Assembly (NCBI RefSeq): GCF_027307225.1
Contig: NZ_DAHUXJ010000116.1
Location: 1 to 64,000 of the forward strand
Direction of reading: 5' to 3'
Length of the DNA stretch: 64,000 nucleotides
From: Bradyrhizobium sp.
GTDB lineage: Bacteria; Pseudomonadota; Alphaproteobacteria; Rhizobiales; Xanthobacteraceae
How positions within the stretch are numbered: the first letter of the stretch is position 1; the number at the start of each line of letters is the position of its first letter. The translations under genes were made by a program, and so were the position numbers. The notes under the pieces were generated by a model. The model saw only the letters and a program-made list of their open reading frames with translations. It was not told the DNA's origin and made no database searches. Shown here piece after piece: positions 1-64,000 of the stretch.

Positions 1-301
1 GACTGATCTGACTCACGATTCTCGAAAATCGCCTTTTCCGCTACTGGACACGCAGTTCGCTGCTGTGGAGCTTCGAATCGAATCACAAATTGGATGATTT
101 GTGAACATCGGCGCGGCCAATCACATGGACACTTTTGGCAAGCGAATTTCGCCTCAAGTGATTCAAGAGATTCGGTTTTCTGCGTGTCGCGGCCGCAAAC
201 TTCAGTCTAAAAGCCCCCACCCCGGCTCGCTCGGAGCGCAGAGCGCTCCTGAGCTCGCCGACCCTCCCCACGCTTTCGCGGGGGAGGGATAAGAAAGCCC
301 G
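1..301. other. Intergenic region downstream of the sugar ABC operon
   Basis: No convincing gene is present. The two short ORFs here lack a family match and a ribosome binding site. The stretch contains a perfect 8-bp inverted repeat near base 83. At about 215-290 there is a GC-rich palindromic block (CCCTCCCC...GGGGGAGGG) that resembles dispersed repeats of this bacterial group and could also help end transcription of the minus-strand operon that stops at 302. Confidence 0.5.
83..104. promoter_or_regulatory. Perfect inverted repeat TCACAAAT-N6-ATTTGTGA
   Basis: Two 8-base arms separated by six bases are exact reverse complements. The AT-rich arms and 22-bp span look like a dimeric repressor operator (GntR or LacI style) rather than a terminator, because no T-run follows. 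The gene it would control lies outside the window or is not recognisable. This is a structural observation only. Confidence 0.4.
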
Positions 302-1839
<1,538 letters not shown>

Positions 1840-1843
<4 letters not shown>

Positions 1844-2955
1844 CGCAGCTCTCCGGTGTGCAGGAGCAAACGCGCCGCACCGCGCGCCGCGATGACGACG
1901 CCATATTGCGTGTCGCAGGCGCCGGTCACGCCGTGGAAGCGGCCGCCGGCCCGGCTGTGCAGGCTGTCGGTGGCATTGCCGTCGCCGTCGAGATGAACCA
2001 GAAAGCCGTAAGAGCGCGGCGGCGCCCAGGGCTTCTGGATGCCGAGCGCTTTCACGCCACCGATCTGCATCGGCTCGAGACAATCGCTGCCGCCGGCAAA
2101 CGCCGGCGCGATCCAGTAGTCCGGCGCCATGGTCTCGATCATGTCCTTGCGGAAGTCGTCTTCGTTGAGCACGAAATCGATCAGATGCGTGCGCCGTGCG
2201 AACACGCCCAGGAACAAGCCGCCATGGGCGTCGAGATGCAGCCGCGCCGGATAACCGGGCAAATTGGGTGCAACGACTTCGCGCGGGCCGATACCGTTTG
2301 CGGTCAGCGCAAAGCGGCTCAATCGATGCGCCCAGCTTTCCGCGAGCCAGAGCCGTTTTCCATCCGCCGAGACCGCAACGCCATAGGGGTAGGGCAGGTC
2401 GTTCAACAACACCCGCGCATTGCCGAGATCAGGACCGCAGACAACAAGGCGTCCGTTGCTGCGCTTTTCCATCAGATCGTGCCGCCACTGACCGGGCGCG
2501 CGGCCGGTAGAGCCTTCGACCACGAAGATGCGTCCGTCCGGTGCTGCCGTCACTGCGGTGAGCCCGGCAAAGCCGCGCCCGTCAGCGGATTCCAGCCAGC
2601 GCGGACTGGGACGAGCCGGATCGAGCGCGGCGAGCCCGCGGCCGGCGACACACACGAGAAGCCTTCCGTCGGGATGGATCGCGAGGGCGCCGGCGTCGCC
2701 TTCGAACTCGGCGACGAGGCTGCGCTCGCCGAGGCCGTTGCCGCTGAGCTTCAAGACCTTCTTGCCGGCGGAGACGTAGACGCTGCCGTCCTTGGCCACG
2801 ATCACATCGTCGAGGCCGGGCAGTGGATCGCCGATCGGCGCGCAGGCATCGAGGCGATCATTGGGGCTGAGCGCGCCGTCGAGCGGCGGAATGGCGTTCT
2901 GCACCCCGTCGCGGTCGACGACGCTGCGGATGTCGCGCAACAGATGATCGAACAT
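1840..2955 (-). CDS. SMP-30/gluconolactonase-like beta-propeller protein
   Basis: A 371-aa protein without a signal peptide, so probably cytoplasmic. It contains repeated beta-propeller phrases (PDGRIFVVEGS, YPYGVAVSADGKRLWLAES) typical of the SMP-30/strictosidine-synthase-like superfamily, many of whose members are metal-dependent lactonases. It starts 4 bp after the stop of the permease fusion gene and overlaps the ATPase start by 4 bp, so it is translated with the transporter. A role in hydrolysing a sugar lactone brought in by this transporter is a reasonable inference, but the substrate is unknown. The start at MFDHLLRD was chosen because the upstream extension is coding sequence of the previous gene. 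Confidence 0.85.
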
Positions 2956-2959
2956 TGCG

Positions 2960-5107
2960 CTATCCTCTTGCCGGGCTCTTGATGCGGCTCTTGGCGCCCC
3001 AATAGGCGTCATAGCCGCTCCATGTTTCGTCGACGCCGTCGAGCTTGATGCGGCCGATCCGGTTGTTCTCAAGCCCGCCAAGATAGAGATAGCCCTGGTG
3101 CTCGCGCATCGAGGTCAGCGTCGAATGCGAAATCCCGGTCGGATCCCACCAGGATTCCAGCGCCTCGCCGGCTTCATTGAACTTCAGCACGCAGCCATGG
3201 TTGAGCGCCGGTGCCAGCCATTCGTCGGCCGGCACCTGCTTGACCATGCGCAGGCGGAAGCCCGGCTTGCGCGCGGCAAGGTCGAAGGTCGGCGTGCGGA
3301 TACCGACCAGCGCCAGCCAGTAATTTCCATCCGAAGCGCGGTTGATGTTGTCGGGATTGCCCGGCAATTCGTCGATCAGGATCTCGGTGCGGCCTTTCTT
3401 CGGGCCCTCGATCCAGTAGCGGAAGATCTTGCAGAGTGACGTGCTCGCGATCAGCACCGACTTGCCGTCATGCGAGACGCAGACGCCGTTCGGAAAATAG
3501 AAATGATTGATCACCGTGCGCGTGGTCTTGGTGGCGGGATCGTAGCAGACCACGCGTCCGTTCGGCCGCGCCTCGATGATGTCGAGCGTGTTGGTCGTCA
3601 TCTCGTAGCGCGTGGTGCAATCGCTGAAATAGATCTTGCCGTCGGGCGCGATGTCGAGGTCGTCGGCCATGCGCAGCCGTGAATCGTCGTTGAGCTTGTA
3701 CCAGGTGCGGTTGGTCTCATCGGTGACCTTGAAGACGTTACCTTCCGGCGCAACGCCGTAGACGCCCATGCCGGCGACCGCGACGATCAGGTTCTCGTCG
3801 CGATCGAACTGCATGCCGAGCGGCCGCCCGCCGATATGGGCGAATACCTCGCGCTTCTCGAAATTCGGCCCCGAAAAACGGATGACATTGCCGTCGCGGG
3901 TCGAGCCATAGAGGCGGCCCTGGCGGTCGAGGATGACGTCCTCCGGTCCCTCGACCTGGTCGAGGCCGATCGCCTGCGCTTTGATCAGGCGGTCGTTCTG
4001 CGCGTAGGGCGAATTCGCGCCCGGTTGCACCGACGGCGCCGGCGACAACGCGACAAAGGCCGGATTGACGTAGATCTTCTGGATCGCCTTGCCGCGGTTC
4101 TTCGACCATTTGACGTCGATGCCGACCGCAGCGAGCAGGATCAGCCCGGTCACCGCCGAGGTGACATAGCCGGGGATGCCCATGCGCACGAGGCCGTTGG
4201 TCAACAGGAAGATGATCAGCGCGCCGATCATCGCGCGCCACACCGTGCCCTTGCCGCCGGCGAGCGACACGCCGCCGAGCACCACGGCGGTCAGTGCCTG
4301 AAACTCCCAGCCGACGCCGGTGGTCGAATCCGTGCTCGCCTGCCGCGCCGCGTAGAAGATGCCGCTTGCCGCGCACAGCACGCCCGACAGCACATAGGTC
4401 ATGAACAGCATGAAGCGGACGCGGATGCCGGCATGCCGCGCCGCCTTGCGGCTCGCGCCGATCGCGGTCAGGTGCCAGCCATAGCGCGAGCGCGACAGGA
4501 AGATGTGGCAGACCAGCAGCACGACGAACAGCGTGGCCGCGTTGATGGGAATGCCGAGCACGCTGCCGCCGCCGATGAAATCCCAGGCGTCGCTGTCGAC
4601 CGAATTGGTCGCGAACACCTGCGCATAGCCGGTGTTGAGCAGGTTGACCGAGGCGCGCAGGATAATCAGCGTCACCAGCGTGGTGAGGAATGGCCGCGTC
4701 TTCAGAAAGCCGATCAGAAGACCGTTGATGCTGCCGAGCACGCCGCCGACGGCGAGCGTTGCCACGATCACGCCGCCGACCGGCCATTCCTGCACCAGCA
4801 GGAAATAAAGCGCCGAAAAGTTGCACAGCGCGAAGATCGCGCCGACCGAGAGGTCAATGCCGCCCGAGATCAGGCAAAATCCCATCGCCAGCGCGACAAA
4901 GCCGAACTCGGCGAACAGCCGCAGCAGCGACAGCATGTTTTGCATGGAAGCGTAGTTGGGGATCGTCAGCGCGAAATAGACCCACAGGCCGATCATCACC
5001 GTGAAGGGAATGACGGGCTCGAACCATTGCTTCAGCAATAACTCGGACAGCAACAGACGGGGCGAAAACCGCCGCACCGACGTCGCAAGCGTATCCATCG
5101 TCGACAT
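2960..5107 (-). CDS. RbsC-like sugar permease fused to an SMP-30-like domain
   Basis: A 715-aa fusion. Residues 1-335 are a BPD_transp_2 permease with about 8-10 hydrophobic helices and the family phrase SGGIDLSVGA (81-90). A linker rich in Pro/Ala/Ser (about 336-372) leads to a second, different SMP-30-like propeller (about 375-705) with VEGPEDVILDRQGRLYGS and FPNGVCVSHDGKSVLIAS. The usual permease length is about 330 aa, so the C-terminal half is an extra domain, and the frame is continuous. Since the permease C-terminus is normally cytoplasmic, the propeller would sit at the cytoplasmic mouth of the channel. ATG at 5107 is preceded by GAGGAG; the Met at codon 4 is an alternative. It follows the binding-protein gene after a strong hairpin. 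Confidence 0.9.
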   Translation of the reverse strand: MSTMDTLATSVRRFSPRLLLSELLLKQWFEPVIPFTVMIGLWVYFALTIPNYASMQNMLSLLRLFAEFGFVALAMGFCLISGGIDLSVGAIFALCNFSALYFLLVQEWPVGGVIVATLAVGGVLGSINGLLIGFLKTRPFLTTLVTLIILRASVNLLNTGYAQVFATNSVDSDAWDFIGGGSVLGIPINAATLFVVLLVCHIFLSRSRYGWHLTAIGASRKAARHAGIRVRFMLFMTYVLSGVLCAASGIFYAARQASTDSTTGVGWEFQALTAVVLGGVSLAGGKGTVWRAMIGALIIFLLTNGLVRMGIPGYVTSAVTGLILLAAVGIDVKWSKNRGKAIQKIYVNPAFVALSPAPSVQPGANSPYAQNDRLIKAQAIGLDQVEGPEDVILDRQGRLYGSTRDGNVIRFSGPNFEKREVFAHIGGRPLGMQFDRDENLIVAVAGMGVYGVAPEGNVFKVTDETNRTWYKLNDDSRLRMADDLDIAPDGKIYFSDCTTRYEMTTNTLDIIEARPNGRVVCYDPATKTTRTVINHFYFPNGVCVSHDGKSVLIASTSLCKIFRYWIEGPKKGRTEILIDELPGNPDNINRASDGNYWLALVGIRTPTFDLAARKPGFRLRMVKQVPADEWLAPALNHGCVLKFNEAGEALESWWDPTGISHSTLTSMREHQGYLYLGGLENNRIGRIKLDGVDETWSGYDAYWGAKSRIKSPARG

Positions 5108-5133
5108 GTTCGAAAGGACTCCTCGGGCGCCGT

Positions 5134-5156
5134 CCGGCGCGCGTCCCGCGCGCCGG
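5134..5156 (-). promoter_or_regulatory. Strong intercistronic hairpin after the binding-protein gene
   Basis: A perfect 10-bp GC stem with a 3-base loop (CCGGCGCGCG-3-CGCGCGCCGG) lies between the binding-protein stop and the permease ribosome binding site. No T-run follows on the minus strand, so it is more likely an mRNA stabiliser or partial terminator. Such a hairpin commonly lets the periplasmic binding protein be made in excess of the membrane subunits. Confidence 0.6.
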
Positions 5157-5171
5157 GTCGGGGTTCGCTGG

Positions 5172-6194
5172 CTAGCTCTTCTTGGGAAGAGCGAAGCAGT
5201 TGGCGCCTTTGGCGTTGGTCTTATCGAGCCAGATCGGCTGCGTGTAGTATTCGAGGTTCTTGGTGCCGGGCTTCTCGCCGGATTCCAGAAGCGTCTCGGC
5301 CGCCATCATCAGGTCGTGGCCCTGTTCGGTCGCCTTGTAGCTCAGGAATTTGTAGAAATTGCCCGAGTTGACCTGGTCGCAGTCGAGCTGCGAGCCTTCG
5401 CCCGAAGCGTAGACCTTCACCTGGTCGATCTTGCCGGCATTCTTGATCGCCTGCGCCGCGCCCGATTCCATGATGCCCCAGAAGCCGATGCTGGCGCAGA
5501 GGTCCGGATGCTGCTGGATCACGGTTGCGGTCACGTTGAGCGCGGTGTTGGCGTCCCAGTTCGCCGCCTGGTTGGAGACGACCTTGATATTGGAGTCCTT
5601 GTTGAGGACCTCCATGATGCCGCCGACCTGGTCGACGCTGGCGGCTGCGGTCAATTCCCCTTGCACGATCTGCACCTTGCCGGACTTGCCCGAGCCGGTG
5701 CCGCACTGCTTGACGACGTCGGTCGCGAGCAGTTTGCCGATCTCATGCCAGTCGGCGCCGACGAACGCGCCGGACTTGTAGTTCGAGGACATGTTGATCT
5801 GGATGACGTGCGTGCCCTGCTGCTCGGCGCGCTTCAGGTCCTTCATCAGGAGCGTGACGCTCGGATTTTGCACGATCAGCACGTCCGGCTTTTGATCGAC
5901 CAGCGCCGTCAGCGCCTGCTGCATGGCGGCCGGATTGTTGTTGGGATCGCGCACCTCGAACTTCATGCCGCGCCATTCGGCTTCTTCCTTCACCACGCGG
6001 CCCCACTCGTCGGATAGCGGCACGCCGAGCGCGATCGGCAGGTAGGCGATGGTCTTGCCCTGCAAGGCCTTGTCATAGGATGTGCGGAGCTCGCGCGCCG
6101 TCTTGGTCCCGCTCTCCTGCGCTGCGGCCCACATCGGCAGTGCGGCCAATGCCGCTCCCGCGAACAAGAACGCCCAGATCTTTGTCATCTTCAT
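5172..6194 (-). CDS. Periplasmic sugar-binding protein of ABC transporter (RbsB-like)
   Basis: A 340-aa protein with a classic Sec signal peptide (basic start MKMTK, hydrophobic stretch, AAA-type cleavage near residue 25). The mature part has the type-I periplasmic-binding fold pattern: an opening strand (KTIAYLPIALGVPLSDEW), DPNNNPAAMQQALTALVDQKPD, and a hinge-side phrase CASIGFWGIMESGAAQAI. It captures the solute and hands it to the two permeases. GGGAGG six bases before the ATG at 6194 supports the start; a second Met two codons later is possible. It is gene 2 of the operon, 52 bp after the first permease gene. The ligand cannot be named; the SMP-30 neighbours hint at a sugar or sugar lactone. 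Confidence 0.9.
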   Translation of the reverse strand: MKMTKIWAFLFAGAALAALPMWAAAQESGTKTARELRTSYDKALQGKTIAYLPIALGVPLSDEWGRVVKEEAEWRGMKFEVRDPNNNPAAMQQALTALVDQKPDVLIVQNPSVTLLMKDLKRAEQQGTHVIQINMSSNYKSGAFVGADWHEIGKLLATDVVKQCGTGSGKSGKVQIVQGELTAAASVDQVGGIMEVLNKDSNIKVVSNQAANWDANTALNVTATVIQQHPDLCASIGFWGIMESGAAQAIKNAGKIDQVKVYASGEGSQLDCDQVNSGNFYKFLSYKATEQGHDLMMAAETLLESGEKPGTKNLEYYTQPIWLDKTNAKGANCFALPKKS

Positions 6195-6246
6195 CGCCGT
6201 CCTCCCTGTTGGTTTTGGTTCATTTCACTTCGTTGCGAGAAACTCG

Positions 6247-7281
6247 TTAATCGCCCTGCCGCGCGGTTTCCTCGTCGCGGGGATGCAGCCAGTTGTCGAG
6301 CACGATGGCCGCAAGCAGCACGATGCCCTTGATGATGTTCTGGACCTCGGTGTTGACGTCCATGATGGTGAAGGCGTTGAGCAGCGTGCCGATCAGAACG
6401 CAGCCGACCACGACGCTGAACACGCTGCCGCGCCCGCCGATCAGGCTGATGCCGCCGATCACGACCACCAGCACCACGTCGAAGATCATGGTGCCTTGCG
6501 TGATGGCCATCTGCATGCTGCCGGTGGTGCCGACCCAGACGAAGCCCGCAAGCCAGGCGAGGATCGCTACAATCACATATTCCAGCACGATCAGTGGCCG
6601 CAGCGCGACGCCGGAGAGCCGCGCAGCCTCGGGATTGTCACCCTGCGCGTAGATGAAGCGCCCGACCGAGGTGCGCGACAGGAAAAGCTGGATGACGATC
6701 GCCGCGAAAGCGAACACGAAGATCGGGACCGGCACGCCAAACAGGTGGCCGGCGCCGAGGTACATCAATCCCGGCGCATCCTTCGGCGCATAGACGACCC
6801 AGGCCGGCGCAAACCAGAACGCAAGGCCGTAGATGACGAAGCCCGCGGCGAGCGTAACGAACAACGGCGGGGCCTCGACGAAGGCGATCATCACGCCGTT
6901 GATCGCGCCGATCGCAATCGCAAGCACGAGCGCGATCAGCACGGCCGATGGCGTGGACATGCCTCGCTGCATTTCGATCAGGGCAATCGACCACGATCCC
7001 GCCATGATCGCGACTTCGCTGAGGTCGATGCCGCGGCTGATGACGATCAGTCCCATGCCGAGACCGAGGATGCCGAGGATCGAGATGCTGCGCAGCAGGT
7101 TGAGAAGGTTCGAGACCGTGGCAAAACCGTTGAGCGTGAAACCGAACACGATCAACAGCGCGATCGTGATCGCGAGCACGATCTGTTCCTGATTGGTCTT
7201 TCCGAAACGGAAGCGAGGCAGACGCGTGGCGGCGAGCGACTGGTACGCTTGCGATCCAGCATCTTGCTGCGGCAAAGCCAT
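6247..7281 (-). CDS. RbsC-like sugar ABC permease
   Basis: A 344-aa BPD_transp_2 family inner-membrane permease with about ten hydrophobic segments, the family phrase SRGIDLSEVAIMAGSW and the cytoplasmic-loop motif GDNPEAARLSGV. It presumably pairs with the permease half of the fusion protein downstream to form a heterodimeric channel. The start MALPQQDAG at 7281 is preceded by GGAGG with good spacing, so the 402-aa ORF was trimmed. It is the first gene of the operon; the 242-bp gap upstream of it should hold the operon promoter, although I could not pick out a convincing -35/-10 pair. Confidence 0.92.
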   Translation of the reverse strand: MALPQQDAGSQAYQSLAATRLPRFRFGKTNQEQIVLAITIALLIVFGFTLNGFATVSNLLNLLRSISILGILGLGMGLIVISRGIDLSEVAIMAGSWSIALIEMQRGMSTPSAVLIALVLAIAIGAINGVMIAFVEAPPLFVTLAAGFVIYGLAFWFAPAWVVYAPKDAPGLMYLGAGHLFGVPVPIFVFAFAAIVIQLFLSRTSVGRFIYAQGDNPEAARLSGVALRPLIVLEYVIVAILAWLAGFVWVGTTGSMQMAITQGTMIFDVVLVVVIGGISLIGGRGSVFSVVVGCVLIGTLLNAFTIMDVNTEVQNIIKGIVLLAAIVLDNWLHPRDEETARQGD

Positions 7282-7523
7282 CGTTTCCTCCAAGGTATTT
7301 TTCTTGGAGTGTAAGAGCAGCGCTCGTTGTCGGTCAAATGGACTCGACGTTGCCGCGAAGGAACTCGCGTCGCAATTTCCGCTCAGTGAAATATGAAGGG
7401 TGCGCTCACCAAGGAGCCGCGCTGCGACCAGCGTGTGAGGAGATCGGCGGCACAAGCCAACCGATCGGCGCCGCCGGCTTCAATGGCGTCGTTATAATTC
7501 GTAGAAAACGACGGCCGCCGTCC

Positions 7524-8108
7524 TTACGGTTGATGCCGCCGCGTGATCGCGACCTGCGCGGCCTGCGTATAAAGGCTCGAGACCAGTTCGAGATGCGAGC
7601 CGGCTGCAACCGATTTGTCGGCCCAGCCCTCCAGCGCCTCCAGCATCGGCGGCAAGGTCGTGGCGCGTAGCGCCGCATAGGCCTCCGTGACGGAGTGGCC
7701 GGTGTCGGTGGCGCGGTAGCGCGTTTCCTTGCGCGACGACGACCCTTCGGTCTCGATCAGTCCGGCCTTCACCAGCTTGCGGGTGGCATATTGCATGTTG
7801 GGGACGTCGACGCGGTTAAGTAGCTGGCCGATCTCCGAAAGCCGCTTCGGCTCGTCGCCCATCCGGATCACGTTGAGCACGGCGACATCGTCGCCTGTCA
7901 GCGGCACATCGCAGACCGCGGCCAGGCACGAGGCCTTCCAGCGGTAATAGGCCTGCGCCAGCCGTTCCAGGCGGAATTCGAACTCCGACAGCCGCCGCTC
8001 GGTCTCGGTGCGCGCCAGATGCCAGGAGCCCGGCCGCTCGCCGGTCGCCGGCTTCGGTTTGACCGCCGGACCGGTTCGTTTTGCCGCGGCCTTTTGCGTC
8101 TTCCTCAA
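7524..8108 (-). CDS. Winged-helix (MarR-type) transcriptional regulator
   Basis: About 194 aa. After a basic N-terminal tail, residues about 40-180 (from this start) form a MarR-like winged helix: LTGDDVAVLNVIRMGDEPKRLSEIGQLLNR (helices), then YATRKLVKAGLIETEGSSSRKETRYRATDTG (recognition helix and wing). It likely regulates the sugar transporter operon 242 bp downstream on the same strand, but nothing in the sequence proves this. The ORF can be extended to ATG 8195, but that start lies inside a CTAG-bounded palindromic repeat; TTG at 8108 has GGGAG six bases upstream and is preferred here. The start is uncertain. Confidence 0.75.
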   Translation of the reverse strand: MRKTQKAAAKRTGPAVKPKPATGERPGSWHLARTETERRLSEFEFRLERLAQAYYRWKASCLAAVCDVPLTGDDVAVLNVIRMGDEPKRLSEIGQLLNRVDVPNMQYATRKLVKAGLIETEGSSSRKETRYRATDTGHSVTEAYAALRATTLPPMLEALEGWADKSVAAGSHLELVSSLYTQAAQVAITRRHQP

Positions 8109-8163
8109 CCTCGTCTCCCGATTTTCGCTTTCGATCAGTCGCTGGATCGGCCCTTTGGGCGGC

Positions 8164-8436
8164 CTAGTGGAGTGGATTTGACATTCGCTACCCACTTAGC
8201 CGCGAATTCGAAAAGCGAATGTCAAATCCCATACTCCGCTAGAGACTTGAATTTGCTAGTGGTCCTTTGATTCTAACATTCGCAAACGTGCCCGCTGAGA
8301 AGGGATGCGAATGTTAGAATCGGACCACTAGTGCCGAATCTACCCTATTTACAAGTTCGATTCTTACATTAAAAATTCAAGTAATAAAACATGATGAAAA
8401 GGCATGGCCCCTAGTACTTCGGAAAGTGGGCGCTAG
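8164..8436. repeat. Cluster of CTAG-bounded palindromic repeats (modules A, B and half of C)
   Basis: Module A (8164-8242) begins and ends with CTAG and folds as TTTGACATTCGCT...AGCGAATGTCAAA. After 13 bases, module B (8256-8331) also runs from CTAG to CTAG and folds as GATTCTAACATTCGCA...TGCGAATGTTAGAATC. At 8411-8436 there is only the right arm of a third module, C (ACTTCGGAAAGTGGGC), again with CTAG at both ends. The same modules recur elsewhere in the window in other combinations. No coding sequence lies between 8243 and 8508. Confidence 0.85.
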
Positions 8437-8508
8437 GTAGTCCATGCAAGGCGCCGCGCAGGCGTCTCAACGAGAAGCCGGCAAGGCTTCGAACCAGGGG
8501 AGGATTCG

Positions 8509-9741
8509 ATGGCGGGACAATGGATCGATATTGCGGCCCAGGATGGCGGCAAGTTCAAAGGCTACCTCAGTGTCCCCGCCTCGGGCTCGGGCCCCGGCAT
8601 TCTGCTGTTGCAGGAGATCTTCGGGGTCAACAAGTCGATGCGCGAGACTGCCGACTACTACGCGGAAGAGGGTTATGTCGTGCTGGCGCCGGACCTGTTC
8701 TGGCGCATGGAGCCCGGCGTCGATCTCGGCTACGGCGAAGCCGACTTCGCCAAGGCGTTCGGCTACTTTCAGCGCTTCGACGTCAACCAGTCGATCAAGG
8801 ATTCCGCCGACGCGTTGAAGGTGTTGCGCGCGCGAAGCGAATGCAAAGGCAAGGTCGGCGCACTCGGCTTCTGCCTCGGCGGCAAGCTCGCTTATCTCGT
8901 CGCCGCGCGCACCGATGTCGATTGCGCGGTCAGCTATTACGGCGTCGGTCTCGAGGCCGATATCGCGGAAGCGGGCAAGGTCAAGGGGCCGATGGTCTTC
9001 CATTTCGCGGAGCTCGACAAATACGCGCCGGCTGAGGCGCGCGAGCAGGTCAAAGCCGCCTTCAAGGGGCGCTCCGACGTCGAATTCTATCTCTATCCCG
9101 GCTGCGACCACGCCTTCGCCGCGCCAGAACGCACGAGCTTCAACAAGCCGGCGACGTTGATGGCGCATTCGCGCTCGATCGCCCTGTTCCGCAAGGTGCT
9201 CGGTCCGCACTACGATCTCTCGTCGCTGTGGGACCGCCATACCGAACTCGAATTCGCAACGCGCTCGGCTGAACAGACCATGACGACCATGGTCGCCGAG
9301 CCCTATGTCAACCACATCCCGACCATGACCGGCGGCGTCGGCTATCGCGATCTCCTGCGCTTCTACAAGCACCATTTCATCCCGAAGACGCCGAAGGACA
9401 CCAAGCTGGTGCCGATCTCGCGCACCATCGGTGCCGATCGCATCGTCGACGAGATGCTGTTCTGCTTCACGCACGATATCGAGATCGACTGGATGCTGCC
9501 GGGCGTGCCGCCGACCGGCAAATATGTCGAGATCCCGCTGGTCGCGATCGTGCGCTTCCGCGGCGACAAGCTCTACAACGAGCACATCTACTGGGATCAG
9601 GCCTCGGTGCTGGTCCAGGTCGGCCTGCTCGATCCGAAGAAGCTTCCCGTCGCCGGTGTCGAAACCGCGAAAAAGCTCGTCGATGAAGCCTTGCCATCGA
9701 ACACGCTGATGGCGCGCTGGTCGGAGAGTTCGGGCAAATAA
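8509..9741 (+). CDS. Dienelactone hydrolase fused to a SnoaL/NTF2-like domain
   Basis: 410 aa. Residues 1-230 are a dienelactone-hydrolase alpha/beta-hydrolase domain: QEIFG (Glu36), nucleophile elbow GFCLGG (Cys122), Asp170 and His201 (CDHAF) form the expected Cys-Asp-His triad. Residues about 235-405 look like an NTF2/SnoaL-fold domain (RDLLRFYKHHFIP, IPLVAIVRFRGDKLYNEHIYWDQ). Single-domain dienelactone hydrolases are about 235 aa, so this is a two-domain form. It likely hydrolyses a lactone or ester in a catabolic route. It precedes a peptide-type ABC transporter on the same strand by 70-73 bp with a small hairpin between, so it may be co-regulated with that system. Confidence 0.9.
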   Translation: MAGQWIDIAAQDGGKFKGYLSVPASGSGPGILLLQEIFGVNKSMRETADYYAEEGYVVLAPDLFWRMEPGVDLGYGEADFAKAFGYFQRFDVNQSIKDSADALKVLRARSECKGKVGALGFCLGGKLAYLVAARTDVDCAVSYYGVGLEADIAEAGKVKGPMVFHFAELDKYAPAEAREQVKAAFKGRSDVEFYLYPGCDHAFAAPERTSFNKPATLMAHSRSIALFRKVLGPHYDLSSLWDRHTELEFATRSAEQTMTTMVAEPYVNHIPTMTGGVGYRDLLRFYKHHFIPKTPKDTKLVPISRTIGADRIVDEMLFCFTHDIEIDWMLPGVPPTGKYVEIPLVAIVRFRGDKLYNEHIYWDQASVLVQVGLLDPKKLPVAGVETAKKLVDEALPSNTLMARWSESSGK

Positions 9742-9746
9742 TCGAA

Positions 9747-9767
9747 ACGAGCCGGCTAGCGGCTCGT
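9747..9767 (+). promoter_or_regulatory. Short hairpin between hydrolase and ABC transporter genes
   Basis: ACGAGCCG and CGGCTCGT are perfect 8-bp arms around a 5-base loop, right after the hydrolase stop codon. There is no T-run, so this is at best a weak terminator or an mRNA processing element. Confidence 0.35.
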
Positions 9768-9811
9768 GGAAGTGTCGATGCAATCTGTCTCACAGCGTTG
9801 GGGTAACGATC

Positions 9812-11356
9812 ATGATGTCTTCACTGTCTCGCCGTTCGATCCTGCAACTCGCCGGTGGCGCGGCCGCGCTGCCGGTCGCCTCCGGCCTGCTGGGTGGTGG
9901 CGCAGCCCATGCTGCGTCAGGCACGCTGACCATCGCCTACAATGTCAATCTACCGTCGTTCGATCCGACTGTTGGATTGTCGGCGGTCAATCCGACGATC
10001 CAGTCGATCTACCAGTCGGTGTTCGATCCCTATATCGGCCAGGCGCCGGATCTTTCGTTCAAGCCGGGCCTGTTGACCAAATGGGGCTGGAACGCCGACC
10101 GCACCAAAATCAACATGGAATTGCGCAAGGGTGCCACCTGGCATGACGGCTCGCCGGTCACCCCCGACGACGTCGTGTGGTCCTTGCAACGCGCGGCCGA
10201 TCCGAAGGGCGGCAATCCGATCCAGTTCGTCTGGTCCAAGGTCGGCAACTACAAGATCGACGGCAACACCATTACCGGCGACGTGCTCCAGTTCGAGCCG
10301 ACGCTGTTCAAATGGATGGCCTTCCTCACCGGCTATATCCTGCCGAAGGCCTATTACCAGAAGGTCGGCGCGGAGGGATTCGAGAAGGCGCCGATCGGAT
10401 CGGGCCCCTACAAGGTCGATGCGTTCGAGCGCAATGCGTTCCTGCGGCTGAAGGCGCATCCCGGCTATTGGGGCGGCAAACCGGCCTTCGAGACCGTGGT
10501 GTTCAAGTTCGTCACCGACCCGACCAGCCGCGTTGCGGAGATGGAATCGGGCGGCTCGGACCTGACCTTCGAAATTCCCTATGAGGAATTCGATCGCCTG
10601 AAGGCCAAGCCCGGCCTCGCCGGTGTGGCCAAGCCGGTGTCCGACATCGCGATGATCTTTATCACCGACATCGCCCCGATGCTGGATCGCAACGTCCGGC
10701 TCGCCGCGAGCCATTCGATCGACAAGAAGGCGATCGTCGACCGGCTGCTGAGAGGGTACGGCGTTCCGATCTCGACGCTGGAAGCGCCCGGCTATGAGGC
10801 CTTCGATCCCTCGATCAAGGTGGCTTACGATCCTGACCTCGCCAAGAGCCTGCTCGCCAAGAGCGGTTACTCGCCGGACAAGCCGGTCAAGTTCACGATC
10901 CAGACCACGCGCGGCTTCAAGCCGAAAGACTACGAGATGATCCAGGCGATCGTCGGCATGTGGCGCAAGGTCGGCATCGACGCCAACATCGAGGTTTACG
11001 AAATCGCCAAGCACTTCGAGTTGCGGGCGCGCCACGCGCTGGCGCCTGCGGCCTTCTACAATTGGGGCAACGCCATCGGCGATCCCTCCACTTCGACCGG
11101 ATTCGCCATGTTCGGCCCGTCGCCGCATTGCGCCTGGAAGGGCAAGGATCTGGTCGAACGGATCGGGCCGCTGTGGGGCGAGAAGGACGAGGCCAAACGC
11201 ATCGCCGGCTACAAGGCGGTCGACAAATACATCGCCGAAGAGGGTGAGGTGATTCCGCTGTTCCAGTATGTGCAGCCGATCATCCACAAGAAGAGCCTGA
11301 AGGTCGTGGCGCAAGCCAATGGCATGATTCTTCCGCAACTGATCTCGCCTGCCTAA
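9812..11356 (+). CDS. Extracellular solute-binding protein, family 5 (peptide/opine type), Tat-exported
   Basis: A 514-aa (or 513-aa, if the second ATG at 9815 is used) periplasmic binding protein of the DppA/OppA class. The N-terminus SRRSILQLAGGAAALPVA is a twin-arginine signal, so export is probably by Tat. The mature protein has the family pattern around GLLTKWGWNADRTKINMELRKGATWHDGSPVTPDDVVWSL and a hinge near residue 265. It supplies substrate to the DppB/C-like permeases that follow 25 bp downstream. Class 5 binding proteins carry peptides, opines, nickel, glutathione or oligosaccharides, so the ligand is open. The hydrolase upstream and SDR/VOC genes downstream suggest an organic catabolite. 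Confidence 0.92.
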   Translation: MMSSLSRRSILQLAGGAAALPVASGLLGGGAAHAASGTLTIAYNVNLPSFDPTVGLSAVNPTIQSIYQSVFDPYIGQAPDLSFKPGLLTKWGWNADRTKINMELRKGATWHDGSPVTPDDVVWSLQRAADPKGGNPIQFVWSKVGNYKIDGNTITGDVLQFEPTLFKWMAFLTGYILPKAYYQKVGAEGFEKAPIGSGPYKVDAFERNAFLRLKAHPGYWGGKPAFETVVFKFVTDPTSRVAEMESGGSDLTFEIPYEEFDRLKAKPGLAGVAKPVSDIAMIFITDIAPMLDRNVRLAASHSIDKKAIVDRLLRGYGVPISTLEAPGYEAFDPSIKVAYDPDLAKSLLAKSGYSPDKPVKFTIQTTRGFKPKDYEMIQAIVGMWRKVGIDANIEVYEIAKHFELRARHALAPAAFYNWGNAIGDPSTSTGFAMFGPSPHCAWKGKDLVERIGPLWGEKDEAKRIAGYKAVDKYIAEEGEVIPLFQYVQPIIHKKSLKVVAQANGMILPQLISPA

Positions 11357-11381
11357 GGCTATACGGAATGGTGAAGTAGCG

Positions 11382-12389
11382 ATGCGATGGGGCGAGATCA
11401 TCCGCAGACTCGTCCTGGTGCCGCCCACTCTGTTCGGCGTGGCGGTGATCGTCTTCGTTTTGCTGCGCGTTGTGCCAGGCGATCCCATCTCAATGATGAT
11501 TCCGCCTGGCGCATCGCAAGCCGACATCGGCAGGCTGCGCGCGCTTTACGGGCTGGACCAGCCGATCCTGCATCAATTCGTGAGTTGGCTGGGCCAGGTG
11601 GTGCAGGGCAATTTCGGGCGATCGATCAGCGTGCGCCAGGACGTGCTCGACCTGCTCCTGACGCGCCTGCCCGCGACCATCGAACTGACGCTGCTCGCAA
11701 CCTTGATCGCGGTCGTTATCGGTGTTCTCGCCGCGCTGGTCGGCATCCTCGCGCGGGGCCGCCGTGCCGAATGGGCGGTGGACGGCGGCGTTGGCGTTCT
11801 GCTCGCGATTCCGGATTTTCTCTGGGCTCTGATCCTGCTGCTGTTGTTCGGCGTGCTGGTCCCGTTGCTGCCGATCTCCGGCCGTATCGACCCGCAGGTC
11901 GAGATCGACTTTCACAGCAATTTCTATCTGATTGAGAGCCTTTTGACCGGCCGCCTCGACGTTGCCGCGGCGCTCCTGCGCCACATGATCCTGCCGGCGC
12001 TGGCACTGGCGTTGCCATTTTCCGCCATCATCGCGCGCCTGTTGAAGGCGTCGCTGGTGGAAGCCGAAGATCAGGACTACGCACAGATCGCTCGCGCGCG
12101 CGGCTATTCGCGCCCCTCGATCCTCCTCAATGAGGTGTTTCCCAACGCGCTGATCCCAACCGTCGCGCTCGGCGGCGTGCAGGTGACCTTGCTGCTCGGC
12201 GGCACGGTGCTGGTCGAGCGCATCTTCTCGTATGAAGGGATCGGCAACATGGCGATCGATGCCGTGATTAACCGCGACTTTCCGCTGATCCAGGGACTGG
12301 TTCTGACCTTCGCGGTGTTGTTCATCGTGCTGAACCTCGCCGTCGACGCTCTCGTGACCCTGCTCGATCCGAGGCTGCGCCATGGCTGA
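11382..12389 (+). CDS. Peptide-type ABC permease, DppB-like
   Basis: A 335-aa inner-membrane permease with six predicted helices: an N-terminal anchor (LVLVPPTLFGVAVIVFVLLRVVPGDP, the usual DppB/OppB opening), a periplasmic domain, and the BPD_transp_1 core ending with the coupling-helix motif (YAQIARARGYSRPSILLNEVFPNALIPTV). It follows the binding protein by 25 bp and its 3' end overlaps the next permease by 8 bp, showing a tight operon. It forms the channel together with the DppC-like partner. Confidence 0.93.
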   Translation: MRWGEIIRRLVLVPPTLFGVAVIVFVLLRVVPGDPISMMIPPGASQADIGRLRALYGLDQPILHQFVSWLGQVVQGNFGRSISVRQDVLDLLLTRLPATIELTLLATLIAVVIGVLAALVGILARGRRAEWAVDGGVGVLLAIPDFLWALILLLLFGVLVPLLPISGRIDPQVEIDFHSNFYLIESLLTGRLDVAAALLRHMILPALALALPFSAIIARLLKASLVEAEDQDYAQIARARGYSRPSILLNEVFPNALIPTVALGGVQVTLLLGGTVLVERIFSYEGIGNMAIDAVINRDFPLIQGLVLTFAVLFIVLNLAVDALVTLLDPRLRHG

Positions 12390-13269
12390 CATTGCCGTCC
12401 GTGCCATGGCCGCACCGCCCTCGCGCTTGCTCGCAGGTGTGAGGCGGGGCGGCGCGCGGCTGTGGGTCGGCGCGGCGCTGACGGCGATATTGGTGCTGGC
12501 TGCATTGCTCGCGCCGATACTCGCCCCGCACAATCCGCTCGAACAGGACCTGTTGTCGGCGCAGCTGCCGCCGATGTGGATGCATGGCGGCGATGGCGCC
12601 TACATTCTCGGCACCGACAGTCTCGGGCGTTGCGTGCTGTCGCGGCTGATCTATTCCGCGCAAACCGCTGTGATCGTGGCGCTGATCGCGGCGAGCCTTG
12701 CGGCCCTGATCGGGGTTTCACTCGGCCTATTCGCCGGCAGTTTCGGCGGCTGGGTCGATCAGTTCATCTCGCGGCTGATCGATGTCTGGATGGCGTTTCC
12801 GCCGGTGCTGCTGTCGATCGTGCTGGCGGCGGTGATTGGCGCCGGGCTGACCTCGGTCATCGTTGCGATCGTGGTGGTCGATTGGACCCGCTTTGCCCGC
12901 GTGGTGCGCGCCGAGACCATGGTGCAGCTGACCCGCGACTATGCCGCTGCCGCGCGTGCGATCGGGTTGAACCGCTCAAAAGTGCTGCGGCTGGAAATCC
13001 TGCCCAATCTCGTGCCGTTGCTGGTCACGCTGCTCGCGGTCGAAATGGGAATTGCGATTCTCGTCGAGGTGATCCTGTCCTTTGTCGGGATCTCGGTCGC
13101 CGGCGATACCCCGACCTGGGGCAGCATGATCGCCGAGGGACGCCAGATCGTCTATCAGGCGCCGTGGATCATGGCGCTGCCGATCGGTTGCATCATCGTC
13201 AGCGTCATCGGCCTCAATCTGCTGGGCGATGGCCTGCGGCTCGCGCTGGATCCGGTGCAGCGCTCATGA
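12382..13269 (+). CDS. Peptide-type ABC permease, DppC-like
   Basis: A 295-aa permease. The N-terminal helix (LWVGAALTAILVLAALLAPI) is followed by the DppC/OppC phrase LGTDSLGRCVLSRLIYSAQ and a BPD_transp_1 core with the coupling motif YAAAARAIGLNRSKVLRLEILPNLVP and the closing GLNLLGDGLRLALDP. It overlaps the DppB-like gene by 8 bp and the ATPase gene by 4 bp (ATGA), so it is translationally coupled at both ends. Confidence 0.93.
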   Translation: MADIAVRAMAAPPSRLLAGVRRGGARLWVGAALTAILVLAALLAPILAPHNPLEQDLLSAQLPPMWMHGGDGAYILGTDSLGRCVLSRLIYSAQTAVIVALIAASLAALIGVSLGLFAGSFGGWVDQFISRLIDVWMAFPPVLLSIVLAAVIGAGLTSVIVAIVVVDWTRFARVVRAETMVQLTRDYAAAARAIGLNRSKVLRLEILPNLVPLLVTLLAVEMGIAILVEVILSFVGISVAGDTPTWGSMIAEGRQIVYQAPWIMALPIGCIIVSVIGLNLLGDGLRLALDPVQRS

Positions 13270-14141
13270 CCGCCGCGCTCACCGTCGACAACTTGCGGAT
13301 CGCGATCGGCGACACCATCGTGTTGCGCGGCGCCAGCCTCGAGGTGCAGCCGGGTGAGGTCCGCGGTCTCGTCGGCGAGTCCGGTGCCGGCAAATCCATG
13401 CTGGGACGCGCGGCGCTCGGCCTGCTGCCGTCGAACGCTTCCATCGTGTCGGGGCGTATCGCGTTCGAAGGCCGCGACCTCCTGAAAATGAGCGAGGGCG
13501 AACGGCGCAGCGAGCTCGGCCGCCGAATCGCGTTGATCCCGCAGGACCCGATGACCTCGCTCAACCCGGTGAAGCGCGTCGGCGCGCAGATCGGCCGTCT
13601 GTTGCGGCATCACCTCGACCTGTCGAAGCGTGCCGCGCTCGAGCGCGCGGCCGAACTCCTGACGGAGGTTGCGATCCGGGAGCCGGAGCGGGTGCTTTCG
13701 CTTTATCCTCATGAGATCTCCGGGGGCATGCGGCAACGGGTGCTGATCGCGATGGCGTTCGCCTGCAACCCCTCGCTCGTCATTGCGGATGAGCCGACCA
13801 CCGCGCTCGATGTGACCGTGCAGCGCCAGGTACTTCAGCTCGTCGAGCGCCTCCGCCAGCGTCACGGCAGCGCCGTGCTGTTCATCACGCACGATCTCGG
13901 CGTGGTCGCGAAGATCTGTCGCAGCATGACCGTGCTGCATGCGGGCCGCGTGCTTGAAGAGGGAGAAACCGCTGAGGTGCTGGCGCACCCGCGCCACGCC
14001 TATACGCGCGCGCTGCTGGCCGCGACACCGCGCGCCGACCGGCCTGCGGAGACGCTGCGCCCGGTGCCGCCGGCGCTGATCGACCAATTATGGTCGGACG
14101 CGCGCCGGCTCGACTGGTTGGATGTAGCGAGGCCGGCATGA
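13266..14141 (+). CDS. Peptide-type ABC ATPase, DppD/OppD-like
   Basis: 291 aa. It has Walker [14 protein letters not shown] (about residues 36-48), Q-loop [15 protein letters not shown], signature [10 protein letters not shown], Walker [14 protein letters not shown] and switch His in [11 protein letters not shown]. It is at the short end for DppD/OppD (often 310-330 aa), missing most of the C-terminal oligopeptide-transporter tail. The start ATG at 13266 overlaps the preceding stop; the 559-aa ORF in the track simply reads upstream into the permease gene in another frame. Confidence 0.93.
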
Positions 14142-14995
14142 GCGACGTCCTGGTCCGCACCCGTGGTCTCCGCTTCGGTTATCCGCAACATGAAGGCCTG
14201 TTCCGCAAAGCTGATGTCCGCGAGGTGATCAAGGGCGTCGATCTCGCCGTGCCACGCGGCTCGGTGCTTGGCCTTGTCGGCGAATCCGGCTCCGGCAAGA
14301 CCACGCTCGGTCGCTTGCTGGTTCGCCTGCTCAAGCCGACCGCAGGCCACATCCAGTTCGACGGCGCCGAAATTGGCGGGCTCGACGACGCCGCGCTGCG
14401 TCCGATGCGCGCGCGCATCCAGATGATCTTTCAGGACCCACAGTCTTCGCTCAATCCGCGGCTGCGGCTCGGCACGACATTGACGCGGCCATTGAACGCC
14501 TATGGGCGGTTGAAGGGGCGGCGCGGCCAGCGCGAGCGCGCGGCGGCGCTGCTTGATCTCGTCGGTCTGCCGGCGGAATTCGCCGACCGCTATCCGAATG
14601 AGCTCTCGGGCGGCCAGCGCCAGCGCGCCGGCATTGCGCGGGCGCTCGCGCTCGAGCCTGACTTCATCGTCGCGGACGAAATCGTGTCGGGCCTCGATGT
14701 CTCGACCCAGGCGCACATTCTGCTGCTCTTGAAAGAGCTGCGCGCCCGGCTTGGCCTCACCATGGTGTTCATCAGCCACGATTTGTCGCTGGTGCGCGTG
14801 CTCTGCGACGATGTCGCGATCCTCTATCGTGGCGAGGTCGTCGAGTACGGCCCTGTCGCGCGCGTGTTCAGCGCCCCGCAGCACGACTATACGCGGCGGT
14901 TGCTCGCCGCGATTCCACTGCCTGACGTCGAGCCGGGCTGGCTCGACGATGCTCCTGTCGTCATCAACACCCAACCTCAAGGATCAGCCGCATGA
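14138..14995 (+). CDS. Peptide-type ABC ATPase, DppF/OppF-like
   Basis: 285 aa. Walker A is GESGSGKTTLGRL, the Q-loop is MIFQDPQSSLNPRLR, the signature is ELSGGQRQRAGIARAL, Walker B is FIVADEIVSGLDVS and the switch region is FISHDLSLVRVL. The helper residue position reads DE-I rather than the commoner DE-P, as is frequent in this subfamily. It partners the DppD-like ATPase in the heterodimeric engine. The start overlaps the preceding stop by 4 bp (ATGA), so the ORF start at 14090 was trimmed. Confidence 0.93.
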   Translation: MSDVLVRTRGLRFGYPQHEGLFRKADVREVIKGVDLAVPRGSVLGLVGESGSGKTTLGRLLVRLLKPTAGHIQFDGAEIGGLDDAALRPMRARIQMIFQDPQSSLNPRLRLGTTLTRPLNAYGRLKGRRGQRERAAALLDLVGLPAEFADRYPNELSGGQRQRAGIARALALEPDFIVADEIVSGLDVSTQAHILLLLKELRARLGLTMVFISHDLSLVRVLCDDVAILYRGEVVEYGPVARVFSAPQHDYTRRLLAAIPLPDVEPGWLDDAPVVINTQPQGSAA

Positions 14996-15711
14996 CCGCG
15001 ACCATCAAGGGTTCCGTTGTCCTCATCACCGGCGCCACCGGCGCGATTGCAAAGGCTCTCATCGCCGAGCTCAAGGCGCGAGGCGCAACCAAGATCTATG
15101 CCGCCGCGCGCGATATCTCCCCGCTCGCCGCCTCCAGCGGGGTGGTGCCGATCAAAATGGATGTCACCAGCGACGCCGATGTGGCGACAGCCGCCGCCCA
15201 AGCCAGCGACGTCACGATTTTGATCAACAATGCCGGCATCAATCACAACACGGCGTTCATGGTGGCGCCCGATGTCGCGATCGCGCGCGAGGAAATCGAG
15301 ATCAACTATCTCGCGCCGCTCCGCGTAACCAAGGCGTTTGCGCCGGCGCTGATCAGGAACAAGGGCGCGGTGCTCAACCTCCTGACCATCCTGTCGCGGG
15401 TCAATCTGCCGTTCATGGGTTCGTATTGTGCATCCAAGGCGGCCGGCCTCAGCCTGACGCAGGGCCTGCGCGGCGAACTGGCGCCAAAGGGTGTGCACGT
15501 TGCGGCCGCGCTGCCGGGCGCGATCGATACCCGCATGACGGCGATGCTCACCATCCCGAAGATGACCACGGCGGACGCGGCCAGGGAAATTCTCGACGGG
15601 TTCGAGGCGGGCGAAGAGGAGACCTACGTCGGCGAGATGGCCCGCGGGCTCGCCCAGGGCCTCGCCGCCGATCCCAAGGGTGTCGAGCGCCAGCTCGCCT
15701 CGCCCGGCTAG
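14992..15711 (+). CDS. Short-chain dehydrogenase/reductase (SDR)
   Basis: A 239-aa classical SDR. The N-terminal Rossmann motif is TGATGAIA (residues 13-20, a slight variant of TGxxxGxG), followed by NNAG at 79-82 and the catalytic YxxxK at Tyr145/Lys149 (GSYCASKAAG). The position normally held by the catalytic Ser reads Thr132, with Ser135 nearby. It presumably oxidises or reduces an alcohol/ketone with NAD(P). The start overlaps the DppF-like stop by 4 bp, so it belongs to the transporter operon, which suggests it acts on the imported compound. The stop codon lies inside a 21-bp tandem duplication. Confidence 0.9.
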   Translation: MTATIKGSVVLITGATGAIAKALIAELKARGATKIYAAARDISPLAASSGVVPIKMDVTSDADVATAAAQASDVTILINNAGINHNTAFMVAPDVAIAREEIEINYLAPLRVTKAFAPALIRNKGAVLNLLTILSRVNLPFMGSYCASKAAGLSLTQGLRGELAPKGVHVAAALPGAIDTRMTAMLTIPKMTTADAAREILDGFEAGEEETYVGEMARGLAQGLAADPKGVERQLASPG

Positions 15712-15745
15712 TTCTATCAATCAACGGGCTAGTTCTATCAATCAA
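15706..15745 (+). repeat. 21-bp tandem duplication over the SDR stop codon
   Basis: The 19-base string GGCTAGTTCTATCAATCAA occurs twice with a 2-base spacer (15706-15724 and 15727-15745). The first copy includes the TAG stop of the SDR gene. It looks like a recent slippage duplication with no effect on the reading frame. Confidence 0.85.
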
Positions 15746-15780
15746 GTCTAACTGTTCAAAAAAGGAGAGAGGAAACGACC

Positions 15781-16383
15781 ATGACCAAGTTGCGAGTACT
15801 GCTTGCCTGCACCGCGCTGACGCTCGGCGCCTCCGCGATGCCGGCCTCGGCCGATTCAATCCCGGGCCTGCGCGGCCACGATCACACCGGCATCACCGTT
15901 CCGGATGTGAAAGCGGCAACGGACTTCTTTACCGATGTGATCGGCTGCAAGCATGCGATGTCGTTCGGCCCGTTCAGGGATGACAAGGGCACGTTCATGC
16001 AGGATGTCGTCAACGTCAATCCGCGCGCCGTGATCGAACAGATCAGCATGGTCCGCTGCGGCTACGGCTCCAACATCGAGTTGTTCCAGTACACCTCGCC
16101 CGATCAGTCCAAGGCCGAGCCGAAGAACAGCGACTACGGCGGGCACCACATCGCGCTCTATGTGGACGACATCGACAAGGCGGCGGAGTATTTGCGCTCG
16201 AAGGGCATCACGACGATGAAGGGTCCGATTCCGGTGAAGGAAGGTCCCGCGGCCGGCCAGTCGATTCTCTATTTCCTGACGCCCTGGGGATTGCAGATGG
16301 AGCTCATCAGTTATCCGAAGGGCATGGCCTACGAGAAGGACGCCAAGACGGTGCTGTGGTCGACGACCGAGCCCGCGAAGTAG
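15781..16383 (+). CDS. Exported VOC (glyoxalase/bleomycin-resistance fold) protein
   Basis: 200 aa with a Sec signal peptide (MTKLRVLLACTALTLGASA, cleavage after ASA or near residue 24). The mature part is one VOC unit with a plausible metal set: His35 (HDHTGI), Glu100 (NIELFQY), His122/His123 (GGHHIALYVDD) and Glu174 (LQMELISY). VOC enzymes are usually cytoplasmic, so the signal peptide is notable. A ribosome binding site (GGAGAG) lies upstream of the ATG. It follows the SDR by 69 bp on the same strand and likely belongs to the same catabolic unit. Whether it is a dioxygenase, isomerase or lyase cannot be told. Confidence 0.85.
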   Translation: MTKLRVLLACTALTLGASAMPASADSIPGLRGHDHTGITVPDVKAATDFFTDVIGCKHAMSFGPFRDDKGTFMQDVVNVNPRAVIEQISMVRCGYGSNIELFQYTSPDQSKAEPKNSDYGGHHIALYVDDIDKAAEYLRSKGITTMKGPIPVKEGPAAGQSILYFLTPWGLQMELISYPKGMAYEKDAKTVLWSTTEPAK

Positions 16384-16401
16384 CTCCGCAGAACCTCGCG
16401 C

Positions 16402-16437
16402 AAAAAAAGAGTGCGATGGCGAGGGGGCCATCGCACT
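16402..16437 (-). terminator. Rho-independent terminator of the small secreted-protein gene
   Basis: A perfect 10-bp stem (AGTGCGATGG / CCATCGCACT) with an 8-base loop is followed on the minus strand by seven T residues. It lies downstream of the 16478-16714 gene. For the plus-strand VOC gene, which ends 18 bp away, it could act only as a hairpin without a T-run. Confidence 0.85.
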
Positions 16438-16477
16438 TAGAGGGGTACTCTTTACAGGGAGGATTCGGCGTCGCGGA

Positions 16478-16714
16478 TTACTGGGCCGCGACGTGGTGGT
16501 GGTGCTTGCGCACGCGGGCGTAGGTAGCGCGGACCCTGGGCTGCTGAAGTTCAGCCACGCTGGCCTCGGCATTGAAAACCTGAGGCGTATCCAGCCGGCG
16601 TAGCGCGTCCGGGACGCCTTGGGCGGCCGCCGGGGCGGCGAACGCCAGCGCGACGAAAGCGGTGGCGCCGAAAACGAGACTCAGGGCTCGGGTGTTCTGA
16701 AAAGATTTCAACAT
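16478..16714 (-). CDS. Small secreted protein with a His-rich C-terminus
   Basis: 78 aa. Residues 1-31 are a Sec signal peptide (basic start, FGATAFVALAFAAPAAAQ). The mature part of about 46 residues is uncharacterised and ends in RKHHHHVAAQ. It has its own terminator and its upstream region holds two TetR-type sites at 16789 and 16859, so it is likely expressed as a single gene under the divergently placed control region of the adjacent TetR gene. A metal-related function could be guessed from the His run, but no family is recognised. Confidence 0.7.
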   Translation of the reverse strand: MLKSFQNTRALSLVFGATAFVALAFAAPAAAQGVPDALRRLDTPQVFNAEASVAELQQPRVRATYARVRKHHHHVAAQ

Positions 16715-16788
16715 GGTGCATCTCTCTCGGTTAAAGCGTCATCCGAGTGGGCGTTCGGTATTTAAATACTAACACTCCGAATTGAAGG

Positions 16789-16798
16789 TGACTGGTCA
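16789..16798. promoter_or_regulatory. TetR-type operator candidate, site 1 (TGACTGGTCA)
   Basis: It matches the palindrome TGACYRGTCA and extends to TGACTGGTCAGCTT. It lies 75 bp upstream of the small secreted-protein start, in the range expected for a promoter-blocking operator. The same palindrome occurs at 16859 and 17584 around the TetR gene. Confidence 0.6.
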
Positions 16799-16858
16799 GC
16801 TTGTATTCGGAGCGAGGCAATAACCCAAACCCACCTCAGTTACGCAGTGGAATGAATA

Positions 16859-16868
16859 TGACCGGTCA
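16859..16868. promoter_or_regulatory. TetR-type operator candidate, site 2 (TGACCGGTCA)
   Basis: A perfect 10-bp palindrome, extended to TGACCGGTCAGCTT as in site 1. It lies 70 bp from site 1 and 32 bp beyond the TetR stop codon, within the leader of the small secreted-protein gene. Confidence 0.6.
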
Positions 16869-16899
16869 GCTTAAAATGTCAACGGGATTAAGATCACGT

Positions 16900-17475
16900 T
16901 CACTTTAACAGCGCCTTGAAGGCGACGTTGAGGAAGTCGTCGATCGGCTCGCGGCTCTGCGTGATTTTCAGCCGTACCGTTGCGCCTTCCCAGGCATTGA
17001 CCAGGAAGCGCGCCATTTGCCCCGCATCGTGACGGGGATCGACCTCGCCTTTGGCCTGCGCCTCGCGCAAGACCTGCTCGACGCCACCGCACCAGGTCTC
17101 GAAGATGGACCGCAGCTCCTCGCGCATCCTCGGATAGTCCGTGCTCATCTCGGCCGCGAAAAGTCCGAGCATGCAGCCGCGCGTGAAACCCAGCGAAATA
17201 AGGCGATCGGACAAATAGCCGAAATGATTCTTCAGGCGTGTCAGCGGCGAGACGCTCTCGTCGAACAGCATGTCCGAGCACGCATTCTCATCGAGATAGC
17301 GCCGCAAGGCGTCGATCGCGAGGTCTTCCTTGTTCTCGAAGTGATTGAAGAACGAGCCCTTGGGAACGCCGGCCGCCTCGGTAATGTCCTGGATCGAGCA
17401 ACCCCTGAAACCATGGGTGTGCAGCGTATCCACCGCGCTGCTGGCGAGCTTTTCGCGCAGGCTGGGTCTGGCCAT
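16900..17475 (-). CDS. TetR/AcrR family transcriptional repressor
   Basis: 191 aa. The N-terminal HTH is typical: SAVDTLHTHGFRGCSIQDITEAAGVPKGSFFNHFENKEDLAIDAL (residues about 12-57), with the recognition helix GVPKGSFFNHF. The C-terminal ligand domain (about 75-190) resembles the TetR_C_33/AcrR-like type. It presumably represses its own gene and the small secreted-protein gene, because the TGACYRGTCA palindrome occurs once upstream of it (17584) and twice before the neighbour. The inducer is unknown; the MFS gene on its other side is a possible further target. Confidence 0.92.
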   Translation of the reverse strand: MARPSLREKLASSAVDTLHTHGFRGCSIQDITEAAGVPKGSFFNHFENKEDLAIDALRRYLDENACSDMLFDESVSPLTRLKNHFGYLSDRLISLGFTRGCMLGLFAAEMSTDYPRMREELRSIFETWCGGVEQVLREAQAKGEVDPRHDAGQMARFLVNAWEGATVRLKITQSREPIDDFLNVAFKALLK

Positions 17476-17583
17476 ATCAGGCTCCCGACGGATGTTCTGG
17501 TCCGCGAAGGATGAGAAATCCTTCTTCAGACCATGACAAATATGCGACCAAACGACTTATTTCAACGCCAAATGCATAAAATC

Positions 17584-17593
17584 TGACCAGTCA
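17584..17593. promoter_or_regulatory. TetR-type operator candidate, site 3 (TGACCAGTCA)
   Basis: It matches TGACYRGTCA, extended to TGACCAGTCAGATT, and lies 108 bp upstream of the TetR start. This is a likely autoregulatory site. Confidence 0.6.
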
Positions 17594-17718
17594 GATTGAA
17601 ATTGGGCCGTTTACCTACCATAGCACCGTTCACGAGGAGCTTAATTTCGTGAAGCGGAACAGATGCGGGTCAGCGATGGAGTATCATCGCCGACCCGGGA
17701 TCAAATCCGACCCTCACA

Positions 17719-19068
17719 TCACCGTGTTTGGTATTCGGCGGAGATATCCTTGCCGGTGTAGTCCGTCATCAGCGCGGTCGCGATCAACGTGATCACGGCG
17801 CAGGCTGCGACGTAGATCGCAATCGCGGTCGCCGAATGATAGGTGGCATAGAGCCAGGCGGCGATCAGCGGCGCCGGGCCGCCGGCGATGATCGAGGCAA
17901 GTTGGTAGCCGAGCGATGAGCCGCTGTAGCGCAGCCGCCCGGTGAAGCTTTCGGCGATCAGTGCCGCTTGCGGCCCGTACATCATGTCATGCGGGATCAG
18001 CGAAAGAATGATCGCGAAAAGGATGATCGGCTCCGAGCCGGTTTTCAGCATGGCGAAGTAGATGAAGGCGAAGATGCCGGTGACCACCGCCCCGATCATG
18101 TACATGTTCTTGCGGCCGATGCGGTCGGAGACATAGCCGAACACCGGAATGGAGACGAACGACACCACGGAGGCCGCCAGCACCGAGGTGAGCAGGAAGT
18201 CGCGGGTGAGGTGCAACGTGCCGATGCCGTAAGAGAAGACAAAAGCGGTGTAGATGTAGAACGGCGCCTGCTCGGCCATCCGCGCGAAGGCCGACAGCAG
18301 GATTTGTTTCGGATACTCCTTGATCACGGCGAGCATCGGCGCGCGCTCGACCTTTCGCTCGGCAAGCAATTTCGTGAAGATCGGCGTCTCGAGAATGCCA
18401 AGGCGGATGTAGAGGCCGAGGCCGACCAGCACGATGCTGAGCGCAAAGGGAATCCGCCAGCCCCAGGAGATGAACTGCGCGCCGGACATGCCGCTGAAAG
18501 CGAGCACAGCAAGATTGGCCAGGAACAATCCGCAGGGGACGCCGAATTGCGGCCACGATGCGACGAGGCCGCGCGAATGATTGGTGCGCGCCCATTCCAT
18601 CGACATCAGCACCGAGCCGCCCCACTCCCCGCCGACGCCGACGCCCTGGATGAACCGCAGTACCGTTAGGATCACCGCGCCCCAGACGCCGATTTTTGCA
18701 TAGCCCGGCACCAGCGCGACCGCGAAGGTCGCGAGCCCCATGCAAAGCAGCGTTGCGATCAGCGTCGATTTGCGGCCGATGCGGTCGCCGTAATAACCGA
18801 AAATCGCGGCGCCCACCGGTCGAGCGACGAAGCCGACGGCATAGATGGCGAAAGCTTCAAGCGTGCCGACCCAGGGGTCGGAGTGCGGAAAGAACAGCTT
18901 GGCGAAAACGAGCCCGGTCACGGTCGAGTAGAGGAAGAAATCGTACCACTCGATCGCGGTGCCGATGGTCGAGGCGATCACCGCGCGTCGAAGCTGGGTC
19001 TGATGTTCGTCGGGGCTGAGGGTTGGGCCGCTGAGTGGGATAACGTTGTTGGCGTCGAGCGCTGACAT
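17719..19068 (-). CDS. MFS transporter, metabolite:H+ symporter (MHS) type
   Basis: A 449-aa inner-membrane transporter with 12 hydrophobic segments. The MHS hallmark TIGTAIEWYDFFLYS opens helix 1, the loop 2-3 motif is GYYGDRIGRKSTLI, and the second-half repeat is FGYVSDRIGRKNMY. RFIQGVGVGGEWGGS is also diagnostic. Members take up organic acids, shikimate, proline/betaine or alpha-ketoglutarate with protons; the substrate here is not defined. It stands alone on the minus strand, with a CTAG-bounded repeat cluster upstream. Confidence 0.92.
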   Translation of the reverse strand: MSALDANNVIPLSGPTLSPDEHQTQLRRAVIASTIGTAIEWYDFFLYSTVTGLVFAKLFFPHSDPWVGTLEAFAIYAVGFVARPVGAAIFGYYGDRIGRKSTLIATLLCMGLATFAVALVPGYAKIGVWGAVILTVLRFIQGVGVGGEWGGSVLMSMEWARTNHSRGLVASWPQFGVPCGLFLANLAVLAFSGMSGAQFISWGWRIPFALSIVLVGLGLYIRLGILETPIFTKLLAERKVERAPMLAVIKEYPKQILLSAFARMAEQAPFYIYTAFVFSYGIGTLHLTRDFLLTSVLAASVVSFVSIPVFGYVSDRIGRKNMYMIGAVVTGIFAFIYFAMLKTGSEPIILFAIILSLIPHDMMYGPQAALIAESFTGRLRYSGSSLGYQLASIIAGGPAPLIAAWLYATYHSATAIAIYVAACAVITLIATALMTDYTGKDISAEYQTR

Positions 19069-19082
19069 GGCAATGCCTCCGG

Positions 19083-19250
19083 CTAGTGGTCCGATTCCAA
19101 CATTCGCATTCCCTCGAAGCCGGCACCTTTGCCAATGTCAGAATCAAAGGACCACTAGGAAAATTTAGGTTTCGAGTGGAGTTCAGGATTTGGCATTCGC
19201 CTGGCGAGTTCGCGGCTATGTGGGCGCGAATGTCAAATCCACTGCACTCG
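19083..19250. repeat. CTAG-bounded repeat cluster: module B plus a degenerate module A
   Basis: 19083-19158 is module B (CTAGTGGTCC... ...GGACCACTAG, inner arms GATTCCAACATTCGCA and CAATGTCAGAATC). 19174-19250 is a degenerate module A (GGATTTGGCATTCGC...GCGAATGTCAAATCC) that has lost its CTAG ends. The order is B-A here but A-B at 8164. The rest of the gap up to 19482 shows no gene or other signal. Confidence 0.8.
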
Positions 19251-19482
19251 TCCCGCGGCGGCTCCGCATGCACAGGATCGGAAACAGAATTCGCCAGCGG
19301 GCGTTTGTTGGGAAACGCCCGCGTCGCGGCGAAGGTTCCGTTGCAACGAGCCATCGCCGCCTAGACTTTTGGCGGAAGGCCGAACCTTCGCTGCTTGCGA
19401 ACCGTTTCGCTGCGGGAAAGAGCAGGCTTCAGGGAATTTTTCCGCCGGAACGATCAAGCGTGGGCCGGCGCGATCAGGACGC

Positions 19483-20658
19483 TCAGGCGCGAGATTTCTC
19501 GGGGCCGCCAAGCACCTTCTTGAAGAACGCGGCCCCGTCGTTGACGGCGTCGCGTCCTTTCCACGCCAGGTGGGTCAGGCGGCCTGACAGGGAATTGTAG
19601 CTGCGCAGGCTTCGAGATCCCAGGACGTGACCGACATTGTCGGGAAAGCGCTTGACCTCGCATTCCACAAGCTCGGTGATCGACGCCATCAGTGCATCGA
19701 TTCTCTGCCCCCAGTCGGATTCCGCCAGTTGGTCGATCCGGACCCTCAGCGCATATTCGGTGTCGTAAAGGTCGATCAGAATTTCCTTGGCGACGAGGAT
19801 ACGCTCATGCTTGAGCGCGATGCGCAGCATGGTGCGCCTGTCTTCCATCCGGTCGAGCACCATCGAGACGGCGGCCGCATAGGGCGTGGCGGCGACGTCG
19901 GCCGCTTTCTTGGATGACGCGGCCTTGGTGGCGAGGCGGATCAGCTGCCATTGAATCTTGAGGCGGCGCGACACCAGCATCAGCGCGAACGGAAGCTGTT
20001 CGGGGTGAGTCTTGGCGAATGCGGCCAGGAGCGTCGCGACCTTGGCAACTTCGGCGTTGTCGAAGCGGGCGAGCTTGGCCGGCAACGCTTCGTTCAATTT
20101 TGTGAGCTCCTCACGCGCGCGCAGCGCACTCAGCATCTTGGTCAGGTCGTCGAAGGCTGCCGGCGAGGTGGTGTAGGTTGCGAGCCTTGCCCGAATCTGG
20201 TCGGCGCTCTCCGGGGAACCGAGCACGCCCTCCATGCTTTTGAGGACCTTGACCTGAAACGTCGCGGCGGCCTGACGGGCCTCCCGCTGTTTATCGACCG
20301 CGATCAGGTCATTGAGGTTCTTGGTGTAGTCGCGCGCCATGGTCGGCAGGAGATCGCGGCTGATCCACTCCCAGATCGCCGAAAGCGAACCGCGCTGGAT
20401 TCCGCCGGTCGTCGCGTGCTGGGGCGCGCCATCGACCAGCAACGGCTCCAGCGGTGTGAAGAAATAGCGGGTGGGCGGATTATTGCGCTTTTGGCTCTGC
20501 CCTCCGCCGCGAAACTCGGCGCGCAATGTCTCGATGACTTCGCCCGCCCCGGGGATTTCGTCCCCCGAGAGCTCCAACCGCTCCAGTTCGTCAAGCAGAT
20601 TGCTACGCGTCGGCGGCGTCAATCGCTGCAAGAACTCTCTGAGGCTGGTCTGAATCAT
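19483..20658 (-). CDS. Conserved-looking hypothetical protein, helical
   Basis: 391 aa, soluble, with no signal peptide or membrane segment. The sequence is rich in Ala, Leu, Arg and Glu and reads as mostly alpha-helical (for example DDLTKMLSALRAREELTKLNEALPAKLARF). I do not recognise the family. The codon pattern is that of the neighbouring genes and the ORF is long, so it is real. It has no obvious operon partners; repeats lie downstream and a PilZ-like gene is divergent upstream. Confidence 0.75.
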   Translation of the reverse strand: MIQTSLREFLQRLTPPTRSNLLDELERLELSGDEIPGAGEVIETLRAEFRGGGQSQKRNNPPTRYFFTPLEPLLVDGAPQHATTGGIQRGSLSAIWEWISRDLLPTMARDYTKNLNDLIAVDKQREARQAAATFQVKVLKSMEGVLGSPESADQIRARLATYTTSPAAFDDLTKMLSALRAREELTKLNEALPAKLARFDNAEVAKVATLLAAFAKTHPEQLPFALMLVSRRLKIQWQLIRLATKAASSKKAADVAATPYAAAVSMVLDRMEDRRTMLRIALKHERILVAKEILIDLYDTEYALRVRIDQLAESDWGQRIDALMASITELVECEVKRFPDNVGHVLGSRSLRSYNSLSGRLTHLAWKGRDAVNDGAAFFKKVLGGPEKSRA

Positions 20659-20966
20659 CGCAGACGGTTACGATTGTTAAGGGAAACCCTTGCAGGCCAT
20701 GGCCCGCACAAGAAGCAATCAAAGCAGGCCGCCGTAAATTAAGTCGTAAAAAAAGCGGTAAGACGTTGCTGTTCCCCGCAAAGTACTGATTCACATTCTG
20801 GTTAGCCGCCGATAGCGCTGCCCCAATCCGGACATGTCGCTCAAAATGCGACAGTATTTTCCATCCTGTTTCGCGCTGCGAGCGATTAGGAGAAACTTAA
20901 CCCTTCACAGCGATCGGCGACCTGCTGGGCGGCGGAGCATCGCATCGCCCGGTAGCGGCGGCCACA
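20659..20966. other. Divergent promoter region between the hypothetical and the PilZ-like gene
   Basis: A 308-bp gap without a gene. The only clear structure is TGTCGC-N7-GCGACA at 20835-20853, followed by GTATTTT, which could be an operator or a weak hairpin. Promoters for both flanking genes should lie here but could not be assigned. Confidence 0.45.
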
Positions 20967-21269
20967 ATGGCTGAAGAGAACAAAGTTCTGGATCGCGTCA
21001 CCGGCCGCGGCTATGATGTTTGCATCATGGGCATCGATGGAACCTGGCGTCGCGACTGCATGCTGCACGCGATCTCCGACACGGACGCCCTGCTAACCAT
21101 CGAGGGTTCCATCCAGGGTCTCAATCTCAAGGAGTTCTTTCTGCTGCTGTCGTCGACGGGCCTTGCCTATCGCCGCTGCGAACTCGTCCGCGTCAATGGA
21201 ACCGACATGGATATCCAGTTCCTGAAGACCAAGGGCCGCAAGAAGAAGTCCAACAACGATGTGAACTAG
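20967..21269 (+). CDS. Small PilZ-domain-like protein
   Basis: 100 aa. The order of elements fits a compact PilZ domain: an early RR pair (TWRRDC, residues 27-32), then LTIEGSIQGLNLKEFFLLLSSTGLAYRRCELVRVNGTDMDIQFL resembling the beta-barrel core of short PilZ proteins common in this bacterial group. PilZ domains bind cyclic di-GMP, but the canonical RxxxR and D/NxSxxG motifs are not clean, so ligand binding is uncertain. The tail KGRKKKSNN is strongly basic. It is probably monocistronic. Confidence 0.6.
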   Translation: MAEENKVLDRVTGRGYDVCIMGIDGTWRRDCMLHAISDTDALLTIEGSIQGLNLKEFFLLLSSTGLAYRRCELVRVNGTDMDIQFLKTKGRKKKSNNDVN

Positions 21270-21405
21270 CTCTTTCAAGGGCCGCGCGGCCCAACCGCCA
21301 CATCATCCGCGAGACGTGCAGCGGAAAAAAGATCGAACGGTTGCGGCTCGTGGAACAAAGTCCGAAAAGAAACGAGCCTCTGGCCTAAAGTTTTGCGGCT
21401 TCGCG

Positions 21406-21575
21406 CTAGTGCCCACTTTCCGAAGTCCGTGTTACATCTCAGCACGACCTTTCACGGACTTCGGAAAGCTATGGGCTACTCACAAACTTATTGATGCTAG
21501 TGCCGCTTTTCTATTTGAAGTTCCTGGACAGAATTCGCCGCTTGTGGTGCAGGAACTTCAAATAGGCGGCACTAG
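21406..21575. repeat. CTAG-bounded repeat pair: module C plus module D
   Basis: Module C starts at CTAG 21406 (arms CCGAAGTCCGTG and CACGGACTTCGG). It is joined through the spacer ATGGGCTACTCACAAACTTA to module D (21497-21575, CTAG to CTAG, arms ATTTGAAGTTCCTG and CAGGAACTTCAAAT). The same C-spacer-D composite occurs at 51077-51247. The 426-bp gap around it holds no gene. Confidence 0.85.
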
Positions 21576-21695
21576 ACCAAATCACGCTGCTACTTGTGCG
21601 TTAAGTCGTCGTCCCGTAGAACTACGGGAGCAGGCGATTTGCGAACTGCGTTGCAAATCGGTGCCGTTTTTCTGCCGTTCAAGGGACGATGTCAC

Positions 21696-22331
21696 ATGAA
21701 CGAAAAGCCGTCCTCTCGCGGTGAGATTTTCGTCGTCGACGATGATGCTGCCGTCCGCGAAACCCTCTCGATCGTCCTTTCCGCCGGAGGCTACAAGGTC
21801 ATCTGCTTTGCAGATGGCGCCGCACTGCTGTCGGTCGCGCGAAATCGCACTCCTGCCGCTATTCTTCTCGATGTGCATATTCCCGGTAGATCCGGGCTGG
21901 ATATCCTGAAGGAATTGCGCGGCGAGGACTACCCCGCGCCGATCTTCATCATCTCCGGACAGGGCGATATTGCGATGGCGGTGAGCGCGATCAAGAATGG
22001 GGCGCTGGATTTTATCGAGAAGCCGTTCCGCGGCAACGAGATCGTGATGCGGTTGAACGAGGCGATCGAAGCCTATACTCGCCGTCAGGCCGGTCGCGCC
22101 GCCTCGGATATCGGAGCGGTAAATTTGCCCGGCCGCGAGCCGCTGACGCGCCGCGAGCGCGAAGTGCTGGAGCAATTCACCTCCGGCGCCTCCAACAAGG
22201 AAGCCGGGCGGCATTTGGGAATCAGCCCGAGAACGATCGAAGACCATCGCGCCAACATCATGAAAAAGCTGGGGGCGCGAAATGCCGCCGACCTCGTTCG
22301 GATCGTGATGACCGCCTCGCGCGCGTCCTGA
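21696..22331 (+). CDS. FixJ/NarL-type response regulator
   Basis: 211 aa. The receiver domain (about 10-125) has acidic residues VVDDD (14-18), phospho-acceptor Asp59 (LLDVHIPG), the Ser/Thr switch (IISGQGD) and Lys in IEKPF. The C-terminal LuxR-type HTH (about 150-208) reads LTRREREVLEQFTSGASNKEAGRHLGISPRTIEDHRANIMKKLGA. It is a DNA-binding output regulator. No cognate histidine kinase is adjacent, so it is an orphan in this window. Start ATG at 21696 (MNEKPSSRG) is used; the ORF extension upstream is not protein-like. Confidence 0.9.
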   Translation: MNEKPSSRGEIFVVDDDAAVRETLSIVLSAGGYKVICFADGAALLSVARNRTPAAILLDVHIPGRSGLDILKELRGEDYPAPIFIISGQGDIAMAVSAIKNGALDFIEKPFRGNEIVMRLNEAIEAYTRRQAGRAASDIGAVNLPGREPLTRREREVLEQFTSGASNKEAGRHLGISPRTIEDHRANIMKKLGARNAADLVRIVMTASRAS

Positions 22332-22457
22332 CGAGCTTCGCCCCGTCGCTCTGGTTTGGAAATCGGGCACGGGAAAAATCGCGGCTTCGAGACCAGCGGG
22401 CCTTGCTCGCCATGGATCGCCTGTGACATGACTCGATTAAGGGTCACGGGGTGTCGC

Positions 22458-24197
22458 ATGGCTGAAAGCAAGAAAAATCCGGATACGCTGCGCAGCGCGC
22501 GCTGGTTTGCGCCCGACGATCTGCGCGCCTTCGGCCACCGCTCGCGCGCGATGCAGATGGGCTATGCGCCAGAGGAATGGAAGGGCCGGCCGGTCATCGC
22601 GATCCTCAATACCTGGTCGGACGCGCAGCCCTGCCACATGCACTTCAAGAGCCGTGTCGACGACGTCAAGCGCGGCATTCTGATGGCCGGCGGCTTCCCG
22701 ATGGAATTGCCGGCGCTGTCATTGTCGGAATCTTTCCTGAAGCCGACCACCATGCTCTATCGCAATCTGCTGGCGATGGATGCGGAGGAATTGCTGCGCG
22801 GCCATCCCGTCGACGGCGTGGTGCTGATGGGCGGTTGCGACAAGACCACCCCGGCGCTCCTGCTCGGTGCGACCAGCATGAACATCCCGGCAATCTATCT
22901 GCCCGCCGGTCCGATGCTGCGTGGCAACTGGAAGGGCAAGACGCTGGGCTCGGGGTCGGACGCCTGGAAGTATTGGGACGAGCGGCGGGCCGGAAAAATT
23001 TCCGACAAGGACTGGATCGACGTCGAGGCCGGCATCGCCCGCAGCTATGGTACCTGCATGACCATGGGCACCGCCTCGACCATGACGGCGATCGCGGAAT
23101 CGATCGGCATGACGCTGCCCGGCGCCTCTTCGATTCCGGCGGCCGATGCGGGCCATATCCGCATGGCGTCGGAATGCGGACGGCGCATCGTCGAGATGGT
23201 CTGGGAAGATCTGACGCCACGCAAGATCCAGAGCCGAAAAGCCTTCGAGAATGCAATCACGGTCGCGATGGCGATGGGCTGCTCGACCAACGCGATCATC
23301 CATCTGATCGCGCAGGCGCGCCGCGCTGGCCAAGACATCAGCCTCGACGATTTCGAAAAGGCGAGCCGCAAGGTGCCGGTCATCGCCAACGTTCGGCCGA
23401 GTGGCGACAAATACCTGATGGAAGATTTTTATTATGCCGGCGGGCTGCCCGGCCTGATGAGCCGGGTCAAGCCACATCTGCATCTTGATTGTCTGACGGT
23501 CACCGGCAAAACGCTTGGCGAGAATATCGAGCGTGCGGAAGTCTATAATGACGATGTCATCCGCAACCTCGACAACCCGATCTATGCGGAAGGCGCGCTC
23601 GCCGTACTGAGAGGCAATCTCGCGCCCGATGGCTGCGTGATCAAGCCTTCCGCCTGCGATCCGCGCTTCCTCAAGCATACCGGCACGGCCCTGGTGTTCG
23701 ACGACTATCCGTCGATGAAGAAGGCGGTCGACGATCCTGATCTCGATGTCACGGCGGATCATGTTTTGATCCTGCGTAATGCGGGCCCGCAAGGCGGTCC
23801 GGGAATGCCGGAATGGGGCATGCTGCCGATCCCGACCAAGCTCGTGAAGCAGGGCGTGCGCGACATGGTGCGGCTGTCGGATGCGCGCATGAGCGGCACC
23901 AGCTACGGCGCCTGCATCCTGCACGTCTCGCCGGAATCCTATATCGGCGGGCCACTGGCGCTGGTGATGACCGGCGACAAGATCACGCTCGACGTTGCCG
24001 CGCGCACCATCAATCTCGATGTGTCCGAGGCGGAGTTGAACAAGCGCCGCGCCGTGTGGAAGCAGCCGGAGACGCGGTTCGAACGCGGCTATGGCTGGAT
24101 GTTCACCAGGCACATCAAGCAGGCCAACGAAGGCTGCGACTTCGATTTTCTTGAAACCAGCTTTGGCAAGCCGGTCGGCGAGCCCTCGATTTTCTAG
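22458..24197 (+). CDS. IlvD/Edd family sugar-acid dehydratase, L-arabinonate dehydratase-like
   Basis: 579 aa. Three cysteines, Cys59 (AQPCHMHF), Cys127 (GGCDKT) and Cys200 (YGTCMTM), fit ligation of the iron-sulfur cluster, with Lys129 next to Cys127 as the lysine normally carbamylated for Mg binding. These positions coincide with those I recall for the [2Fe-2S] L-arabinonate dehydratase of Rhizobium, and the length matches. It dehydrates a sugar acid to a 2-keto-3-deoxy acid. Start at MAESKK (22458) was chosen because the upstream ORF extension is not conserved-looking. The RraA-like aldolase gene follows after a short dispersed repeat, suggesting a shared sugar-acid route, possibly fed by the SMP-30 lactonase system at the window start. 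Confidence 0.88.
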   Translation: MAESKKNPDTLRSARWFAPDDLRAFGHRSRAMQMGYAPEEWKGRPVIAILNTWSDAQPCHMHFKSRVDDVKRGILMAGGFPMELPALSLSESFLKPTTMLYRNLLAMDAEELLRGHPVDGVVLMGGCDKTTPALLLGATSMNIPAIYLPAGPMLRGNWKGKTLGSGSDAWKYWDERRAGKISDKDWIDVEAGIARSYGTCMTMGTASTMTAIAESIGMTLPGASSIPAADAGHIRMASECGRRIVEMVWEDLTPRKIQSRKAFENAITVAMAMGCSTNAIIHLIAQARRAGQDISLDDFEKASRKVPVIANVRPSGDKYLMEDFYYAGGLPGLMSRVKPHLHLDCLTVTGKTLGENIERAEVYNDDVIRNLDNPIYAEGALAVLRGNLAPDGCVIKPSACDPRFLKHTGTALVFDDYPSMKKAVDDPDLDVTADHVLILRNAGPQGGPGMPEWGMLPIPTKLVKQGVRDMVRLSDARMSGTSYGACILHVSPESYIGGPLALVMTGDKITLDVAARTINLDVSEAELNKRRAVWKQPETRFERGYGWMFTRHIKQANEGCDFDFLETSFGKPVGEPSIF

Positions 24198-24200
24198 TTC

Positions 24201-24277
24201 GTCGTTCCGGGGCGCGAAGCGAACCCGGAACCTCGAGATTCCGGGTTCGATGCTGACGCATCGCCCCGGAATGACAG
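24201..24277. repeat. Dispersed palindromic repeat (GTCGTTCCGGGGCGCG type)
   Basis: The block has outer arms GTCGTTCCGGGGCG / CGCCCCGGAATGAC and inner arms AACCCGGAA...TTCCGGGTT. A closely related copy lies at 29157-29242. I recognise this as a common intergenic repeat of Bradyrhizobium-like genomes. It separates the dehydratase and RraA-like genes. Confidence 0.8.
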
Positions 24278-24290
24278 CAGGGGTTAGATC

Positions 24291-25010
24291 ATGCCAAAAC
24301 TCTCCGACGCCACCCGCAACAAACTCAGGACCGTTTCGACCGCGACGGTGGCGACCGCGCTCTTCAAGCGCGGTTTTCGCATCCAGATGATCCAGGACGT
24401 GCACCCGCTCAGCGCCGATCAGCCAGTGCTGGTCGGCGAGGCCTTCACGCTGCGCTACATGCCGGCGCGCGAAGACCTCAACAAGATCGAGGTGTTTCGC
24501 GATCGCGCCCATCCGCAGCGCAAGGCGGTGGAAGAATGTCCGGCCGGCAGCGTGCTGGTGATGGACAGCCGCAAGGAAGCGCGGGCCGCATCGGCCGGCG
24601 CCATTCTCGTGGCGCGGCTGATGAAGCGCGGCGTCGCCGGCGCGATCACCGACGGCGGTTTTCGCGATTCTGCCGAAATCGCCAAGCTCGGTTTTCCGAC
24701 TTACCATCACCGTCCGAGCGCGCCGACCAATCTGACGCTGCATCAGGCGATCGAGATCAATGTGCCGATCGGCTGCGGCGACGCGCCGGTGTTTCCCGGC
24801 GACGTCATTCTTGGCGATAGCGACGGCGTGATCGTGATCCCCGCGCATCTCGCCGACGAGATCGCCACTGAGGCGGTCGAGATGACCGCGTTCGAGGACT
24901 TCGTCACCGAGCAGGTGCAAAACGGCAAGTCGATTGTCGGGCTCTATCCCGCCACCGACGAGAAGACGCTGGTCGATTTCGCCGCGTGGCGGAAGGAGAA
25001 GGGGCGGTAG
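24291..25010 (+). CDS. RraA-like / HMG-aldolase family protein
   Basis: 239 aa. It contains the family core GAILVARLMKRGVAGAITDGGFRDSAEI with Arg125, Asp126 and Glu129 in the R-D-x2-E arrangement used for metal and pyruvate binding by 4-hydroxy-4-methyl-2-oxoglutarate aldolases. Later comes the glycine-rich GCGDAPVFPGDVILGDSDGVIVIP. Plain RraA (RNase E inhibitor) is about 160 aa, so this longer form is more likely an aldolase or decarboxylase. Its position after the sugar-acid dehydratase supports cleavage of a 2-keto-3-deoxy acid, which is an inference. Confidence 0.8.
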   Translation: MPKLSDATRNKLRTVSTATVATALFKRGFRIQMIQDVHPLSADQPVLVGEAFTLRYMPAREDLNKIEVFRDRAHPQRKAVEECPAGSVLVMDSRKEARAASAGAILVARLMKRGVAGAITDGGFRDSAEIAKLGFPTYHHRPSAPTNLTLHQAIEINVPIGCGDAPVFPGDVILGDSDGVIVIPAHLADEIATEAVEMTAFEDFVTEQVQNGKSIVGLYPATDEKTLVDFAAWRKEKGR

Positions 25011-25031
25011 TTCTTACGTCGCGCACGTCGG

Positions 25032-25143
25032 GGCCTCATGGTTCGAGACGCCGCGAAGAACGCGGCTCCTCACCATGAAGATACGGAACTGTTTGGTTTC
25101 GGCCTCATCCCGAGGAGGCGCGTAGCGCCGTCTCGAGGGATGC
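25032..25143. repeat. Dispersed repeat with CCTCATGGTTCGAGACG and CCTCATCCCGAGGAG blocks
   Basis: Two palindromic parts: CATGGTTCGAGACGCCGCGAAG... ...CCTCACCATG (25033-25078), and CCTCATCCCGAGGAGGCGCG... ...CTCGAGGGATG (25103-25142). Both are typical intergenic repeats of this bacterial group. They lie between the convergent RraA-like and peptidase genes and could act as a two-way transcription end. Confidence 0.7.
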
Positions 25144-25166
25144 GCCGCGTCCGGGACACGAGAGAC

Positions 25167-27263
25167 TTAGCTCTCCGCCAGTCCCACCGCCCACAGCGCG
25201 AAAGCATAGGCGATCGCGACTTCGTCGAGCCGGTTGAAGCGGCCGGAAGCGCCGCCATGACCCGCGCCCATGTTGGTGCGCAACAGCACCGGGCCGCCGC
25301 CGGTCATGGTCGCGCGCAACTTCGCAACCCATTTCGCCGGCTCCCAATAGGTGACGCGCGGATCGGTGAGGCCGCCCATGGCCAGAATCGCCGGATACTC
25401 CTTCGCCTCGACATTGTCGTAAGGCGAATAGGACAGGATGGTCTTGAAGTCGGTCGCGCTCTCGGTCGGGTTGCCCCATTCCGGCCATTCCGGCGGCGTC
25501 AGCGGCAGCGACAGATCGAGCATGGTATTGAGCACATCGACGAAGGGCACTTCGGCGACGAGACCAGCAAATAATTCGCCGGCCCGATTGGCCACCGCGC
25601 CCATCAGCATGCCGCCGGCCGACCCGCCATGGCCAACGATGCGCTTCGCCGATGTGTAGTTGTCCGCGATCAATGTGCGGGCGCTGGCGGCGAAGTCGTC
25701 AAAGCTGTTGTTTTTCTTGGCGCGCTTGCCGTCGAGATACCAGCCCCAGCCTTTGTCGGCGCCGCCGCGGATATGCGCAATGGCATAGACGAAGCCGCGA
25801 TCGACCAGCGACAGGCGGTTGGCGGAAAACGACGCCGGCATCGCCATGCCGTAGGAGCCGTAGCCGTAGAGCAACAATGGCGCGCTACCGTCGCGCTTGA
25901 GATCGCGACGATGCAGGATCGAGACCGGCACCTCGGCGCCGTCATGGGATTTCGCCATGATGCGGGTCGTCACATAGTCGGCCGGGTTGTGGCCGGACGG
26001 AATCTCCTGACGCTTGCGTAAGGTGCGCGTCCGCTTCGCCATGTCGTAGTCGTAGATTTCGGACGGCGTCGTCATCGACGAGTAGGAGAAGCGCAGGTTC
26101 GTCGTCTCGAATTCGTAAGAGCCCATGGTGTCGAGCGAGTAGGCGGCCTCGTCGAACGCGATGGCGTGTTCCTCGCTGCTATCGAGATCGCGGATGACGA
26201 TAGCGGGCAGCGCATTGGCGCGCTCCAGCCGCACCATATGGCCGGCGAATAGTTCGACATCGAGGACATAGATGCCTTCGCGGTAGTGAATCAGGTCGCG
26301 CCAGTTTTTCCGCTCCGGCGAGGCGATCGGCGCGGTGGCGATCTTGAAGTCGATGGCGCCGTCGGCGTTGGTCAGAATGAAAAGCTGGTCGCCGCGGTCG
26401 TTGACCGAGTACTGCAGGCCTTCCTCGCGGGCGGTCACCAGTCGTGGCGTTGCTTTCGGGTCGGCAAGATCGATCAGGCGCTGTTCGGATGTTTCGTGAT
26501 CGCCACCGGCGATCACGCAGTAGCGGCCGCTGGAGCTTTCGTGGATATTGGTGAACCAGCCGGAATCATGTTCCTCATGGACCAGCAGATCGTCGGCCTG
26601 CCTTGTTCCCAAGCGATGACGCCAGACCTGCATCGGCCGGTGGTTGTCGTCGAGCTTGACGTAGAAGAAGGCGCTCGAGTCGCTGTTCCACACCACCGAG
26701 CCTTCGGTTTCCTCGACGACGTCGTCGAGATCCTTCTTGCCCGCCCAGTCGCGGACCCGGATCGAAAAATACTCAGACCCCTTGGTGTCCGCGCTCCAGG
26801 CCTGAAGCCGGTGATCGGGCGAATGCCGCGCCCCGCCGAACCTGAAATAATCGTGGGCTGCCGCGAGTTCATCGCCATCGAGTATGATCTCGGCCTCGCC
26901 GCCGTCACGCAGGGTGCGTCCGAATAACTCGTGTTGCCCGCCCTCGCGGAACTTGCGCAGATAGGCATAAGCGCCGTCGGGCGAGGGCACGCTGGAGTCA
27001 TCTTCCTTGATGCGCCCGCGCATTTCCTTGACCAGCAGCTTCTGCAAAGCGCCGGTATGACCGAGCAGGCTCTCGGTATAGGCGTTCTCCGCTTCGAGAT
27101 ATTTGCGGATATCCGCGTTCAGGATGGACGGATCGCGCAGCACCTCCTGCCAGTTCCCGTCCTTCAGCCACGCATAGTCGTCGACGATCGTGATGCCGTG
27201 GGTCGTAAGGGAATGCGGGCGGCGCGGCGCGATCGGCGGCGTCAACGGGCTCTTTTTATCCAT
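25167..27263 (-). CDS. S9 family peptidase, oligopeptidase B-like
   Basis: 698 aa. The N-terminal seven-bladed propeller (about 70-410) is followed by an alpha/beta-hydrolase domain with nucleophile Ser548 (GHGGSAGG), Asp634 (LTDPRV) and His669 (GAGHGG). HIRGGADKGWGWYLDGKRAKK is the usual phrase of oligopeptidase B/prolyl oligopeptidase. The enzyme cleaves short peptides after basic residues in oligopeptidase B, but specificity is not provable here. There is no signal peptide, so it is cytoplasmic or periplasmic by unknown means. The start MDKKSP (27263) was chosen over the 12-codon longer ORF. It lies 145 bp downstream of the ABC permease gene on the same strand. Confidence 0.93.
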   Translation of the reverse strand: MDKKSPLTPPIAPRRPHSLTTHGITIVDDYAWLKDGNWQEVLRDPSILNADIRKYLEAENAYTESLLGHTGALQKLLVKEMRGRIKEDDSSVPSPDGAYAYLRKFREGGQHELFGRTLRDGGEAEIILDGDELAAAHDYFRFGGARHSPDHRLQAWSADTKGSEYFSIRVRDWAGKKDLDDVVEETEGSVVWNSDSSAFFYVKLDDNHRPMQVWRHRLGTRQADDLLVHEEHDSGWFTNIHESSSGRYCVIAGGDHETSEQRLIDLADPKATPRLVTAREEGLQYSVNDRGDQLFILTNADGAIDFKIATAPIASPERKNWRDLIHYREGIYVLDVELFAGHMVRLERANALPAIVIRDLDSSEEHAIAFDEAAYSLDTMGSYEFETTNLRFSYSSMTTPSEIYDYDMAKRTRTLRKRQEIPSGHNPADYVTTRIMAKSHDGAEVPVSILHRRDLKRDGSAPLLLYGYGSYGMAMPASFSANRLSLVDRGFVYAIAHIRGGADKGWGWYLDGKRAKKNNSFDDFAASARTLIADNYTSAKRIVGHGGSAGGMLMGAVANRAGELFAGLVAEVPFVDVLNTMLDLSLPLTPPEWPEWGNPTESATDFKTILSYSPYDNVEAKEYPAILAMGGLTDPRVTYWEPAKWVAKLRATMTGGGPVLLRTNMGAGHGGASGRFNRLDEVAIAYAFALWAVGLAES

Positions 27264-27408
27264 CCTGGTTCTCACTTCAAATGCGGGGTTACCGAACATA
27301 TCGGGTTTGGGAAAGCGGATTGCCAGAGATCAGGTTTCACGGCCAGAGGCTGCCCCGTTGAACACGGGCCAGCAGTGCCGCCACACCGAGGCCTGTTGGC
27401 CGGAATAT

Positions 27409-29130
27409 TTAATTTCGCAGCCGGGCGCCGGCGTTGCCGCCCAGCATCGGAATCCGGTTGACGGCAAGCACCACGGCAAAGGTGATGAGCAGCATCGCGA
27501 TGCCGAGCACGGAAATGGCGGCGAGATCGCCGCTTTCGTTGAGGTCGTAGATCAACACGCTGATCACCTTGGTCTGCGAGGTGAACAGCACGATCGCGGC
27601 CGAGAGTTCGCGCATCACGCCGATGAAGATGAAGCACCAGGTCGCGATCACGCCGGTGCGCAGCAGCGGTGCCGTGATCTGGCGCAGCGATTGCAGCCGG
27701 CTGGCACCGAGGATTCGGCTTGCTTCCTCAAGCTCGGGGTGAACCGTCGCGAACGCGGCCTGCAGTTGCTGATAGGCCGACGGCAGGTTGATGGTCAAAA
27801 ACGCGATCAGGAGGATCCAGAGCGAGCCATAGAGCACGAAAGGCGGCCGCGTGTAACTCAGGAACAGGCCGACGCCGAGCACGATTCCGGGAACTGCAAC
27901 CGGCGCGGTGGCGAGAAAGCCGAGGATACGATGGCCTGATATCACCTTTCGCGTGGTGACGTAGGCGACGACCAGCGCGAGCAGGGTGCCCAGCGTCGCC
28001 GTCGAGGTGCCGAGGATCACCGTGTTCTTCAGCGCGAGTTGGGTTGACGACAGCTCGGTAAAAACGAACACGACGTTGTGCAGCGTGAAGGTTGACGGCG
28101 TGACCAGCGTCGTTGCGTTGGGCGAGAACGCCGCGTTGAACAGCGCGAAATAGGGCAGGAACACCGGGTTGAGCAGCATCAGGAGGCAGAAGGCCAGCGC
28201 TGCCCAGCGCCACTTCTTCATTTCGACCCGGCGCGGCGCGCCGTATTTGCCGCCGAGCACCGAGAAGCCGCGCCTTCCCAGCAGAAATTTCTGTCCTTGC
28301 AACAGAAGGATGGTCAGCACCAGGAGCGGCACGGCGGCTGCGGCCGCGAGTTCGAGTTTGGGCGGATACTGGAACAGGCTCCAGATCTTGGTCGTCATGA
28401 CGTGGAAGCCGGCCGGCAGCGCCAGGATGGCGGGCGAGCCGAACAGGGTCAGGGCCTGAAGAAAGGCGATCAGCGCGCCGGCAACAATCGACGGCATCGC
28501 CAAGGGAATCGTGATGCGCCGCGCGGTGGTCCAGGTCCGCCCGCCGAGGATGGCGGAGGCATCTTCGAGTTCGCCAGGCATGTTGTCGAGCGCGTTCGCG
28601 ATCAGCACGAACACGAAGGGAAACGTATAGCAGGAGATGACGAAGATAATGCCGGTCAGCGTGTAGATGTCGAACAGGTGTTCGTCCGACTGGGCGCCCG
28701 TGACAAAGCGAAACAGCTGATTGAGCAAGCCGCTGTTCGGAGCGGCCAATAATTCCCAGGCGATGGCGCCGAGAAACGGTGGCGTCACGAACGAAGCGGT
28801 GACGAGCGCGCGGATGATCTGCCGGCCTGGCATGTCGGTGCGCGAGACCAGCCATCCCATGGGTGCTGCGATCAGGCAGCAGATGATGGCCGAGCTGACC
28901 GCGATGATCGCGGTCGTCAGCAGCGGATCAAGAAAATCGGGATCGGTGAACAGCGTGACGAAATTCTGCAACGTCAGGTGGCCGCCCTTGTCGGTGACGC
29001 TGTAGATCAAGAGCCACGACATCGGCAGCACGATCATGACGATCATGAAGGCTGCAAACAGCCAAAGGACCGGTTTGGTCCAGTCGATCTTGGCTGCGGG
29101 GGTGACGATGCTTTGCTGAATAATGGTCAC
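27409..29130 (-). CDS. Ferric-type ABC permease with two fused membrane domains
   Basis: 573 aa with about 12 hydrophobic segments. Two BPD_transp_1 units are present: the first coupling loop is LEDASAILGGRTWTTARRITIPLAMPSIV and the second is LEEASRILGASRLQSLRQITAPLLRTGV. Such double permeases serve iron(III), thiamine or 2-aminoethylphosphonate importers. It belongs with the ATPase gene at 29690-30760, but the binding-protein gene between them is broken. A dispersed repeat (29157-29242) sits just upstream of its start, which could separate its expression from the ATPase. Confidence 0.92.
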   Translation of the reverse strand: MTIIQQSIVTPAAKIDWTKPVLWLFAAFMIVMIVLPMSWLLIYSVTDKGGHLTLQNFVTLFTDPDFLDPLLTTAIIAVSSAIICCLIAAPMGWLVSRTDMPGRQIIRALVTASFVTPPFLGAIAWELLAAPNSGLLNQLFRFVTGAQSDEHLFDIYTLTGIIFVISCYTFPFVFVLIANALDNMPGELEDASAILGGRTWTTARRITIPLAMPSIVAGALIAFLQALTLFGSPAILALPAGFHVMTTKIWSLFQYPPKLELAAAAAVPLLVLTILLLQGQKFLLGRRGFSVLGGKYGAPRRVEMKKWRWAALAFCLLMLLNPVFLPYFALFNAAFSPNATTLVTPSTFTLHNVVFVFTELSSTQLALKNTVILGTSTATLGTLLALVVAYVTTRKVISGHRILGFLATAPVAVPGIVLGVGLFLSYTRPPFVLYGSLWILLIAFLTINLPSAYQQLQAAFATVHPELEEASRILGASRLQSLRQITAPLLRTGVIATWCFIFIGVMRELSAAIVLFTSQTKVISVLIYDLNESGDLAAISVLGIAMLLITFAVVLAVNRIPMLGGNAGARLRN

Positions 29131-29156
29131 TTGCCGATTGATCCGTTTCTTTGAAA

Positions 29157-29242
29157 GTCGTCATTCCGGGGCGCGAGTGAAACGAGCGAACCCGGAATCT
29201 CGAGATTCCGGGTCTGGTCCTTCGGACCATCCCGGAATGACG
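29157..29242. repeat. Dispersed palindromic repeat (GTCGTCATTCCGGGGCGCG type)
   Basis: A second copy of the repeat at 24201-24277, with outer arms GTCATTCCGGG / CCCGGAATGAC and inner arms CCCGGAATCTC / GAGATTCCGGG. It lies between the binding-protein pseudogene and the double permease gene. Confidence 0.8.
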
Positions 29243-29269
29243 CAAAAATCAATTTAGGATGCGGCATAT

Positions 29270-29690
29270 CTACACCCTAAACAGCCGCGCATAGCGCGTC
29301 TTGATTTCGTCCGTCATCTTCTCGACGCCGGCCGTATCTTCCTTCATCAGCTTGATGTCGGAAATCCTGCGACGGCCCGCTTTCGGCGTCACCTGCGGAT
29401 GGGCTGAATATTGCGCGGTATAGTCGGTGAAGAATTGCGAAGAATTGCTGCGTCTCGCGCGTATGCAGCCATGCCTGGAACAGCCGCTCGGCATTGGGAT
29501 GTGGTGCACTGGCGAAGATCGCGGTGGGACCCGAAATGGTCGGCGTGCCATCGGCCGGATAGACCGGCTGGCCTGCTTCCTTCACGAGTACGACATTATA
29601 TTCGTTGCCGTCGGCCATGATCGCGCGCTCGCCCAGCGCGTCATGCAGGTTCAGTCGTTGACCGTTTCGTCGCGTCATCGCGTCCGTGCC
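29270..29690 (-). pseudogene. Remnant of ferric-type ABC substrate-binding protein, truncated and frameshifted
   Basis: Only about the last 110-120 residues of an iron(III)-type extracellular binding protein are left (DGNEYNVVLVKEAG, ISGPTAIFASAPHPNAERLFQAWL). The N-terminal two thirds, including the signal peptide, are missing and the fragment abuts the ATPase stop codon. The frame then breaks at QQFF, where the 10-base unit GAAGAATTGC (plus strand) occurs twice in a row (about 29428-29447). Removing one copy restores a continuous frame QQFFTDYTAQYSAHPQV... to ...KTRYARLFRV and a stop at 29270. The ORFs of 152 and 93 aa in the track are its two halves. Confidence 0.88.
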
Positions 29691-30760
29691 TATCGGCTCA
29701 ACGCGCGGCAGCGCTCCGGCGGGAGCGTCAGCCATACTTCTGTTCCGGGGGAAATCGCGGTTTGCGGCGGGGTGACCGCGCGCAAGCTGGTGCCGTCCGG
29801 CGTTTCGAGCACGTAGTCGCGGTTGGCGCCGAGAAACACCTGCCGTGTCACGGTCGCTTTCACGGTGTTGTCGGCTGATGCCGGCGCAGTGGTCGAAAGC
29901 TGGATATCGTGCTGGCGAATGGCGACGGCGGCGTCCTGATCGGCCGAGAGCTTCGCGCCCACCACGCGCAACGTCGCGCCGGAAAACGCGATGTGGTTCT
30001 CGTCGCGGGCGACGCCCTTGATGACGTTGCTGGAGCCGATGAAGCGCGCGACGAATTCCGATTGCGGCCGGTCGTAGATGTCTTCCGGCGTGCCGAGCTG
30101 ATCGATCTTGCCGCCGTTCATGACGGCGATGAGATCGGCCGTCGTCATCGCCTCCGACTGATCATGGGTGACGTAAACCGTCGTATAGCGATATTGGTCG
30201 TGCAGCCTGCGGATTTCAAAGCGCATCTCCTCGCGCAGATTGGCGTCGAGGTTGGAAAGCGGCTCGTCGAGCAGCAGGGTTTCGGGCTCGACCACCAGCG
30301 CCCGCGCCAGCGCGACGCGTTGCTGCTGGCCGCCCGACAACTCGCCGGGATAGCGTTCGGCGAGAATTTCGAGCTTGGTCGTTTGCAGGATCAGCTTGAG
30401 CTTCTTGGCGATGGTGTCGCGATCCATCTTCCGCAAGCGAAGCCCGTAGACGATGTTCCCGGCAACCGTCATATGCGGCCACAGCGCGTAGCTCTGGAAG
30501 ATCATCGACATCTTGCGCTGCTCGGGTGGCAGCGTGCGCGCGGCCGACGAGACCAGGCGATCGCCGACGTGGATTTCGCCGGATGTCGGTTCGAGAAAGC
30601 CCGCGATCAGCCGCAATGTCGTCGTTTTGCCGCAGCCCGAGGGGCCGAGAAGGCAGACCAGTTGCCCGTGATCGATCCGCAAGCCGACGTTATCAACGAC
30701 CGTCACCGATCCAAATCGCTTGGTGAGGTCACGCAATTCAACCGACGCCAATCGCTCCAC
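29690..30760 (-). CDS. Ferric/polyamine-type ABC ATPase (FbpC/PotA-like)
   Basis: 356 aa. Walker A is GPSGCGKTTTLRL (about 39-51), Q-loop SMIFQSYALWPHMTV, signature ELSGGQQQRVALARAL, Walker B TLLLDEPLSNLDANLRE and switch VYVTHDQSEAM. The C-terminal third (about 240-350) is a TOBE-like regulatory domain. It energises the double permease at 27409. The listed start is GTG; a TTG three codons later (LASVELRD) has GGAG just upstream and is an alternative. Without an intact binding protein next to it, the transporter may be inactive or may borrow one from elsewhere. Confidence 0.9.
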   Translation of the reverse strand: MERLASVELRDLTKRFGSVTVVDNVGLRIDHGQLVCLLGPSGCGKTTTLRLIAGFLEPTSGEIHVGDRLVSSAARTLPPEQRKMSMIFQSYALWPHMTVAGNIVYGLRLRKMDRDTIAKKLKLILQTTKLEILAERYPGELSGGQQQRVALARALVVEPETLLLDEPLSNLDANLREEMRFEIRRLHDQYRYTTVYVTHDQSEAMTTADLIAVMNGGKIDQLGTPEDIYDRPQSEFVARFIGSSNVIKGVARDENHIAFSGATLRVVGAKLSADQDAAVAIRQHDIQLSTTAPASADNTVKATVTRQVFLGANRDYVLETPDGTSLRAVTPPQTAISPGTEVWLTLPPERCRALSR

Positions 30761-30926
30761 TCCCTGTTCGTTCTTTTGCGCATTCCGCCGCGATCAGTGC
30801 CTCCGGGTGGCAAGCTGATGGTGACGGTGACGGGAATATGCCGGCTGCTTATTTATCGCCAGATTAATATAAGCACGAATGCGGGGCGGCCGGGAAGCCG
30901 CCTTCAGGCGATTGTCAAATCCGATG

Positions 30927-32114
30927 TCAGGCCGGAACGTTGTCGCCGAGCCAGCCGATGGCGGCCTCGACGCCGCCTTTGCCGTGGGGAATGCCGAGCG
31001 CCTGCAGCGCGACTTCGACCACGCCAAGCACGCCTAGGATCATCGGCGCGTTGACGTGGCCCATATGGGCGATCCGGAACGCCTGGCCGGTCAATTCGCC
31101 GATGCCCACCCCCAGCACCACGCCGCATTTTTCCTTGCAGTAGCGCTGAAGCGCGGCCGGGTCGTGGCTATCGGCCATCAACACCGTCGTGACCGTGTTG
31201 GCGCGCTCGCTGGCCTCAGTGATATTGAAGCCGAGCACCTGACCCTCGGCCCAGGTCGCGACCGCCGCGCGCACCGCTTCTGCCAGCAGGCGATGGCGCA
31301 GGAAGATGTTGTCGAGGCCTTCGGCGTTGATCATGTCGAGAGCCTGGCGAAGCGCGAACAACAGATGGATCGGCGCGGTGCCGCCATATTTGCGGTAGTG
31401 CTCGGTGCCCTCGCGCTCGGTCCAGTCCCAGTAGGGCGTGCGCAGGTTCGCGCGTCTGTGCGCTGCCTGCGCGCGATCGTTGACCGCGCAAAAGGACAGG
31501 CCGGGCGGCGTCATCAGGCCCTTCTGCGAGCCGGACATCGTGACATCGATACCCCAGGCGTCCATCTCGAACGGCATGCAGCCAAGCGATGCCACGGTGT
31601 CGACCAGATACAAAGCAGGGTGACCGGTCGATTTGATCGCCTTGCCGATCGCCTCGATGTCGTTGCAGACGGCCGAGGCGGTATCGACCTGAACCGCCAG
31701 GATCGCCTTGATCTTGTGGTCCTTGTCCTGGCGCAGACGCTCCTCGACATCAGCCACGCGAATGGCGCGGCGCCAATCGCCCTTGAGCACTTCGACATCG
31801 ACGCCCATCGCGCTCGCCGCGTTGCCCCAGTTGATGGCGAACCGGCCGCTTTCCAGCACCAGGATCTTGTCACCGCGCGACAGCACGTTGCTGAGCACGG
31901 CTTCCCACGCGCCATGGCCGTTGGCGATGTAGATGTAGGATTTGCCCTTGGTGGCGAACAGATTCGAAAGGTCGCGCAACAGTCCGTCGGACAGTTGCAC
32001 CATCTCCTCGGAATAGATGTCGAGCGCAGGGCGATGCATCGCCCGCAACACCTCGTCGGGCATGGTGGTGGGTCCGGGGATCGCCAGGAATTCCCGGCCC
32101 GCGCGAACGGCCAT
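30927..32114 (-). CDS. Class V aminotransferase, alanine/serine-glyoxylate type
   Basis: A 395-aa PLP enzyme. The N-terminal phrase FLAIPGPTTMPDEVLRAM is typical of alanine-glyoxylate and serine-glyoxylate aminotransferases. The PLP lysine is Lys198 (SGSQKGLMTPPG), preceded by YLVDTVASLGCMPFEMDAWGIDV carrying the pyridine-N aspartate. RIAHMGHVN near the C-terminus is the usual substrate-arginine region. It would interconvert glyoxylate with an amino acid, in photorespiration-like, purine or C1 metabolism. The start MAVRAG (32114) has GGAGG upstream; the longer ORF was rejected. Confidence 0.92.
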   Translation of the reverse strand: MAVRAGREFLAIPGPTTMPDEVLRAMHRPALDIYSEEMVQLSDGLLRDLSNLFATKGKSYIYIANGHGAWEAVLSNVLSRGDKILVLESGRFAINWGNAASAMGVDVEVLKGDWRRAIRVADVEERLRQDKDHKIKAILAVQVDTASAVCNDIEAIGKAIKSTGHPALYLVDTVASLGCMPFEMDAWGIDVTMSGSQKGLMTPPGLSFCAVNDRAQAAHRRANLRTPYWDWTEREGTEHYRKYGGTAPIHLLFALRQALDMINAEGLDNIFLRHRLLAEAVRAAVATWAEGQVLGFNITEASERANTVTTVLMADSHDPAALQRYCKEKCGVVLGVGIGELTGQAFRIAHMGHVNAPMILGVLGVVEVALQALGIPHGKGGVEAAIGWLGDNVPA

Positions 32115-32222
32115 TTTCGTGATTCCTCCGAAAGGTTCGACTGCGAAAGGGATGCAGGGGAATGGCGGGAAATTCAAGCCGGATTGGGATGATATTCGGG
32201 TGAGGCTGTCATGCGCCGACAC

Positions 32223-33056
32223 CTATTTCGTCAGCGCGTCGGCAACCGCGTGCCAGATCTGGTCCTTCAACTCGGTCGCCGGCGGGCTCGGGATCACATC
32301 GACCGGCGCTGTTCTTTTTTGGCACGCCGTAACCAGCCGCAAGATCCACACTTCGCCGTCGGTGAAATAGGAATCGCCGCCGCCGTTCCGCCCGGTGAGC
32401 GTCACGCCCACGCCGGTCACCTGGTATTTGGCGTCGACCATCTGCGCCGCCTCGAGGTCGGAGGCGAGCAGGCTACGCTCGGCATCGATATCGGCAGAGA
32501 TGTGGTGGGTGATCGCCCCGGTATAATGGCTGATGCCGACGCCGCGATCGAAGGTGGCGGCGCCAAGCCAGACCGGACGTTTTTCCTGGCCCTGATCCAG
32601 CACCTTCCAGAACCGCACATGATGGCGGCGATCGGCGCTGGCGCCGAACGGCTTTTCGAACGCGAAATCCTCGTGCCGGCCGAGATAAAACAATGGACTG
32701 ACCGGCGCCTGGCGGTAGGGGCGGTCGAGCAGCACGCTGCCGGCGATCTCGATGGACGATCGCGCGGTCACGGGGTCGGCCGGTAGCCAGCCTGCTGCCT
32801 GCATCGCGCAGAGCACATCGCGCTTGTCGCCGATCAGGCCGACATTGATGGGATCGCCGGGAATGCCTTGCGCGGTGCGCGTCACCATCGGCAGATCGGC
32901 AAGGCCGCGTTGATGCTCGTAGTGACTCCACAACGCGGGCAACGCCAGATAGGCGAGCACCGTGTAGGCCAATACGGCGCAGAGCGCGCCGAGCAGAAAC
33001 TGCTCGAGCCGCCCGTGCGGATGGCGAGACGGCAAGATGACAAAGAAGAACGTCAC
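32223..33056 (-). CDS. LssY C-terminal-domain-like membrane protein
   Basis: 277 aa with a GTG start. One transmembrane helix (about residues 18-42, LEQFLLGALCAVLAYTVLAYLAL) anchors a soluble domain. The phrases GDPINVGLIGDKRDVLCAMQAAGWLPADPVT, PLFYLGRHEDFAFEKP and HHVRFWKV match the LssY_C domain found at the C-terminus of Legionella LssY-type proteins. The biochemical function of that domain is unknown to me. It is the stand-alone form, without the PAP2 or DedA partner domains. It lies 108 bp upstream of the aminotransferase gene and 39 bp downstream of the SNase-like gene on the same strand. Confidence 0.75.
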   Translation of the reverse strand: MTFFFVILPSRHPHGRLEQFLLGALCAVLAYTVLAYLALPALWSHYEHQRGLADLPMVTRTAQGIPGDPINVGLIGDKRDVLCAMQAAGWLPADPVTARSSIEIAGSVLLDRPYRQAPVSPLFYLGRHEDFAFEKPFGASADRRHHVRFWKVLDQGQEKRPVWLGAATFDRGVGISHYTGAITHHISADIDAERSLLASDLEAAQMVDAKYQVTGVGVTLTGRNGGGDSYFTDGEVWILRLVTACQKRTAPVDVIPSPPATELKDQIWHAVADALTK

Positions 33057-33095
33057 CGCGTTTCCGTTTCGAATGTTCGAGCCAGACGTGTTCTG

Positions 33096-33818
33096 TTAGC
33101 GCCGGGTCTCGCGGCAGCCTGCGGCTTCGGCCTCCTCGACCGAGCAGAACCAGCGCGTGCCCTTGCTGATTTTCATCTCGATGCGGGCGTACCATCGGCT
33201 GGTCGGTTTGTGATAGATGCACTCGCCAGCGCGGTTGACATTGCCCTTGATGGTGCAATCCGGCGAAGGTGCGATCGGCCCTGACGCCGACGCGAGCAGG
33301 ATCGCGTGCGCGCTTTCCGGCGGCTTCGTCGCTCCCAGGATGGTGGTCTTCTTGTTGCGGACCAGCCAGTCCCACGGCGCGATGAACGCGCCCTGCCACA
33401 TGCCGGCCTTGGCTTCGCGCGCGGCCTTCTCATCGGCGTCGTAATCATGCGAGATCCGTGCGAGCGCCCATCCGCTTCGCACCAGCCATTTCTGGATGTC
33501 CTCGCCGTCGACTTCGCATCGCGCCATGACCCGGCCACGGCGATCGTGCGCCTGGCCGGGATGGCAGGTCCAGGTCTTGCTGTCGGTATGTTTGATGAGT
33601 GCGTCACGGGCCGCGACGCCGCAGGTCCAGCGCTCGCCCTTGCTGTTGAGACAGAGTTGATCGACCGACGGCGCGTCGATGCCGCTGAGCCGAATGCGGG
33701 TGGTGCCGATCATGACCGTGTCGCCCTCGCGGACCTTGGCGGTGCCGGTAATGTCGGCGGCCCCGGCCGCGACCGGCAGGCACAATAGCGTCATCGCGAG
33801 CATGAATTTCTGGCGCAT
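33096..33818 (-). CDS. Exported SNase-like (thermonuclease family) protein with C-terminal Cys-rich tail
   Basis: 240 aa. Residues 1-21 are a signal peptide (FMLAMTLLCLPVAAGAA). The SNase/OB-fold domain runs from about 22 to 155: VREGDTVMI (Asp33), IRLSGIDAP (Arg43, Asp48) and HDRRGRVMARC. The position of the catalytic Glu in DAPE is Ser51 here, so phosphodiesterase activity is doubtful. The C-terminal part (about 185-240) has four Cys (DCTIKG, GECIYH, WFCSVEEAEAAGC) and resembles a small cysteine-containing module seen on such proteins in this group. Located in the periplasm or outside. Confidence 0.82.
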   Translation of the reverse strand: MRQKFMLAMTLLCLPVAAGAADITGTAKVREGDTVMIGTTRIRLSGIDAPSVDQLCLNSKGERWTCGVAARDALIKHTDSKTWTCHPGQAHDRRGRVMARCEVDGEDIQKWLVRSGWALARISHDYDADEKAAREAKAGMWQGAFIAPWDWLVRNKKTTILGATKPPESAHAILLASASGPIAPSPDCTIKGNVNRAGECIYHKPTSRWYARIEMKISKGTRWFCSVEEAEAAGCRETRR

Positions 33819-33936
33819 GTGAAATGAGACCCGTTCAAATAGGAAATCACGATCGCGCTGGATTGTGATGCGGATTTGGCGGCAGCGCCAGTAGAATCCC
33901 GCCGCGCCGAATATGTTGAAGTCAGCGTACTCTGCG

Positions 33937-35673
33937 CTAGCCGTTCACCTTCGTGAGCGCCTTGTGCGCCAGTGACAGGCCCATCAGCACAAAGGCTGAC
34001 GTGGCTTCCGGACCTCCGACGAGAATGCGCGTCGGCGTCTTCATCTTGTTCCACTCATAGGCCTTGAACGGACCGCGCCGGCCGCCTTCGCCAAGGTGAC
34101 GCACGATGCAGTGCAAGGCTGGCGCAAGGTGAGAGGCCTCGGCGCCGAGATGCCCCATTGCGATCAGCGCCAGCGCTGCGTCAAACGCGTTCATCTCATG
34201 GGCGATCAGGTCGTCGCACACATAGGCCAGCACGCGAGCGCGAATGAAACTGAGCGCGCCGTCGGGATCGATCACCTGGCGCGCGTCGGCGGGCAGCGCC
34301 ATGAAGGCGGCGTAACAACGGCCGAAATAGGCGCAGTAAAGTTCGGGCAAATAATAGATGTGCGAACGCGGCTCAGTGAAGGCGCCGCTGGCTGCGAGAT
34401 TTTTCTGGAACTTGACGATGCCGCGCAGGAAATCGAGCCGCTGCGGCGTTTCCAGAATTTTCCAGCGCGCGAGGTTGCGAAAGCTCACCTCGAGGACGTC
34501 GAGATTGAGCGTCGGATCGAGGTCGTTGCCGTAGGGGCGGTCGCCGTTGATGTTGTCGATCCAGGTGACGATCGCGCCGTCATAGTCGATGTGGTCGTTG
34601 ATCGCGACCGTGACCCTGGGTGCGTTGGCGCCTGGCTTGACCTGATAGCCGGCATAGAAATCGGGAAGCGGCTGATCGAGCATCGGATCGCTGGAGCCGG
34701 CCTGCAAGGCGGCGGAGAACGAACAGGCCGTGGTGTCGCAGTCCGGCACGTAGAGGCCGAAGCCGAGCGTCTGCTTGATCTGCGCGAAGAAGCGCGAAAA
34801 TTGCGGATGCGGGTGCGGCGCGATCGCGGTGACGACATCGAAGGCCCGGCCGTCGACGCCGGTGACCCGCTCGCGGCTCGCCCCGAGGCAAAAATCGGCC
34901 ATGGCCGATATGGCGCGCCGCGCCGCGGCGCTCTCTTCATGCGAGGCAAGCCCGCTCTCGGCAAAGCTCAGGAGTGCTTCGATGTAGAACGCATCGTAAT
35001 AGGCCGAGCGATGGCGGATCTGCACCGGCTGCCACATCGGCTCGGCGATGCCTTTCCAGGGCGGGTTGATCAGCTCGCGCGCCGGCGAACGCGCGATGAA
35101 GATGCGCGCCAGATTGAACAACAGCGTCGAGTTCTTGTAGCCGCGCGCATCGAGCCCGGTCAGTGCGGTCACGAAGTCGCGGCCGCGCATGTCGGGATCG
35201 CCGATCAGGTTGAAAGCCGCATAAGCAGGGATGAAGCCGCACCTCCGGTATGATCGCAGCAGATGCGCGCCGCAGGTGCGGATCGCGTGCTCGATCTCGA
35301 AAAGCCTTGGCGGCGCGGCGTTCGATGATGGAGCGGAGGGCGGCCGGGGATGGTGCAGTTCGATCGTATCGAGCAGGTCCGCGACCGGCCGGCCGATCGC
35401 GGCCCAGTCCGGCCGCTCGTCGTCACGCGCCCGGATCAACGCCTGGCGCACCGCGTCCAGGCGCGATGCGTCGTTCAATTCGGTTAAGCCGCTGCGGCGG
35501 AGCAACGGCCGCAAGGCCGGGTTGGCAAGCGCGGTGCGGTAGAATTTGGCGAGATGCGGATCGCCGCCGGCGCCGCCCCGCAGGATCGGATCGCAGACGT
35601 CATAGAGCGACGGGCCGTCTTTTCGGGCCGTCAGCGCGCGGCAGGCGGCCCCGGCCATTTCATGAAACGCCAT
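33937..35673 (-). CDS. Large hypothetical protein, family not recognised
   Basis: 578 aa, soluble, no signal peptide. The sequence contains many aromatic residues and helical stretches (YYDAFYIEALLSFAESGLASHEES, FARIFIARSP-like, LPELYCAYFGRCYAAFMALPADA) that hint at an alpha/alpha-barrel such as terpenoid-cyclase or glycosidase-like toroids, but no catalytic motif is evident. An Asn/Asp-rich segment (INDHIDYDGAIVTWIDNINGDRP) may bind metal. The start MAFHEMAG (35673) was preferred over the ORF start 21 codons upstream. It is transcribed away from the caspase-like gene. Confidence 0.7.
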   Translation of the reverse strand: MAFHEMAGAACRALTARKDGPSLYDVCDPILRGGAGGDPHLAKFYRTALANPALRPLLRRSGLTELNDASRLDAVRQALIRARDDERPDWAAIGRPVADLLDTIELHHPRPPSAPSSNAAPPRLFEIEHAIRTCGAHLLRSYRRCGFIPAYAAFNLIGDPDMRGRDFVTALTGLDARGYKNSTLLFNLARIFIARSPARELINPPWKGIAEPMWQPVQIRHRSAYYDAFYIEALLSFAESGLASHEESAAARRAISAMADFCLGASRERVTGVDGRAFDVVTAIAPHPHPQFSRFFAQIKQTLGFGLYVPDCDTTACSFSAALQAGSSDPMLDQPLPDFYAGYQVKPGANAPRVTVAINDHIDYDGAIVTWIDNINGDRPYGNDLDPTLNLDVLEVSFRNLARWKILETPQRLDFLRGIVKFQKNLAASGAFTEPRSHIYYLPELYCAYFGRCYAAFMALPADARQVIDPDGALSFIRARVLAYVCDDLIAHEMNAFDAALALIAMGHLGAEASHLAPALHCIVRHLGEGGRRGPFKAYEWNKMKTPTRILVGGPEATSAFVLMGLSLAHKALTKVNG

Positions 35674-36091
35674 GGATTTTCTTTCTCGAACAGCCGACGC
35701 CCGCGCGCTCCGCCAGTTCCCCCGCAAAATGCTCATTTGCGGAAGGCATCTGCAAGCGCATCGAGAACTCGCACGAAAGCTGCAGCAATTTCAAGGAAAT
35801 GAGAGCCGGAGCGGATTGGGCGAAAAGCGAGCCATGTTGCGTGATGAGCATCAGGGAACTGGCACCAGCCGGTTCCCGTTAACGGACGAATAAGGTTGCG
35901 AGCAGGTTACCTAACGGGTTAAGACTTTGTTTGTTGCGGTGCCGCAAATTGAGCACATTTCGACAGCAAACGACGCCGATCCCAACAAACCGATCCAGTA
36001 TCCCGCGCGACCAAATTGCGCGCGGCAGGGCATGATCCGGAAAAGTGGAAACCGGTTTTGATGCTCAATCAAGAGATCCAGTGATTGCGGA
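35674..36091. other. Divergent intergenic region with dispersed repeat
   Basis: A 418-bp gap between divergent genes. It holds a near-palindrome TTGCGGTGCCGCAA (35934-35947), which could be an operator, and at 36029-36064 a truncated copy of a dispersed repeat (GCATGATCCGGAAAAGTGG followed by ACCGGTTTT) that I recognise from Bradyrhizobium-like genomes. No gene is visible. Confidence 0.55.
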
Positions 36092-36988
36092 ATGAGACCT
36101 GTGATGGAGCTTTTCGGCCAGTTCTTGCGACTTGGCATTTCCCGTCGCTCGCTTGCCATTGCGGTGGCCGTGGTCGGGACGGTCTCGCTGGCCATTGGTG
36201 CCCATGCGGCGCTGAACAAGCGGATAGCGGACGCCACCAGGGTGGCAGCCAACGACCAGGTGGACAGCGCCGCCAGGCCGTCGTCCCGGATTGCGCTCGT
36301 CATCGGCAATGGCCATTACCCTGACGCGAACGCCCCGCTGACCCAACCGATCAACGACGCGCGCGCCTTGACCTCGGCGCTGCGTCACGAAGGCTTCGAC
36401 GTCGACGTCATCGAAGATGCGACCCATGACGACATGACCCGCGCCGTCGCCCGGGTGAAATCGAAGGTTCGCCCGGATTCGGTGGTGATGCTGTTCTTCG
36501 GCGGCTATGGCATCCAGGTCGGCCGCGAAAGCTACATGATCCCGGTCGATGCCAGGATCTGGAAGGAAGCCGACGTGCGCCGCGATGGCGTCAGCGTCGA
36601 GTCCGTGCTCGACGCCGCCAGGGATTTCGGCGCCTCGGCCAAGGTCGTGGTGCTCGATGCCTCGCGCCGCAACCCTTACGAGCGCCGCTTCCGCACGTTC
36701 TCCCACGGTCTGGCGCCGATCAACCTGCCTGACAACGCGCTGCTGTTGACGTCGGCATCGCCCGGCACGGTCGCCGATGATTCCACCGGTCCGGACTCGG
36801 TGCTGGTGACGGAACTGCTCAGCCATATCGACAGCAAGCAGGCCGACCAGGCGCGGGCCGCGGAGGCGATCTTCAACCAGACCCGCGTCGCGATCTCGCG
36901 CGCCTCTGGCGGCGCGCAGGTGCCTTCCGTCTCCTCGACGCTGATGGAAGACGTCAGCCTCAACGCCGACCCGGCTAAAGCCCGGTAG
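36092..36988 (+). CDS. Caspase-fold protein lacking the catalytic dyad (pseudo-caspase, Tyr/Ser)
   Basis: 298 aa. An N-terminal membrane anchor or signal (about 20-40, LAIAVAVVGTVSLAIGAHAA) leads into a peptidase C14 p20-like domain (about 64-285): IALVIGNGHYP, PINDARALTSALRHEGFDV, VVMLFFGGYGIQ and VVVLDASRRNPYERRF. In active members the last two read GHG and DAC; here they are Tyr139 and Ser191, so the His/Cys dyad is absent. It likely acts as a binding or scaffold domain in the periplasm. A clear paralogue lies at 51313-52752. The start is uncertain, with Met at codon 5 as an alternative. Confidence 0.85.
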   Translation: MRPVMELFGQFLRLGISRRSLAIAVAVVGTVSLAIGAHAALNKRIADATRVAANDQVDSAARPSSRIALVIGNGHYPDANAPLTQPINDARALTSALRHEGFDVDVIEDATHDDMTRAVARVKSKVRPDSVVMLFFGGYGIQVGRESYMIPVDARIWKEADVRRDGVSVESVLDAARDFGASAKVVVLDASRRNPYERRFRTFSHGLAPINLPDNALLLTSASPGTVADDSTGPDSVLVTELLSHIDSKQADQARAAEAIFNQTRVAISRASGGAQVPSVSSTLMEDVSLNADPAKAR

Positions 36989-37000
36989 CTCAACGCCTGT

Positions 37001-37181
37001 CGTCGTCCCTGCGAACCAGGGACGACCAAAAGAGCAATCTCTGTTTCGTCGTCCCGGCCAAGCGAAGCGCGAGCCGGGATCCATAACCACTGGCTTGTGT
37101 GGTTACAGAAAGGTGTCTATCTGCGGCGTTCCATCCGCAAGGCCGCGGCGTATGGGTTCCTGCTTTCGCAGGAACGACGCT
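37001..37181. repeat. Dispersed palindromic repeats (CGTCGTCCC... type), left of the GIY-YIG gene
   Basis: A short hairpin CGTCGTCCCTG...CAGGGACGAC (37001-37026) is followed by a longer element (37046-37181) starting CGTCGTCCCGGCC, containing CCATAACCAC...GTGGTTA and CGCGGCGTATGGG, and ending CTGCTTTCGCAGGAACGACG. A related element lies on the other side of the GIY-YIG gene and another at 44827. Confidence 0.8.
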
Positions 37182-37199
37182 AAACTTTTTCTTCCCCAG

Positions 37200-37481
37200 C
37201 TAGGCCAGCAAATCGCTGAGGTCGCGCCATTCGAGATTGTCGCGCTCGATAAGCTCGATCTTCCAATCGCGCTTCCACCGTTTCAATTGTTTTTCGCGGG
37301 CAATGGCCTCATCCGCGCGATCGTACGATTCGACGTAGACAAGCCGATGGACGCCATAGGCTTTCACAAACGAAGACCCATCGCCGTTTCGATGTTGGTC
37401 CAGCCGTTTCTGCAAGGAATTCGTCACCCCAATGTAGAGGGTTCCGTGACGTCGGCTGGCAAGAACATAGACGTGAAACAT
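37200..37481 (-). CDS. GIY-YIG nuclease domain protein (UPF0213/UvrC-N type)
   Basis: 93 aa, a single GIY-YIG domain. HVYVLAS (Tyr5) and TLYIGVTN (Tyr17-Ile-Gly) give the namesake motif, Arg26 (QKRLDQH) and Glu63 (AIAREKQLKRWKR) fit the catalytic arginine and metal-binding glutamate. It is the small free-standing type found in many copies in this bacterial group. It sits exactly between two palindromic repeat blocks (37046-37181 and 37501-37644) with less than 20 bp to either, so gene and repeats may move or be maintained as one unit. Confidence 0.9.
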   Translation of the reverse strand: MFHVYVLASRRHGTLYIGVTNSLQKRLDQHRNGDGSSFVKAYGVHRLVYVESYDRADEAIAREKQLKRWKRDWKIELIERDNLEWRDLSDLLA

Positions 37482-37500
37482 GCTCGAAATTTATCGATCT

Positions 37501-37644
37501 GTCGTCCCTGCCGAAAGCAGGGACCCCCGCGTGAGCGCAATTGCGCTCATCGCGCCGCCGCGGCCCATCTTAGGGCACGGTGGCAACGACTTCCTCAATA
37601 TCCTAGGCCGGTGGTTATAGGTCCCTGCTTTCGCAGGGACGACA
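37501..37644. repeat. Dispersed palindromic repeat, right of the GIY-YIG gene
   Basis: The element starts GTCGTCCCTGCCGAAAGCAGGGAC and ends GTCCCTGCTTTCGCAGGGACGAC, so each end is itself a hairpin and the two ends are reverse complements. A partial internal GGTGGTTATAGG relates it to the left-hand copy. Confidence 0.8.
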
Positions 37645-37661
37645 CCGGTTAGACCAAGCCT

Positions 37662-38573
37662 CTACCGCGCCTCGGCGTTCTCCATCACCGGCCGCACCAC
37701 GTCGCCTTCGCGCAGCAGCGCGCCGGCGCGCGCGACCACGATGTCGCCCTCGGCCAGTCCCTCGCGGATTTCGATCTGGCCGCCCGACGTCAGTCCGACT
37801 TCGACGCGCTTGGTCTCGATCCGCGCGCGGTGCACCACCTGCACCACCGTGCCGGCGTTGCCATAAAGCACGGCGGTGAGCGGCACCGAAACGCCGCAGC
37901 TCTTGCCCGTCGTGATCATGGCGCGGCCGCTACCATTGACGAACAGCTTGCGATTGGTGGTGAGGCCGACAAAGACCTGGCCGAGCTGGGTGTTGGGCTC
38001 GACGGTCGCGCCGATGCGGCGGACCTTGCCTTCCACCTCGCCGCCGCCGACGAGGCGGACGCGCGCGCCCTGGTTCACCGCGATCTTCGGCAGGTCCTCC
38101 GTCGACACCATGGCGACCAGGTCGAACTCGTTGCGGGCGATGACGGTAAACAAGGCCTCGCCGCTCGGCGAGGCCACCGCGCCGATGGTCGCGGTCGAGC
38201 TCAGCACGAGGCCCGCGACCGGAGACGATACCGCGGTGGTGCCGCCGCCTTCGAATGGGATCAGCCGGGCGAGGACCTGGCCTGCCGTGACGGTGTCGCC
38301 GGGCTCGGCCATGATCTCGGCCACCTTCAGCCCCGGCCGCTCCGCTCGCACCATCGTCTCCTCGCGCGCGATCAGGATGCCGAATGCCTCGACCACGTTG
38401 GGGAAGCAGAATTTCGAAGCCTTCAGCACCGTCACCGCAGCGCCTTGCGGGCCGTCCTTAGGCGCGCTCGGATTGTCGGCAGCGAGGGCGGGGGCGGCGA
38501 TGGCGAGCAGGGCGGCAAAACCCAAGGCCGAAAATTTGAGCGCGTTCTCGCGAGCGAGATTGATCATCCGCAT
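37662..38573 (-). CDS. Membrane-fusion (HlyD/RND adaptor-like) periplasmic protein, orphan
   Basis: 303 aa with a signal peptide (FSALGFAALLAIAAPALAA). It has the lipoyl-like half motifs of efflux adaptors (AERPGLKVAEIMAEPGDTVTAGQVLARL and VSSPVAGLVLSSTATIGAV), a beta-barrel region and a membrane-proximal part ending GLAEGDIVVARAGALLREGDVV. It lacks a neighbouring pump gene, unlike its paralogue at 50133-51044, with which it shares the phrases KxCF near the mature start and SCGVxxP in the barrel domain. It probably works with an RND pump encoded elsewhere, or is a leftover after the insertion of the restriction island upstream. Confidence 0.85.
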   Translation of the reverse strand: MRMINLARENALKFSALGFAALLAIAAPALAADNPSAPKDGPQGAAVTVLKASKFCFPNVVEAFGILIAREETMVRAERPGLKVAEIMAEPGDTVTAGQVLARLIPFEGGGTTAVSSPVAGLVLSSTATIGAVASPSGEALFTVIARNEFDLVAMVSTEDLPKIAVNQGARVRLVGGGEVEGKVRRIGATVEPNTQLGQVFVGLTTNRKLFVNGSGRAMITTGKSCGVSVPLTAVLYGNAGTVVQVVHRARIETKRVEVGLTSGGQIEIREGLAEGDIVVARAGALLREGDVVRPVMENAEAR

Positions 38574-38640
38574 TGCGTCCCAGCTTCTACTAGCATGGAT
38601 ACCAGACCGGCAGGAAAGGAGCAAAGCCCCGTGGCTGAAG

Positions 38641-41600
38641 CTATGCTACTCTTCGAAATGCGAAGGTCTTGCCGTCTTCCGATGTAACGTATCCAAGTCG
38701 GGCTAGCGACGCTAACACCTCGCTGATCTTTTTCTCAGTTGTCCTGGTTCGCTTGAACAGCTGGGCGAGACCCTTGGCATCAAGCGGTTGGGTGGCGGCG
38801 GCCAAGGCCGCGAATACAGCTGCGGTCTGTTCGACGGCGCCGCTTGGGAACGAAGGCTTCTGCTCTACAGAGGGAATAAGTTCGGCCGCAACCTGCGCGC
38901 CTTCCTCCTTGGCCGCCTGCTTGTCTAGCTCCTTGGCGAAACGGGGGATTTGATAGTCCGGTCTCAGCCAGCGCACCAAACCACGTTTCTCTTCCGCCAA
39001 CCGTTCCTTGTTCAGCGCTACCAGCCGATTCAGAATTTCCTCGTCCGCAAGGTCAGCGGGCCAGTCGTAGGCTTCGGCCACCGCGACGTCGAGTTTATCA
39101 TGTAGCTCTTTCAGGATGAGTACGAGGCCGTTGTCGAAAATTCCGCGATCGCTTTCGTCGAGTTCATCTGGTTTGGCTCCGGCGCGAAGCTTTTCAAGCA
39201 CATTGTAGAGCCCCGTTAACGTCAGGCGCGGATGATCGACCAGCACGCGTTTGCGATGGGCGTCAAGCTCTTCGGCGATGACGCGAATAGTCTGTTTCTG
39301 GATGTTGTTGGCGTTGGGAAACGGAAAGGGGTCGAAACAGCGGGATTTCGAATAGCGAGGATCATTTCCTACGCCGAGCCAGCCGCCGGCACGAAGCGCC
39401 CATACAATGTGAATCCGTGACGATAAGATGCCCAAGATTGCTGCATCATCCGAGCCGATCGCTATGAGCATGTGGTCGGGCACAATTCCAATGTCCAGAA
39501 ACTGAAAAACTCGGTGCTTGGTCGTTTCGACCGTCGCGATATAGCGCGGAAGACCTACAGAAAAGCTACGCAGCAATTTCCGTGGTTCTCCAAATCTCCA
39601 CCAGTTTTCCTTGAAACTGGCTCTTCGGTTCAAATCTCGCTCGGGCTTAACAGTAAGCAAGACGTGTTGATATACTTCGGGATATTGGTCCCTCACTTCG
39701 TCGGACGTGAGGCCAAATAGATCGATCACCATTGCTCCGCGCGATCGGCTCATAAGATCGCGGCCATTGCGATAGTCGCGAATATGCTTCTCTAGGCTAG
39801 GGCGCCTCCCAAGTCCTAGATGGCTTGCCTCGGAAGGCGTAAGGATGAACCCTGCGCCGGCAAGCATCATTCCGTTCGAAGAAAGGTTGTCGTTCGCGCG
39901 AAGGGACTTCGCAGTCGTAACGTCCGAGCCGATCGTTAGGTCGGAATTTATGTGGCCGTAACTGATTTTAAAATCGACCTTGGGAGCATCGGTATCTAGG
40001 TTTTGTTCACGAGTCACTTCCTCTAAAAGGCCGTCCCTATTGCCGGCCTCGACAACTGTCATCGCAATTCGGACAGACGCCGCGTCTGGTGTCGCCTTTG
40101 TCCATGGATGATCGGGTATTGCCATCACAAGGGAAGTCGGCTTGTTGGATTTGAAGTGTCGCTCCATCACCCGTCGATTGAAGACCTGTGTGATGGAATT
40201 TGTGGTGACAAGCCCGAATCGTCGAAGCGTCGTTCCCCTGCGTGTCAAAAGTTCAGCAGCCCGGTCCCACCAATACAGAACGAAGTCAGTGGAATCGCCG
40301 ATATGCGGGTGCGCCGACCAGAGCGCTTCAGTTTGTGCGTCTCCCAAGGCCGCCCGCATAAACAATCCTTTGCCGATAAACGGCGGATTGCCGGCGATAA
40401 ACTCTGCCAAAGGCCATTCCGGCTGCCGCGCGTGCGGGTAGGTTTCCTTGCCATCGATGATCTTTGGCACCGGCTCACCGTCCCACGTCAGCACCGCATT
40501 CTTGACCTGAATATTTTTGAACGCCCGCAGGATCGGCTCATCCGGCGGTGCGCCTTTCGTGCGGAAATGCCATTGCAGATAGCCGATCCATAGCACCAGT
40601 TCGGCAATCGCCGCGGCGCGCGGATTGATTTCAAGTCCAAGGAATTGATGTGGGTCGACGCTGTGCGAACCAAGCCCGCGTAGCGCTTCCTGCCCGCCGA
40701 GATCGAGGAGTGCCTCCAGTACTTCGCCCTCAAGCCGCTTCATCAATTCGAGTGAAACATAGAGGAAGTTTCCAGTGCCGCAGGCGGGATCGAGCACGCG
40801 CGTCTCGCAAAGTTTATCGTGAAACGCCTGGACCTCGGCCGCAGCGCCTTTAAGGTCGCCTGAGGCGCGTTTTATTTCCGCCGTGGCCTGCACGTTGCGC
40901 CAGTCTTCGCGCAAGGGTTCAATGACAGTGGCGACTACGAGCCGCTCGACATAAGCGCGAGGCGTATAATGTGCACCAAGACGCTTGCGCTCGTCCGGAT
41001 CAAGCGCCTGTTCGAGCAAAGTGCCGAATATCGAGGGATCAACCTCTCTCCAAGTATAGCTTGCGGCCTGCCGCAACTCGCCGATTTCCTCGCGTCCGAG
41101 TGGCAGCGCCGCTCGGTTCCGGAAAAACTCGCCGTTGAATTTCTTGACTTTGGTCTTCAGCACATGCGCCCACGTGCCAAGGTCCATTGCTTCCCAAAGC
41201 TGCCCCACATCATGTGTGAACGCCTCCGGACTCTTCTCGCATTCTTCGAGAACTTCCTTGAAAGATTTTTCCGGCAGCAGTCCGACATCTTCGGCAAACA
41301 TCGTGAACAGGCATCGCATCAGGAACATGGCCACGTCCTGCGCGGGATAATTTCTCTTCTCTAGCGCGAGGGAGACTTGTGCCAGTCGTTTGGCGATGTC
41401 TCGCGTGACCTTTGCAGACGCCTGTGCAGGATCGAGCGAGGTTGGATCAAGCCAAATCTTGCGAAGACGGTCACGGACGACCTCGCTACGCAAGTCCTCA
41501 AGATAGATGCGGAAGGTCTGACGATCCGGGAACTGAGTGTAATTCTTTCCCTGGCCGGAAAAGTCAGCATAGACCTCGATGCAATGTCCGACATCGCAGA

Positions 41601-42060
41601 CGAGGATGAAGGGTGGCCAGCCGTGAGAGGTTGGAAGCGCCCTCGCGTATTCCTCCGCTTGTCGCTTGGCGTTGAGCATCAAGACGTCCCAGGCGCGATC
41701 CGCGCTACGGCGCCCACGTGAACCTTCGGGAATATCGGCAGTAAACAGGTCGTTCTGGCCCGCGACCTTCTTGACGCCTCTCAGGCGGCTCTGTTTCGCT
41801 TCGAGAACGAAGCTGCTTTTCCTGTACAGGTCGATCCGGCCATGCGAATCGCCTTCGTCCTTGTGTTTGGTGACGGCCCGTTCGAACACATAGTCGTTGT
41901 GTTCGTGGGTAGCATCGGCGGGATCAGGCGGGGGCAGTCCAAGGAGTGCGATGAGTTCGTTGAGAAACGAGACGTAATTCGCCCGTTCCTGACCTCCCTC
42001 TCGGCCCTGCCATCGCTTGATAAAGGCTTCAACGGCTTCGGTGTTTTTGGTTTCCCCCAT
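38641..42060 (-). CDS. Single-chain restriction-modification enzyme (type IIG/MmeI-like DNA methyltransferase-nuclease)
   Basis: 1139 aa. The N-terminal region has a PD-(D/E)xK-like pattern Asp77 (GRIDLYR) and Glu87-x-Lys89 (VLEAKQ). A helical spacer follows; then a gamma-class N6-adenine methyltransferase with motif X-like LGAHYTPRAYVERL (361-374), motif I DPACGTGNF (424-432) and motif IV GNPPF (557-561). Target-recognition and C-terminal domains follow (SKSRCFDPFPFP near 930), and the last about 70 residues look like a winged helix (AKGLAQLFKRTRTTEKKISEVLASLARLGYVTS). Cutting and protective methylation are presumably in one chain. Base composition is visibly less GC-rich than in the neighbours, suggesting horizontal gain. 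No separate specificity subunit is present. Confidence 0.88.
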   Translation of the reverse strand: MGETKNTEAVEAFIKRWQGREGGQERANYVSFLNELIALLGLPPPDPADATHEHNDYVFERAVTKHKDEGDSHGRIDLYRKSSFVLEAKQSRLRGVKKVAGQNDLFTADIPEGSRGRRSADRAWDVLMLNAKRQAEEYARALPTSHGWPPFILVCDVGHCIEVYADFSGQGKNYTQFPDRQTFRIYLEDLRSEVVRDRLRKIWLDPTSLDPAQASAKVTRDIAKRLAQVSLALEKRNYPAQDVAMFLMRCLFTMFAEDVGLLPEKSFKEVLEECEKSPEAFTHDVGQLWEAMDLGTWAHVLKTKVKKFNGEFFRNRAALPLGREEIGELRQAASYTWREVDPSIFGTLLEQALDPDERKRLGAHYTPRAYVERLVVATVIEPLREDWRNVQATAEIKRASGDLKGAAAEVQAFHDKLCETRVLDPACGTGNFLYVSLELMKRLEGEVLEALLDLGGQEALRGLGSHSVDPHQFLGLEINPRAAAIAELVLWIGYLQWHFRTKGAPPDEPILRAFKNIQVKNAVLTWDGEPVPKIIDGKETYPHARQPEWPLAEFIAGNPPFIGKGLFMRAALGDAQTEALWSAHPHIGDSTDFVLYWWDRAAELLTRRGTTLRRFGLVTTNSITQVFNRRVMERHFKSNKPTSLVMAIPDHPWTKATPDAASVRIAMTVVEAGNRDGLLEEVTREQNLDTDAPKVDFKISYGHINSDLTIGSDVTTAKSLRANDNLSSNGMMLAGAGFILTPSEASHLGLGRRPSLEKHIRDYRNGRDLMSRSRGAMVIDLFGLTSDEVRDQYPEVYQHVLLTVKPERDLNRRASFKENWWRFGEPRKLLRSFSVGLPRYIATVETTKHRVFQFLDIGIVPDHMLIAIGSDDAAILGILSSRIHIVWALRAGGWLGVGNDPRYSKSRCFDPFPFPNANNIQKQTIRVIAEELDAHRKRVLVDHPRLTLTGLYNVLEKLRAGAKPDELDESDRGIFDNGLVLILKELHDKLDVAVAEAYDWPADLADEEILNRLVALNKERLAEEKRGLVRWLRPDYQIPRFAKELDKQAAKEEGAQVAAELIPSVEQKPSFPSGAVEQTAAVFAALAAATQPLDAKGLAQLFKRTRTTEKKISEVLASLARLGYVTSEDGKTFAFRRVA

Positions 42061-42193
42061 GGTCGCAACCTAACGGGAGGATGGGCTCAAGCACAACCCC
42101 ACGAAGCTCGAAGGCTGCGTCCTTCATTCGACAAGACCTTGTCAGAGCTCATAAAATCAGGCGAAGGTCGTCTTGAAAACGAAAGATATACAT

Positions 42194-42206
42194 TGTATGA
42201 TATACA
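42194..42206. promoter_or_regulatory. Operator candidate of the MazE/PIN module (TGTAT-GAT-ATACA)
   Basis: A perfect 5-bp inverted repeat with a 3-base centre, within an AT-rich stretch 28 bp before the antitoxin start. AbrB-type antitoxins usually bind such TA-rich palindromes to repress their own operon. Confidence 0.6.
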
Positions 42207-42234
42207 TGGATGTGCGGATATCATGGAGGCGACG

Positions 42235-42468
42235 ATGCAGGTTTCGAAATGGGGTAACAGCTTGGCAGTTCGACTGCCGAAGGCGCTGGTCGATAAACTT
42301 GGGCTCAAGGAAGGCGATGAGTTGAACCTGGTTGCCGCCAGGAGTGGCACGCTCGAAGTCGAAACGAAGGAAGATCAGCGCAAGGCTGCGCTTGGGCGCA
42401 TGGCGGCGCGCAACTGGACGCTTCCTCCCGATTACAAATTCGATCGCGACGAGGCCAACGAAAGGTGA
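42235..42468 (+). CDS. AbrB/MazE-type antitoxin
   Basis: 77 aa. The N-terminal swapped-hairpin domain is classic: MQVSKWGNSLAVRLPKALVDKLGLKEGDELNL. The C-terminal tail (about 45-77) is the likely toxin-binding region. GGAGG five bases before ATG 42235 fixes the start, so the 208-aa ORF that reads through from upstream was trimmed. The stop overlaps the toxin's GTG start (GTGA), the usual coupling in toxin-antitoxin operons. Confidence 0.92.
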   Translation: MQVSKWGNSLAVRLPKALVDKLGLKEGDELNLVAARSGTLEVETKEDQRKAALGRMAARNWTLPPDYKFDRDEANER

Positions 42469-42869
42469 GCGCCTTCTTCGACACCAATATCCTTGTCTAT
42501 GCCCAACAACCCGGGATGAACGGCGATCGCGCGCGTGCGCTGTTCGCAGGCGGCGGCAAACTCAGCGTGCAGGTATTGAACGAGTTCACCGCGGTCTCGC
42601 GGCGCAAGCAGGCCAAGGATTGGCGCGAAATCGCTGAGGCGATTTCCGACGTGCTCACCCTGGTCGATCCGCCGCTGACGTTGACGCTGGATCTGCATAC
42701 GTCAGCGCGATTGCTCGCCGAAGAGAACCGGCTGTCCGTCTACGATGCGTTGATTGTTGCCGCCGCCATCGAAGCCGAGTGCGACACGCTGTTCACCGAA
42801 GATTTGCAGCACGGCCGCAAATTCGGCGACCTCACGATCGTGAACCCTTTCAAGGAAAGCGCGGCCTGA
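42465..42869 (+). CDS. PIN-domain toxin (VapC-type ribonuclease)
   Basis: 134 aa starting with GTG. The four acidic positions of PIN nucleases are visible: Asp6 (FFDTNILVYA), Glu40 (VLNEF), Asp94 (VYDALIVAAA) and Glu112/Asp113 (LFTEDLQHG). It would cleave RNA, often tRNA, when freed from the antitoxin. It overlaps the AbrB-type antitoxin gene by 4 bp; AbrB plus PIN pairs are a standard VapBC arrangement. The module lies directly beside the restriction enzyme gene, which is divergent from it. Confidence 0.93.
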   Translation: MSAFFDTNILVYAQQPGMNGDRARALFAGGGKLSVQVLNEFTAVSRRKQAKDWREIAEAISDVLTLVDPPLTLTLDLHTSARLLAEENRLSVYDALIVAAAIEAECDTLFTEDLQHGRKFGDLTIVNPFKESAA

Positions 42870-42888
42870 GTATCCGAAGCCTCGACTG

Positions 42889-43028
42889 ATTTGCCTGACA
42901 GTCCCGTCCTTCCGAGAAAAATATTTCGTTTCACGTCCCACCCAAATCAATGGTTCTTCTTTGCCGTCCCGCCTCACACAAGGGGCGTTTCGCGGTCGTC
43001 ACGGACGTTGGGTTAAGGGACGCGGTGA
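42889..43028. repeat. Left copy (5' part) of a long dispersed repeat
   Basis: ATTTGCCTGACAGTCCC through GAGAAAAATATTTCG to GCCGTCCCGCCTCACACAAGGGGCG and TCGTCACGGACGTTGGG. The same string of blocks starts the longer copy at 44289-44711. I recognise it as a several-hundred-bp repeat common in Bradyrhizobium-like genomes; only its first third is present here. Confidence 0.8.
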
Positions 43029-43029
43029 T

Positions 43030-43338
43030 TTACGCCGCTGACGTCAGCGGCCGCGCGCGCTCAATCCGCTTGCGCTGGCGCGGAGAATGCATTGCCTCCC
43101 ACAGATCGCTGCGCCGCTGCACGTTGAGCCAGAACTCCGCGCTATTGCCGAACACGCGGGCGAGGATGAGGGCGGTTACCGCAGTCACATTGTGCTTGTT
43201 GTTGCACAGCTCGTTGACGTGCTTGTGTTGCACGCCCATGGCTTCAGCCAGTGCCCCTTGCGTCAGGCCGACCGGCTTCATGAACTCTTCGACCAGAATT
43301 TCGCCGGATGTCGCCGGCTTGCGTTTTGTCATCAACAT
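43030..43338 (-). CDS. HigA-type XRE antitoxin, orphan
   Basis: 102 aa. It has the HigA pattern: PATSGEILVEEFMKPVGLTQGALAEAMGVQHKHVNELCNNKHNVTAVTALILARVFGNSAEFWLNVQ, an HTH domain followed by the conserved FWLNVQ helix. GAGG six bases before ATG 43338 supports the start; the ORF begins nine codons earlier. In a complete module a higB toxin gene would precede it on this strand, but no HigB-like sequence is found between 43339 and 43494. The adjacent RelE-like toxin is on the opposite strand and has its own antitoxin. Confidence 0.85.
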   Translation of the reverse strand: MLMTKRKPATSGEILVEEFMKPVGLTQGALAEAMGVQHKHVNELCNNKHNVTAVTALILARVFGNSAEFWLNVQRRSDLWEAMHSPRQRKRIERARPLTSAA

Positions 43339-43494
43339 GGCTTGCCTCAATCGCGCTGCGTTCACTATCCCACCGAGAGAGCAGCCGCTCCAACAGCTGG
43401 CGATAGTGATTTCCGCCCGGTGGTTGCGTTATTGGACCCGACATGGCCACGTGCGGGATAACCGCTTGCCATTTAGTAACATATATGATACCAA

Positions 43495-43836
43495 TTGATC
43501 CACGTTGAGGAATTTATCACCGATGAGGATGTGAGTCCCTTTCGGCGTTGGTTCGACGGCCTCGACGAACAGGCGGCGGCGCTGGTGACCATTGCCATCG
43601 ATCGGCTTGGCGAAGGCAACATTTCGAATGCCAAGGCGCTCGGTGAAGGCGTCTCTGAACTGCGAATTAACCGAGGCCCCGGCTACCGGGTTTACTTCGG
43701 ATGGGACGGCAAGGTGCTCGTCATTCTACTCGGAGGCGGCACCAAAAGAAGGCAGCAGAGCGACATACAGGCTGCACTGCGCCACTGGCGGACCTACAAG
43801 GCGCGCAAGGCTGCCGGACGGACGAAGAGGAAATGA
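43495..43836 (+). CDS. RelE/HigB-like toxin (phage Gp49 family)
   Basis: 113 aa. The pattern FRRWFDGLDEQAAALVTIAIDRLGEGN, LGEGVSELRINRGPGYRVYFGWDGKVLVILLGGGTKRRQQSDI is that of the Gp49-like addiction-module killer proteins. These mRNA interferases act on the ribosome. The best start is TTG at 43495, giving MIHVEEF; a nearby ATG at 43485 is out of frame. It overlaps the antitoxin start by 4 bp (ATGA), the toxin-first order typical of this subfamily. Confidence 0.88.
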   Translation: MIHVEEFITDEDVSPFRRWFDGLDEQAAALVTIAIDRLGEGNISNAKALGEGVSELRINRGPGYRVYFGWDGKVLVILLGGGTKRRQQSDIQAALRHWRTYKARKAAGRTKRK

Positions 43837-44165
43837 CCATGCCCCTGACGAAAAGCTTTCGCGAAACCGTGCGGGCGCGGGCGCGACGCGACGCCAAATT
43901 TCGCCGGGCGCTGCTGGGCGAGGCGATACAGGCGCTGCTCGATAGCAATCTGGAGGACGGTCGTGCTGCGCTGCGCTCGTGCATCAACGCCACGGTCGGC
44001 TTTGAAAAGCTCGGCGCGACGCTCGGCCAATCGCCGAAGAGCCTGATGCGTATGTTCGGACCAACAGGCAATCCCACCGCCGAAAACCTGCTCGCCGTCA
44101 TCGGTGTTTTGCAAGCGGAGATTGGGGTTCGATTGCAGGTGCGCGCGGTGGCCGACGCCGCCTAA
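43833..44165 (+). CDS. Antitoxin of the Gp49-like toxin (HTH, HI1420-type)
   Basis: 110 aa. An N-terminal helical part (SFRETVRARARRDAKFRRALLGEAIQALL) and a degenerate XRE-like HTH (TVGFEKLGATLGQSPKSLMRMFGPTGNPTAENLLAVIGVLQAEIGVRL) match the DNA-binding antitoxins paired with Gp49 toxins. It should neutralise the toxin and repress the operon. The start ATG 43833 overlaps the toxin stop; the 154-aa ORF was trimmed. An hsdR remnant begins 11 bp downstream. Confidence 0.88.
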   Translation: MTMPLTKSFRETVRARARRDAKFRRALLGEAIQALLDSNLEDGRAALRSCINATVGFEKLGATLGQSPKSLMRMFGPTGNPTAENLLAVIGVLQAEIGVRLQVRAVADAA

Positions 44166-44176
44166 GGAAGATCCTG

Positions 44177-44257
44177 ATGTCGAATTTCGCCTTCCTCGCC
44201 GCTCAATTCCCTGCCGTGCACGAGGTGGAGGCGGAGCGTCACGCGACAGCGCGGTAG
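44177..44257 (+). pseudogene. 26-codon remnant of a type I restriction hsdR gene
   Basis: ATG preceded by AGGAAG opens a short frame MSNFAFLAAQFPAVHEVEAE ending RHATAR and a TAG stop. The opening strongly resembles the N-terminus of one class of type I restriction endonuclease subunits (MSNFAFL-A-EFP...). The rest of the roughly 1000-codon gene is absent and replaced by a dispersed repeat. It is too short for the ORF track. The antitoxin gene before it probably belonged to a toxin-antitoxin unit once sitting next to a type I restriction system. Confidence 0.65.
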
Positions 44258-44288
44258 CATAGCTTTCGAAACCTTTGGCGCTGCAATC

Positions 44289-44711
44289 TGATTTGCATTC
44301 CTGTCTACCCTTTCCTCGAAAAATATTCCGCTTTCGCCGTCGGGCAAATCGTTTCTACAAGCCTCGCCGTCCCGCCTCACACAAGGGGCGTTTCGCGATC
44401 GTCACGGACGTTGGGCGCGGGATGCGGTGGACGCTTGGGCGGCGCACGACGGGCGCGGCTTGAAGCGGACGGCGAAGGCGTGTGGTCCCGACATCTCGAC
44501 GCTGATGTCAACTCGCGATGATGCTGCGCATCACGCGGGGATGGTGGCAAGAAAGCCCGATCACCAGGGAGAGCGCGCTATAGGCCGTTAAAACCATCGC
44601 GCAGGGAAGGCCGGATCGCTCCGGCGTACCTGTGGTGACTAACTCGTGTCCTACCTTTTTTTGGACGCGAGGCTGCGGGTGCGCAAAGCATCCGGCTTTC
44701 CCTGCGCCCTC
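44289..44711. repeat. Long dispersed repeat, right copy (about 420 bp)
   Basis: It starts ATTTGCATTCCTGTC and shares with 42889-43028 the blocks GAAAAATATT, GCCGTCCCGCCTCACACAAGGGGCG and CGTCACGGACGTTGGG. It goes on through GTGTGGTCCCGAC, CACCAGGGAGAGCGCG and ends CTGCGGGTGCGCAAAG...GGCTTTCCCTGCGCCCTC. The end folds as a 16-bp stem: GCGCAGGGAAGGCCGG (44599) with CCGGCTTTCCCTGCGC (44691). I recognise it as a frequent non-coding repeat of Bradyrhizobium-like genomes. Confidence 0.85.
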
Positions 44712-44826
44712 GGTGATCCAAGGGTGAAGATTCCAGGTATCATCCGGGCGCGATTTGCGTCGCGGAAATATCGTCGTGTGTCTGCAACGCTTGGATGTTT
44801 GAAAATTGAAATCCTACACATCCGCT

Positions 44827-44992
44827 TCGTCGTCCCTGCGAAAGCAGGGACCCATAACCACAGGTGTTCGTGGTTTAAACAGGCGTCAGGCTTCCGCACT
44901 CCAACCGGTGGGCCGCGGCGTATGGATCCCGGATCGGCGCTCGCATTGGACAACGCTTCGCGTTGCCAAGAGCTCGCTTGTCCGGGACGACA
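44827..44992. repeat. Dispersed palindromic repeat of the CGTCGTCCCTGCG type
   Basis: It starts TCGTCGTCCCTGCGAAAGCAGGGACCCATAACCAC..., contains GTTCGTGGTT and GGGCCGCGGCGTATGG, and ends CTTGTCCGGGACGAC. It is the same family as the elements around the GIY-YIG gene at 37200. It fills most of the space between the long repeat and the AsmA gene, where no gene is visible. Confidence 0.8.
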
Positions 44993-45048
44993 GAGAGCGG
45001 CTACTGCTTCATCACGTCTTGCCGCCGCGCGCGGAGTTGGCCGACCGA

Positions 45049-46890
45049 TCACCTGCCAAACAGCTGCTTCATGATGTCATTCAGCGGCTGGCTATCTTGC
45101 TGGCGCGAGGGATCGTTCGGCGAGGCGTCAGGCGAGTTGCGGCCGCGAGCGGCGTCCAATCCCTGCTGGATGAGTTTGCCCAGGGTGTCGCCGAGCGAGT
45201 TGCCGCCGGTCGTGTTGTTATCATTGCCGGCGTCGTCGAGATTAATGCGCGGCGCCGTCCACGGCCCGTCAATGACAACGGGAATGCCGAAGGCGACCGG
45301 GTCCGACGTGCGTCCCTGACCTTCGGTGCTCATCACCAGCTTCGGTTCAACGCGCAGCGCCAGCGTCTGCGCGCCGAGATCAACCGTGCCGGTGCCCGTC
45401 ATTTTCACCAGTGGGCCAACCAGATTGAGGTCGGTCGTCTTCGCCTGACCCTTGTCGATGCGGAAGGATGCCGAAAGCCGGGAAAGATCGGTCGCTTTCT
45501 CCTGGCCTTCCTGCCAGCCCGAAAGCGTGCCTGACGTGAGCGAGCGGATCATCTGCGCCACGTTGAGGCCGCGGATGGCGCCGTCGGCGAAATTGGCCTT
45601 CACCGTGCCGGAAAGGTTCGACATGATCGCCTGCTGGCTTTGGCCATTGGAGCGAACGTCGATTTTCGCTTGCAGCTTGCCGTCGAGCTTGTCGAATCCG
45701 GCGGTGCTGCTCAGCAAGGGAAGCGCGCGAACGCCGGAGAGATCGCTGTGGATCGTGTAGACCGGCGTTTCCTGCGAAACGTCGATATCGACGGTGCCAT
45801 TGGCCTTTCCACCATAGGCGCCGATATCGGACAGGGTGCCTTTCAGGATGCCGCTTTCGAGCGACGCCTCGATCGCCGCGGGGGCAAAGTGTGCACGCCC
45901 GATATTGAGTTCGTCGGCCGACAGGCGGACCTGCGCATCGACATAGTTGAGCCAGGCAAGCTCAATTGTTTCGGTGCTCCATGCGTTCGCAGCGGCCTCC
46001 GGCCTGGCCTGCGTTGCGGCTGCCGCGATGTCGAGGCGCTTGAAATCGAGGTCGAGCTTGACCAGGGGTTTGCTGGCGAAATCGACCGAGGCCCAGCCGT
46101 CGAAGGCGCCATTGCCGATCGTGCCGGAGAGGCTATTGATCAGGACCGTGCTGCCGTTGATCCGAAGCTCCGCCTTGCTCGACAGCGGCGCCTGCAACAG
46201 GCCGGGCGCCTCGAGCGAGAACTCGGCAGGAAGGGTCTGCCGTTGCATCGACGGGTCGCCCAACGAAGCCTTGAGGTTGAATGTCAGCGGATGGCCGCCC
46301 GCGCGGGCGTTGCCATCGAGGTTGAGATGGCGGTCAGCGCCGATCGTCGCATTGGCGCTGATACCCTCGATGTGCTCTTCCACCCGATCATGGGTATTGA
46401 AAAAAATGACCGTGCCCTCAGTGACGGCGATGCGCTTGATGGTCGTGGCGCTCGACGTGGCCGCTTCTGGCGGCGCGGCCGGCGCGGCGGAAGTCGATTT
46501 GGCCACAGCGCGCCGTTCACGGAGCAGCGGAATGCTGGCGGTGGGGCGATTGATCACAAGCTCGGTGATATCAGGCTGGCCCGACCACAGGCTGCGCAGC
46601 GTCAAGTCGGCCCGGAGGCTGCCGATGGTCAACCGATGGCCGGTGTCGTGGTCCTCGGTGTCCCGGTCCTTGGGCGGCTGCAGCGTTACCTCGCTCATCG
46701 TGACGTTGAGCCAAGGCCACAGCCCGACCCTGGTCGAACCCTTGACCGTCAGTCGGTAGCCGGTCTCGCGCGCGACCCGCTGTTGAATGCTGGACGTCAA
46801 AGACCCGGCGGGCATTCCGACGATCAGCAGCAATGCCGCCACGACGACCATGGCGGCAATAACCCCGCCTGCAATTTTCAAGGCTCTCAT
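45049..46890 (-). CDS. AsmA family protein
   Basis: 613 aa. One N-terminal transmembrane helix (IAGGVIAAMVVVAALLLIVGMP, about 6-27) anchors a long periplasmic part. Typical AsmA phrases are GYRLTVKGSTRVGLWPWLNVTMSEVTL at the start and, near the C-terminus, VKANFADGAIRGLNVAQMIRSL and DLNLVGPLVKMTGTGTVDLGAQTLALRVEPKL. AsmA-like proteins are involved in lipid transport to or assembly of the outer membrane. It is 114 bp downstream of the RND pump gene on the same strand. The C-terminal tail (about 560-613) is polar and probably disordered. Confidence 0.92.
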   Translation of the reverse strand: MRALKIAGGVIAAMVVVAALLLIVGMPAGSLTSSIQQRVARETGYRLTVKGSTRVGLWPWLNVTMSEVTLQPPKDRDTEDHDTGHRLTIGSLRADLTLRSLWSGQPDITELVINRPTASIPLLRERRAVAKSTSAAPAAPPEAATSSATTIKRIAVTEGTVIFFNTHDRVEEHIEGISANATIGADRHLNLDGNARAGGHPLTFNLKASLGDPSMQRQTLPAEFSLEAPGLLQAPLSSKAELRINGSTVLINSLSGTIGNGAFDGWASVDFASKPLVKLDLDFKRLDIAAAATQARPEAAANAWSTETIELAWLNYVDAQVRLSADELNIGRAHFAPAAIEASLESGILKGTLSDIGAYGGKANGTVDIDVSQETPVYTIHSDLSGVRALPLLSSTAGFDKLDGKLQAKIDVRSNGQSQQAIMSNLSGTVKANFADGAIRGLNVAQMIRSLTSGTLSGWQEGQEKATDLSRLSASFRIDKGQAKTTDLNLVGPLVKMTGTGTVDLGAQTLALRVEPKLVMSTEGQGRTSDPVAFGIPVVIDGPWTAPRINLDDAGNDNNTTGGNSLGDTLGKLIQQGLDAARGRNSPDASPNDPSRQQDSQPLNDIMKQLFGR

Positions 46891-47004
46891 ATCGGTCTTC
46901 CAGCTGCAAAGATGTGTGACTTATGACACAAGTCGTTCGATGCAGTTCCGTTGCGTGAAGCGATCGAATCTGGCGAAGGCGGAACCTCCAATTCGCCGCA
47001 CTGG

Positions 47005-50000
47005 TCACTCGGCTGCCGGTGAATGGAGAATCGCCGGCGGCTTTCGATCCTCACCTTGGCCAGAATCGTCGCGACGATCGCTCGACGTGACGAACCGCCG
47101 CGCGAAGCGCCAGATCAGCGTGCCGATGTCATCCATCACCATGAACATCGCCGGCACGAACACCAGCGACAGGATGGTCGAAAAGATCAGGCCGCCGATC
47201 ACCGCGAGCGCCATCGGCGAACGGAATTCGCCGCCGGCGCCGAAGGCCAGCGCGGAAGGCATCATGCCGGCCGCCATCGCGATCGTAGTCATCACGATCG
47301 GGCGGGCGCGTTTCATGCCGGCGTCGATGATGGCATATTCACGCGTCCTGCCTTCGCGCATGGATTCCACCGCGAATTCGACCAGCATGATCGCGTTCTT
47401 GGTGACGATGCCCATCAGCATCAGGATGCCGATCCACACCGGCGTCGTCAGCTGCTTTCCGGTCAGAAGCAGCGCGGCGATCGCGCCACCGATCGAAAGC
47501 GGCAGCGAGAACAGAATCGTGATCGGCTGCAGGAACGTACCGAATAGCAGCACCAGCACCGCGTAGACCATCATCAGGCCGGCGGTGATGGCGGTGGCAA
47601 AGCCCGCCGACAATTCGTTGAGGCTTTCGGCGTCGCCGGAAGGATTGACGGTCACGCCCTTCGGCAGGGTCTTCATGACCGGCAGTTCATAGATCCTTTT
47701 GGTCGCGGTTCCGAGCGCGGCCGTGCCGACAAGATCGGCGGCGACCGTCGCCTGCCGTTCGCGGTCGTAGCGGTTGATGCTGGTCGGCCCCTGGCCAAGT
47801 TTGACGTCGGCGACCACGGATAATGGGACGCCGCCGTGGCCGCCGCCGAGCGGAACCCGCAACTGCTCCAGCGTCTGCAAGTCGCCGCGCGCGCTATCTT
47901 CAAGCTGAACCCGGATCGGCACCTGGCGGCCGCCGGCATCGAACTTGGCGAGCGCCGGGCCGACGTCGCCGATGGTGGCGACGCGAATGGTCTCCGACAG
48001 GCTCTCGGTGGAAACGCCGAGCCGCGCAGCCAGATCGGCCCGTGGCTGGATGCGCAGCTCCGGCCGGTCCAGCGCGGTTTCGGAGATCACGTTGGCGATC
48101 AGCGAAATCCGCTTCATCTGGTTGGCGAGTTCGCTCGCAACGTTGTTGACGATGTTGCTGTCGGCGCCGGTGACGACGAGCGAGATCGCGCGCAGGCCGT
48201 TTTCGTCGAGGAACCAGAAACGAATGTCAGGGACGTTTGCGAGCTCCTTGCCGATCGAAAGCTCGAGTTCGCGCTGGGTAATCTCGCGTTCGGTCTTCGG
48301 CGTGTAGTTGATGATCAAAGCCGCGCGGCGCACTTCGAATGTGCCGGGCGGAATCCGGCCACCATCGACGAAAACGCTTCGTACTTCGGGTCGCTTGCGC
48401 AACCGGGCCACGATCTGCTCGGTGACCTTCTCGGTGAAGGCAAGCTGCGAGCCGGGCGGCAGCTCGATGGCGAGCAGCGAACGCGCGGTGTCCTGTGCCG
48501 GCAGGAAGCCCTGCGGCAGCAGCGTGATGCTCCAGATCGAGGCGGCAAAGATGCCGAACCCGATCATCACCGTGACGAAGTAGTGCTTGACCGACCAGGT
48601 CACGAGCTTCGTGTAGGTCTGGAGCACGCGGCCGGGCGCCGGATCGTCGTGCGAATGATCCTTGAGGAAGTAGGCGGCCAGCACCGGCGTGACGAAGCGC
48701 GCCGCGAGCAGCGAGAAGAACACCTGAACCGAAACCGTAATGCCGAATTGCTTGAAAAACTGTCCGGCGATGCCCGACATGAAACTGGCGGGCGCAAAAA
48801 TCGCGATGATCGCCAGGGAGATCGCAATCACCGCCAGACCAATCTCGTCGGCGGCCTCGAGCGCCGCGCGGTAGGGCGATTTGCCCATCCGCATGTGGCG
48901 CACAATGTTCTCGATCTCGACGATCGCATCGTCGACGAGAATGCCCGTCGACAACGTGATGGCGAGGAAGCTGACGAGATTGAGGGAGAAGCCGAGAATG
49001 TCCATCGCCCAGAACGCCGGGAAGATCGACAGCGGCAGTGAAATTGCGGCGATAATGGTGGCGCGGATGTCGCGCAGGAACAAAAGCACGATGATGACGG
49101 CCAGGATCGCGCCTTCGAACAGGGTCGAGATCGCTGCCTCGTAATTGCCCTTGGTGTATTCGACCGAAGTATCGATCAGCTTCAGATCGACCTCGGGATG
49201 GGCAATTTTCAGAGCGTCGATGCGCTTCTGCACGGCGGCCGCGACCACCACGTCGCTGGCGCCTTTGGAGCGCTTGATGCCGAGCGCCACCACCGGTTCG
49301 CCGTTGAAGCGCGCAAACGTCCGGCGATCGGCGATGGTATCGGTGACCGTTCCGAGATCGTCGAGCCGGACCTCGCCGCCGTTCGGCAGGCTGATCATGG
49401 TGCCGGCGAGTTCGTTGAGGGTCTTGGCGCCGGCGAGCGTGCGGATAGCCTGGTCGTTCTTGCCGATTTCGGCCCGCCCGCCGGCGAGATCGACATTGGT
49501 GCCGCGCAGGCGGTGGGAGACATCGACCGCGGTCAGCCCTGCGGCCTGCAGGCGATCGGGATCGAGCGAGACCAGAATTTCGCGCTCGACACCGCCGATA
49601 CGCTCAACCTGGGCGACGTTGCGCACGCCTTGCAGCGCGCGTTTGACCACGTCGTCGACGAAGTAAGACAGTTGCTCCGGCGTCTTGCCGGGCGAAATCG
49701 CGGCATAGGTGACGATCGGCAGGCCGATGACATCGACGCGCTGGATAAGCGGCTCGTTGACGTTCTGCGGCAGGTTGGCGCGCACGCGCGTCACCGCGTC
49801 CTTGACGTCGTTGAGCGCGCGGTCGGTGTTGGTTTCCAGCGCGAACTGGATCGTCGTCACCGACAGGCCGTCGGTGATCGACGACGAGATGTGCCGCACG
49901 CCCTCGACGCCGGAGACGCCGTCTTCGATCGTCTTGGTGACCTGCGCTTCAAGTTCGGCGGGGGCGGCGCCGAACTGTGAGACCGCCACCGAAATCACCG

Positions 50001-50133
50001 GAATATCGGCGCTGGGCAGCCGCGTCACCGCCAGGTGCGTGAAGCTGACCCAGCCCAACAACAGGAGAATGATTGAAAAGACGACCGACGGAAGCGGGTG
50101 GCGGATCGACCATGCCGAAATATTGAGAGCCAT
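47005..50133 (-). CDS. RND efflux pump inner-membrane subunit (HAE1/AcrB-like)
   Basis: 1042 aa with the expected 12 transmembrane segments in two repeats and two large periplasmic loops. The opening MALNISAWSIRHPLPSVVF, TM4 with the proton-relay pair (ILVDDAIVEIENIVRHM) and the second repeat (KNAIMLVEFAVE) are typical. It exports hydrophobic or amphiphilic compounds using the proton gradient, with the adaptor encoded immediately upstream; an outer-membrane channel gene is not in this window. The start overlaps the adaptor stop by 1 bp (TGATG). Confidence 0.95.
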   Translation of the reverse strand: MALNISAWSIRHPLPSVVFSIILLLLGWVSFTHLAVTRLPSADIPVISVAVSQFGAAPAELEAQVTKTIEDGVSGVEGVRHISSSITDGLSVTTIQFALETNTDRALNDVKDAVTRVRANLPQNVNEPLIQRVDVIGLPIVTYAAISPGKTPEQLSYFVDDVVKRALQGVRNVAQVERIGGVEREILVSLDPDRLQAAGLTAVDVSHRLRGTNVDLAGGRAEIGKNDQAIRTLAGAKTLNELAGTMISLPNGGEVRLDDLGTVTDTIADRRTFARFNGEPVVALGIKRSKGASDVVVAAAVQKRIDALKIAHPEVDLKLIDTSVEYTKGNYEAAISTLFEGAILAVIIVLLFLRDIRATIIAAISLPLSIFPAFWAMDILGFSLNLVSFLAITLSTGILVDDAIVEIENIVRHMRMGKSPYRAALEAADEIGLAVIAISLAIIAIFAPASFMSGIAGQFFKQFGITVSVQVFFSLLAARFVTPVLAAYFLKDHSHDDPAPGRVLQTYTKLVTWSVKHYFVTVMIGFGIFAASIWSITLLPQGFLPAQDTARSLLAIELPPGSQLAFTEKVTEQIVARLRKRPEVRSVFVDGGRIPPGTFEVRRAALIINYTPKTEREITQRELELSIGKELANVPDIRFWFLDENGLRAISLVVTGADSNIVNNVASELANQMKRISLIANVISETALDRPELRIQPRADLAARLGVSTESLSETIRVATIGDVGPALAKFDAGGRQVPIRVQLEDSARGDLQTLEQLRVPLGGGHGGVPLSVVADVKLGQGPTSINRYDRERQATVAADLVGTAALGTATKRIYELPVMKTLPKGVTVNPSGDAESLNELSAGFATAITAGLMMVYAVLVLLFGTFLQPITILFSLPLSIGGAIAALLLTGKQLTTPVWIGILMLMGIVTKNAIMLVEFAVESMREGRTREYAIIDAGMKRARPIVMTTIAMAAGMMPSALAFGAGGEFRSPMALAVIGGLIFSTILSLVFVPAMFMVMDDIGTLIWRFARRFVTSSDRRDDSGQGEDRKPPAILHSPAAE

Positions 50134-51044
50134 CAGCGTACCTGCGTCCGGTCGAGTGCATCGGGGAATACGGTCTTGATGTGGTCGCCGTCGTGCAGCG
50201 AAGAGCCGGCATCGGCCACGACGACTTCGCCGACATTGAGGCCTTCGAGGATTTCCGTCGAGGTGTCGGAGACGAGGCCGACCTTCACCTTCCGCGTTTC
50301 GATGATGTTGTCCTTGACCACCTGAACGGTGAGATGGTCAATCGCGGTGCGCGGGATCGCAACGCCGCAACTGCGCTTGGCGTCGATGCTGGCCTTCGCA
50401 AACATGCCGATCTTGACATCGGAACTGCCATTCAGCGCTATCCGGACATGGCCGAGCTGGGTGTTGCGATCGATCTGTGGCGACACCAGGCGCACGCGGC
50501 CGACAATCTCCGGACCATTGTCACGGACGATCCGCGCGGTCGCGCCGGGGCTCAGCTTTGCCATGTGAACCGCCGGTACCTCGGCGTCGAGGTCGATCTC
50601 GCTATTGACGGCAATGCGGAACATCGGTCCGGCCTGCGGCGAGGCGGGCGCGCCGGCAATGGTGTTGACCTGGGTGACAAGTCCGGCGGCGGGCGCGCGC
50701 AGCGAGGTCGGGTTGCGCGAATAATTTCCCCCTGGCGGAGGGGCAAGGCGCGCCAATTCCTGGTTATCGGCGACAGTCTCGCCCTCGCGGACCAGCACTT
50801 CCGTGACCCTCGAACCCTCCTGCTCGACGCCAGCCACGGCCTCGTGGCGCGGCACCACAAATCCGGTCGCCCGCACCAGATCTGAAAAGCAGGCGTTGGC
50901 CGATTTGGCGACGACGACAAGTGCGTTGCCGGCCATCTCCTTTTTTCCGGCGTGCCAGCGATGCTCGAACCAGTACCAGCTGGCCCCGAGGACGATGAAG
51001 AATACAAGCGCCAGCGCGGGCTTGACGTAGTGGGAAAGGTTCAT
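50133..51044 (-). CDS. RND efflux periplasmic adaptor (membrane-fusion protein)
   Basis: 303 aa. An N-terminal transmembrane segment (YVKPALALVFFIVLGASWYWF) is followed by lipoyl half motifs (AGVEQEGSRVTEVLVREGETVADNQELARL and LRAPAAGLVTQVNTIAGAP) and a barrel domain with SCGVAIPRTAI. It links the RND pump to an outer-membrane channel. The start MNLSHYVK (51044) was selected; the ORF continues 24 codons upstream without a membrane signal. It is the first gene of the adaptor-pump pair. It is a paralogue of the orphan adaptor at 37662. Confidence 0.92.
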   Translation of the reverse strand: MNLSHYVKPALALVFFIVLGASWYWFEHRWHAGKKEMAGNALVVVAKSANACFSDLVRATGFVVPRHEAVAGVEQEGSRVTEVLVREGETVADNQELARLAPPPGGNYSRNPTSLRAPAAGLVTQVNTIAGAPASPQAGPMFRIAVNSEIDLDAEVPAVHMAKLSPGATARIVRDNGPEIVGRVRLVSPQIDRNTQLGHVRIALNGSSDVKIGMFAKASIDAKRSCGVAIPRTAIDHLTVQVVKDNIIETRKVKVGLVSDTSTEILEGLNVGEVVVADAGSSLHDGDHIKTVFPDALDRTQVR

Positions 51045-51076
51045 TGCCGGGCTCGGCGCTCCTTGGTCGGGGCGGA

Positions 51077-51247
51077 CTAGTGTCCCGATTCCGAAGTTCG
51101 TGCTCCATCGCAGCACCCGCCTTCACGAACTTCGGAAAAGTCATGGGCTACTCACAAACTTATTGATTCTAGTACCGCTTTTTCGATCTCAAGTCCCCGA
51201 TTGAATTCGCCGCTTGTGGTGCAGGAACTTCAAATAGACCTCACTAG
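51077..51247. repeat. CTAG-bounded repeat pair: module C plus module D, second copy
   Basis: CTAG at 51077, arms CCGAAGTTCGTG and CACGAACTTCGG, then the spacer ATGGGCTACTCACAAACTTA as at 21471, then a degenerate module D with right arm GGTGCAGGAACTTCAAATAG and final CTAG (51244-51247). It lies just upstream of the adaptor gene and may separate it from the caspase/TPR gene that is transcribed toward 51313 from further upstream. Confidence 0.85.
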
Positions 51248-51312
51248 CGGCGCGTTGGCGCGAAATCAGGTGGCTCCGTCTGCGGGAGCTTTAGATAGAT
51301 GGGTTGAATGTC

Positions 51313-52752
51313 TCAGTGTACGCCGTAGCTTGCAAATTCCTTGACAATATTCGGGTCCATCGCCTTCGCGTTGTTGATGTCCACCTCGCCATCCGAAGCA
51401 GCGCCACTACGCTGCCGCGCCAGGCCGCGCCCATACAGCGACGAGGTCAGCCGCGGATTGAGCCGTAGAGCGGCGTCGAAATCGGCGATCGCGTTCTTGT
51501 TCGATCCGCTTTTCAGGTTGACTAGCCCGCGGCTGTCGAGGGCGTCGACGAAGTTCGGGCGCAGCCGGAGCGCCTCGTTGCAGTCCCGCAGCGCCGGCTG
51601 CAAATCGCCGGTCACGGCGCGCACCCAGCATCGGTTGTTATAGGCTTCGACATCCTTGCCATTGAGGCGGATGGTGTCGCTGAAGTCCCGGACCGCAAGG
51701 TCATAGGCGCCCTTGCTGGCATAGACCTGGCCGCGCCTGTAAAGGCTGCTGGCGTCGTCAGGATTTTCCGCAAGCTTCTGGTTCAGGCCCTTGATGATCA
51801 GATCATCGGCGAGCGAGGGCTGTGGAGGTGTCGCCTCGCTGCTCGGCGTCTTCGCCACGGGGGGCTCGGGCGGCGGTGGGATCGCCGCTTCCATCTTCGG
51901 CGGCGGAGGCACCTCCGCCTTTGGCGGCGCCGGCGGTTCAACGCGTGGCGCAGGCGAGGCGTCGGCGGTCGGCTGTTGCGGAGCCGAAGCAGTGGGCCGC
52001 GCGCCCGGAATGAAGGAGAAGTCTTCCGCCAGCGAGGACGAAATCCACGGGACCTGTTCGCGCTGCGAAGCGCGGGTGACGCCGATGCGGGTGCGGTTGA
52101 GCGTCTCCTCCGCCATCAGGTCCGGAACCCGGATCTCCTTCAGCAACTCCTGGACGAACAGACTGTGGTCGCCGCCATTGTCGGACATCACCGAGCTGAG
52201 CGCCGCCGAATACATCACCAGCGAGCCGTTGGGCGCGATCACCGGAGCAAGGCCGGCCGAAGCGCTGCGGAACCGCCGTTCATAGGGGTTGCGCCGCGAT
52301 GCATCGATCAGGGCGATCTTGACGCCGGCGCCGCGATTATTGATTTCGCCGAGCATCGTCTCCAGGCTGAAGCCATCCCGCCGGACATCCGCTTCGGTCC
52401 ATATCTGCGCATCCACCGGCATCATGAAGCTCCGGCGATTGGACTGGATGCCGAAACCGCTGAAGAAGATCAGCGCCACGCTGCCGGGCTTGATATGGCC
52501 GTACAGGCGATCGAGCGCTTTGCGCATTCCGTCGTTGGTCAGATTTTCGCCGACCTCGACCGTGAAGCCGTCACGCTTGAGTTCGTCGGCGAGGCTCCGC
52601 GCGTCGTTGACCGGCTCTTTCAACGGCGCATCTGCGTCGGGATATTTGGCATTGCCGATGACGAGAGCAATCCGGTCCGGGCCAGCCGCCCAAGCGAAAT
52701 TCGGGGCAAGCAAAAGAACCAAAAGAGCCAGCAACGAAAGGCGGATACTCAT
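51313..52752 (-). CDS. Caspase-fold protein lacking the catalytic dyad (Phe/Ser) with TPR domain
   Basis: 479 aa. A signal peptide (IRLSLLALLVLLLAPNFAWAA) suggests a periplasmic location. The C14-like domain (about 25-235) has IALVIGNAKYP, PVNDARSLADELKRDGFTV, LIFFSGFGIQ and IALIDASRRNPYERRF; the catalytic His and Cys positions are Phe100 and Ser152. A Pro-rich linker (about 245-310) leads to three or four TPR repeats (about 325-475). ATG 52752 was chosen because the longer ORF begins with TTG and delays the signal peptide. It is a clear paralogue of 36092-36988, with TPRs added. It probably serves as a scaffold or binding protein. Confidence 0.88.
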   Translation of the reverse strand: MSIRLSLLALLVLLLAPNFAWAAGPDRIALVIGNAKYPDADAPLKEPVNDARSLADELKRDGFTVEVGENLTNDGMRKALDRLYGHIKPGSVALIFFSGFGIQSNRRSFMMPVDAQIWTEADVRRDGFSLETMLGEINNRGAGVKIALIDASRRNPYERRFRSASAGLAPVIAPNGSLVMYSAALSSVMSDNGGDHSLFVQELLKEIRVPDLMAEETLNRTRIGVTRASQREQVPWISSSLAEDFSFIPGARPTASAPQQPTADASPAPRVEPPAPPKAEVPPPPKMEAAIPPPPEPPVAKTPSSEATPPQPSLADDLIIKGLNQKLAENPDDASSLYRRGQVYASKGAYDLAVRDFSDTIRLNGKDVEAYNNRCWVRAVTGDLQPALRDCNEALRLRPNFVDALDSRGLVNLKSGSNKNAIADFDAALRLNPRLTSSLYGRGLARQRSGAASDGEVDINNAKAMDPNIVKEFASYGVH

Positions 52753-53036
52753 TCTGCTTCTGTCCAGGCAATTTGTGCGTCGGTTCAACGCGTAAGCGGC
52801 GATACCCCAGGCCCGCGCCGGGCTAACTTCATCTCACCCGCGCCCCCAAGCGGTGTCAACTGTCCGGGAAGCCGCCAAAGCGTCGCGCAGTCTAAAATTT
52901 CAGGGGCTGTGGCGCCTGGGTCCGCCGTCCCCGGTCGCGCTCTGGGAAAAGACCTTTAGGGCGCGTCATTGTCGCGATACATGGTGGATGACCGGCTGGC
53001 AGATGACCGGCCATTTTCACTTACCGGCATAAGTGG
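52753..53036. other. Intergenic region upstream of the caspase/TPR gene
   Basis: No gene was identified. With the repeats that follow (53037-53203) and the stretch 53204-53491 it forms a 739-bp gap. The last part contains one hairpin, CGGCCTG-5-CAGGCCG (53278-53296) followed by TTT, which may be a weak terminator on the plus strand. The 263-aa ORF beginning at 53222 overlaps this stretch, but its N-terminal 90 codons are not protein-like. Confidence 0.45.
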
Positions 53037-53203
53037 CTAGTGGAGTGGATTTGACATTCGCTACCATCCGACCGCGAATTCGCAAGCGAATGTCAAATCA
53101 TAAACTCCACTAGAAACATATATTTGCTAGTGCCCATAACTTTCCGAAGTTCGTGAAAGGAGCGCGCTGAGGTGTAACACGAACTTCGGAAAGTGGGCAC
53201 TAG
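53037..53203. repeat. CTAG-bounded repeat pair: module A plus module C
   Basis: Module A (53037-53113) is nearly identical to that at 8164 (CTAGTGGAGTGGATTTGACA start). After a 13-base spacer similar to that at 8243, module C (53127-53203) runs from CTAGTGCCC to GGGCACTAG with arms CTTTCCGAAGTTCGTG and CACGAACTTCGGAAAG. So the partner after module A is C here but B at 8256. Confidence 0.88.
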
Positions 53204-53491
53204 CTACCGCGCGGCAGCGAAATGACGCGACGGGCAAAGAGCGGAAGTGCCATTGGCTTTGCGACCGATCATTTCGACGGCCTGCGGGGCAGGCCGTTTC
53301 GGCGGCAACCGCAGATCATGGAAAATGGCAGTACTGGCGGCAGTGGCGCATGTGCCATCGTCGTATGGCGGTTGTCCTTCTCGTGCAACGCACAATCTAC
53401 TGCGACGCGCCAAGCTGGCGGCCGCTTGCCGCACCATGCAAACTGTGATTGGTTTTCCAATTGCCACAAGAAATTGAAAGTGGAGGATAAT

Positions 53492-54013
53492 ATGAAGCAT
53501 TTTATGATCAAGCGACGACGCGCAATTTCCTGCGCTTTTGTTTTTCTTGCGGCGCAATTCGCTTGGGCTGCCCCTTCTCAAGCACAAATCGTCGCACTCG
53601 GCGCGAGCGTGGTTCAGGGCTATGGCGTCAACTCCGGCGAGGCGTTTCCGGAGCAATTGCAGGGGATGCTCCGCGCCAAGGGCAAGCAGTATTCAGTCAG
53701 CAATCAGGGCGTCTCCGGAGACACCACCGCTGGCGTTCTGAGCCGGCTCGACAGCGCCGTGCCCCAGAGCACGCGCATCGTCATCTTGATGATCGGCGGA
53801 AACGACATTCGCCGTGGCGCTAGCGTCGCCGACGCAAAGGCAGGCGTGGCACAAATCATGTCGCGATTGCGAGCACGCGGTATCCGTGTGATCAATGCGA
53901 TGCCGCTTTATATGGCCGCGCGAAGCAAGGGGATGGTGGTAGCGGACGGGATTCACCTGAACGCCGCGGGACAGAAATATGTGGCCAGCGCGCTGCTGCC
54001 ATCGATCAACTGA
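53492..54013 (+). CDS. Exported SGNH/GDSL-type hydrolase (TesA-like)
   Basis: 173 aa. The signal peptide (RRRAISCAFVFLAAQFAWAA, cleavage near residue 27) is followed almost at once by block I, ALGASVVQGYG, with nucleophile Ser39; the usual GDS is GAS here. Gly and Asn of the oxyanion hole (VSGDTT, GGND with Asn104) and the Asp152/His155 pair (DGIHLN) are intact. It is slightly shorter than typical TesA (about 190 aa): a segment before DGIH is missing. It likely acts as an esterase or thioesterase in the periplasm. GGAGG before ATG 53492 and the signal peptide fix the start. Confidence 0.88.
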   Translation: MKHFMIKRRRAISCAFVFLAAQFAWAAPSQAQIVALGASVVQGYGVNSGEAFPEQLQGMLRAKGKQYSVSNQGVSGDTTAGVLSRLDSAVPQSTRIVILMIGGNDIRRGASVADAKAGVAQIMSRLRARGIRVINAMPLYMAARSKGMVVADGIHLNAAGQKYVASALLPSIN

Positions 54014-54145
54014 ACGCCGCGTCTGCCATCGAGGCTGATTTTTGCAAAAATGACGTCGCGAGGGAGACAACCCCCTCCGGGACCTTGGTAGATTTCATGA
54101 CGTCACTCCCAGAACGTTCCTCGCGCAACGCCTGGACGCATTGAT

Positions 54146-55567
54146 ATGCAGGACATGAGCAATAGTGCTCAACCCGACAAACGCGCAACGCCACGCGCCA
54201 AATTTTCTTCCGTCGTTTTTGCGATGCCGCGGCGCATCCATTCCCATGTGTCGAGCCGGACGACGTCGGAGCTTTATGGGGTTGCAAAGACGACGATCGT
54301 CATCATGGCGGGTGTCCTCCCGACCGTGATCGGCTTTGTAATCATCCTGCAGTCGTTGCTGCACACGCCAATCGTGCTGACTCCGATCAGCGTGCCCGAG
54401 GCGTACGAGAAAAATGGATATTCAAGCGAAGCTGCGACCCAACGCCTCCTCGACGAGATCGCCAACATCAACAGCATATCGGTGGGAGGCAAGCCGAAGA
54501 CGTACGTCGGCGACACCAGCTTTCTCGGCGATGTCGCCGCCACCCAGGTTCAATCTGGACTGATTGATGCACGATCGGTCCAAACGCTGATAAGGCGATT
54601 CTTCGGCAAGGATATCATTCAGCTCTCGGGCGAAATCACCCTGCGAAAGCAGAATGACAAGGAAGTGGCCCGGCTACGCCTGAGGCGCTCGCCGGGCCGA
54701 GAGACGCTTATTGATGTGGAGTCGTCGGGAGGTCCCGAAGCGCTCTTCGCCAAAGGCGGCATGAACCTGCTCGAACGCCTCGACCCGGAAATTGCCGCGG
54801 GCGTCTATTGGCGGGAGTATGGCGATGCCGAGACGGCAAAGCGCCTGCTCTCGGTCGCGCTGGTGAGCCCGGACCCGAACTCGCAAAAATTTGCCTGGAA
54901 CCTGAAGTCCTACATGCTCGCCGTCGATGGCCGCATCGATGACGCGCTTGCCGCTTCAGAGCGGGTTAGATCTTTTGGCGGCGTCCTGTTCCCCGCTGAT
55001 AACTCCAAGGCATTTGCGCTGACGCTCGCCAAGAGGTTCGACGACGCGCTTGCCGTTCAATTGGGGAACGTCCAGCGTTACCCCAACGAACACAGCACGC
55101 ATTTTGTCCTCGGCTGGATCTATCAGGCTAGCGGTAACAACGCCGACGCCATCGTATGCTATCGGAAGAGCATCGAGCTGTTTCCGAAAAACGCCGGAGC
55201 ATACCGGCGGCTCGCCAAGGTGCTTCGCGCGACAGGTGACACGGAGGGCGCAACTGAGGCGCTGGTGACAGGCACGATGCAGACCCCGAACAATCCGGGT
55301 GTGCTGTCGGACTATGCCGAAGACCTGCGGCGGCGAAAGGAGATGCACTCTGCCAGCCAGGTTCTGCAAAAGGCGGCAACCATCAACCCCGACAATTGGA
55401 CGATCATCGTTTCGCTGGCCGAAGTCGAACAGGGGCTGGGTCACAGCGCCGAAGCAGCACGCGTGATAGCCGTCATTCGCGGTCGCTTGGCGAATGGGGA
55501 AAAGCCGCCCGCCAATCTTCAAGGGCGCGTCGATACCATCCTGAAGCCGTCGCCGGAAAATCAATAA
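54146..55567 (+). CDS. Membrane-anchored TPR protein of unknown function
   Basis: 473 aa. A basic cytoplasmic N-terminus (about 1-45) is followed by one transmembrane helix (VAKTTIVIMAGVLPTVIGFVIILQSLL, about 45-72). The rest is extracytoplasmic: a domain at about 80-215 with ITLRKQNDKEVARLRLRRSP, then TPR-like repeats (about 220-465; for example HFVLGWIYQASGNNADAIVCYRKSIELFPKNAGAYRRLAKVL). It probably mediates protein contacts in the cell envelope. No partner is encoded nearby. Confidence 0.75.
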   Translation: MQDMSNSAQPDKRATPRAKFSSVVFAMPRRIHSHVSSRTTSELYGVAKTTIVIMAGVLPTVIGFVIILQSLLHTPIVLTPISVPEAYEKNGYSSEAATQRLLDEIANINSISVGGKPKTYVGDTSFLGDVAATQVQSGLIDARSVQTLIRRFFGKDIIQLSGEITLRKQNDKEVARLRLRRSPGRETLIDVESSGGPEALFAKGGMNLLERLDPEIAAGVYWREYGDAETAKRLLSVALVSPDPNSQKFAWNLKSYMLAVDGRIDDALAASERVRSFGGVLFPADNSKAFALTLAKRFDDALAVQLGNVQRYPNEHSTHFVLGWIYQASGNNADAIVCYRKSIELFPKNAGAYRRLAKVLRATGDTEGATEALVTGTMQTPNNPGVLSDYAEDLRRRKEMHSASQVLQKAATINPDNWTIIVSLAEVEQGLGHSAEAARVIAVIRGRLANGEKPPANLQGRVDTILKPSPENQ

Positions 55568-55722
55568 AACGACCCGGTCGCCGCGGAAGTCTCGATTTCT
55601 CGCGCCTAAGCGACGCCTGCGAGGTCCGCTTCGCCGGGGAAGCGGGCCCGACGGGTAGAAGGCTCATGGAGCTTCTAGTGTTGCCGAACAAACGCCAGAT
55701 CGTTCGACTAAATTGAGTCCAA

Positions 55723-56373
55723 ATGACATCAAGACGCGTCACGCTGACCTTTGACAACGGCCCGGTGCCTGGTGTCACCGAGCGCGTGCTGGATATTCTG
55801 GGGCAGGCGCGGATTCGTTCGACCTTCTTCGTGATCGGACGCAATCTCGACAAGCCGGGCACAGTTGAACTGATGAAGAGCGCGCATGCGGCGGGTCACT
55901 GGATCGGCAACCACACATTTTCGCACACGGTTGCTCTGGGGGATCGGCCGGATTGCGATTATGCGGTGAGCGAGATCGAGGGCGCACAAGCGCGCATCGG
56001 GCCCTTCGCGCAAGCCGAAAAGCTGTTTCGACCCTATGGCAACTCCGGACATCTCGGACCTCATCTTCTGAGCCGGGCGGCCCTCGATCACCTCGTCGTG
56101 CAAAATTACCGGACGATCATCTGGAATAACGTGCCCGGTGACTGGCGGGATCCGGACGGCTGGGTCGAGCGCTGCGTCGCGGTGGCCTTGGACGAGCCCT
56201 GGAGCGTCGTGGTTCTGCACGATATCGAAGGCGGATGTCTGGCGTGCCTGCCGGAATTGCTGCTTAGGCTGGAAGATCTCGGCGTGACATTTGAACAGGA
56301 ATTTCCGGACGCCGTCACGCTCACGCGGGGAGGCCGGATCGTCAACCTTCCGCAAGGCTACGTCGCCGACTGA
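55723..56373 (+). CDS. NodB-type polysaccharide deacetylase
   Basis: 216 aa, a single CE4/NodB domain without signal peptide. Motif 1 reads TFDNGP (residues 9-14) instead of TFDDGP, so the metal-binding second Asp is Asn; motif 2 is HTFSH; motif 3 is RPYGNSG; motif 5 is VVLHDIEGG. It would remove acetyl or formyl groups from a sugar polymer or related substrate. The Asn substitution may alter metal use or activity. It is about 155 bp downstream of the TPR gene and convergent with the EI24-like gene. Confidence 0.88.
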   Translation: MTSRRVTLTFDNGPVPGVTERVLDILGQARIRSTFFVIGRNLDKPGTVELMKSAHAAGHWIGNHTFSHTVALGDRPDCDYAVSEIEGAQARIGPFAQAEKLFRPYGNSGHLGPHLLSRAALDHLVVQNYRTIIWNNVPGDWRDPDGWVERCVAVALDEPWSVVVLHDIEGGCLACLPELLLRLEDLGVTFEQEFPDAVTLTRGGRIVNLPQGYVAD

Positions 56374-56386
56374 GGAGGCAGCGCGA

Positions 56387-57139
56387 TCACGCCAGCGGTA
56401 ATCTCGTCTTGCTCGCTGGCTCGATCAGCTCAGCACCGGGCCCGCTCAGCCGCTTGTGCATATGAACCATGAAAGCCATGGCGAAGACCGGCGTCGCCAG
56501 GTTGACGACGGGAATCGAGACAAAAGCCGCGATGAACAGACCGGCGGTGAACACGGTTGTCGCGTTCTCCTTGCGCATCAGCTTGGCTTCATGCGGCGAA
56601 CGGAACCGCATGGCGGCGAGTTCGAAATATTCCCGGCCCAGAAGCCATGCGGTGGCGATGAAGAAGATGATGAAGCCGGCGCCGGCAAACAGCAGGAACG
56701 GCAGCGCGACCAGATAAACGAGGATCGTCAGAGCAGCGGTCTTGATGCCTTCGCGAACCGCAATGCCAAGCGGCAGCGCGGTGCCGGGCCGTTCCGCCGG
56801 ATAATGCTCGCGCTCGACATGGTCGGCGACCTCGTCGACGAAGAAGCTGGCGACCAGCGAGGTGATTGCCGGCATCAGGAACACCGCGCCGAAGACGATG
56901 CCGAGGCCGGCGGCGACCGAAACGATCCAGGCAAGAATATCGAGCGGTGTCTGAAAGGACGGACCGAGCGCCGCCTCTGCCCACCCCTCGCCCGAGGTCG
57001 CCAGCCAGCTCAACAGCCGCTGCAATCCGATCGCCAGCACCACGATCAATACCAGAGCCAGACCGATCGATCGCCACAGGATCGAGCGCATCGGCGGTGA
57101 CAGCATTTGCGACAGCGCCTTGATGGCAGCGTCAATCAT
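56387..57139 (-). CDS. EI24/CysZ-like integral membrane protein
   Basis: 250 aa with four to six hydrophobic segments (IGLALVLIVVLAIGLQRLLSWL, ILAWIVSVAAGLGIVFGAVFL, TILVYLVALPFLLFAGAGFIIFFIATAWLLG, AGLFIAAFVSIPVVNLATPVFAMAFMVH). GREYFELAAMRFRS is the diagnostic phrase of the EI24/CysZ family. CysZ takes up sulfate in enterobacteria; that role is not proven for this branch. The start ATG touches a half copy of the CTAG repeat module C. Confidence 0.88.
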   Translation of the reverse strand: MIDAAIKALSQMLSPPMRSILWRSIGLALVLIVVLAIGLQRLLSWLATSGEGWAEAALGPSFQTPLDILAWIVSVAAGLGIVFGAVFLMPAITSLVASFFVDEVADHVEREHYPAERPGTALPLGIAVREGIKTAALTILVYLVALPFLLFAGAGFIIFFIATAWLLGREYFELAAMRFRSPHEAKLMRKENATTVFTAGLFIAAFVSIPVVNLATPVFAMAFMVHMHKRLSGPGAELIEPASKTRLPLA

Positions 57140-57316
57140 CTAATGCCCACTTTCCGAAGTTCGTGCCGCGCAAGTAGGCGCCCCGCGAAGCCCACGCGAG
57201 AGTTAGCCATGACATCAGCGTTCGGCAAGGCCCTCTCGGGAGCTGCGCGTGTCTCGGTGCGGATGTGGTGGAAGGGAGGCGTTTTGCGTGCGAGGAATTG
57301 ACGCGCCTACTTACGC
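57140..57316. repeat. Half of CTAG module C and a 145-bp segment with inverted ends
   Basis: 57140-57165 is the left arm of module C (CTAATGCCCACTTTCCGAAGTTCGTG) without its right arm. Next, CGCAAGTAGGCGC (57170) and its near-inverse GCGCCTACTTACGC (57303-57316) bound a roughly 145-bp non-coding segment. The right end overlaps the stop codon of the YiiX-like gene. It looks like a broken or MITE-like element. Confidence 0.6.
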
Positions 57317-58156
57317 AACTGGAAGCGGCGCTTCTTCGTCAGCCTCTTCAGGAACGAGCGGCGGCGCTTCTGGAAACACACCGAACTGGCCCGCTACCTC
57401 CGGGAGCGGCTTCTGTTTGTCGGCCCAGTGCAGCGCGGTGTAGTCGAACCCGGTAATGATCGTCGGCTTGACGATCTCGAAATAGGGCGAGATGTCGAAA
57501 TCGCGCGGCATATAGAGCGAGGAGTCGCGGATATGCAGGATTTCGCGGCGCGCCTGCCGCGAACCGGCCAGCGTCACCCTGGGCAGGATCGGGTAGCGCA
57601 CGGCGTCGAAGGCCTGCGCGATCAGGGCCGAGCAGATGATCTTGGTGGGATCGCCGGAGCCGAACGCGATCATCCGCCGCCGCCAGCGCTGCGGGATCGG
57701 CAACGGAATCAGAAAGCGCATCAGGTCCAGGATATTCTTGGTGTCGTAGCCGAAGCCGATCCGGTTGATGGCGTAGCGGCACACCGTGTAGCGGTCTTCA
57801 TAGGACAGCCCTACCGGGCGGCACAGCCGCGTATGGTAGGTGAAATATTTCGACAGCGGCGCCGAGGTGACGCCCTCGCCGACATTGGCCTCGATCAGCA
57901 CATGCGGCTCGCCGTCCGCTTCCACGGCGCCATCGACCGGTCCGACGTAAAGCGCGCCGTGCGACCAGGTCGACTGGGTCAGGTATTTGATGATGCCCGA
58001 AATGCGGTTGTTGCCTTCAACCAGCAGCACGTCGCCGGGCTGGACAATTTCGCGCAGATGGCCGGGGTCGCTCGGCGTGAACGGCTCGTAGCCGGGCACT
58101 TCCTTCTGAAGATAGGAAGCGATCCACTTGCCGACGGTATCGAGCATTACGCCCAT
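57311..58156 (-). CDS. YiiX/YebB-like permuted papain-fold hydrolase
   Basis: 281 aa. The conserved pair of the permuted NlpC/P60-like (papain-fold) family is visible: His66 in STWSHGALYVG and Cys175 in KIICSALIAQAF. PGDVLLVEGNNRISGIIKYLTQ is the usual opening of the YiiX group, whose members are thought to cut amide or lipid linkages. The C-terminus (about 245-281) is acidic and Pro-rich. A GGGGGG stretch four bases before ATG 58156 favours this start over ORF start 58231. It is divergent from the amine oxidase gene. Confidence 0.85.
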   Translation of the reverse strand: MGVMLDTVGKWIASYLQKEVPGYEPFTPSDPGHLREIVQPGDVLLVEGNNRISGIIKYLTQSTWSHGALYVGPVDGAVEADGEPHVLIEANVGEGVTSAPLSKYFTYHTRLCRPVGLSYEDRYTVCRYAINRIGFGYDTKNILDLMRFLIPLPIPQRWRRRMIAFGSGDPTKIICSALIAQAFDAVRYPILPRVTLAGSRQARREILHIRDSSLYMPRDFDISPYFEIVKPTIITGFDYTALHWADKQKPLPEVAGQFGVFPEAPPLVPEEADEEAPLPVA

Positions 58157-58364
58157 TGTTCCCCCCAAGCAGTTTTTCGGCTGCTTTTTGCAACCATTAT
58201 CATGGTCGAAAGCAGTTGCAATTTGGTTCATGCCAATGGCCGGTCAATCATGATTGATTTACCATGATGCTTGCCGCTCAAGCTTGGATGTGGATAGTCT
58301 GAAAAAGTGCCCGCCGCGAATTATAAGTTGTTCACTTTGTTCTCAAGAATCCCGGAAACCTGAC

Positions 58365-59765
58365 ATGGCGCTCACGCGGCGCGATCTTCTGGTGGGCTCG
58401 GCCGCCATCGCGGCCTTGCCGGGCCGTCGCGGCGCGTGGGCCGCGCCATTGCCGCGCGAAGCTGACATTGTCGTGATCGGCGCCGGCGCGGCCGGCATTG
58501 CGGCGGCGCGTCGCGTCCAGGCCGCCAATCGCAAAGTGATCGTCGTCGAGGCCGATACGCGTCTCGGCGGCCGCTGCTGGACCGATAGCGGAACCTTCGA
58601 TGTCCCGTTCGATCGCGGCGCCCGCTGGCTGCACAATCCCGGGACCAATCCGATGATCAGGCTGGCGCGCAGCGCCGGGCTCGATATCTCGACCGCCCCG
58701 CCGGGTCAGAGAATCCGCGTCGGCCAGCGCAACGCCCGGGCCGGCGAAACCGAGCAGTTTCTCGCGGCGCTCGTTCGCGCCAACCGCGCCATCGATGATG
58801 CCGCGCGCCCCGGCAAGGCCGACGCCGCCTGCGAGTCCGTGCTGCCGAAAGACCTCGGCGATTGGGCGGGTACGGTTGAATTCATGCTCGGCGCGAATGC
58901 GGTCGGCAAGGACCTTCGCGACGTTTCGGTGATGGACAAGGCGCGCGCGCAGGATCGCATGGTGGCGATCGGATTTCGCCAGGGTCTCGGCGCGCTGATC
59001 GCCAAATTGGCGGAGCCGCTGCCGGTCGCGCTGTCGACATCAGCCCGTCAGATCATCTGGAATAACCGCGAGGTTTCCGTCGAAACGCCTGCGGGCCGGA
59101 TCGCGGCGCGGGCGGCGATCGTCACCGTGTCAAGCAATGTGCTGGCAGCCGGCAACATCAAGTTCACGCCGGAGCTGCCGAAGCGTCAGCTCGAGGCCGC
59201 ATCAAAACTCTCGCTCGGCAGCTATGATCGCGTTGCGATCATGCTGCCCGGCAATCCGCTCGGGCTCGCGCATGACGACGCGCTCATTGAGCAGAGCAAT
59301 TCCACCCGCACTGCGCTGTTGTCGGCCAATATCGCCGGCTCGTCGCTCTGTCTGATCGATGTCGCCGGTTCCTTCGGCCGTGATCTCTCGGGCCAGGGCG
59401 AGGCGGCGATGGTTGCCTTTGCGACGGAATGGCTGACAAAGCTGTTCGGCAACGATCTCGCAACTGCCGTGAAGAAGTCGAGCGTGACCCGCTGGAATTC
59501 CTCGCCGTTCATTCTCGGGGCAATGTCGGTCGCTCCGACCGGCGGACAGCCGTCGCGAAAAATTCTGACCGAACCTACTGGCAACCTGTTCCTGGCCGGC
59601 GAGGCGACCCACGAAACGTTGTGGGGCACGGTCGATGGCGCCTGGGAAAGCGGCGAGCGTGCGGCCGAAGCCGCACTACGCAAGATCGGCGCGCTCACCG
59701 ATCGCACGGCTGCGCCGGCGCGCGCGCCCAGTCGACGCCGCACGCGCGGGGCGTCGCACAACTAA
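58365..59765 (+). CDS. Flavin amine oxidase, Tat-exported
   Basis: 466 aa. A twin-arginine signal (TRRDLLVGSAAIAAL) precedes the FAD Rossmann motif VVIGAGAAGIAAARRV and the GG-type motif RLGGRCWT. The C-terminal FAD phrase is NLFLAGEATHETLWGTVDGAWESGERAA, typical of monoamine oxidase/polyamine oxidase-like flavoproteins. It would oxidise an amine in the periplasm. The start MALTRRD (58365) was chosen because the Tat motif normally lies near the N-terminus. The last about 20 residues are basic and probably disordered. Confidence 0.9.
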   Translation: MALTRRDLLVGSAAIAALPGRRGAWAAPLPREADIVVIGAGAAGIAAARRVQAANRKVIVVEADTRLGGRCWTDSGTFDVPFDRGARWLHNPGTNPMIRLARSAGLDISTAPPGQRIRVGQRNARAGETEQFLAALVRANRAIDDAARPGKADAACESVLPKDLGDWAGTVEFMLGANAVGKDLRDVSVMDKARAQDRMVAIGFRQGLGALIAKLAEPLPVALSTSARQIIWNNREVSVETPAGRIAARAAIVTVSSNVLAAGNIKFTPELPKRQLEAASKLSLGSYDRVAIMLPGNPLGLAHDDALIEQSNSTRTALLSANIAGSSLCLIDVAGSFGRDLSGQGEAAMVAFATEWLTKLFGNDLATAVKKSSVTRWNSSPFILGAMSVAPTGGQPSRKILTEPTGNLFLAGEATHETLWGTVDGAWESGERAAEAALRKIGALTDRTAAPARAPSRRRTRGASHN

Positions 59766-59779
59766 CGGACTTGAAATCT

Positions 59780-59791
59780 ATATCGCGATAT
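59780..59791. promoter_or_regulatory. Operator candidate of the RelE/XRE module (ATATCGCGATAT)
   Basis: A perfect 12-bp palindrome 14 bp before the toxin start, followed directly by a second half-site GCGATAT. It should overlap the promoter and be bound by the XRE antitoxin or the toxin-antitoxin complex. Confidence 0.65.
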
Positions 59792-59805
59792 GCGATATTT
59801 TCTAA

Positions 59806-60048
59806 ATGAGGCCAATCGCCTTTACGGCTGCTAGCGCGCGCCAGTGGGCGAAGCTATCGCCCGATATTCGTGACCGGATCGATAAACGGCTGACTGTATT
59901 TGCTGAGACCGGGCATGGTGACGTGAAGCGTCTTAGGGGACGACATGGCCTCCGGCTCCGGATCGGAGACTGGCGCGTGGTCTTCTACGAAGATCAGAAC
60001 ACGATCGTTGTCGCGGCAGTCGGGCATCGACGAGAAATTTACGATTGA
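59806..60048 (+). CDS. RelE/ParE-family toxin
   Basis: 80 aa. It has the short RelE fold pattern: FTAASARQWAKLSPDIRDRIDKRLTVFAETG, KRLRGRHGLRLRIGDWRVVFYEDQNTIVVAAVGHRREIY. The basic positions of ribosome-dependent RelE (Arg/Lys in the middle and the HRREIY end) are present. It is the first gene of a toxin-first operon, 9 bp ahead of an XRE antitoxin. Confidence 0.93.
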   Translation: MRPIAFTAASARQWAKLSPDIRDRIDKRLTVFAETGHGDVKRLRGRHGLRLRIGDWRVVFYEDQNTIVVAAVGHRREIYD

Positions 60049-60057
60049 AAGACGGCT

Positions 60058-60444
60058 ATGAGCGTTCGATTTCAAAAGACCCCAAGTGGGGAAGTCGCAA
60101 TCCTTCCAAAGAAGGAATATGAACTTTTGGTCGCCAAAGCGGCGGAAGCTGAGGAAGATACCGGCACGGCCCGTCTTGTCGCGCATGCACGCGAGGAAAT
60201 TGAAAACGGTGGCCCGCTGTTACCCAAGAGCGTCGTGGACCGCTTAGCAAACGCGGAAAATCCCGTGCGGGTTTTGCGCGAATGGCGTGGCGAAACTCAG
60301 ATGTACCTGTCCTTCAAGACGGATCTGAGCCAGGGGTATATCTCAGACATCGAAAGCGGGCGCCGGGTTGGAACGGTGGCGGCTCTCCGGCGCATCGCGA
60401 ACGTGCTAAACGTGCCTCTCGATCTACTCGTCCAAGAAGACTGA
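60058..60444 (+). CDS. XRE-type antitoxin
   Basis: 128 aa. The N-terminal part (about 1-65: EVAILPKKEYELLVAKAAEAEEDTGTARLV) resembles a toxin-wrapping arm, and the C-terminal part (about 70-126) is an HTH (LREWRGETQMYLSFKTDLSQGYISDIESGRRVGTVAALRRIANVLNVPLDLL). This pairs with the RelE toxin and probably represses via the ATATCGCGATAT site. It ends 4 bp before the convergent pheT stop. Confidence 0.92.
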   Translation: MSVRFQKTPSGEVAILPKKEYELLVAKAAEAEEDTGTARLVAHAREEIENGGPLLPKSVVDRLANAENPVRVLREWRGETQMYLSFKTDLSQGYISDIESGRRVGTVAALRRIANVLNVPLDLLVQED

Positions 60445-60448
60445 GTGC

Positions 60449-62854
60449 TCAACGCAGAGCGCCGCCGGTCTTCTTGTTGACCTCCGCCACGATCTTGGCG
60501 GCGACCGCCTCGATCTCCTGGTCGGTCATGGTCTTTTCGCGGGGCTGGATGGTCACGGCGATCGCGACAGACTTCTTGGCCTCGTCGATGCCCTTGCCTT
60601 CGTAGACGTCGAACACGGTGACACCGGTGATGAGTTTCTTGTCGACGCTCGAGGCCGCGCGCAGGATGTCGCCGGCCTTCACCATGCGGTCGACGATGAA
60701 AGCAAAATCGCGCGACACCGGCTGGAATGCCGACAGCTCGATCGCTGGCCTGGCGCGGGTCGGCCGCTGCTTGCCGTCCGGAATGCGATCGAGGATGACT
60801 TCAAAGGCGATCAGCGGACCGTCGGCGCCGAGTTTCTCCAGCGCGCGCGGATGCAGTTCGCCGAAATGACCGAGCACGTTCTGCGGTCCGATCTGGATGG
60901 TGCCGGAACGGCCGGGATGCAGCCAGCTGGTGCCGCCGGGCACGACCTGCAGCGCCTGTATCGGCGCGCCTGCGGCCGCGAGCACCGCAAAAGCATCGGC
61001 CTTGGCGTCGAACGCATTCGTTGTCGCCGAGCCGGTCCAGTTGCGCCCGAGCCCTGCCTGTGAGGCAAAGCCGTGACGAATGCCGGCGGCCGCAGTGAGT
61101 TGCTCATCCGGCCTATCGCCCCTGAACACCTGGCCGACTTCGAACAGCGCGACATCGGCAAAGCCGCGGTCGGAATTGGCCTGCGCTGCGGTGACGAGAC
61201 CCGGCAGCAGGCTCGGCCGCATGTCGGACAGATCGGCCGCAATCGGGTTGGCGAGCGAAAGCTCTGGCCTGCCGCCGCCAAACAGTTCAGCCTGCGGCTT
61301 CGAGATGAACGACCACGTCACGGCCTCGACCATGCCGCGCGCCGCGAGCGCGCGCTTGGCACGGCGGGTGCGCAGCTGCATCGGCTTGAGCACCGGCTTG
61401 CGCGGCGCCTCGCCGCGTTCGAACGGCGTCATTGGCACCTGATCGACGCCGACGATGCGCACGATTTCCTCGACGATGTCGGCCTTGCCGTGCACGTCCG
61501 AGCGCCATGAGGGGATCGCGACTTTCACCACGGGGCCGCTGCCTGCCACCATGAAACCGAGATGACCGAGGATGCGCTTCATTTCCGGAAACGCGACATC
61601 GATGCCGGCGAGGCGTTTTACTTCCGCCACCGGGAATTCGATGATGCGGTCGTCGCCGAACGCCTTGCCGGCCACGATGTTTTCCGACGGTGTGCCGCCG
61701 CACAGTTCCATCACGAGCCTGGTCGCCATTTCCAGCCCCGGCACCATGAAGGCCGGATCGACGCCGCGCTCGAAGCGGTAGCGCGCATCCGAATTGACGC
61801 CGAGCTTGCGGCCGGTCTGGGCAATGTTGATCTCGTTCCACAGCGCCGATTCGATCAGCACGTCGGTGGTTGTCTCCGAACAGCCGGAGGCTTCGCCGCC
61901 CATGATGCCGGCGAGCGATTCGACGCCCTGCTCATCCGCGATCACGCACATGGAATTGTCGAGCGTGTAGGTGCGGCCGTCGAGTGCAAGTAGCGTCTCG
62001 CCGTCGCGGCCGCGGCGCACCACCAGATCGCCCTTCACCTTGGCTGCGTCGAACACGTGCAGCGGGCGGGCGCGGTCGTAGGTCATGAAGTTGGTGATAT
62101 CGACCAGCGCGTTGATCGGCCGCAAACCGATCGAGGTCAGGCGCTTTTGCAGCCAATCCGGCGAGGGGCCGTTCCTGACGCCGCGCACCAGGCGCAGCGC
62201 GAAGCCGGGGCAGAGATCCGCGTCTTCCACCTTCACCTTCACGGGACAGGGGAATTCGCCTTTGACCTGCTTGATGCCGGGATCCCTGAACTTGCCCATG
62301 TCGGCGGCGGCAAGATCGCGCGCGATGCCGTGCACGCCGGTGCAGTCCTGCCGGTTCGGTGTCAGGTTGATTTCGAAGGTGGGATCGCCGAGCGCCGCCC
62401 ATGCGGCATAGGCCGTACCGATCGGCGCGTCCGCCGGCAGCTCAATGATGCCGTCGTGGTTTTCGGAGATCTTCAGCTCCGCCTCGGAGCACAGCATGCC
62501 GCGGCTCTCGACGCCACGGATGGTGCCGATGCCGAGCGTGATGTCCTTGCCCGGGATGTAGGTACCGGGTGGCGAGAATACGCTGATCAGCCCTGCGCGC
62601 GCATTCGGCGCGCCGCAGACCACCTGCACCGGTGCCGCGCCGCCTCCAGTGTCGACCATGCACACACGCAGGCGATCGGCGTTCGGGTGCTGCTCGGCCG
62701 AGATCACGCGCGCAATGGTGAAGGGCGCGAGCTGCCTGGCCTTGTCTTCAAGGCCCTCGACCTCGAGCCCGATCATGGTGAGCTTGTCGGCGAGCTTTTC
62801 AACGGGCTCGTCGGTGTCGAGATGTTCCTTCAGCCAGGAGAGGGTGAATTTCAT
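60449..62854 (-). CDS. pheT: Phenylalanyl-tRNA synthetase beta subunit
   Basis: 801 aa, the normal length for PheT. It starts with [33 protein letters not shown], has the EMAP/tRNA-binding-like domain (about 40-150), B3/B4 editing region, the B5 domain and a C-terminal anticodon-binding FDX-ACB domain ([27 protein letters not shown] to ALR). It forms the alpha2-beta2 enzyme with PheS encoded upstream. The start codon overlaps the stop of the DUF559 gene (ATGA), which lies inside the pheS-pheT interval, so translation of pheT may now be coupled to the intruding gene. Confidence 0.97.
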
Positions 62855-63240
62855 GGCTGGCCTCGGCTCGCTTCACCTCCCCCCTTGAGGGGGAGGTCGG
62901 TCGGCTTTGCCGACCGGGAGGGGGGTGTTGATCGTGCGATCGTCTCGATGATGGCTTCCAGCACCGACTCGCGATGGCGAAGCACGTCGGTGTTCCAAAA
63001 CCGAAGAACTCGATAGCCCTTCGCGTTCAGCCAAGCTTGGCGCAACCGATCGCGTCGAGCTTCTCGGTCATTGGCGTGCTGACTCCCGTCAAGCTCGACG
63101 ATGAGGCGGTATTCGTGACACGCAAAGTCGACAATGAACGAACCAATCGGGACCTGGCGACGAAAGCTCAGTCCATTGAGACGATGGGCACGCAGCTGGA
63201 TCCAAAGGACGCGTTCAGCATCGGTCATTTCTGATCGCAT
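62851..63240 (-). CDS. DUF559 (Vsr-like) endonuclease-domain protein
   Basis: 129 aa. After [39 protein letters not shown] comes [19 protein letters not shown], giving the Asp/ELDG pattern of the DUF559 family related to very-short-patch-repair nucleases. The last roughly 25 residues ([18 protein letters not shown]) are encoded by the flanking repeat, so the real domain ends near residue 105. Codon 1 at 63240 or the Met four codons later may be the start. The gene interrupts pheST and is flanked by long inverted repeats, like a small mobile cassette. Confidence 0.88.
62871..62930. repeat. Left inverted repeat of the DUF559 cassette
   Basis: CTTCACCTCCCCCCTTGAGG...GGGAGGGGGG. It contains a nested hairpin (GGTCGGTCGGC...GCCGACC). 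The reverse complement of 63294-63350 matches it closely over about 57 bp, differing mainly in the inner loop arms (GTCGGC/GCCGAC here, GTTCGC/GCGAAC there), a compensated change. Confidence 0.88.
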
Positions 63241-63293
63241 CGATTTGGCTCGGAATCGATTGATACCTGCGACCGGCCTGTGGGCGGGCGCAG

Positions 63294-63350
63294 TACCCCC
63301 CTCCCGGTTCGCTTCGCGAACCGACCTCCCCCTCAAGGGGGGAGGTGTTC
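63294..63350. repeat. Right inverted repeat of the DUF559 cassette
   Basis: CCCCCCTCCCGGTTCGC...AAGGGGGGAGGTG, the inverse of the repeat at 62871-62930. Together they enclose about 360 bp containing the DUF559 gene between pheS and pheT. Confidence 0.88.
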
Positions 63351-63376
63351 CCCCGTGCGTCACCATCGGGTTATCC

Positions 63377-64000
<624 letters not shown>

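Follow-up and report, generated by a model that had tools for sequence, protein, structure and literature searches.

A strictosidine-synthase-like propeller fused to a CUT2-type permease within a conserved five-gene importer cassette of proteobacteria

ABC importers of the CUT2 class are commonly viewed as distinct from the enzymes that act on the imported compounds. Systems such as RbsABC and AraFGH consist of a Peripla_BP_4 binding protein, BPD_transp_2 permeases and a tandem-domain ATPase, and the same parts make up the five-gene cassette described here, whose best NCBIfam matches are RbsC, AraH, XylG and AraG; unlike these systems, the cassette carries a propeller fused to one of its permeases together with an obligate second propeller. 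Sequence and fold searches place the fused propeller nearest to the plant strictosidine-synthase-like (SSL) hydrolase TGW6 and to strictosidine synthases, followed by DFPase. Within the N6P superfamily most SSL proteins retain four metal ligands and are considered more likely to be hydrolases; one that has three of the four shows hydrolytic activity (reviewed in PMC4215206). In rice TGW6, the nearest solved relative, the metal-site positions of the superfamily are E59, N167, N226 and N272, and no calcium is bound in the crystal (PMC10958001).

The window, that is the whole 64,000-nucleotide stretch of Bradyrhizobium DNA that was analysed, holds the cassette on its reverse strand, next to a winged-helix gene:

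302-1843 (-): ATPase of the tandem-domain CUT2 type (XylG/AraG/RbsA-like), with two ABC domains
1840-2955 (-): PROP2, a second SSL-fold propeller with a predicted dismantled metal site and a conserved loop, 294-317
2960-5107 (-): fusion gene (PERM1, linker and PROP1), one open frame of 715 codons (715 aa)
2960-4042 (-): PROP1, the propeller half, residues ~367-700, with SSL_N and Str_synth matches and predicted metal ligands E389, D482, N540 and D586/N587
4043-5107 (-): PERM1, the permease half, residues ~1-340, with BPD_transp_2 at residues 57-328 and ten predicted helices
5172-6194 (-): periplasmic binding protein (Peripla_BP_4), whose N-terminal stretch resembles a signal peptide
6247-7281 (-): PERM2, a second CUT2 permease, unfused
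7524-8195 (-): winged-helix protein (HTH_27, MarR-like), a possible local regulator outside the conserved cassette

Along the direction of transcription the order is PERM2, binding protein, fusion, PROP2 and ATPase. The fusion gene starts at an ATG at 5107 preceded by GAGGAG, only 4 bases separate it from PROP2, and the ATG of the ATPase gene (1843) overlaps the PROP2 stop. With two BPD_transp_2 permeases, a Peripla_BP_4 protein and a double-ABC ATPase in one operon, the locus has the composition of a CUT2-type ABC importer, and none of its importer proteins reaches a substrate-specific (equivalog) NCBIfam cut-off. PERM1 itself is a complete CUT2-type (RbsC/AraH-like) permease in Pfam (128 bits); its best NCBIfam models, ribose RbsC and arabinose AraH, both score far below their cut-offs, and a sequence search of this half against a copy of the Protein Data Bank returned no relative at E<=0.01. 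The last PERM1 helix is followed by a charged motif, K/R-W-x-K-N, that is nearly invariant.

The initial annotation described an RbsC-like permease and an SMP-30 propeller joined in a single frame; the fusion is genuine over its 715 codons, and it is the family name that has to change. The N-terminal part of PROP1 matches SSL_N at residues 367-411 (58.8 bits, curated cut-off 18.9) and Str_synth matches residues 482-568 (84 bits, cut-off 25), whereas the SMP-30 model SGL, also above its cut-off, is weaker and partial (51 bits, residues 426-602, model positions 41-203 of 246). PROP1 shares with SMP-30/gluconolactonase (SGL) and DFPase the superfamily and a four-ligand metal site, but SGL is neither its best-scoring domain nor matched over its full length, and by these domain scores it is best described as SSL. 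A structure model of the fusion, of moderate confidence (pTM 0.53, mean pLDDT 73) and with an unreliable orientation of the propeller relative to the channel, gives PROP1 a six-bladed propeller of the strictosidine synthase (STR) type; its top Foldseek matches in the PDB, at TM 0.72-0.79 on the target, are to strictosidine synthases and TGW6, with DFPase next at ~0.70.

The fusion gene is real and ancient. Sixty full-length fused homologues align with it from end to end, and the linker between D331 and N371 is exactly 40 residues long in 55 of them. The junction itself showed no start codon with a Shine-Dalgarno sequence that is conserved among fused homologues, which rejects an internal start that would yield a separate propeller. 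Throughout the class, phylum and family samples, PROP2 and its like aside, propeller homologues of at least 49% identity are all fused and those at or below 41% all stand alone. A frame-by-frame check found permease and propeller in one frame at nine further fused loci; at the loci of stand-alone propellers it found no such permease in frame or within ~1.5 kb on each side. In a phylogenetic tree the fused propellers form one clade (support 100/99), showing that the fusion arose once, and the PROP2s another (100/100).

A frame break in three records (L049, L050 and L052, near 7300) speaks for the rival view that the fusion stems from faulty sequencing or assembly, or from two genes taken for one. 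All three breaks are an identical one-base loss in GGCGGCCGGCC, a GC-rich context that lies within the propeller, away from the junction, and they come from two Bradyrhizobium assemblies, two of the three from one B. altum genome. Because the same base is lost in the same context in two similarly named assemblies, a systematic sequencing artefact is the most likely cause. Set against the 60 intact homologues, the fixed linker and the missing internal start, an error at the junction has a vanishingly small probability, and the genome surveys, the linker and start scan and the frame-by-frame check together refute it; the survey for related genomes with two separate genes likewise recovered no split version.

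A scan of GTDB genomes yielded 47 loci; within the limits of each contig, nearly all of them show the five genes of the cassette and have the fusion in one frame. The cassette also occurs on plasmids of Paraburkholderia, Pantoea, Shinella, Sulfitobacter, Paracoccus, Celeribacter, Salipiger and Rhizobium, next to differing neighbours, so that a fixed cassette with changing flanks is found in Alpha-, Beta- and Gammaproteobacteria. PROP2 adjoins the fusion in 19/19 fused copies of the phylum sample, which contained no PROP2-type gene without the fusion. Public annotation names one half only, either 'SMP-30/gluconolactonase' or 'ABC transporter permease', and so hides the transporter. No description of the fusion or cassette was found in the open literature, and papers on gene expression in Bradyrhizobium in which gluconolactonase or SMP-30 genes are named make no link to it; the parts are known, and the arrangement is recorded in databases only under the name of one half.

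Ten membrane helices precede the propeller in the fusion model, and the charges are one-sided: the N-terminal side of the membrane, with the long loop 207-229 and the C-terminal end, has 17 K/R residues and the opposite side 0. By helix count and the positive-inside rule both ends of PERM1 and the propeller are predicted to be cytoplasmic, placing PROP1 on the ATPase side and bearing out its earlier assignment to the cytoplasmic face. The same helix count and charge bias reject a periplasmic propeller; PROP2 also has no signal-peptide-like start, in agreement with a cytoplasmic placement.

Alignment maps the four TGW6 metal-site positions, in order, to E389, D482, N540 and N587 of PROP1, the last of which is adjacent to D586. 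E389, N540, D586 and N587 are invariant in 61/61 fused propellers and residue 482 is D or N in all of them, most often D, in contrast to the N of the characterised enzymes; PROP1 has three acidic residues at the site (E389, D482 and D586) compared to one in TGW6. Having the complete four-ligand set of the metal-dependent N6P hydrolases (SGL, DFPase, PON and hydrolytic SSLs), PROP1 looks like an intact metal-dependent hydrolase. It shares SSL_N, Str_synth, the metal-ligand positions and the fold with SSL proteins such as the bacterial stand-alone members and rice TGW6, and differs from the stand-alone proteins in being fused behind a permease, in its predicted cytoplasmic location, in forming a clade of its own at no more than 41% identity to them, and in residues invariant only in the fusion.

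Plant strictosidine synthase has the same fold and Str_synth domain and lacks the N and D metal ligands of PROP1. Its catalytic glutamate, Glu309, aligns to T665, a threonine in 61/61 fused propellers, and Pictet-Spengler chemistry is rejected on that ground. PROP1 diverges less than PERM1 and the binding protein and about as much as the ATPase, which says that its site matters without telling its role.

The structure model of PROP2 has the same SSL fold, and at the equivalents of the PROP1 ligands its residues are different: E389 is replaced by D in 58/62 sequences and residue 482 by T or L in 59/62; N540 is kept in 11/62 and lost in 51/62, mostly to Y; D586 is A, G or S in 62/62 and N587 is R in 59/62. 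With the four-ligand set of the metal-dependent hydrolases broken up in this way, PROP2 should not bind a metal in the manner of PROP1. Two different propellers of one fold in a single operon had prompted the proposal that they act on two successive or alternative lactones; the second, stand-alone gene next to the fusion is there, and the lactonase role assigned to it is not supported in view of the breakdown of the ligand set across the family (n=62), which makes this proposal highly improbable.

The most conserved stretch of PROP2 is elsewhere. Loop 294-317, absent from PROP1, is nearly invariant (P295, Q297, G305, K308, S315 and G317 in 62/62), and it is also where the monomer model has its lowest confidence. 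Since it is conserved yet apparently unstructured when alone, we infer that it is a docking element. A non-catalytic PROP2, as judged by its residues, that is nevertheless retained everywhere would also fit a mainly structural role for both propellers, as a scaffold for the two permeases and the ATPase in which the PROP1 site is a relic; a relic would, however, be expected to decay as the PROP2 site has, whereas the slowly evolving PROP1 retains all of its ligands, and we consider a pure scaffold improbable.

A genuine fusion, a predicted cytoplasmic propeller and the retention of hydrolytic metal ligands make processing at the channel exit the leading reading: a putative hydrolase held at the exit of the importer, PROP2 being a subunit for docking or scaffolding, a reading to which we assign about an even chance. 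Sensing or gating ranks below it as a tentative alternative, and scaffolding alone comes third. In a sensor or gate, PROP1 would bind the imported compound or a metabolite in the cytoplasm and inhibit or permit the ATPase, with PROP2 transmitting or stabilising the signal, much as the regulatory domains of certain other ABC importers do. Such a role would be in keeping with the fixed linker length, the obligate pairing with a dead propeller, the ATPase-like conservation of PROP1 although the binding proteins diverge, and invariant fusion-specific residues outside the metal set, including N589, P606, N636, H661, N681, N682 and R683. The complete ligand set in 61/61 sequences, typical of hydrolytic members, speaks against it, but conserved ligands would be expected in a ligand-binding sensor too. 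Further points count against hydrolysis: the usual D instead of N at 482, the calcium-free crystal of TGW6, the unreliable orientation in the model and the flanks that differ between loci.

The five genes encode a single CUT2-type ABC importer, composed of a binding protein, two permeases that differ from each other and a double-domain ATPase, in which PERM1 carries PROP1 through the 40-residue linker on the predicted cytoplasmic side, next to the ATPase. If PROP1 is a hydrolase, the substrate, possibly an ester, a lactone or a similar compound, would leave the channel and be hydrolysed at the metal-dependent site near the exit, trapping the product and keeping the inside level of the imported form low. 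PROP2 would be a catalytically dead partner whose loop makes the contact with PERM2, PROP1 or the ATPase, possibly so that there is one propeller for each permease. Taken as a whole, a family of importers that physically couple transport to chemistry, with the cargo hydrolysed at the channel exit by the permease's own domain and an obligate dead twin of that enzyme serving as a positioning subunit, is a possibility that we put forward tentatively. An enzyme-like domain is attached to one permease in all the relatives found, which span three proteobacterial classes. If the PROP1 site is active, the cassette offers a case in which to study the coupling of import and hydrolysis; if it is inactive, one in which to study how a propeller regulates an importer, and the pairing of an enzyme with its dead twin makes both ideas accessible to point mutation.

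Flanking genes at the loci across the surveys vary from locus to locus and are mostly oxidoreductase and acyl-CoA genes, not sugar-specific ones. LysR regulators, short-chain dehydrogenases and acyl-CoA ligases recur; other neighbours include dehydrogenases and carboxymuconolactone decarboxylase-like genes and, near the cassette in several Bradyrhizobium, a salicylyl-CoA 5-hydroxylase-type gene. The acyl-CoA ligases, dehydrogenases, decarboxylase-like and hydroxylase-type genes give a weak hint that organic acids or aromatic compounds are worth considering as candidate cargo beside sugars.

The genome of the window contains a second complete cassette (contig C125, L109:4452-13257), whose fusion is 51% identical; there an acyl-CoA synthetase gene leads the cassette and an AraC-type regulator is divergent. 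At L012:10929-14158 and similar Bradyrhizobium loci, genes for a bifunctional salicylyl-CoA 5-hydroxylase/oxidoreductase and a short-chain dehydrogenase come after the cassette, and a LysR regulator gene is divergent upstream. Within the window, a 410-aa frame at 8509-9741 (+), transcribed away from the MarR-like gene that neighbours the cassette, joins a dienelactone hydrolase to a SnoaL-like domain, the SnoaL_2 match being below the Pfam cut-off.

Follow-up and report, generated by a model that had tools for sequence, protein, structure and literature searches.

A DUF559 nuclease gene between inverted BoxC-like repeats in the pheST operon of Bradyrhizobium, and the association of its family with such repeats in other bacteria

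In a Bradyrhizobium sp., a gene for a small DUF559 protein lies between pheS and pheT and is enclosed by two inverted repeats that resemble the BoxC/PIT repeats. The association of DUF559 genes with repeats of this kind is itself near certain and is observed well beyond this genus. Our best reading, to which we give a probability of about 0.6, is that a DUF559 nuclease comparable to RAYT drives a REPIN-like element with triplex-motif ends. The repeats themselves were already known (PMC4666352). What is new here is that the DUF559 nuclease family is tied to BoxC/triplex repeats, and our search of the open-access literature found no earlier link of DUF559 or ycjD to BoxC, REP or triplex repeats.

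On the minus strand of the window (the whole stretch of 64,000 nucleotides that was analyzed), the gene order is pheS, an ORF of 171 amino acids and pheT, the ORF sitting between two essential genes (Table 1). The first-pass annotation had placed the cassette at 62851-63350, limits that stop 16 bases short of the 5' end of the ORF at 63366. It had also described near-perfect inverted repeats around the nuclease gene, and this was confirmed: the aligned arms (62874-62926 and 63295-63347) are 53 nt long, 87% complementary and spaced by 368 nt, and a search of the whole window for inverted pairs within 2.5 kb returned them as the longest. As had been claimed too, the arms differ by compensated changes in the inner hairpin, which concern two base pairs (CGGTCGGC/GCCGACCG versus CGGTTCGC/GCGAACCG) plus the loop. 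A single arm, taken as single-stranded DNA, is predicted to form two hairpins (z from -4.4 to -5.8), and equally stable structures were obtained with 0 of 200 shuffled sequences. Both arms fall within the DUF559 reading frame, and the expected overlap between the end of the ORF and the beginning of pheT was found as ATGA, where the TGA stop of DUF559 is shared with the ATG of pheT. The score of the pheST locus for straddling inverted repeats is 35.5, or 28 with the flanks taken from the tblastn match, and none of 287 displaced controls from 78 other loci scored above 17.5.

Table 1. Coordinates of the features in the window.
Feature	Position	Strand	Remarks
DUF559 (PF04480) Vsr-like PD-(D/E)XK nuclease ORF	62851..63366	(-)	171 aa; profile match, conserved residues
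DUF559 domain within the ORF	62938-63255	(-)	
pheT-side repeat	62874..62928	.	hairpin 1 62875-62897, inner hairpin 2 62898-62916, purine third block GGAGGGGGGTG 62917-62927
pheS-side repeat, inverted	63293..63347	.	hairpin 1 63324-63346, hairpin 2 63305-63323, third block 63295-63304
pheT, phenylalanyl-tRNA synthetase beta subunit	60449..62854	(-)	start overlaps the DUF559 stop
pheS, 3' part	63377..64000	(-)	continues past the window edge
Stray hairpin CTCCCCACGCTTTCGCGGGGGAG	264..286	.	repeat family of another DUF559 in the same genome (L004, contig C107)

In each arm, a first hairpin is followed by an inner one and by a purine tract that mirrors the first, a design which, judged from the sequence, is the architecture of the BoxC/PIT intrastrand-triplex repeats. 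BoxC/PIT repeats have been known in Escherichia coli since the 1990s, without a function or a source. The published motif, CCCTCNCCC-N3-6-GGGNGAGGG-N3-GGGNGAGGG, bears the names of BoxC, PIT element and intrastrand triplex motif TM_ECO (PMC4666352). A survey of 2015 listed 3,610 copies of TM_ECO in 262 genomes (Holder et al. 2015, PMC4666352), and triplex formation in DNA has been demonstrated for the E. coli motif (PMC4666352). A core recurs at DUF559 loci, namely CCCTCTCCC-loop-GGGAGAGGG, and GGGTGAGGG comes after it either directly or past a second hairpin. Both window arms present a pyrimidine-purine hairpin of about 9 bp with a short loop, and in both of them the third block agrees with the purine arm of hairpin 1 at 8 of 8 mirror positions; a third block mirroring the purine arm at 7 or more of 8 positions was found at 64 of 69 loci, for an expectation of 35 from shuffled sequences. 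The window arms fail the exact TM_ECO consensus, a 19-nt hairpin replacing the 3-nt second loop and the stems being CCTCCCCC. Because of this hairpin and of the different stem, they are a BoxC-like variant and not strict TM_ECO. The earlier idea of a palindromic cassette thus holds for the enclosure of the nuclease by repeats and not for plain terminal inverted repeats, the arms being units of the BoxC/triplex type.

Many other DUF559 loci fit the published pattern. With two mismatches allowed, the TM pattern (PMC4666352) occurs within 400 bp at 15 of 30 non-alphaproteobacterial DUF559 loci versus 1 of 95 distal segments, and its hairpin-2 variant at 64 of 73 loci in the order versus 6 of 134 controls. 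The likeness with BoxC/PIT/TM_ECO (PMC4666352) comprises the pyrimidine arm, the loop, the purine arm and the purine third block, as well as many copies and inverted (palindromic) pairs; the E. coli copies are of the same type, and one of them adjoins ycjD. The difference is that no mobility gene is reported there (PMC4666352), whereas a specific nuclease family is found here.

The nuclease in palindromes is not a single case, and an association of DUF559 genes with such repeats, for which the first-pass annotation had proposed a genome-wide check, was borne out. In the order, 73 DUF559 loci from 91 genomes were analyzed by local alignment of the left flank to the reverse complement of the right flank. 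The median score was 24.5 for DUF559 and 10.5 for displaced positions, with a control maximum of 17. Straddling repeats (score >17) were observed at 49 of 72 DUF559 loci versus 0 of 30 HNH loci taken from DUF559-bearing genomes of the same set (Fisher, 1e-11). Within 350 bp, a pyrimidine-purine hairpin was present at 69 of the 73 loci of the order and in 1 of 120 control segments, and the loci devoid of straddling repeats mostly have a whole repeat pair on a single side. An artefact of GC-rich composition is ruled out by the displaced and HNH controls, which were negative. DUF559 genes elsewhere without repeats had been envisaged as evidence against the link; most stand-alone DUF559 genes carry them.

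A cross-phylum set of 80 loci from 85,462 species was chosen by protein similarity alone, one locus being left out (L164, whose high score was an N-run artefact). Straddling repeats were found at 28 of 44 alphaproteobacterial, 9 of 13 gammaproteobacterial and 4 of 4 betaproteobacterial loci, and at 8 of 11 loci from other groups (Melainabacteria, Gastranaerophilales, Planctomycetota, Desulfobacterales, Chloroflexi and more); the 99th percentile of the cross-phylum controls (n = 287) was 14.6. The order, genus and cross-phylum sets share a few taxa, and their counts are not additive. The association reaches gamma- and betaproteobacteria, Cyanobacteriota, Planctomycetota, Chloroflexi and ycjD of E. 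coli, where the repeats lie directly 3' of the gene. A gonococcal DUF559 gene and one from a Synechocystis plasmid have repeats on either side. Direct repeats of about 100 bp at two loci (L115, L128) correspond to whole repeat pairs on both sides; those at L066 and L075 were discarded as the product of misplaced domain coordinates at contig-cut loci.

The genome of the window contains five PF04480 genes, four of which stand alone (L001-L004). All four are enclosed by inverted palindromic repeats of related but different sequences; the automatic score misses the repeats of L004 because its arms share architecture rather than sequence. The fifth gene (L005, contig C83) has no repeat, is located downstream of a TrmJ-like RNA methyltransferase ORF to which it is apparently fused, and probably represents a different use of the domain. 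The repeat types are CTCCCCCTTGCGGGGAG for L002, CTCCCCACGCGTTCCGCGGGGGAG for L004, CCTCTCCC for L003 and CTCCCCCTCAAGGGGGGAG for the window, and gene-free copies of the first three are clearly present at other places in the genome. Among the matches listed, the window subtype (TCAA loop plus hairpin 2) has just its own pair, so that this family would be small or old; relatives with ACAA and GCAA loops exist. In another genome (G164), three repeat families told apart by their loop have one DUF559 each, and in the CTCCCCCCGCTTGCGGCGGGGAG family the two repeats are spaced by 431 bp around the gene and by 78-99 bp in gene-free pairs. The gene-free pairs of the window's genome are oriented like the cassette, with hairpin 1 outward and the third blocks inward; in some other genomes, DUF559 is flanked by pairs of the opposite orientation.

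Similar DUF559 proteins have similar repeats. The value was 0.686 versus 0.553 +/- 0.024 when repeats were swapped among DUF559 of the same genome (0 of 1000 shuffles), and 0.641 versus 0.558 +/- 0.018 (0 of 5000) when pairs with similar distal flanks were left out. Repeat and protein therefore co-vary beyond host and locus.

The number of repeats follows the presence of the nuclease as well. Across 80 genomes, the median number of hairpins was 41 with a stand-alone DUF559 and 1 without (p=1.5e-10), and repeat number tracks DUF559 number with a rho of 0.74, or 0.88 for the means of 43 families. Repeat-rich genomes make up 26 of the 32 with DUF559 versus 6 of the 48 others. The latter six could possibly have lost DUF559 after the spread, and six DUF559 genomes are repeat-poor. 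In E. coli, 3366 of 5426 genomes have ycjD, which its cognate repeat adjoins. When 59 chromosomes were taken as a ranked spread, the median was 20 BoxC-like places per chromosome with ycjD versus 6 without (p=1.4e-8), a contrast confounded with lineage; the lowest counts include an ST131 strain, and O157:H7 without ycjD has 12. In the E. coli genomes lacking ycjD that were inspected (L312-L314, compared with L315), a multidrug efflux cluster adjoins sapF, at the place of ycjD in the others.

Concerning the protein, a profile search assigned the ORF to PF04480/DUF559 (E=7.4e-40), and the catalytic-type residues E13, D42, E53, D55 and H59 are invariant in 12 relatives. The median dN/dS for 142 pairs of the genus is 0.12, and the protein is under purifying selection. 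The AlphaFold2 model (pLDDT 87) has as its best fold match NGO0050 of Neisseria gonorrhoeae (3hrl), similar in sequence too (E 7e-25) and encoded in a species with a DUF559 locus that has comparable two-sided repeats. This entry, the sole solved DUF559 structure that we found, is labelled just 'putative endonuclease-like'. The second-best match is the catalytic domain of the homing endonuclease I-Bth0305I (3r3p, E 2e-5, TM 0.69), with which DUF559 shares the fold and from which it differs in being flanked by repeats and not housed in an intron or intein. The model also matches the very-short-patch repair endonuclease Vsr (1vsr, 1cw0), and the protein thus combines a Vsr fold with PD-(D/E)XK-type residues. 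It differs from Vsr by its housing in repeats, and no cytosine methyltransferase gene was seen beside it in 60500-64000. A role in a defence system was dropped, the PADLOC matches being weak and directed to nuclease domains of large defence proteins.

The closest parallel is RAYT-REPIN, in which each REPIN group adjoins its own single-copy RAYT (Bertels and Rainey 2011, PMC3116915). Both systems have inverted doublets, several families per genome, a single-copy enzyme gene for each of them and an apparent co-evolution. Gene-free inverted doublets of the DUF559 repeats do occur in the genome, and one enzyme gene adjoins each repeat family in G000 and G164. On the other hand, RAYT is a Y1 (HUH) transposase whereas DUF559 is a PD-(D/E)XK-type nuclease (PF04480, not PF01797), and the GTAG/CGTC tag at the repeat foot is absent from both window arms. 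Because of this different enzyme and of the missing tag, the DUF559-repeat unit is RAYT-REPIN-like by its anatomy without being a member. An ordinary RAYT-REP pair was noticed in the same genome (L132, contig C55), namely a Y1 transposase-like gene between GTAGGATGGGT palindromes that are GTAG-tagged and have no triplex motif.

On this basis, the cassette would be a REPIN-like element in its gene-bearing form, with BoxC/PIT-type repeats as its ends. We infer every step of the mechanism, including binding, cleavage and copying of the repeat by the enzyme. The purine block would fold back onto the pyrimidine-purine hairpin as a third DNA strand, and DUF559 could recognize its own repeat family, folded or single-stranded, probably at replication forks, and then nick or cut at the repeat or at the target. 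PD-(D/E)XK enzymes hydrolyse DNA and do not join strands, so that insertion would have to borrow host repair. Host repair or template switching could then copy the repeat pair elsewhere, with or without the gene, and the gene-free inverted pairs would be non-autonomous offspring. The nuclease would be kept in single copy and evolve slowly for each repeat family, as RAYT does for REPINs, and at pheST a frame kept open through the repeat would leave pheT translationally coupled. DUF559 is the best candidate for the missing enzyme spreading the BoxC repeats.

One would also wonder whether the nuclease could be a housekeeping processor of repeat hairpins or triplexes, involved in fork clearing or mismatch-like repair without spreading the repeats, the gene being kept beside a repeat whose structure regulates it. 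The Vsr-like fold and the purifying selection are in line with such a role. So is VsrA, a DUF559 protein of Caulobacter described as a putative mismatch-repair nuclease that brings about an SOS response upon the loss of ScmA methylation (PMC12907096). The DNA-damage response following this loss requires VsrA (PMC12907096), and at least one DUF559 protein has thus a DNA-related effect in the cell. However, a processor needs neither a position between two inverted copies nor a separate gene per repeat family, and it fits the co-variation and the repeat number more poorly; we consider it unlikely.

A further possibility, in our opinion somewhat more doubtful, is that another agent moves the repeats, with DUF559 as chance cargo between two copies. 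Gene-free pairs greatly outnumber gene-bearing ones, and the nuclease has no strand-joining domain, as one would expect of a passenger. Yet the same gene family would be the cargo in several phyla, and the study that catalogued the TM_ECO repeats reports that their surroundings hold no remnants of a transposase or integrase (PMC4666352). RAYT can be rejected as the mover of DUF559-type repeats: RAYT (PF01797) showed no association with repeat number in the 80 genomes (p=0.23), its flanks are different, and repeat-rich genomes without RAYT are common (26).

The pheST site itself varies among relatives. The first-pass annotation had counted a gene fixed at this place in all relatives as evidence against a cassette; the junction is empty, with overlapping genes, in 4 of the 30 nearest congeners, and holds in the others an ASCH-like ORF, a lone repeat or a DUF559 between other repeat types. 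Of the empty sites and target duplications that it had proposed to look for, the former exist, and no target-site duplication or recent insertion is evident: the RTGA ending pheS and the RTGA of pheT, conserved at every filled site, mimic a 4-bp duplication, and both are coding requirements. By eye, the ASCH-like small ORF was seen in about one third of the nearest congeners (L027, L030, L032, L039, L046-L048, L050). The lone repeats (intervals of L034, L035, L037, L041 and L053) resemble deletion products between direct repeat copies, and such copies flank DUF559 at pheST in relatives such as L053.

DUF559 lies beside pheS in at least 63 of 145 congeners, and in other families of the order at pheST and glyQS too. 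The pheST proteins of other types are 46-54% identical to that of the window, for a PheS identity of about 95%, and a single vertical DUF559 at pheST in the genus is unlikely, even if the AU test does not reject it. A first tree required seven changes for pheST, a number to be taken with caution, given the mere 105 or so columns of the domain. In a more careful tree, a single pheST clade was not rejected (AU 0.155 and 0.105), so that pheST may have been invaded repeatedly or occupied once, long ago, with later exchange. Across families, DUF559 returns at the same junctions of housekeeping genes, namely pheS-pheT, glyQ-glyS, cysS-cimA and dnaN-recF; some of these names were read by eye in the translated flanks.

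The pheST and glyQS junctions each host more than one type of DUF559. This, together with the appearance of the lone pheST repeats, the homology that the repeat arms supply and the homing endonuclease domain as second-best fold match, would agree with homing only, where the nuclease cuts gene-free copies of its own repeat pair and repair then inserts its gene, so that a REPIN without the gene acquires it while no repeats are founded at new sites; but this leaves the rise of repeat number with DUF559 number unexplained and would make the cutting of dozens of copies costly, unless folded DNA alone is cut, and we hold it for the least probable of the explanations considered.

The suggestion that translation of pheT may depend on the cassette ORF has gained strength, on sequence grounds. 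At 34 of 37 pheST loci, with several protein types, the DUF559 frame continues without interruption across the repeat and ends in a stop that overlaps the start of pheT, which points to selection for translational coupling between DUF559 and pheT. In the glyQS copy (L002), the DUF559 stop directly abuts the glyS start.

If our preferred reading of a nuclease-driven, REPIN-like element is extended to all these bacteria, DUF559 and the intrastrand-triplex (BoxC-type) repeats could form a previously unrecognized class of bacterial mobile DNA, in which a Vsr/homing-type nuclease, with DNA ends able to form triplexes, would have founded and would maintain repeat populations in many phyla, including BoxC of E. 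coli via YcjD. We lean slightly towards this broader view. A second, unrelated enzyme class would then be added to the RAYT-REPIN idea, and a function would be suggested for a widespread family of unknown role that is usually annotated as Vsr-like. It would also provide a natural protein for testing the recognition of DNA triplexes. A cognate nuclease would make the question of the source of BoxC directly testable in laboratory E. coli, a species in which ycjD occurs naturally.

Finally, a second small nuclease in palindromes had been reported within the window. The small GIY-YIG genes at 37257-37478 (-) and at L057 indeed have palindromes on both sides (TCCCTGCGAAAGCAGGGA; ATTCCGGG family), with a sequence unlike that of the DUF559 repeats and, by eye, no triplex third block. 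They could possibly represent a parallel nuclease-repeat pair with another repeat class. In a Melainabacteria contig (L168:2264-3334), an ORF resembling an M14 peptidase contains a repeat-DUF559-repeat unit in frame.
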